A stretch of 19,106 nucleotides of DNA, from contig JAKPQU010000197.1 in the NCBI GenBank assembly GCA_029555925.1, positions 1 through 19,106 of the forward strand, written 5' to 3'. The position numbers and the translations under genes are program-made. Under the pieces are notes generated by a model. The model was given only the letters and a program-made list of their open reading frames with translations, did not search any database and was not told where the DNA came from. The DNA comes from Bacillota bacterium. Lineage in GTDB: Bacteria > Eremiobacterota > SpSt-956 > JAKJGF01. Below, piece by piece: positions 1 through 19,106 of the stretch. Within the stretch, counting starts at the first letter, position 1; every line of letters begins with the position of its first letter.

Positions 1-8
1 CAGACAAT

Positions 9-29
9 AAATTAACCACTGGTTAATTT
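9..29. repeat. Perfect 10-1-10 inverted repeat
   Basis: AAATTAACCA, a central C, then TGGTTAATTT. It is a perfect palindrome near the left edge. As RNA it could form a 9-bp stem with a 3-nt loop, but no T-run follows, so a protein-binding site is as likely as a terminator. Its partner gene is not visible. Confidence 0.4.
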
Positions 30-51
30 CTAATACTATAGAAAAAACTAA

Positions 52-270
52 TTTTTCTTCTCCAGAGCCTGCCAGTCAGAAGCTTTTTATGGATACCCTT
101 TTACCTGTTACGGTACTTATGCTTACCTCAGTATGAGAATGAGGTTTTATTACTATTTGAAAAATCATAGCAGGTCAAAGGCAATGAAAAATGCCCAGAT
201 CGATATAATGAAAAAATATCATCATCCCTTCTTCTGGGCACCTTTTGTTCTGACAGATGATTGGGAATAA
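52..270 (+). pseudogene. C-terminal remnant of a CHAT-domain protein
   Basis: The last ~43 codons (142-270, ending TAA) read FYYYLK, then SKAMKNAQIDIMKK, then HHPFFWAPFVLTDDW. This matches the extreme C-terminus of CHAT (caspase-like) peptidase domains, which typically end in FYxxL, a helix with AQ, and HPYYWAPFVLxGD. The frame is open only back to an in-frame TAA at 49-51, and residues from 52-138 do not look like CHAT. Another frame over roughly 83-132 reads LFMD, VTVLM and TSV, which resembles the preceding CHAT strand, but it then hits stops. This suggests frameshift decay. The catalytic His and Cys would lie outside the window, so nothing can be said about activity. It is unrelated in function to the stress operon that follows. 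Confidence 0.55.
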
Positions 271-354
271 TTATTTACTGTCAATAATAACATTTTCTTT
301 CTGATAAAGGCCTATATAATCTATTTCAAAATAGATTTTTAAAAATTTCCAAAC

Positions 355-382
355 TTGACATATTAATCACTTATGTTATACT
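355..382 (+). promoter_or_regulatory. Sigma-70-type promoter of the rubrerythrin operon
   Basis: TTGACA at 355-360 and TATACT at 377-382 are separated by 16 bp. The expected transcript start is near 389, inside the palindrome at 384-408, so a bound repressor would block initiation. Confidence 0.75.
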
Positions 383-383
383 C

Positions 384-408
384 TTAAATAAGAATAATTA
401 TTATTTAA
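384..408. promoter_or_regulatory. PerR/Fur-type operator at the rubrerythrin promoter
   Basis: A 25-bp AT-only-type palindrome begins TTAAATAA and ends ATTATTTAA. Its two halves mirror each other at all but one symmetric pair plus the centre. It starts 2 bp after the -10 and has the A/T character of PerR and Fur boxes. Its right half, AATTATTATTTA (396-407), recurs as a direct repeat at 413-424 next to the ribosome binding site, so a second, weaker contact is possible. The gene two steps downstream encodes a PerR-like regulator, which is the obvious candidate ligand (inference). Confidence 0.7.
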
Positions 409-441
409 GAAAAATTATTATTTAGAGGAGTGATTTATTAA

Positions 442-1017
442 GTGAAAAGTTTAAAGGGTACAAAAACAGAGAAAAATTTACTGACAGCTTTTGCAGGTGA
501 ATCTCAGGCAAGAAACCGTTATACCTATTTTGCAGGTAAAGCAAAACAGGAAGGTTTCATGCAGATTTCTGCCGTATTTGAAGAAACAGCAAATCAGGAA
601 AAAGAACATGCAAAGAGATTCTTCAAATTCCTTGAAGGAGGAGATGTTGAAATAGTAGCAGCTTTCCCGGCAGGGGTAATAGGAACTACAGAAGAAAATT
701 TGATGGCAGCAGCGGCAGGAGAACATCATGAATGGACAGCCATGTATCCTTCTTTTGCAAAGATAGCAAAAGAAGAAGGATTTGAAGTGGTAGCAAAGGT
801 ATTTGAATTTATTTCCATAGCTGAAAAACAGCATGAAAAACGCTATAATGATTTACTTAAGAATGTAAAAGAGCAAAAAGTCTTCAAGAAAGATAAACCT
901 GTTGTATGGAGATGTCTTAACTGTGGCTATCTTCATGAAGGAGACGAAGCTCCCCAGTCATGTCCTGCATGTGCACATCCTCAGTCTTACTTTGAACTTC
1001 TCGGCGAGAACTGGTAA
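442..1017 (+). CDS. rbr: Rubrerythrin
   Basis: Non-haem di-iron peroxidase that reduces hydrogen peroxide in the cytoplasm of anaerobes, taking electrons through its own rubredoxin domain. The 191-residue length is normal for the family. The ferritin-like four-helix domain (about 1-145) carries the expected ligands: E20 (AFAGESQARNRYTYFA), E53 and H56 (EKEH), E94 and E97 (GEHHEW), E128 and H131 (EKQH). The rubredoxin-like domain has C158-x2-C161 (CLNCGY) and C174-x2-C177 (CPAC). The start is GTG, chosen because GAGGAG lies 11 bp upstream and family members begin with KSLKGT. It is first in an operon with a PerR-like regulator and a di-heme cytochrome, under a PerR-type palindrome, so induction by peroxide is likely. 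Confidence 0.96.
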   Translation: MKSLKGTKTEKNLLTAFAGESQARNRYTYFAGKAKQEGFMQISAVFEETANQEKEHAKRFFKFLEGGDVEIVAAFPAGVIGTTEENLMAAAAGEHHEWTAMYPSFAKIAKEEGFEVVAKVFEFISIAEKQHEKRYNDLLKNVKEQKVFKKDKPVVWRCLNCGYLHEGDEAPQSCPACAHPQSYFELLGENW

Positions 1018-1025
1018 TTCATATA

Positions 1026-1061
1026 ATATCGTAACGCGTGATATATCATGCGTTACGATAT
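1026..1061. repeat. 36-bp palindrome built from two opposed heptamers
   Basis: Arms ATATCGTAACGC and GCGTTACGATAT enclose TGATATATCA, so the whole 36 bp is palindromic except one G/T pair. It lies between rubrerythrin and the regulator gene. As RNA it forms a long hairpin with no following T-run, so it may be an attenuator or a 3'-end stabiliser for rubrerythrin mRNA rather than a full terminator. The outer units belong to the CGTRAYG heptamer family found throughout the window. Confidence 0.7.
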
Positions 1062-1120
1062 GAATATTATCTTGATCTTACTTTTATCTATCTATATTAA
1101 AAAAATGAAAAGAGTAATCA

Positions 1121-1582
1121 ATGGATAAACTGGAACTGCTCAAAAAACATTGTAATGATCATGGCGTAAAGCTTACCTATCAAAAGCTGGAAATTTTTCG
1201 TGAAATTCTTAAATCAACAGACCATCCTTCCGTAGAAGATATATATAACAGAGTCAAAGAGAATATGCCTACTATTTCAATAGACACAGTCTACAGAACT
1301 CTAAATACTTTTTATTCATGGGGTCTTATATCCAGAGTTCATATACTCTGTGAAAAAGCCCGTTTCGATCCCAATACGGAACTTCATCATCATATACTCT
1401 GTATTAAATGTAAAAAGCTCTGGGATTTTTACTGGCCTGAATTTTACAATATAGAGCTGCCGAAAGAGGTAAAAGAATGGGGTATTATTGACGGTAAATT
1501 CACAGAAATAAGAGGAAGCTGCAGGGACTGTATTTCAGAAGAGAAAGAAAAGCCTGCAGGTTCTAACATCATGGAAAGATAG
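1121..1582 (+). CDS. PerR-like Fur-family transcriptional repressor
   Basis: Metal-dependent winged-helix repressor of 153 residues. The N-terminal DNA-binding domain (about 1-85) contains LTYQKLEIFREIL and the recognition helix STDHPSVEDIY...SIDTVYRTL. The C-terminal dimer domain has RFDPNTELHHHILCIKCKKLWDF, with candidate regulatory-site ligands H35, D83, H89, H91 and D102. The Asp residues where iron-sensing Fur usually has Glu favour a peroxide sensor (PerR). Structural-zinc cysteines are C94-x2-C97 and C134-x2-C137. The C-terminus has a short polar tail beyond the last CxxC. It sits between rubrerythrin and a peroxidase-like cytochrome and probably represses this operon through the palindrome at 384-408. 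PerR rather than Fur is an inference from residues and context. Confidence 0.85.
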   Translation: MDKLELLKKHCNDHGVKLTYQKLEIFREILKSTDHPSVEDIYNRVKENMPTISIDTVYRTLNTFYSWGLISRVHILCEKARFDPNTELHHHILCIKCKKLWDFYWPEFYNIELPKEVKEWGIIDGKFTEIRGSCRDCISEEKEKPAGSNIMER

Positions 1583-1640
1583 AAAGGAGGGACACAGAAA
1601 AAAATCAAATAAAAAAATAAAGAAAGAGAGGAGACGGAAA

Positions 1641-3032
1641 ATGAAGAAGAGAAACGTAAAAGGGGTTTTGCTGTTTTCAACCATTCTGGTATTTCTTTTC
1701 CTTGCTGTAAGTTATGCAGAGGAAGTCAATTCGAGTTACTCTCCTGTAGTGATAAAGGAAGATTTCACTACCATAATGGAGAGAATGAAAGCAGAAAAAC
1801 CGGACATAATGAAAAAACACATGGAATTACTTAACAAACGTTATGATTTAAGTGATATTCCTGATAAAACCGTTACAATGTCCAGAGGGAAAGCTCTTCA
1901 GAAAGGCGTAAGGGTTAAACTACCTGAAGGTATTACATGGGATATGCTTTCTAAAATGACTCCTGAGGAAATAAAGGAAAAGGGAATATTTCCTGCAGGT
2001 TTTTATCCACTGCCCCATCCGAACCATAAAGAAGGTGGCATGCTATTTCCTAAATATCATATTGACCAGATAAAAAAACAGGATGGCCGCGATCTTACGA
2101 GATTCGATCTGGATTTTGACATACCGGATCAATTTATGCCTGAATATCCTCCTGCTATATATCTTACTACAAGACCTGATTTAGGCGATGTATCACAGGG
2201 ACAGATTGTAACAATAGAAAATTACTACAAATTATTCAACGGAACTCTCAATCCTAAACAGCTTGAAGGTCTCAGACTGCTTGTAAGTCCCTTTCCGCAG
2301 CAACAGTTCAATGCAACGGAAGACAGAAGATCGGAAAAACCAAGTTTCGGAGTAACATGCTTTGACTGTCATGTAAATGGCCATACAAACGGCACAACCC
2401 ACCTGGTTGGAGACATTCGTCCCCAGGAATTCCGTCACAGACTGGACACACCAACACTGAGAGGCCTTAATATTCAGCAGCTTTTAGGTTCTCAGAGAGG
2501 ACTGAAAACCGTGGAAGATTTCGTTGAATTCGAACAGAGAGCAGCCTATTTTGACGGAGATCCTGTAATAGCTGCCAAAAAAGGACTTAATATACTGGAC
2601 AGAGGTCATCAGGTTCATGCAATGTCGGAATTTATAGAACTCATGGATTTTCCGCCTGCACCGAAACTTAATATTTTAGGTAAACTTGATCCGAAAAAAG
2701 CCACTGAGTCAGAATTAAAAGGACAGGAAATCTTTTATGGGAAAGGCCAGTGTGCAGTATGTCATCCCGGGCCATATTATACGGATAATCTGATGCATAA
2801 TCTGAAAGCAGAACGTTTCTACAAACCGGTTATGATAAACGGCAGATATGCCTCATCAGACGGCCCCATAAAAACCTTTCCTCTCAGAGGTATAAAAGAC
2901 AGTCCTCCCTATCTTCATGACGGCAGACTCCTTACCATTGAAGATACGGTGGAGTTCTTCAACCTGATTCTTGAGACAAAATTGACTGAAGAGGAAAAAG
3001 CCAGCCTGGCAACCTTTATGAAGGCACTTTAA
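1641..3032 (+). CDS. Di-heme cytochrome c peroxidase/MauG-like protein
   Basis: Exported di-heme c-type cytochrome of 463 residues. A signal peptide is visible at 1-26 (KKR, then a hydrophobic run, ending SYA/EE). Two haem-attachment motifs are present: C240-x2-C243-H244 (CFDCH) and C371-x2-C374-H375 (CAVCH). The C-terminal SPPYLHDGRLLTIEDTVEFFN (421-441) is the signature of the second-haem domain of bacterial cytochrome c peroxidases and MauG proteins. The first ~235 residues precede the first haem and lack a recognised motif, so this is a larger variant than classical CcpA (about 330 residues). The ribosome binding site is GAGGAG about 7 bp before ATG. Placement behind rubrerythrin and a PerR-like repressor supports periplasmic peroxide reduction, complementing cytoplasmic rubrerythrin. 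Another di-heme oxidase role is possible. Confidence 0.85.
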   Translation: MKKRNVKGVLLFSTILVFLFLAVSYAEEVNSSYSPVVIKEDFTTIMERMKAEKPDIMKKHMELLNKRYDLSDIPDKTVTMSRGKALQKGVRVKLPEGITWDMLSKMTPEEIKEKGIFPAGFYPLPHPNHKEGGMLFPKYHIDQIKKQDGRDLTRFDLDFDIPDQFMPEYPPAIYLTTRPDLGDVSQGQIVTIENYYKLFNGTLNPKQLEGLRLLVSPFPQQQFNATEDRRSEKPSFGVTCFDCHVNGHTNGTTHLVGDIRPQEFRHRLDTPTLRGLNIQQLLGSQRGLKTVEDFVEFEQRAAYFDGDPVIAAKKGLNILDRGHQVHAMSEFIELMDFPPAPKLNILGKLDPKKATESELKGQEIFYGKGQCAVCHPGPYYTDNLMHNLKAERFYKPVMINGRYASSDGPIKTFPLRGIKDSPPYLHDGRLLTIEDTVEFFNLILETKLTEEEKASLATFMKAL

Positions 3033-3048
3033 GTCATGCCATCTGATT

Positions 3049-3083
3049 CGTGACGTGTGACGCGTAACGCGTGACACGTCACG
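3049..3083. repeat. Heptamer repeat array forming an imperfect palindrome
   Basis: Five 7-bp units: CGTGACG, TGTGACG, CGTAACG, CGTGACA, CGTCACG. Together they make a 35-bp near-palindrome whose symmetric pairs fail to match only at one position on each side plus the centre. It lies between the convergent ends of the cytochrome gene (+) and a small membrane-protein gene (-), where a bidirectional terminator would be expected. Confidence 0.75.
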
Positions 3084-3111
3084 ACATTCAGCAGTTACGG
3101 GTCATAAAAAA

Positions 3112-3435
3112 TTATAATTCAATAATTTTTATCTTACCTCCCCTGTGAATATATTTATTAATCCTTGGACGAAGAGCTATCAGAGAAAGACCAATCATAC
3201 CTATATATATATTTCTCATCCATAAATACTTTACTCTTTCAGGATGTCTCCAGGGCTGTTCAGTAACTTCAAGCAACACAGACATCTTCACATAATCATC
3301 CCTTCTTTTTACCTGCAAATGGTCACTGTCGGACTGTTTCTGTGAATTCGGATCACCAGTATTATTAATATTCTGACAGAAACAGACAGCAGAGAAAAAA
3401 ATCATTATTAAACATATACCTGTACATATCTTCAT
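3112..3435 (-). CDS. Small membrane-anchored protein of unknown function
   Basis: Unrecognised protein of 107 residues. The N-terminus is a signal-like hydrophobic stretch (about 3-20, cysteine-rich: C4, C8, C18, C20). A polar linker follows (Q/N/D/S/K-rich, 21-50), then a probable membrane segment at about 75-88 (NIYIGMIGLSLIAL) and a basic C-terminus. AGGAGG lies 6 bp before ATG, so translation is credible. It is last in a minus-strand operon, 18 bp after the YcgQ-like gene, so it is probably an accessory subunit of that transport system (inference from position only). Confidence 0.6.
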   Translation of the reverse strand: MKICTGICLIMIFFSAVCFCQNINNTGDPNSQKQSDSDHLQVKRRDDYVKMSVLLEVTEQPWRHPERVKYLWMRNIYIGMIGLSLIALRPRINKYIHRGGKIKIIEL

Positions 3436-3453
3436 TATTATCCTCCTGATTAT

Positions 3454-4185
3454 TCATAATTTTAAATATACATAAGGATTTTCCGGCCGGGTTATCTTCT
3501 TTATAGATGTCACTTTAACAAAAGGAACTGCGGAATTTTTATAGGTTCCGGCCTTCAATACGCCTTCTACAATTATCCAATCATTTACAGAAAAACTTCT
3601 GGCTTCATGAGTTTCACAGATAAAGCTGAACATAATAGAATCGGCAAGACAGCACCATATACCAATCCTTCCGAGACCTATCTGATTCTCACTAAAATCA
3701 TTCATTTTAAATACAAAACCCTTTATTTCAATTTTTTCTCCGTCATAAGATTTTATATTATCAAGCAATTCTTCAGAAAGGTTAAAATAATCACTTTCAT
3801 TGAATACAAGAGTGCCGTTTATTTTACACCTTTCAATAAGCTGTCTGTTACCCTTACCTGCACCGCCGAAAAAACCTGATGCCATGCCCCTGTTTGATGC
3901 AATACCGGAACCGAGGGAGGTAACTCCAAAAAATGCCGCAAGTATAAGAGGAATAAAAAATATTATTATTTTCGGATTAAACCTGGAAATTTCTTTTCCT
4001 TTCCCCATACTTAAAGCCTGATAAATAAACATAATACTGATAAATATAAGTGTAAAAACAGTAAAAGGATACATTCTCGGATGAACAAGTTTGCCTATTG
4101 TTTCAGCCATAAAAAGATTCAATATACCAAGAATGACGAGGGAAATTACGATTAGCCGGGAAAATTCTTTATCTATAACAGTCAA
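3454..4185 (-). CDS. TIGR03943/YcgQ-family membrane protein, permease partner
   Basis: Probable partner subunit of the adjacent YcgR-type permease. The 243 residues contain N-terminal membrane segments (about 8-27, 38-57, 72-95), a Gly-rich loop (97-112) and a soluble beta-rich C-terminal domain with the family's hallmark C-C motif (IWCCLADS, C178-C179) and GFVFKMNDF. The start is TTG. The only nearby ATG (4187-4189) is out of frame and soon hits a stop, while GAGGTGA sits 6 bp from the TTG. It starts 5 bp after the permease stop codon, so translation is probably coupled. YcgR/YcgQ pairs are widely seen in metal-related loci, but the transported substrate is not established. Metal transport is an inference from the His/Cys small protein and Fur-family gene nearby. 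Confidence 0.8.
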   Translation of the reverse strand: MTVIDKEFSRLIVISLVILGILNLFMAETIGKLVHPRMYPFTVFTLIFISIMFIYQALSMGKGKEISRFNPKIIIFFIPLILAAFFGVTSLGSGIASNRGMASGFFGGAGKGNRQLIERCKINGTLVFNESDYFNLSEELLDNIKSYDGEKIEIKGFVFKMNDFSENQIGLGRIGIWCCLADSIMFSFICETHEARSFSVNDWIIVEGVLKAGTYKNSAVPFVKVTSIKKITRPENPYVYLKL

Positions 4186-4190
4186 TCATA

Positions 4191-5108
4191 TCACCTCTTA
4201 AATAAAAAATTAATTATGAGAGCAGCGATAAAATTAAGGCTGATTATTAATAACATTAATTTTACAACTACTCTTTTTCTTAATGCTCCATGAAGCATAA
4301 AAGTAATTCTTAAATCTATCATAGGCCCGAAAAGCATAAAAGCCATAACCGACCCCAGTGGAAACTGCCTGGCAAAGCTCTTTGCAATAAAAGCATTTGC
4401 CTCGGAACAGAGACACAGAAGATAAGAGGCAGCCATCATCAAAACTATGGACAAAATCTCACCAGAAGCCATATCGGAAAGGATTTGTTTCGGAAAAAAT
4501 GTCTGCACAGCAGCAGCACAGAAAGCACCTGTAAGAAAATAAAAACCTATATAAAAAAAATCATCAATTGTAGCTTCCATAAGTTTACCGATTTTTTTCC
4601 ATAAAGGAATTACTTCTTCAGGGCTATGACTTACAATACTATAACAGCAATTTTCATCTTTACCTTCAATATAAAGGTCTTTACCTCTTTCTTTAAAGAT
4701 AAACACAGACAAAATACCTGCTGCCAGGGATATAAGAAAACCTGTTAATATTCTTATAAATATTATTTTTATATTATATGAAAAAGCTATAGAGGTAGAA
4801 AAAATAGTCAGAAGATTTATCTGCGGCACTGCAACCATAAAAGTAACTACCGCATAGAAAGGAACACCTTTAACTATAAGCCTTCTTGATACAGGAACAG
4901 TGGTGCATTCACATACAGGTAAAATCAAACCTGTAAATGACGCAACAATCATTGATATATATCCTCTGCGGCTTAATATTCTGCATATAAACTGTTCCGA
5001 AACAAAAACCTCTATAATGCCGGAAGCAAGAGAACCGAGTAAAATAAAAGGAAGAGCTTCCAGGATTATACTGATTAATATAACAGTAAAATTAGATATA
5101 AATTCCAA
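4191..5108 (-). CDS. YcgR-type permease (DUF318/ArsP_1 superfamily)
   Basis: Polytopic inner-membrane permease of 305 residues with two homologous halves of about four helices each. The first half carries LPVCECTTVPVSRRLIVKGVP (about 63-83) followed by FMVAVPQINLL. The second carries LLCLCSEANAFIAKSF (about 230-245). These Cys/Glu-containing intramembrane motifs typify the YcgR branch of PF03773. A cytoplasmic loop with two adjacent cysteines (DENCCYS, about 151-157) separates the halves. It is encoded with a TIGR03943 partner 5 bp downstream and a small His/Cys membrane protein upstream. Related permeases move metals or metalloids. Whether this one imports or exports, and what, cannot be read from the sequence. 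Confidence 0.85.
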   Translation of the reverse strand: MEFISNFTVILISIILEALPFILLGSLASGIIEVFVSEQFICRILSRRGYISMIVASFTGLILPVCECTTVPVSRRLIVKGVPFYAVVTFMVAVPQINLLTIFSTSIAFSYNIKIIFIRILTGFLISLAAGILSVFIFKERGKDLYIEGKDENCCYSIVSHSPEEVIPLWKKIGKLMEATIDDFFYIGFYFLTGAFCAAAVQTFFPKQILSDMASGEILSIVLMMAASYLLCLCSEANAFIAKSFARQFPLGSVMAFMLFGPMIDLRITFMLHGALRKRVVVKLMLLIISLNFIAALIINFLFKR

Positions 5109-5124
5109 ATAAAGTCACTTCTTT

Positions 5125-5154
5125 CGTGACGCGTGACGCGTGACGCGTGACGCG
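5125..5154. repeat. Four perfect tandem CGTGACG heptamers
   Basis: CGTGACG is repeated four times without interruption (5125-5152), followed by CG. The array lies in the 67-bp gap between two co-directional minus-strand genes, inside an apparent operon, so it is not simply a terminator. It is the most regular member of the window-wide repeat family. Confidence 0.85.
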
Positions 5155-5175
5155 AGAATTATGAACAATAATGAC

Positions 5176-5463
5176 TTACTGTATCTGGCTATAAGAAATG
5201 ACTTCAGGAGGTGCTCTTATGGAGTTAAAACCGGTGGATAGAAAATAATAAAAATACGTGAGCCTGAAAATTACCGATAAAAGAACGGTAAAGAAGAAAT
5301 ATACAGAGAAAATAAAGACATTAAGACTGGAGAAATACTGTTCCCATTGGCAAAAAATACAGCCATGACCGTCATCTGTATCATAATGAATATGAAAAGG
5401 GATATGAAAAGGAATTACGAGAAATAATATTAATACTGTAAAGGCAATTATTTTCTTCTGCAT
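5176..5463 (-). CDS. Small His/Cys membrane protein (paralogue of the 6043-6315 product)
   Basis: 95-residue protein with an N-terminal membrane segment or signal (about 5-18) and a candidate metal-binding loop H20-x3-H24-x-H26...H33-x-C35-x2-C38-QWE. FSSL and a second membrane segment (about 48-68) follow, and the C-terminal RAPP begins at R83. The product encoded at 6043-6315 has H20, H24, H26, C35, C38, QWE, FSSL and RAPP at identical residue numbers although the rest differs, so these positions are under selection. The general plan recalls small DUF2946-like proteins found near metal genes, but I cannot assign it firmly. It is first gene of the YcgR/YcgQ operon. The likely role is metal binding or delivery at the membrane (inference). 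The ribosome binding site is weak (GGGA). Confidence 0.7.
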   Translation of the reverse strand: MQKKIIAFTVLILFLVIPFHIPFHIHYDTDDGHGCIFCQWEQYFSSLNVFIFSVYFFFTVLLSVIFRLTYFYYFLSTGFNSIRAPPEVISYSQIQ

Positions 5464-5568
5464 AAAAATCCCGGAATGTTCATTTATAAATAAAATTTAA
5501 TTTTATATATTATAATTTGCCCGTACCACAGAAGTTCCTCTTTTTTAAAGAATTTTTTTCCATAAAAC

Positions 5569-5596
5569 TTGACAAATATTTTTCAACTGTTATAAT
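5569..5596 (+). promoter_or_regulatory. Consensus sigma-70 promoter of the second fur gene
   Basis: TTGACA at 5569-5574 and TATAAT at 5591-5596 are both perfect, with a 16-bp spacer. The predicted transcript start is near 5603, only ~7 bp before the operator at 5610. This places a Fur-type box across the start of transcription and implies that the first ATG (5609) is too close to the RNA end to be the normal start. Confidence 0.8.
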
Positions 5597-5609
5597 TAAG
5601 AAAAAATAA

Positions 5610-5624
5610 TGAGACCAGGTATCA
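5610..5624. promoter_or_regulatory. 7-1-7 Fur-family operator, copy 1
   Basis: TGAGACC-A-GGTATCA is palindromic apart from one symmetric pair. It is identical to the copy at 6880-6894 and a co-varied relative of the copy at 6399-6413. The position just after the promoter suggests autoregulation of the fur-like gene. Confidence 0.8.
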
Positions 5625-5629
5625 AAATT

Positions 5630-6049
5630 ATGTTAACACCGGAAAATAAATACGATACTTATTTAAAATCCAAAAATCAGAGATTTACCACAGCAAGAAA
5701 AATAATATTTGATTATCTTTTCAGCGTTCACAGTCATCTGAAACTTGATGATATTCGTAAAGAAGCTGAGAAAAACAATATATCAAGAGCTACTTTATTC
5801 AGAATACTCAATCAGATGATAGATGCAGAACTGATCCAGAAATTTTTTGATGATAAGGGTCAGGTCTATTATGAACATATTTACGAACATACTCCGCACC
5901 ACCATTTAATCTGTATAAAATGTAACAAAATTACCGAATTTGAAGATCCTGATTTACATAAATTTCTGGAAGATATCTGTAAGAAAAATAATTTTATCCA
6001 TCAGAACCATATAGTAGAAGTAATGGGGGTGTGTGAGAGAAGATGCTGA
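5630..6049 (+). CDS. Fur-family metalloregulator (Fur or Zur type)
   Basis: 139-residue metal-dependent repressor. The winged helix contains RFTTARKIIFDYLF and NISRATLFRILNQM. The dimer/metal domain contains YYEHIYEHTPHHHLICIKCNKITEFEDPDL, with E82, H83, H90-H92 and E103 as candidate ligands and C95-x2-C98 for structural zinc. The last pair is C135-x3-C139 (CERRC) at the very C-terminus instead of the usual CxxC, which is odd. The reading frame is open from an ATG at 5609, but those 7 codons are the operator itself, so I choose the ATG at 5630. The Glu-containing metal site is more like Fur/Zur than PerR. It shares an operon with the next small gene (7-bp overlap) and probably binds the three TGAGACY boxes. 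Fe versus Zn sensing is undecided. Confidence 0.85.
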   Translation: MLTPENKYDTYLKSKNQRFTTARKIIFDYLFSVHSHLKLDDIRKEAEKNNISRATLFRILNQMIDAELIQKFFDDKGQVYYEHIYEHTPHHHLICIKCNKITEFEDPDLHKFLEDICKKNNFIHQNHIVEVMGVCERRC

Positions 6050-6315
6050 AAATAAAAATTACTCTTCTCCTTTTATTATTACTGATTATCATTCCATCAC
6101 ATGCACCTTTTCATGAACATGGAGGATTTATAGACGAAAACAACTGCCCTTTTTGTCAGTGGGAAAATGCCTTTTCTTCCCTGGCTATATTCATATTTAC
6201 AATTTTCTTCTCACATAAAATTTTGAAAATTTTAAATATTACTTTTACTGTTAATAAACTGTCTCCAGAAAAAATACTCTCATCCACAAGAGCCCCCCCT
6301 CTGTCCTTTATATAA
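6043..6315 (+). CDS. Small His/Cys membrane protein (paralogue of the 5176-5463 product)
   Basis: 90 residues whose start overlaps the end of the fur-like gene by 7 bp, so translation is coupled. Hydrophobic N-terminus (about 6-17), loop H20-x3-H24-x-H26-x8-C35-x2-C38-QWE, FSSL, second hydrophobic segment (about 48-67), and RAPP starting at R83. All key residues coincide with those of its divergent-strand paralogue. Co-transcription with a Fur-family regulator under a Fur-type operator supports a role in metal handling, for example a periplasmic-face metal ligand or chaperone (inference). No enzymatic motif is visible. Confidence 0.75.
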   Translation: MLKIKITLLLLLLLIIIPSHAPFHEHGGFIDENNCPFCQWENAFSSLAIFIFTIFFSHKILKILNITFTVNKLSPEKILSSTRAPPLSFI

Positions 6316-6398
6316 ACCACAATTAATTATCTTTACAGTTAGAAAAAATTATTTATAACTTATCTATAAATAGAATAATATTTTTTTTAATATATTAT

Positions 6399-6413
6399 TG
6401 AGACTCAGTATCA
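6399..6413. promoter_or_regulatory. 7-1-7 Fur-family operator, copy 2
   Basis: TGAGACT-C-AGTATCA. Relative to copies 1 and 3, the innermost pair changed from C...G to T...A on both arms, so symmetry is preserved. That compensatory change is good evidence for a dimer-binding site. It lies 23 bp upstream of the DUF2023 start codon. Confidence 0.78.
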
Positions 6414-6436
6414 AAATAAAGAAAGGTGAAATTATA

Positions 6437-6871
6437 ATGTCAACAATAAGTAAGATTTATTCCTATGAAGAAATTTCCAATAATCTAATATCTTTTATAT
6501 CAGGAGGATTTGTGCCGGATAGAGCCAGAAGTTATGAAAAAATTCATTCCGATATAACAATATTTCTTCATCACATATATGAATATGAAAAAGGCCTGAG
6601 AAATCTGGTGCTTTATACAAGCAAGGTAAGCTATAAAGATTTCATAGAAAAAAAACTGTCAGATAAACATATAGATTATCTCATCCATCACGTAACAGAT
6701 AGTAAAATCAATGTTTTTTTCGGTAATTCCCTCTGTATTGACGTTCTTAAAAATTTCGGCAATAAAGGGCTCAAAGAATTCACTCATGAAGAAGATTTTA
6801 TACTGGGCATAATGCTTGGATACGGAAGACTGAAGCAATGTGAACGATATATAAAGAGGAAAAAAATTTAA
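6437..6871 (+). CDS. DUF2023 family protein
   Basis: 144-residue protein recognised by HHIYEYEKGLRNLVLYTSK, NVFFGNSLCIDVL and EEDFILGIMLGYGRLKQCERY, which together match my memory of DUF2023. The family has no settled function. About 35 residues precede the conserved block (SYEEISNNLISFISGGF...), longer than the minimal ~110-residue members. The frame is open from a TTG at 6398, but that segment is operator and leader. AAAGGTGA 7 bp before ATG 6437 decides the start. It has its own TGAGACY operator and therefore belongs to the same regulon as the fur-like gene and the opine dehydrogenase. A role in response to metal limitation is inferred from that alone. Confidence 0.72.
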   Translation: MSTISKIYSYEEISNNLISFISGGFVPDRARSYEKIHSDITIFLHHIYEYEKGLRNLVLYTSKVSYKDFIEKKLSDKHIDYLIHHVTDSKINVFFGNSLCIDVLKNFGNKGLKEFTHEEDFILGIMLGYGRLKQCERYIKRKKI

Positions 6872-6879
6872 AAATTGAT

Positions 6880-6894
6880 TGAGACCAGGTATCA
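6880..6894. promoter_or_regulatory. 7-1-7 Fur-family operator, copy 3
   Basis: TGAGACC-A-GGTATCA, identical to copy 1 and flanked by TTGAT and AAT. A possible -35 (TTGATT, 6875-6880) and weak -10 (TATTTC, 6897-6902) would place the box in the promoter spacer. The opine dehydrogenase ATG is 70 bp downstream. Confidence 0.8.
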
Positions 6895-6964
6895 AATATT
6901 TCAGTCTGAGACAGAGTCATATATTCCATAAAGCATTACGATTTTAATATAAAGGAGAATTCTT

Positions 6965-8032
6965 ATGAAAAGTACAGGTGTTATAGGTTCAAGCAATTCA
7001 GCCTGGTCTGTGTCATGTTATCTTTCCAGCCTCGGCTATGATGTTTATATGCTTGTAAGACATTTCGACATGGTAAAAACCATAGCAGAAAAGAAGGAAA
7101 TTAAAGCTTATGATAAGCTGAACGGCACATTTAAAATAAAAGACATTACTGATAATACAGAAGAGTTTATGAAACAGGTAAATACAATCTTTATATGTAC
7201 TGTTACCACTGCCTATATGGATGTAATGAAAAGAATAAGTCCCTATTTTAGGCAGGGTCATGAAATAATACTTTTTTCAAGCAAGCTGGGAGGCGTTCTT
7301 GAGGTTACAAATTTTCTCAGAGAAAAAAATATAACAGGTGTAAAAGTCATAGAAACGGATGCAATTTTTGCATCCCGAATAGTTGACCCTGAAACTGTAT
7401 GGATAAGAGGTTATAAAAAATGGAATCTTTATTCATCGGAAAATGCATCGGAAACTGAAAAAAACAGTTCTATAATAAAGAAATTTTTCCCCGCTCTGGA
7501 ACAGGCAGAAAATTTTATTCAGAGAGGACTTACAGATTTCGGAGCCATGGCCCACCCTCTTATCATGCTTGCCAATATGAATAAAGTAGACAGAAAAGAA
7601 AGTTTTCTTTTCTATTACGAAGGTTTTACCGAAAATACAATATCACTGCTGGAAGAAATGGAAAAAGAAAGAAATGCCATAGGACAGGCCTATAATACCA
7701 GTTTTATAAGTTTAAAGGAATTACTGGATAAATACTACTGCTGTATGAGAGACAATCTTTATGACACACTGGTTCATGTGCCGAATTACAGTAAAAGTAT
7801 TTCCCCCGATACATTGAACCACAGATTTGTAATGGAAGATATATGCTGCAGTCTTGTTCCTGCATGGTATCTGGCAAGAACGGCAGATATAAAAACACCT
7901 TTAATAGATTCTGTAATAAATATTTTTTCAGTAATTTTAAAGAGAAATTTTTTACAGGAAGGAAGAACTATGGAGAAACTCGGACTTTCAGGAAAAAATA
8001 AAGATGACATACTTAAGTTTATATACACTTAA
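6965..8032 (+). CDS. Octopine/opine dehydrogenase family enzyme
   Basis: NAD(P)H-dependent enzyme of the octopine/nopaline dehydrogenase family (PF02317). Known members reductively condense an amino group with a 2-oxo acid, and in staphylopine- and pseudopaline-type pathways this is the last step. The N-terminal Rossmann domain (about 1-175) begins GVIGSSNSAWSVSCYLSSLG, and the usual GxGNxG is changed to GSSNSA. The catalytic domain shows GAMAHPLIML (H197), YYEGFT, LEEMEKERNAIG, NHRFVMEDI (H286), SLVPAWYLAR, TPLIDSVI and EGRTMEKLGL, the order expected for the family. 355 residues is the classical size, shorter than staphylopine dehydrogenase (about 430). AAGGAG lies 7 bp before ATG. It is preceded by operator copy 3 and followed by an EamA exporter. 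The substrate is unknown, and no nicotianamine synthase-like gene is present. Confidence 0.87.
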   Translation: MKSTGVIGSSNSAWSVSCYLSSLGYDVYMLVRHFDMVKTIAEKKEIKAYDKLNGTFKIKDITDNTEEFMKQVNTIFICTVTTAYMDVMKRISPYFRQGHEIILFSSKLGGVLEVTNFLREKNITGVKVIETDAIFASRIVDPETVWIRGYKKWNLYSSENASETEKNSSIIKKFFPALEQAENFIQRGLTDFGAMAHPLIMLANMNKVDRKESFLFYYEGFTENTISLLEEMEKERNAIGQAYNTSFISLKELLDKYYCCMRDNLYDTLVHVPNYSKSISPDTLNHRFVMEDICCSLVPAWYLARTADIKTPLIDSVINIFSVILKRNFLQEGRTMEKLGLSGKNKDDILKFIYT

Positions 8033-8059
8033 ATATGTTAAGAAATCACAGGTAATCCT

Positions 8060-8089
8060 CGCGTCACGCGTCACGCGTTACGCGTCACG
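8060..8089. repeat. Heptamer repeat array between dehydrogenase and exporter genes
   Basis: CG followed by CGTCACG, CGTCACG, CGTTACG and CGTCACG (the opposite orientation of CGTRACG). It sits in the 105-bp gap between two co-directional genes of the presumed pathway. Confidence 0.8.
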
Positions 8090-8137
8090 AATCACTAAAA
8101 ACTATTAAATCAAATTAATCAGGGAGTTAACAGTGAT

Positions 8138-9025
8138 ATGAATGTAGAAAAAAAATTCAATTATGTAGCATCCATGTGGATAATCTTATCCCTTCTTTCA
8201 GCGTCAATAGAACCTGTAATAGTAAAATTTGTTTACCAGGGTAACATTACTCCCTATCAATTGCTGTTTATCAAAACCTTAATGGCTGCGCTGGTAATAT
8301 ATCCCCTTACAAGAACCTTCAGGTGGATTGGATGGAAAGGGATGCTCAAAATAGGAAGTGTAAGTATTCTGTTATTGCTGAATAATCTCTCTTACCTTAT
8401 GGCACTGAAACATATATCTGCCATAATATATATAACATTTGTCACAACAAATCCGGCAATAATAGCCATAATCAATTCGGCACTGGGAAGAGACAGACTG
8501 GACATAAAATTCTGGACAGGTTTTCTCCTGTGTTTTTTCGGAGTGCTTCTTACACTGGATCAGGGCGGTATAAACCAGTGGAACATAACTGGCATATTTT
8601 TCGTATTCTGTGCCATGATATGCACGATAATATACAGAACCAGAATGGAAGATATTACGTCGGAATTCAAGCCTGCCCTGGTTTCCACATATATATTCTG
8701 GATTAACGGCCTTCTTGTGCTGTTATCTTTTACGCCTGCAGCATTACCCATGCCCGCTGAAGCCTGGAAACCGGGCATATGGATCGGTCTTGCAGGTGCA
8801 ATGGCAAATGTAGCATTTCTCTATGCCCTTCATATACTCGGTTCTACAAGGGTATCCATATTTAATATGTTACAGAGACCGTTGATTATCATATTTGCTG
8901 CCATAATCTTAAAAGAACATCTCTCTCCGGCACAGATTGGAGGAATTATTATGGTTATGGCAGGTATTCATCTTACTAAAGTACAGAGAATAAAAAAATC
9001 TGTGCCTGCAAAAGGGACGGTTTAG
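8138..9025 (+). CDS. EamA/DMT-family transporter, probable small-molecule exporter
   Basis: 295-residue inner-membrane protein with ten predicted helices and two EamA repeats (about 13-140 and 149-285). Family features include SASIEPVIVKFVYQG in helix 1, YPLTR, NPAIIAIINSALGRDRL with FFGVLLTLDQGG at the end of the first repeat, and MLQRPLIIIFAAIILKEHLSPAQIGGIIMVMAG at the end of the second. DMT proteins generally export metabolites. In pseudopaline-type opine metallophore operons an EamA protein next to the dehydrogenase exports the product across the inner membrane. The same dehydrogenase-EamA order here suggests the same job (inference). A short leader (GGAG) gives ATG at 8138. It has no obvious promoter of its own, so it probably relies on the operator-3 promoter. 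Confidence 0.88.
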   Translation: MNVEKKFNYVASMWIILSLLSASIEPVIVKFVYQGNITPYQLLFIKTLMAALVIYPLTRTFRWIGWKGMLKIGSVSILLLLNNLSYLMALKHISAIIYITFVTTNPAIIAIINSALGRDRLDIKFWTGFLLCFFGVLLTLDQGGINQWNITGIFFVFCAMICTIIYRTRMEDITSEFKPALVSTYIFWINGLLVLLSFTPAALPMPAEAWKPGIWIGLAGAMANVAFLYALHILGSTRVSIFNMLQRPLIIIFAAIILKEHLSPAQIGGIIMVMAGIHLTKVQRIKKSVPAKGTV

Positions 9026-9035
9026 TAAGGAGAAT

Positions 9036-9063
9036 CGTAACGCGTAACGCGTGACGCGTGACG
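9036..9063. repeat. Heptamer repeat array between exporter and ligase-like genes
   Basis: CGTAACG, CGTAACG, CGTGACG, CGTGACG in perfect register, 10 bp after the exporter stop codon. Single-base R (A/G) changes come in pairs, as though units were duplicated two at a time. Confidence 0.82.
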
Positions 9064-9209
9064 GGAGGAGCTGACCGTTTAAACCTGTATTAAATTATTT
9101 AGATAAGTTGATTTTACATAATTTTCATCTAAAGCCTTATTTTACGGCATTAAAAATGAAAATTCCTGTACCTTTAAAATACAAAATAAGAAAAGGAGAA
9201 TAAAAAATT

Positions 9210-10685
9210 ATGACTGAAGAATTTAATTCTGCTATGGAATATGTAGAGGGATTTGGATATCCGGAACATGAAGAAGACAGGCATGGCAAAAGAACTGCAT
9301 GGCTGCTTAAAGAAACGGGGTTACAGGAAAAACTCCGTCATATACCTTATGTCATTACGGCAGGAAGCTGTGGTAAAGCATCAGCTTCAAGATTCCTTGC
9401 CTTTATCGTCAGTGAATTCTTTTCTTTAACAGGAGTAAACAAACCTGTAGGAGTCGGAACAAAACCGCCTTTATTCGAAGATAATAACGGCAACAGGGAA
9501 AGATATCAATTGTTGACGGCCGGAGAAAATAAAAGTAACTGGATCTCTGTAGAAGATTTTCTTTTATCAGTTGGAACACTGGAACCTTTTATCGAATACT
9601 GTCTGTCCCTTTACGGAACTATGGCTTCTTATGATGTAAGATATGCTGTTCTAGCAGATTATTTTACACGGCACGACACAGGCTTTGCAATTTTCGAGGC
9701 AAATATAGGTTTAAGAGACGATCCTTCATCTTCCCTGCTATCTCCGTGTGCAATTATGTTAAATACCGTCGGAGGTGACCACCTTAAACAGCTAAAACCT
9801 CCTGACGATTTACCTCTGTGGCTGGAAGATACGGGACATGTTGCAGGCCCTGTATGGCATAAAGCAGGAGGGCTTAAAGAACACATACCTGCCATAATAG
9901 GGAAACAGGAAGATCATATAATGAATGCTATAATACACATGGCAGAACTTAAAAAAGCCGGCCATATCTGTATATATGGCAGAGACTTTTTTGTTAAACA
10001 TTCCAGATGTACCATACTGGGAAGTAAAGCGGAAATAATTCTGGACAGTCATACTATGGACATAGAACTTTCAGTAGCGGGAGCCTTTCATTTAGACAAT
10101 GCAGTCCTTTCTGCTTATACAGCCTATCTTTTATGGAAAAGACATATCCTGAAAGGTACTTTTTCACAGATTACGGAAGCTATAAAGAAAGGCCTTAAAA
10201 AAGCTACATGTCCGGGACGTATGGAAGTTATAAGGGAAAGGCCTGTAACATTGATTTCTGCCGGCGCAAGCAGTCTGAAATTCGGAGGTCTTATGCATTC
10301 CATAGGGGAACTCATGAAGAATTCAGGGAAAGAGAATATCATTCTCTGTGCCACATTTATAACAAGAGTAGAAGAACCTCTGAATACACTAAAAGCTCTT
10401 ATAAATTTACATAATATAAAAATGTTCCTTCCTGCTTTATGTTACGAAAAAGAACACAGTAAAGATCAGGCAAACCCTCTCAGAATGATAGAACTCTGCG
10501 AACATATAAAACCTGATATATTCTGCAAATATGCGGGAGGTCCTCTGGAAACCTATGATTATGCATTAAAAATTGCCGATCCGGACAGAGATATTATCCT
10601 TCTTGCAGGTACTGCCATGGCAGGGACTATATTAAAACACTCGTCCGGTGAGACAGCAGTGGAACATGTTCTGGCATGTTTATAA
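9210..10685 (+). CDS. Divergent FolC/Mur-ligase-like protein
   Basis: 491 residues that follow the folylpolyglutamate synthase (FolC) layout with altered motifs. The ATP P-loop position reads AGSCGKASASRFLA (51-64) where FolC has GTNGKGS. YDVRYAVLADYF...FAIFEANIGLRDD (about 141-171) replaces FolC EVGLGGRLDATN. LNTVGGDH (185-191) replaces TNIGLDH. WHKAGGLKEHIPAI (216-229) retains the Lys that is carbamylated in Mur ligases (K218). GAFHLDNA (291-298) and CPGRMEVI (334-341) are well kept, but the C-terminal DGAHN motif is replaced by SAGASS (350-355). FolC and Mur ligases join an amino acid to a carboxylate with ATP. A peptide-ligase-like step on the opine product or precursor is my inference, and loss of activity cannot be excluded. 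Start ATG follows AAAGGAG. Confidence 0.72.
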   Translation: MTEEFNSAMEYVEGFGYPEHEEDRHGKRTAWLLKETGLQEKLRHIPYVITAGSCGKASASRFLAFIVSEFFSLTGVNKPVGVGTKPPLFEDNNGNRERYQLLTAGENKSNWISVEDFLLSVGTLEPFIEYCLSLYGTMASYDVRYAVLADYFTRHDTGFAIFEANIGLRDDPSSSLLSPCAIMLNTVGGDHLKQLKPPDDLPLWLEDTGHVAGPVWHKAGGLKEHIPAIIGKQEDHIMNAIIHMAELKKAGHICIYGRDFFVKHSRCTILGSKAEIILDSHTMDIELSVAGAFHLDNAVLSAYTAYLLWKRHILKGTFSQITEAIKKGLKKATCPGRMEVIRERPVTLISAGASSLKFGGLMHSIGELMKNSGKENIILCATFITRVEEPLNTLKALINLHNIKMFLPALCYEKEHSKDQANPLRMIELCEHIKPDIFCKYAGGPLETYDYALKIADPDRDIILLAGTAMAGTILKHSSGETAVEHVLACL

Positions 10686-10731
10686 AAATTTTCCAGATAA
10701 TTTCATTTTACAGAAAAATTATGAAAAACTA

Positions 10732-10760
10732 TTGACAAAATAGTTAAGCACCTATATCAT
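10732..10760 (+). promoter_or_regulatory. Promoter and half-operator of the MarR gene
   Basis: TTGACA (10732-10737), 17-bp spacer and TATCAT (10755-10760) would start transcription at or next to the ATG at 10767, giving a nearly leaderless mRNA. The spacer contains TAGTTAAG (10741-10748), the same half-site that forms the perfect operator at 11260-11278, followed by a degraded second half. Autoregulation is likely. Confidence 0.6.
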
Positions 10761-10766
10761 GTATAT

Positions 10767-11243
10767 ATGGATACTAAAAAAGAACTCATTACAAATACAG
10801 TAAGTCACCTGTTAAGGTTTGCACGAAAATTTACTTTTATGGAGACTATGCCCATAAAAATAGATAAAGACAGGGAAATTACAACAAATGAAGCACATAT
10901 CATTCAGGCAATCGGCGAGAATGAAGAAATCAATATTACCAGTCTATCAAAACTATTCGGTGTTACAAAAAGCGCAACATCACAGATGATTTCAAAACTG
11001 TCAAAAAACGGATATGTAAAAAAACAGCAGGCTCCATACAGTAACAAAGAATATTTACTTTCACTTACAGAACCGGGATGGCAGGCATACCACGCCCATA
11101 AACAATTCCACGGCAGAGAAATGGACGAATTGATAAATCGTCTGAGTTCATTTTCATCATCCCAGATTGCAACTATATCAGTCATGTTAGAAACAATAAA
11201 TGATATTATAGATGAAAGAATATCCGGAGTTCCGGAAAAGTAA
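10767..11243 (+). CDS. MarR-family transcriptional regulator
   Basis: 158-residue winged-helix dimer. The order of elements fits MarR: helical dimer region (NTVSHLLRFARKF), DNA-binding helices (about 45-80: ITSLSKLFGVTKSATSQMISKLSKNGYV), the wing (KKQQAPYSNKEYLLSLTEPG) and a C-terminal dimerisation helix. MarR proteins usually repress nearby genes and release DNA on binding a small ligand. Its target is very probably the following methyltransferase promoter, which carries a perfect inverted repeat, and its own promoter, which carries half of it. There is no Shine-Dalgarno sequence, consistent with leaderless translation. M25 is an alternative start but would cut the dimer helix. The ligand is unknown. 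Confidence 0.9.
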   Translation: MDTKKELITNTVSHLLRFARKFTFMETMPIKIDKDREITTNEAHIIQAIGENEEINITSLSKLFGVTKSATSQMISKLSKNGYVKKQQAPYSNKEYLLSLTEPGWQAYHAHKQFHGREMDELINRLSSFSSSQIATISVMLETINDIIDERISGVPEK

Positions 11244-11259
11244 TATTTTTTTTCAAAAA

Positions 11260-11278
11260 TAGTTAAGATACTTAACTA
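11260..11278. promoter_or_regulatory. MarR-type operator at the methyltransferase promoter
   Basis: TAGTTAAG-ATA-CTTAACTA is a perfect 8-3-8 inverted repeat. It overlaps the first bases of a TATAAT -10 element (11277-11282), so binding would exclude RNA polymerase. The -35 region is weak (TTTCAAAA around 11251-11258). Confidence 0.75.
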
Positions 11279-11302
11279 TAATCTAAAAAAAGGAGTAAAT
11301 GA

Positions 11303-12319
11303 ATGGTTACAAAAACAACTATGGAAAAACCGGTCAATGATTTCGATTTTATAGAATCTATATTTATCGGAGCTATTGATGCATGTGCACTGAAAGAATC
11401 AATCAATCTCAAACTCTTTGATCATCTTTTAACCCCCAGGACTGCTGCGGAAGCAGCAGAGATAACGGGAACAGATGAAGGTGCCATAAAAGCACTGCTT
11501 TCATTGCTTGAAGGCCGTAAACTGGTTACTATAATAGATAACAGGTATATGGTAACACCTGCTTCTGCTGAATTCCTTGTTTCAACATCTCCCTTTTATC
11601 AGGGAAATTCTCTGCTCTGGCAGAGAAAGAACTGCGAACATATTATATCCAATATGTCTGAACTGCTCAAAAAACCCGGCATGCATGCAGGATGTATAAG
11701 CAAAAAATTTTCTGATGGGATGAAAGGAATTATAGAGCATGCCATGAGGGGTTTTCTGCAGGATACTGTGGAATTCATAGAAAAGCTTCCGGGATTTAAT
11801 GATGCACGGTGGCTGTGTGATATAGGAGGAAATCATGGGAAGTATACCGCGGCTCTTCTGGACTGCAACTCAAATTTACATGGAGTAATTGCTGATTTAC
11901 CTGACGTTGCGGCAGAGATAAAACATATATATACAGAATCAGCATATAGAGACAGATTATCTGTCATTCCATGTAACCTGTTAACAGATTATCTGCCGGA
12001 AAAAACATATGATATTGTCCTCACTTCTTATGTACTTCAAATATTCGGTGATAAACTGGAACAGGTTATAAGAAAAATTGCTGCAACTATAGTTCCCGGC
12101 GGTTGGTTTGTGACGCAGAATATGACCGATTACGGAACAGACAGTTTATATATGAATGCAATAAATCTTATGACAGAACTGACCGTAAAAGCCAATCACT
12201 TCATACCGGAAACATTATTGATACGTCTTTTAGAGGAGGCAGGCTTCTGTGACATACTCACAGGAAGAACAGGTATGAACAAATCAGATCTCATTATTGC
12301 AGGGAGGAAGAAATGCTAA
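11303..12319 (+). CDS. SAM-dependent O-methyltransferase-type enzyme
   Basis: 338 residues with the two-domain plan of plant-type/CalO6-like O-methyltransferases. An N-terminal winged-helix dimerisation domain (about 14-100) contains LKLFDHLLTPRTAAEAAEITG and LLSLLEGRKLV. A C-terminal Rossmann-fold methyltransferase domain (about 160-335) follows. SAM motif I is LCDIGGNHGKY (171-181), the acidic ribose-binding position is IADLP (D198), and PGGWF (265-269) follows the fourth strand. These enzymes methylate hydroxyl groups of small molecules, and some homologues act on other atoms. AAGGAG precedes ATG by 7 bp. Its promoter is covered by a perfect MarR operator, so expression is probably induced by the MarR ligand. 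Nothing ties it directly to the opine dehydrogenase pathway besides proximity. Confidence 0.82.
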   Translation: MVTKTTMEKPVNDFDFIESIFIGAIDACALKESINLKLFDHLLTPRTAAEAAEITGTDEGAIKALLSLLEGRKLVTIIDNRYMVTPASAEFLVSTSPFYQGNSLLWQRKNCEHIISNMSELLKKPGMHAGCISKKFSDGMKGIIEHAMRGFLQDTVEFIEKLPGFNDARWLCDIGGNHGKYTAALLDCNSNLHGVIADLPDVAAEIKHIYTESAYRDRLSVIPCNLLTDYLPEKTYDIVLTSYVLQIFGDKLEQVIRKIAATIVPGGWFVTQNMTDYGTDSLYMNAINLMTELTVKANHFIPETLLIRLLEEAGFCDILTGRTGMNKSDLIIAGRKKC

Positions 12320-12421
12320 TTACCGCACCGGATAAATTAAGTAATAAATAGCATGTTTCATTGTATAAAAACCACATATCATTTTTACTTTTCTGAGCAT
12401 AAGCATGTAATAAAAATTTTC

Positions 12422-12457
12422 CTCCCGTGATGCGTAACGTGTTACGCATCACGGGAG
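12422..12457. terminator. Perfect 17-bp-arm hairpin between convergent genes
   Basis: CTCCCGTGATGCGTAAC, central GT, then GTTACGCATCACGGGAG. The arms are perfectly complementary over 17 bp. It lies between the ends of the methyltransferase gene (+) and nrdJ (-). On the minus strand the hairpin is followed by GGAAAATTTTTATT, a terminator-like U tract, so it best serves nrdJ. On the plus strand no U-run follows. The arms consist of CGTGATG and CGTAACG units, so this looks like heptamer repeats recruited as a terminator. Confidence 0.75.
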
Positions 12458-12495
12458 CATATATGTATTATTTATGCTTAACTCAGTAAAAGCAA

Positions 12496-15400
12496 TCAAC
12501 TGCATCCGCTCGTATTACCGCAGGTCACACACTTCAAACACGTGCCGTTTCGAACCATAGTAAGACTTCCGCAGGACTCGCACACATCTCCCGTATAGCC
12601 ATGAACCCTTGCTATTATAACAGCATCTATTTTTTTTATCTTTCCTTCTTTTTTGTCTACTCTGTTAACAACCGCATCAGGCTTTGAAAGTTCAGTTCCT
12701 CTGAGATGATTCGTATCGTCAATATGGGCAAGATCATATCTGTCAAGATATGTTATGGCAAGTTCTCTGAAAATATAATCAATAACAGAGGTAGTCATTT
12801 TTATATAATTATTACCTGAAACAATACCATTCGGTTCGAATCGTGTAAAAACAAAAGCGTCTACAAATTCTTCAAGAGGCACTCCATGCTGGAGGCCCAG
12901 GGAAATAGCTATGGCGAAACAGTTCATAAGACTTCTGAATGCAGCTCCTTCTCTATGCATATCTATAAAAATCTCTCCCACCTGTCCGTTTTCATATTCT
13001 CCTGTCCTCAGGTAAACAGTATGTCCTGCCACTTTGGCCTTCTGCGTATATCCGCATCTTCTATCAGGCAGTCTTTTTCTCTCTGCAATATATCTTGTTA
13101 TATCTTCAATATTCTTATCTTTTACCGGACTGTCAGAAAGAGAGTTGCCAAAAAATTCCGCACCGGGAACACTGCTTAAAGGCTGGCTTAATTTTGAACC
13201 GTCCCTGTATAGCGCTACTGCTTTGAGAGCAAGGTGCCATGATTTCATATAAGCATTTTTTATATCGTCTACAGTAGATTCATAAGGCATATTAATGGTT
13301 TTTGATATGGCTCCCGATATAAAAGGCTGAACTGAAGCCATCATAAATATATGGCCATCTACGGAAATAAATCTTTTGCCATTTTTACCGCACTTACTGG
13401 CTGTATCAAATACTGCATAATGATCTTCTGAAAGATGAGGAGCTCCTTCTATCATCATGGTACCACATATATATTCATCTGATAATCTTATTTCATCCTC
13501 GGAAAAACCAAGAAAAGAAAGGAGAGAAAATCCAGGCGAATTTATCATCTCTTCCGAAACTCCGAAGCTTTTACAGAAATCTATTCCAACAGCAAAAGGA
13601 TTAAATAGAAAAGAAAATTCAAAAGCATAAGGGAGATTTTTATTAATCTCTTCAATAATTTCTTCCGGAAATCCAGCTTTAATGAGTTTATCAGCATTTA
13701 TCCATGGACAATCGTAAAGATTACCGGTTCCCTTTACATATCTTACAATATCTGAAATCTCTTTTTCACTATATCCGAGTTTTTTCAATGCAGGAGGCAC
13801 AGACTGGTTGATAATTTTAAAATATCCTCCCCCTGCAAGTTTTTTAAATTTTACGAGAGCAAAATCGGGTTCTATGCCGGTAGTATCGCAATCCATTACA
13901 AGACCTATTGTACCTGTAGGAGCAAGAACAGTTACCTGGGCATTACGATATCCGTATTCTTCTCCCATAGCAAGGGCTCTGTCACCATCCTCTCTGGCGG
14001 CCATAAGCAGTTCGGAAGGACAGTATTTTTCATCTATGCCTGCAGGCTTCATTGTAAGTCCTTCATATTCACCATGAGGTGCGTTATAAATAGCTCTTCT
14101 GTGATTTCTTATCACCCTGAGCATAGCTTCTCTGTTCCTTTCATATCCACTGAAAGGCATCAATTCCTTTGCCATTTCCGCTGAAGCTGAAAAGGCAGAC
14201 ATATGCAAAATAGCGGAAAGAGCGGCGGCTACTGCCCTTGCTTCAGGAGAATCATAGGGATGCCCCATAACCATAACAAGAGAACCGAGATTGGCAAATC
14301 CAAGGCCCAGACTTCTGAAATCAAAGGAGAGTTTTGCAATCTTATCAGACGGGTATTGTGCCATAAGGACACTTATATCCAGTACAACAGTCCATAATCT
14401 TACGGCATGTCTGTAGGCTTCAACATCAAACCGTTCATTGAGAAAATCATAAAACCTGATTAAATTGAGAGATGCGAGATTACAGGCTGTATCATCAAAA
14501 AACATATATTCGGAACAGGGGTTTGACGCTCTTATCTCACCGTCGCCGGGACAGGTATGCCATTCATTTATTGTACTGTGAAATTGAAGTCCCGGGTCGG
14601 CACAGGCCCATGCGGCACGGGAAATATTATCCCACAGTTCAGCGGCCTTTAAAACTTTCACCGGCTCCGGCTTTCTTCCCTCTTTTGAAGCTTTCTCTTT
14701 TTCTGTCCTCTCTATAAGGTACCAGTCTTCATCTCTTAAAACCCTTTCCATAAAATCTCCTGTAACCCTTACGGAGTTATTGGAATTCTGGCCTGAAACA
14801 GTATAATAGGCTTCGGAATCCCAGTCTGTATTATATACAGGAAAATCTATAATTTTATGGCCTTTTTTTGCAAGTGATACAGTCTTTAAAATATAGTTAT
14901 CAGGCACAGATAACTCTCTAGCTTTGTTTATAGCTTCCCTGAGAGATATATTTTCTCTCCAGTCAAAAGGATCTTTAGATGCAGATTGTTCAACGAACAG
15001 AGGGGTGTAACAGGAAGCAAGTATCTCTTCAAGAGCTTTTTTTATTATAACAGAACCTGTTACGAGAGAGGCTACCTTCTGTTCTTCTATAACCTTCCAG
15101 TTAATAAAATCTTCTATTTCAGGATGATCTGCATCAAGGATAAGCATTTTGGCCGCTCTTCTGGTGCTCCCTCCGCTTTTAATGGCACCTGCAGCCCTGT
15201 CTCCTATACGCAGGAAACTCATAAGTCCTGAAGAATAGCCTCCACCGCTCAACCTTTCTCCTTTTGCCCTTATATTGGAAAAATTCGTTCCCGAACCTGA
15301 GCCATATTTAAAAATTCTTGCCTCTCTTACAAGGAGATCCATTATACCGCCTTCTGCTACAAGTTCATCTGTTACCGACTGTATAAAACATGCATGAGGC

Positions 15401-15963
15401 TGAGGGTGGCTGTAGGCATCTTCCGAAGGTTTAATTTCACCTGTGTCAGGGTCTGCATAATAATGTCCCTGTGGAGGGCCGTTTATACCGTAAGCCCAGT
15501 TAAGACCTGTATTAAACCACTGGGGAGAATTGGGAGCACCTGCCTGAGCGGCAAGCATATAAATAATTTCATCATAAAAAGTTTTTACATCTTCTTCACT
15601 ATCAAAATATTTATGTTTCCATCCCCAGTAAGCCCATGTGCCTGCCATTCTGTGGAAAACCTGTCTCGCATCATATTCGCCGGTAAATCCGTCATTATCT
15701 TCGGAAGGAACCGAAGACTGGAGCCATAAAGGGACATCCTTTTCATCCAGTTTTTTCAATTTCAACGGAATACCTGCCCTACGAAAATATTTCTGAGCTA
15801 TAATATCAGTGGCAAGCTGTGACCACTGGGCGGGGACAAAGATATTATCCATATTAAAAATAACAGTGCCGTCAGGCTCTTTCAACACAGAAGAACGGAT
15901 TTCAAAATCTATTTTTTCAAGGGGATCTCTATTTTTTTTAGTAAAAAATCTCTTTATTTTCAT
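12496..15963 (-). CDS. nrdJ: Vitamin B12-dependent (class II) ribonucleoside-diphosphate reductase
   Basis: Adenosylcobalamin-dependent enzyme that makes deoxyribonucleotides without oxygen. About 1155 residues, the long class II form. Motifs include [10 protein letters not shown] and [34 protein letters not shown] with the active-site cysteine of CNLASLNL at about residue 494, [22 protein letters not shown] (about 679-700), [12 protein letters not shown], and the family's C-terminal zinc-finger tail CESCG...[16 protein letters not shown] (1128-1155), which carries redox or metal-binding cysteines. The frame extends to an ATG at 16002, but GGAGGT 7 bp before the ATG at 15963 fixes the start. 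TATAAT at 16012-16017 could be its own -10. A cobalamin riboswitch lies further upstream on the same strand. Confidence 0.96.
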
Positions 15964-16011
15964 AAAAATACCTCCGAATTTTTTAAATAAATAATAATGC
16001 ATAAAGACGGG

Positions 16012-16017
16012 ATTATA
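16012..16017 (-). promoter_or_regulatory. Possible -10 element for nrdJ
   Basis: Minus-strand TATAAT, with a poor -35 (ATTACT at 16035-16040, 17-bp spacer). It lies downstream of the repeat block, so nrdJ may be transcribed independently of the riboswitch. Confidence 0.4.
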
Positions 16018-16040
16018 GTGTATTTCATAATTTAAGTAAT

Positions 16041-16111
16041 CGTGACGCGTAACGCGTGACGCGTGACGGATTTAATCCCTGCGCATCACGCATCACGCAT
16101 TACGCATTACG
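16041..16111. repeat. Two opposed heptamer arrays able to form a long hairpin
   Basis: Array one (16041-16068) is CGTGACG, CGTAACG, CGTGACG, CGTGACG. Array two (16084-16111) is CATCACG, CATCACG, CATTACG, CATTACG, i.e. reversed CGTRATG units. The two 28-nt arms can pair with mostly Watson-Crick or G-U pairs. The 15-nt loop contains its own small palindrome (GGATTTAATCC). It lies between the 28-codon ORF and nrdJ and could separate riboswitch transcription from nrdJ. Confidence 0.8.
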
Positions 16112-16154
16112 ACGTTATTATGAAACTAACTATATAAAAAAACAGAAAATAACC

Positions 16155-16241
16155 TTAACCGAAATGAAAATTTTTTCTTTGTTCAGGAGGTATAAATAGG
16201 CAGGCACTATTGCAATAATTTGCGGAAAATAAAAATGACAT
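16155..16241 (-). CDS. 28-codon ORF directly downstream of the cobalamin riboswitch
   Basis: ATG at 16241 is preceded by a strong Shine-Dalgarno sequence GGAGGGAAG (16244-16252), which starts 14 nt after the riboswitch aptamer. The predicted peptide begins MSFLFSANYCNSACLF and ends NFHFG before TAA at 16155-16157. It resembles nothing I recognise. The strong RBS in exactly the place a riboswitch-controlled gene would start argues that translation begins here. It could be a real small protein or leader peptide, or the stump of a lost or frameshifted cobalamin-related gene. The region 16223-16253 can fold (CGGAGG with the complementary UUUUCCG) so as to hide the RBS, which fits translational control. 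Confidence 0.4.
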   Translation of the reverse strand: MSFLFSANYCNSACLFIPPEQRKNFHFG

Positions 16242-16261
16242 ATCTTCCCTCCGAAAACACT

Positions 16262-16420
16262 CTTTATCAGGTAAGTCTCCTGGTTTAGCTTCATCCTACT
16301 TCCTCGTCTTCCCTGTCCGGTGACATATGAGGTTTCGTCTGCATCACAGTAGCGGCGGCTACGACGGATTTACACCGTACTTCCTTTATTAAGCCCGTAA
16401 AGGCACCTGATTGTGTCATG
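16262..16420 (-). ncRNA. Cobalamin (B12) riboswitch
   Basis: Read on the minus strand, the element has the conserved cobalamin-aptamer order: GGTGCC, TTAATAAAGGAAG, CGGTGTAAATCCG, the core GCCGCCGCTACTGTGATG, then CAGGGAAGACG, GGATGAAGCTAAACCAGG and GAGACTTACCTG. The closing P1 stem is ATCAGGT (minus strand, 16411-16405) pairing with ACCTGAT (16272-16266). A promoter lies 24 bp upstream of P1. Such aptamers usually switch genes off when adenosylcobalamin binds. The first thing downstream is a 28-codon ORF with a strong RBS, then repeats, then nrdJ. An OFF switch ahead of a B12-dependent enzyme would be contrary to expectation. Confidence 0.92.
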
Positions 16421-16443
16421 TAATTTTATAAAATGCAAAAGCT

Positions 16444-16472
16444 ATTATAACAGAAATTTATAGTTTGTTCAA
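16444..16472 (-). promoter_or_regulatory. Promoter of the riboswitch transcript
   Basis: Minus strand: TTGAAC (16472-16467), 17-bp spacer, TATAAT (16449-16444). Transcription would start near 16437, just ahead of the aptamer. Confidence 0.7.
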
Positions 16473-16781
16473 TCTTTTTTTTCAGGCATGGTATAACAGA
16501 GGACTTGATCGGAATCGTATGGTTATATCAGTTCTAACAAAGTTATCCTATAAATACTTACAGTTACAAAATATGGTATAATATTCAGTCATATATATAA
16601 ATTTTCAGGACGTACTGTATAAAAAACTATTATAGTTAGTTTTATAACAATTCATCATTAATAAGGAGTGAATAGTGATTACTGTCCTATTCTTTTCACT
16701 CTAATTAAATTCCAATAAGTTATGAAATACACTATAAAATGATTGGAGGAAAAACAACTGAAAATCATGAGAATAATTATT
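16473..16781. other. Gene-poor AT-rich spacer
   Basis: No convincing gene. On the plus strand there is a TATAAT (16577-16582) with a weak -35 and two Shine-Dalgarno-like sequences: AAGGAG near 16661 before a 9-codon GTG ORF, and GGAGG near 16744 before a 28-codon ATG ORF that runs into the antisense of the next gene. These may be remnants of a lost plus-strand gene. Nothing in the translated fragments is recognisable. Confidence 0.3.
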
Positions 16782-17489
16782 TTACCATACAAAAGGAAAC
16801 AATCGATATTTTGTCTTACCTGCATATTCTTTATATCCTTCCAGTTCCTTCTGTAATACATTATCTTCCAGATATGTGCGGATAATTATCAAAACAGCTA
16901 TCATAGCTGCCGGTATAAGAGCTATATATGAACCAAGAATAAAGGCAATGGAAGGACAGTTAAGAATCATCCCGGAATATCCCGGATGTCTTACAAACCT
17001 GTAAGGCCCTGCATTACAGACCTTATGATTTCTGTCTGTCTGAATACGGACAGTTGCTTCGAAATGAGTATTTACCGACATTGCCCATATCATCGGTATT
17101 ACTGTCACTATATAGACACTTATGCCTGAAACGAAAAATGTAAAGGACATATGAGACCAGCCGTAACGATAATCAAGGCCTGAAACTATAAGCATTATAA
17201 AATAAAGAGGGATAAATATGAGATAAAATATCCTGTCAAAAGGTTTTGTATCTTTCTTAACAAATTTCATTCTTTCCCTGAGAAGTTGCGGGTTTAGTTT
17301 TAAGAATAAAATGGCAAAAAACAAAAAAATGGATGTAAAAAGACCGATATAAAACCATCCATTAAACCAGCGAATAGAACCGGCTGAAATAAATAACAGG
17401 CATATGTGTATGGCAATGCTCATAAAAAATCTTGCCGAACCTTTTGCGATTACATCTGAATTTGTCTGTTTATTTACCTGTTCTGACAT
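16782..17489 (-). CDS. Isoprenylcysteine carboxyl methyltransferase-like membrane protein
   Basis: 235-residue integral membrane protein of the ICMT/PEMT superfamily. About five hydrophobic segments lead into the conserved C-terminal cofactor region GPYRFVRHPGYSG (161-173) and TYLEDNVLQKELEGYKEY (205-222), ending TKYRLFPFVW. These are the SAM-contacting and catalytic motifs of membrane methyltransferases of this group. Bacterial members methylate varied lipids or small molecules, and the substrate cannot be predicted here. The frame is open to an ATG at 17522, but a G-rich Shine-Dalgarno sequence (GGGGGG) about 8 bp before the ATG at 17489 gives the better start. It is monocistronic with its own promoter. 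Confidence 0.82.
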   Translation of the reverse strand: MSEQVNKQTNSDVIAKGSARFFMSIAIHICLLFISAGSIRWFNGWFYIGLFTSIFLFFAILFLKLNPQLLRERMKFVKKDTKPFDRIFYLIFIPLYFIMLIVSGLDYRYGWSHMSFTFFVSGISVYIVTVIPMIWAMSVNTHFEATVRIQTDRNHKVCNAGPYRFVRHPGYSGMILNCPSIAFILGSYIALIPAAMIAVLIIIRTYLEDNVLQKELEGYKEYAGKTKYRLFPFVW

Positions 17490-17545
17490 ACAAAAATCCC
17501 CCCAGACCACGTAAGAAATCATAAGAAAACTTAAAAATTCTCTTT

Positions 17546-17574
17546 ATTATATCAAAAATAAGAATAAATGCAAA
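17546..17574 (-). promoter_or_regulatory. Promoter of the ICMT-like gene
   Basis: Minus strand: TTTGCA (17574-17569), 17-bp spacer, TATAAT (17551-17546), about 55 bp before the start codon. Confidence 0.5.
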
Positions 17575-17613
17575 ATTAAAAAAGGTATAGTTACTTTCAT
17601 AAAAATTAAAATT

Positions 17614-19106
17614 TTATTTTTTTATCCTGAGAGTCCGAAAAATTGTATTCCAGTTATTACCTCCGTCACAGGTATTTATAATAATACACGATCCACCGTT
17701 ATGTCCTTTATACGCAAGGTCTGTGCTGGTGCCTCCCACTGCCCATCCGGTATTGTTATCAAAAAAATGAATATCCAGAAGCAATTCGGGAATATCTTCC
17801 CTCTGATAATTCCATGTAACCCCTCCGTCATTACTGTGTAAGATTACCCCATTAAATATTCCGTCACTTTTTTTTCTGCCTCCGATAACCCATCCGTTCT
17901 TAAGATCGGTAAAACACACCTCTGTAAGATTGGCATCTGCTTTAAATACATCCCATGTAAGCCCTCCGTCGGAGGTATGAAGTATCGAGCCGTCAACACC
18001 TGTTACATAACCGTTATTTTTATCAATAAACCAGATAGACGTGAGCTGTTCGTCTATTTTTTTATACCGAACATTCCACGTATTGCCTCCGTCCTGTGTA
18101 TTTATTACGGTGCCGCTAAAACCTGCAGCCCAGCCGTTCAGTTTATCAGTAAAATAAAGTGCCATAAGAGGGTCTGACAGGCCGCTTCTCTGATTTTGCC
18201 ATGTTTTTCCGCCGTCTTCAGTGTGAAGGATTTTTCCTCCGTCCCATCTGCCTCCTGCTACCCAGCCTGTCATGGCATCTACAAAATATATCTCCAGAAG
18301 ATCATCATCTGTTCCCAGATCAACTTTCATCCAGTTCTTGCCGCCGTCTGCGGTATGTAAAAGAAAACCTCCGAACCCTGTAATCCAGCCGTTATTTTTA
18401 TCGGTAAAAAATACTCCTGTAATTTTTTCTTCATTTTTATCATCTGTGCGACCGTTCTGAAGCTCCCAGTTCATACCTCCATCCTTTGTATGTAATATTG
18501 TGCCTCCTCTGTAAAAAGAACTGCCTCCTGCCCATCCGTTATTTGCATCCGGAAAATAAACACAGCGAAGTTCTTTTGCAAGGCCGCTATTCTGAATATT
18601 CCATGTAAGGCCGCCATCATCCGTATAATACAGAGAACCTTCTTTGCCGGAGACCCATCCATGTTTGCTATCTATAAAAGAAATTTTTACAAAAGGTTCA
18701 CTCCCAGTTTTCTGAGAAGTCCATGTGGTTCCGCCGTCAGATGTATGTAAAACAGTTCCGTCATCTCCTGCAATCCAGCCGTTAAGGGGGTCAGTAAAAT
18801 AGACATCATAAAGATTATCGGAGCCGTTACTTAAAATTTTCCAGTTTTTTCCTCCGTCCGTGCTGTGAAGGATTGAACCTTTATTTCCTGCAGCCCACCC
18901 GTTCTTACTGTCGGAAAAATAAATACCATTTACCTGAGTGTCTGTATTCATATTCAGGATCTCCCAGTTCTTCCCTCCGTCAGCAGTACGAAGAACTCTT
19001 TTATCTTCCAGAACCCAGCCGTTATTGTTATCAATAAAGATTATATCGGAAAGATCTTTATCCGTACCGCTCACCTGCTGCACCCAGGAAAAACCGCTGT
19101 CAGAGG
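17614..19106 (-). CDS. YCF48/BNR-type beta-propeller repeat protein (5' end outside window)
   Basis: At least 497 residues, and the frame continues without a stop past the right edge (SDSGFSWV precedes the first internal GTG at 19083), so the N-terminus and any signal peptide are missing. The visible part is a tandem series of about eleven units of roughly 40-55 residues, each with a NGW-x-x-G turn and a LHTxDGGxxW BNR/Asp-box-like motif (for example NGWIAGDDGTVLHTSDGGTTW). This pattern is typical of YCF48-related photosystem-assembly-like and sialidase-type propellers. Secreted bacterial versions are common, often with unknown ligands. The C-terminus ends soon after the last unit (RTLRIKK), so no sorting domain is present. 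A scaffold or binding role is more likely than enzymatic activity (inference). Confidence 0.85.
   Translation of the reverse strand, partial: SDSGFSWVQQVSGTDKDLSDIIFIDNNNGWVLEDKRVLRTADGGKNWEILNMNTDTQVNGIYFSDSKNGWAAGNKGSILHSTDGGKNWKILSNGSDNLYDVYFTDPLNGWIAGDDGTVLHTSDGGTTWTSQKTGSEPFVKISFIDSKHGWVSGKEGSLYYTDDGGLTWNIQNSGLAKELRCVYFPDANNGWAGGSSFYRGGTILHTKDGGMNWELQNGRTDDKNEEKITGVFFTDKNNGWITGFGGFLLHTADGGKNWMKVDLGTDDDLLEIYFVDAMTGWVAGGRWDGGKILHTEDGGKTWQNQRSGLSDPLMALYFTDKLNGWAAGFSGTVINTQDGGNTWNVRYKKIDEQLTSIWFIDKNNGYVTGVDGSILHTSDGGLTWDVFKADANLTEVCFTDLKNGWVIGGRKKSDGIFNGVILHSNDGGVTWNYQREDIPELLLDIHFFDNNTGWAVGGTSTDLAYKGHNGGSCIIINTCDGGNNWNTIFRTLRIKK

Follow-up and report, generated by a model that had tools for sequence, protein, structure and literature searches.

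A candidate Fur-controlled locus for making and exporting a modified opine, possibly a metallophore, in a genome stretch with an opine dehydrogenase, an EamA exporter and a FolC-fold ligase

In the window, that is the whole stretch of 19,106 nucleotides that was analysed, 18 predicted proteins were scanned with Pfam. The genes named by the first-pass annotation, an opine dehydrogenase, an EamA protein and a FolC-like ligase with DUF2023 upstream, were all confirmed with Pfam and TIGR profiles. The features considered here are the following, all on the + strand:

5569..5596: promoter match of the sigma-70 type, TTGACA-16-TATAAT, the second hexamer being preceded by TG (12/12 positions)
5609..5625: operator copy 1, ATGAGACCAGGTATCAA, 12 nt past the -10 hexamer and covering the first possible Fur2 start codon
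5609..6049: Fur-family regulator Fur2 (PF01475, 79.3 bits; start read from the sequence)
6043..6315: membrane-type protein of 90 aa with HxH and CPFCQWE motifs (read by eye)
6398..6414: operator copy 2, TTGAGACTCAGTATCAA, which precedes DUF2023
6398..6871: DUF2023 protein (PF09633, 136 bits); the ORF opens at 6398, the likelier start is the ATG at 6437
6879..6895: operator copy 3, TTGAGACCAGGTATCAA, 69 nt upstream of the dehydrogenase
6965..8032: CENDH-like opine dehydrogenase (PF02317 Octopine_DH, 112.7 bits, cut-off 30; family profile against 1bg6, 221 bits)
8138..9025: EamA-family exporter (PF00892, 86.9 bits; family assignment)
9210..10685: ATP-dependent ligase with a FolC fold, from a small subfamily of its own (TIGR01499, 43.5 bits, cut-off 162.65; no Pfam match)

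The promoter match lies just upstream of operator copy 1; the scan as a whole gave 16 sites, below the shuffle mean of 25.1. An alternative in-frame ATG of Fur2 at 5630 would leave operator copy 1 untranslated, and the likelier start of DUF2023 is preceded by AAAGGTGA, as read from the sequence. The gene of the 90-aa membrane-type protein overlaps that of Fur2, and its product had no match in the Pfam scan; a paralogue-like ORF was seen at 5176-5463 on the opposite strand. Genes for an ArsP-type permease and a DUF1980 protein, which we take to be zinc- or metal-linked, are also found nearby. The dehydrogenase, EamA and ligase genes are separated by spacers of 105 and 184 nt, and there are heptamer repeats as well, therefore the co-transcription of the trio at 6965-10685 is not sure. 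The MarR and methyltransferase genes downstream (10767-12319) were set aside as operon members, since MarR has its own small palindrome upstream as well as an 11/12 promoter match (10732-10760).

The candidate Fur-type operator TTGAGACnnnGTATCAA occurs with one mismatch at 5609-5625 and with none at 6398-6414 and 6879-6895, so that one putative palindrome is common to the Fur-family gene, DUF2023 and the dehydrogenase. The pattern TGAGACNNNGTATCAAA has three exact matches in the window, while 200 shuffles gave on average 0.20 matches with up to 2 mismatches allowed and reached three in 1/200; this pattern was derived from the sites themselves, hence the test is circular. A test that avoids part of this circularity asked how often shuffles contain any exact direct repeat of 17 nt: 5/100 did, and 0/100 had in addition a third copy differing at no more than 3 positions. 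The Fur-family operator claimed earlier for the region upstream of the dehydrogenase is thus present, as a predicted site, and the same motif stands before the two other genes. Upstream of copy 3 no clear promoter match was obtained. Among solved chains, Fur and Zur tied as the best match of Fur2.

In Bacteroidetes, iron starvation has been reported to induce DUF2023 genes strongly: the rise was 598-fold in Bacteroides thetaiotaomicron and about 160-fold in P. intermedia, and in P. gingivalis the gene is part of an induced five-gene group (PMC10434189). The association with DUF2023 is local, since 0/149 genomes of the window's likely phylum carry this gene. The exact operator was absent from all 138 other loci scanned, and no Fur-type gene was matched in 62 related loci (tblastn, E 1e-5). 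We also considered whether dehydrogenase genes of other loci share an operator, and nothing convincing emerged from 33 upstream regions: sites resembling the Fur consensus and rarer than 2 in 100 shuffles were obtained in two of them (L031, 13/19; L033, 12/19), which may be due to chance because 33 tests were made with two patterns. In the genome of the window itself, the dehydrogenase-EamA-ligase set looks to be under metal-starvation control, judging from the predicted operators.

The first-pass annotation had likened the dehydrogenase-EamA pair to the core of pseudopaline/staphylopine-type operons. For the dehydrogenase this likeness did not hold. The staphylopine dehydrogenase profile NF033600 gave 32.3 bits (cut-off 675), PF10100 was barely passed (25.8 bits, cut-off 25) over 91 residues only, no synthase gene was matched alongside the enzyme, and the best profile match and closest solved chain is 1bg6, the N-(1-D-carboxyethyl)-L-norvaline dehydrogenase (CENDH/ArODH); the staphylopine type was therefore rejected in favour of a CENDH-like branch. 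The helical domain and the catalytic His-Asp pair place the protein in the octopine/opine dehydrogenase family (PF02317), where its H197/D292 map to H202/D297 of 1bg6 and are conserved in 38/38 rows.

The window residues K107 and G193 correspond to ArODH positions 111 and 198. Lys and Gly occupy these positions in 38/38 alignment rows and in 58/58 locus rows (alignment A2 holds 37/100 matches plus the window, alignment A1 39 plus the window). In the distant homologues used as controls Asn was found at 198 in 6/6 and neither Lys nor Arg at 111 in 6/6, with gaps beside 111 in 3/6. The A111R+N198G double mutation switched ArODH from Phe to Asp, and the acidic-substrate signature of the hot-spring mODHs is Arg/Gly (PMC10787698). 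The pair of the enzymes studied here may be a variant of this signature, with the Gly kept and Lys in place of the Arg of the published switch. The invariant Lys/Gly pair, taken together with that switch, leads to the prediction, made with moderate confidence, that the product is an acidic opine built on Asp or Glu and would belong to the aminopolycarboxylates. The family-wide Lys107 and the exporter and ligase alongside distinguish the present enzymes from CENDH/ArODH and the mODHs; the part of PMC10787698 drawn on here concerns enzymes rather than a pathway.

A fermentative dehydrogenase of the octopine/strombine kind, serving NAD+ regeneration at low oxygen, would belong to the same PF02317 family and would keep the same catalytic pair. 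However, where ArODH has the acidic residues D34 and D36 the window enzyme has V31 and H33, which would indicate NADPH, and neither the exporter and ligase as neighbours nor the Fur-type operator fit such a role; we consider it improbable.

Nicotianamine synthase and the racemase had been noted as missing from the window, and this was upheld: the Pfam scan of the 18 proteins gave no match for either, nor for a TonB receptor or an ABC importer. Four opine-like zincophores, staphylopine, pseudopaline, yersinopine and bacillopaline, are covered by a survey that started from CntM and finds CntM in Firmicutes, Proteobacteria, Actinobacteria and Fusobacteria only (PMC7438024); the host lineages of the present genes lie partly beyond these four phyla. 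As in those clusters (numbers 3 to 10 of the survey, two excepted), an EamA-type exporter stands beside the dehydrogenase, and an inner-membrane importer is likewise missing from the pseudopaline-type cluster described there (PMC7438024). In contrast, nicotianamine synthase lies directly upstream of cntM in all but one of the surveyed clusters (PMC7438024), whereas the gene directly upstream of the dehydrogenase in the window is DUF2023; the other dehydrogenase branch and the ATP-dependent ligase are further differences. Zincophore clusters are also recognised by an EamA, MFS or MatE exporter and an ABC or TonB importer within six ORFs; EamA (8138-9025) provides the former, and no importer is found in the window.

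The synthase gene could lie elsewhere in the genome, and the locus would then serve a nicotianamine-type opine zincophore. Nicotianamine synthase did exceed the cut-off in 4/36 genomes with the dehydrogenase, always on other contigs. The remaining 32/36, including all 7 ligase genomes, are without it genome-wide, and in one order the synthase was found in 4/25 genomes with a strong dehydrogenase match vs 2/28 genomes without one. As a hidden partner the synthase was set aside, being unlinked and present in 4/36 genomes, and we regard such a zincophore as very improbable.

The ligase forms a sharply bounded subfamily (members at least 355 bits, all other matches at most 154 bits), which was found in 7/526 whole genomes of two phyla: 5/149 of the window's likely phylum and 2/377 Myxococcota genomes, the latter being a draw from a larger group. 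Ligase counts were made with a profile, dehydrogenase counts with one protein as query. A dehydrogenase match was present in 7/7 ligase genomes, in the likely phylum as a full-length gene in 4/5 and as a contig-edge fragment in 1/5; by chance, such an overlap in the 149 genomes would have a probability of 4e-7 to 3e-5, according to fragment counting and uncorrected for kinship. The two ligase-bearing Myxococcota are the only 2/377 with a strong dehydrogenase match, and both had first been found via the dehydrogenase, one being the centre of the draw, for which reason a chance figure for this group would not be fair; L031, titled Myxococcota and carrying the dehydrogenase-EamA pair without ligase, lies outside the drawn genomes. 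The ligase gene is directly behind EamA in 6/7 genomes, although in G151 the end of EamA was recognised by eye. The co-occurrence of dehydrogenase, EamA and ligase elsewhere, which the first-pass annotation had left to be checked, is thus borne out, and we hold with high confidence that the three genes form a recurring cassette.

According to a fold search the ligase has a full-length FolC fold; rows beyond FolC and Mur ligases, namely plastid RNA polymerase subunits and cyanophycin synthetase, were taken to belong to one superfamily with them. The FolC/Mur-ligase fold, the P-loop and the catalytic Lys are all present. The P-loop residues, E163, H191 and K218 are invariant in 28/28 (alignment A3: 23/35 matches, the window and four locus proteins), and K218 would, as we infer, be carbamylated. 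Unlike FolC, the ligase fell below the curated TIGR01499 cut-off and has lost the DGAHN motif, in place of which KPPL, K357 and R386 are invariant and ERYQ nearly so.

The gene could be the folate enzyme of the genome, or an unrelated ligase adjoining the pair by chance. The FolC fold along the whole length agrees with the former, as does the lack of a canonical FolC above the cut-off in 5/5 ligase genomes of the likely phylum. However, the missing FolC is not tied to the ligase, since four ligase-free genomes of this phylum (G002, G003, G004, G155) also miss it, while G145 has one (286 bits), and both ligase-bearing Myxococcota have a separate canonical FolC (320 and 311 bits). With the loss of DGAHN, the invariant K357 and R386 and the adjacency to EamA also speaking against them, both possibilities appear unlikely.

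The dehydrogenase-EamA pair is more widespread than the three-gene form. EamA is directly downstream of the dehydrogenase in 32/62 related loci, and just upstream in one further locus (L005). In the dehydrogenase tree, which 58/62 loci entered (in L059-L062 the dehydrogenase was not called or was below 250 aa), the pair stands without the ligase in 28 rows and with it in 6, the latter at three separate places, while 25/59 rows have the same Lys/Gly pair in a dehydrogenase without EamA. The ligase was detected in 0/24 further dehydrogenase genomes (best 137.5 bits), so that most genomes with the dehydrogenase are without it. Since the pair without ligase is the commoner form, the FolC-like ligase looks like an add-on step rather than the maker of the backbone, and the earlier proposal of a backbone built by ATP-dependent ligation is not sustained.

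An importer travelling with these genes, also considered earlier, was not found either: the 78 neighbour proteins scanned, which come from 25 loci, include no recurring TonB receptor, ABC importer or other metal gene. The scan took 25/33 dehydrogenase-EamA loci, 8 being omitted as near-duplicates or contig ends, and 78/80 listed proteins were submitted; each family accounted for at most 4/78 proteins, the statement on importers concerns families occurring in at least 2 of the 78, and families seen once are mostly unlisted. Actinobacterial and Calescibacterium-type loci were discarded as metal-related candidates: they have the dehydrogenase without EamA, and nothing among the genes scanned around it, such as those for a phosphodiesterase, a hydrolase, GNAT, SDR and biotin carboxylase, points to metal.

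These distributions would suit a pair that makes and excretes an opine derived from Asp or Glu for another purpose, be it to store nitrogen, to signal, to serve as osmolyte or to dispose of overflow, the Fur-type control being a local rewiring. The prevalence of the pair without ligase, the missing recurrence of both a metal gene and the exact operator, and the frequency of the dehydrogenase in one order (25/53 genomes at 300 bits or more, some match in 44/53) agree with this explanation. On the other hand, the window operator is shared with the Fur-family gene and DUF2023, a ligase step present at three places of the tree would be costly for a waste product, and aminopolycarboxylates chelate metals by virtue of their chemistry. 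To a non-metal role of the opine we give a probability of about one in three.

The reading that we prefer, to which we give a probability of slightly under one half, is that 6965-10685 is a Fur-controlled operon for the biosynthesis and export of a modified opine acting as a metallophore. From the sequence and the published mutants, the dehydrogenase would join a 2-oxo acid by reductive coupling to the amino group of Asp or Glu, with NADPH as the probable reductant. The resulting N-carboxyalkyl amino acid would be an aminopolycarboxylate carrying three or more carboxylates. The ligase, by its fold and motifs, would activate a carboxylate with ATP and join an amino acid through an amide bond, adding donor groups, and EamA, by its family, would export the product. 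Under metal scarcity the Fur-family repressor would release the operon, DUF2023 and its own gene. As a guess, the scarce metal is most likely iron; it is a guess because of the ArsP-type permease and DUF1980 nearby and the equal matches of Fur2 to Fur and Zur chains. A small acidic molecule is probably synthesised, modified and exported by the products of the three genes, and for its metallophore role the chances are about even.

More tentatively still, and rather doubtfully, the family as a whole might constitute a class of opine metallophores free of nicotianamine synthase, in which the Lys/Gly dehydrogenase would need a single step to turn central metabolites into an aminopolycarboxylate resembling iminodisuccinate or N-carboxyalkyl-glutamate. 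EamA would export this chelator, and at three places of the tree a FolC-fold ligase would lengthen it by an amide-linked amino acid. Bacteria with the two-gene form include Obscuribacterales/Melainabacteria and the Vulcanimicrobiota type. EDDS (ethylenediamine-disuccinate) is the zincophore of Amycolatopsis; like it, the predicted product would be a metallophore of the aminopolycarboxylate type that derives from aspartate and requires no NRPS, although EDDS is presumably made by enzymes other than those of this cassette.

A search of the CntM-based type (PMC7438024) would miss this dehydrogenase branch. Owing to the Lys/Gly pair, a single purified enzyme would be enough to test the first chemical step directly. 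If the proposal is true, two or three genes would suffice for bacteria of little-studied phyla to produce aminopolycarboxylate chelators, and natural-product assembly would have recruited an enzyme of the FolC fold.

The opine dehydrogenase, EamA exporter and FolC-like ligase of the window follow one another behind a Fur-family gene and a DUF2023 gene.

Genes of the window (from annotation unless marked by eye)
left part, before the ArsP/DUF1980 block, +, rubrerythrin
1121-1582, +, first Fur-family gene, adjoining rubrerythrin; nearest model PerR, under that model's cut-off
after the PerR-like gene, +, cytochrome-peroxidase-like ORF, by eye; no Pfam match
between that ORF and the second Fur gene, -, DUF1980 protein, then ArsP-type permease
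5176-5463, -, small HxH/CxxC membrane protein, by eye; no Pfam match
5609-6049, +, second Fur-family gene
6043-6315, +, small protein related to that at 5176-5463, by eye; no Pfam match
between 6043-6315 and the dehydrogenase, +, DUF2023
6965-8032, +, opine dehydrogenase
8138-9025, +, EamA
9210-10685, +, FolC-like protein
downstream of the FolC-like gene, +, MarR, then methyltransferase
12496-16425, -, class II (B12-dependent) ribonucleotide reductase, cobalamin riboswitch (76.3 bits) upstream

The two small membrane proteins, which look by eye like paralogues (motifs HxH, CxFCQWE and RAPP), flank the second Fur gene, one at its start and the other at its end. Heptamer arrays (ACGCGT plus mostly G or A) occupy intergenic spacers at 3057-3075, 5125-5154, 8060-8089, 9036-9063 and 16042-16070; two lie within the spacers of the trio, and they have the appearance of dispersed short tandem repeats.

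A profile search with the dehydrogenase yielded 62 loci. EamA lay on the same strand in 33 of them, directly downstream in 32 (2-149 nt between aligned ends) and upstream in one (L005); according to the record titles these belong to Obscuribacterales/Melainabacteria, Myxococcota and other MAGs. It was absent from 25 of the 59 tree rows (19 Actinobacteria, 3 of Calescibacterium type, L013, L026 and L058). Since the nearest match of the dehydrogenase (P0001, 97%) is labelled as coming from a Candidatus Eremiobacterota MAG, the search covered the phylum to which G004 (locus L011, EREM-KAN-1) belongs, with 149 genomes. The best match of the window's ribonucleotide reductase among them was 60%, so a close relative is probably missing from the set. 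Eleven of these genomes hold the dehydrogenase: nine in full length, G151 as a fragment at a contig edge and G023 as a distant form. So do three of 377 Myxococcota genomes, two with a strong match and one with a match at 25% identity.

The ligase came next after EamA in five of the 62 loci (L003, L016, L019, L025, L033). In whole genomes its subfamily is set apart from all other matches: it was present in 5/149 genomes at 355-545 bits (next match 154 bits) and in 2/377 Myxococcota at 689 and 521 bits (next 135). Among 5.8 billion proteins, with the best 7996 candidates scored, 32 clusters reached at least 427 bits, followed by one at 129 bits. All seven ligase genomes hold a dehydrogenase match, thus the ligase was seen only alongside the dehydrogenase, while the latter often occurs without it. 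Six of the seven carry the ligase directly behind EamA; in one of these six, G151, the contig holds only the last 47 residues of an EamA-like protein ahead of it, and in G154 it lies on another short contig. The probability of such an overlap of the two genes by chance in the 149 genomes is 4e-7 to 3e-5, uncorrected for kinship, and the Myxococcota pair is not an independent test, because both genomes were first found via their dehydrogenase. The co-occurrence that the first-pass annotation put up for checking stood for dehydrogenase and EamA, and for the ligase behind EamA, but did not extend to the 24 further dehydrogenase genomes, all without the ligase subfamily (best score 137.5 bits). 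On the dehydrogenase tree, where the window's branch is long and unsurely placed, the distribution of the ligase takes no fewer than three changes to explain, which would reflect either repeated gain or an early gain with losses.

Canonical FolC (TIGR01499 cut-off) was missing from nine of ten searched genomes of one phylum (G002, G003, G004, G006, G007, G008, G151, G154, G155) and present in G145; the folate enzyme of the nine would be either divergent or missing.

The closest solved chain to the dehydrogenase was 1bg6 (ArODH), at 221 bits over the full length, versus 41-44 bits for the staphylopine and octopine dehydrogenases, which speaks against the staphylopine/pseudopaline-type core proposed earlier. 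His202 and Asp297, the catalytic pair of 1bg6, correspond to His197 and Asp292 here and are invariant (38/38). PMC10787698 describes a preference for acidic amino acids in hot-spring enzymes that carry Arg at ArODH position 111 together with Gly at 198; exchanging both residues changed the substrate of ArODH from Phe to Asp, and that of the hot-spring enzyme from Asp to Phe, the exchanged enzymes being slow. These positions are Lys107 and Gly193 here, in 38/38 alignment rows and 58/58 locus rows, with or without EamA. At 198 all six distant homologues have Asn; their residues at 111 are T, N, T, H, N and S, with alignment gaps next to this position in three. In the cofactor loop, V31 and H33 stand where ArODH has the acids D34 and D36. 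From Lys107/Gly193 and this replacement we infer an acidic amino acid and a 2-oxo acid as substrates and NADPH as cofactor, the Lys in place of Arg being a caveat. The Lys/Gly pair and the same dehydrogenase branch also occur without EamA in L035 and L037-L054 (Amycolatopsis, Saccharopolyspora, Saccharothrix).

In PMC7438024 opine-like zincophore clusters are defined by CntM, an upstream nicotianamine synthase and, within six ORFs, transporters. Of these the window shares the exporter and differs in the CntM-type dehydrogenase, the upstream synthase and the importer. The absence of nicotianamine synthase noted for the window extended to the seven ligase genomes, and the synthase occurred, on other contigs, in 4 of 36 dehydrogenase genomes. 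Within one order it was present in 4/25 genomes with a strong dehydrogenase match versus 2/28 others. To judge from the sequences, the trio is not a member of the nicotianamine type. No paper on this gene set was found among the open-access full texts listed, in agreement with the earlier statement that no such pathway was known. Nicotianamine synthases of one order lie at L144-L147 (G547, G546, G541, G542). A second, distant dehydrogenase (131-154 bits) in G547, G541, G542 and G578 is possibly the synthase's partner, yet G544 and G543 hold it without the synthase.

The Fur-family operator noted ahead of the dehydrogenase was recovered as a predicted site in three copies: TTGAGACnnnGTATCAA occurs exactly at 6398-6414 (before DUF2023) and 6879-6895 (before the dehydrogenase), and with one mismatch at 5609-5625 (before the Fur-family gene); no further copy with 0-1 mismatch exists in the window. 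Each is a partial palindrome (12/17, 14/17 and 14/17 positions for the 5609, 6398 and 6879 copies). A 12/12 promoter match at 5569-5596 directly precedes the first copy, which thus lies where a repressor site would be expected; weaker matches carry no weight, because the scan gave fewer sites than shuffles (16 versus 25.1). The spacers of the trio measure 105 and 184 nt and contain heptamer repeats; for EamA and the ligase to share this control, both would have to be transcribed from the dehydrogenase promoter. In PMC10434189, iron starvation raised DUF2023 598-fold in B. thetaiotaomicron, DUF2023 and flavodoxin 159-164-fold in P. intermedia, and a five-gene group with both 1.8-133.6-fold in P. 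gingivalis. This induction suggests iron as the metal sensed here. Zinc may be the alternative, from the ArsP/DUF1980 pair, presumably zinc-linked, near the second Fur-family regulator, which resembles solved Fur and Zur chains equally.

No Fur-type gene was matched in the 62 dehydrogenase loci, the exact operator occurred in 0/138 loci, many of them ordinary FolC loci, and DUF2023 in 0/149 genomes of the likely phylum. When 78 neighbour proteins from 25 loci were compared, no metal gene recurred beside the pair, nor did a TonB receptor or ABC importer of the kind the first-pass annotation asked about. These absences speak against a metallophore, after which the next likeliest reading is an acidic opine that is exported for a different purpose. 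Since none of these elements recurs elsewhere, the metallophore role rests on one genome's regulation and predicted chemistry. The trio would work like an opine export pathway, and we put the odds that its product is a metallophore at about even.
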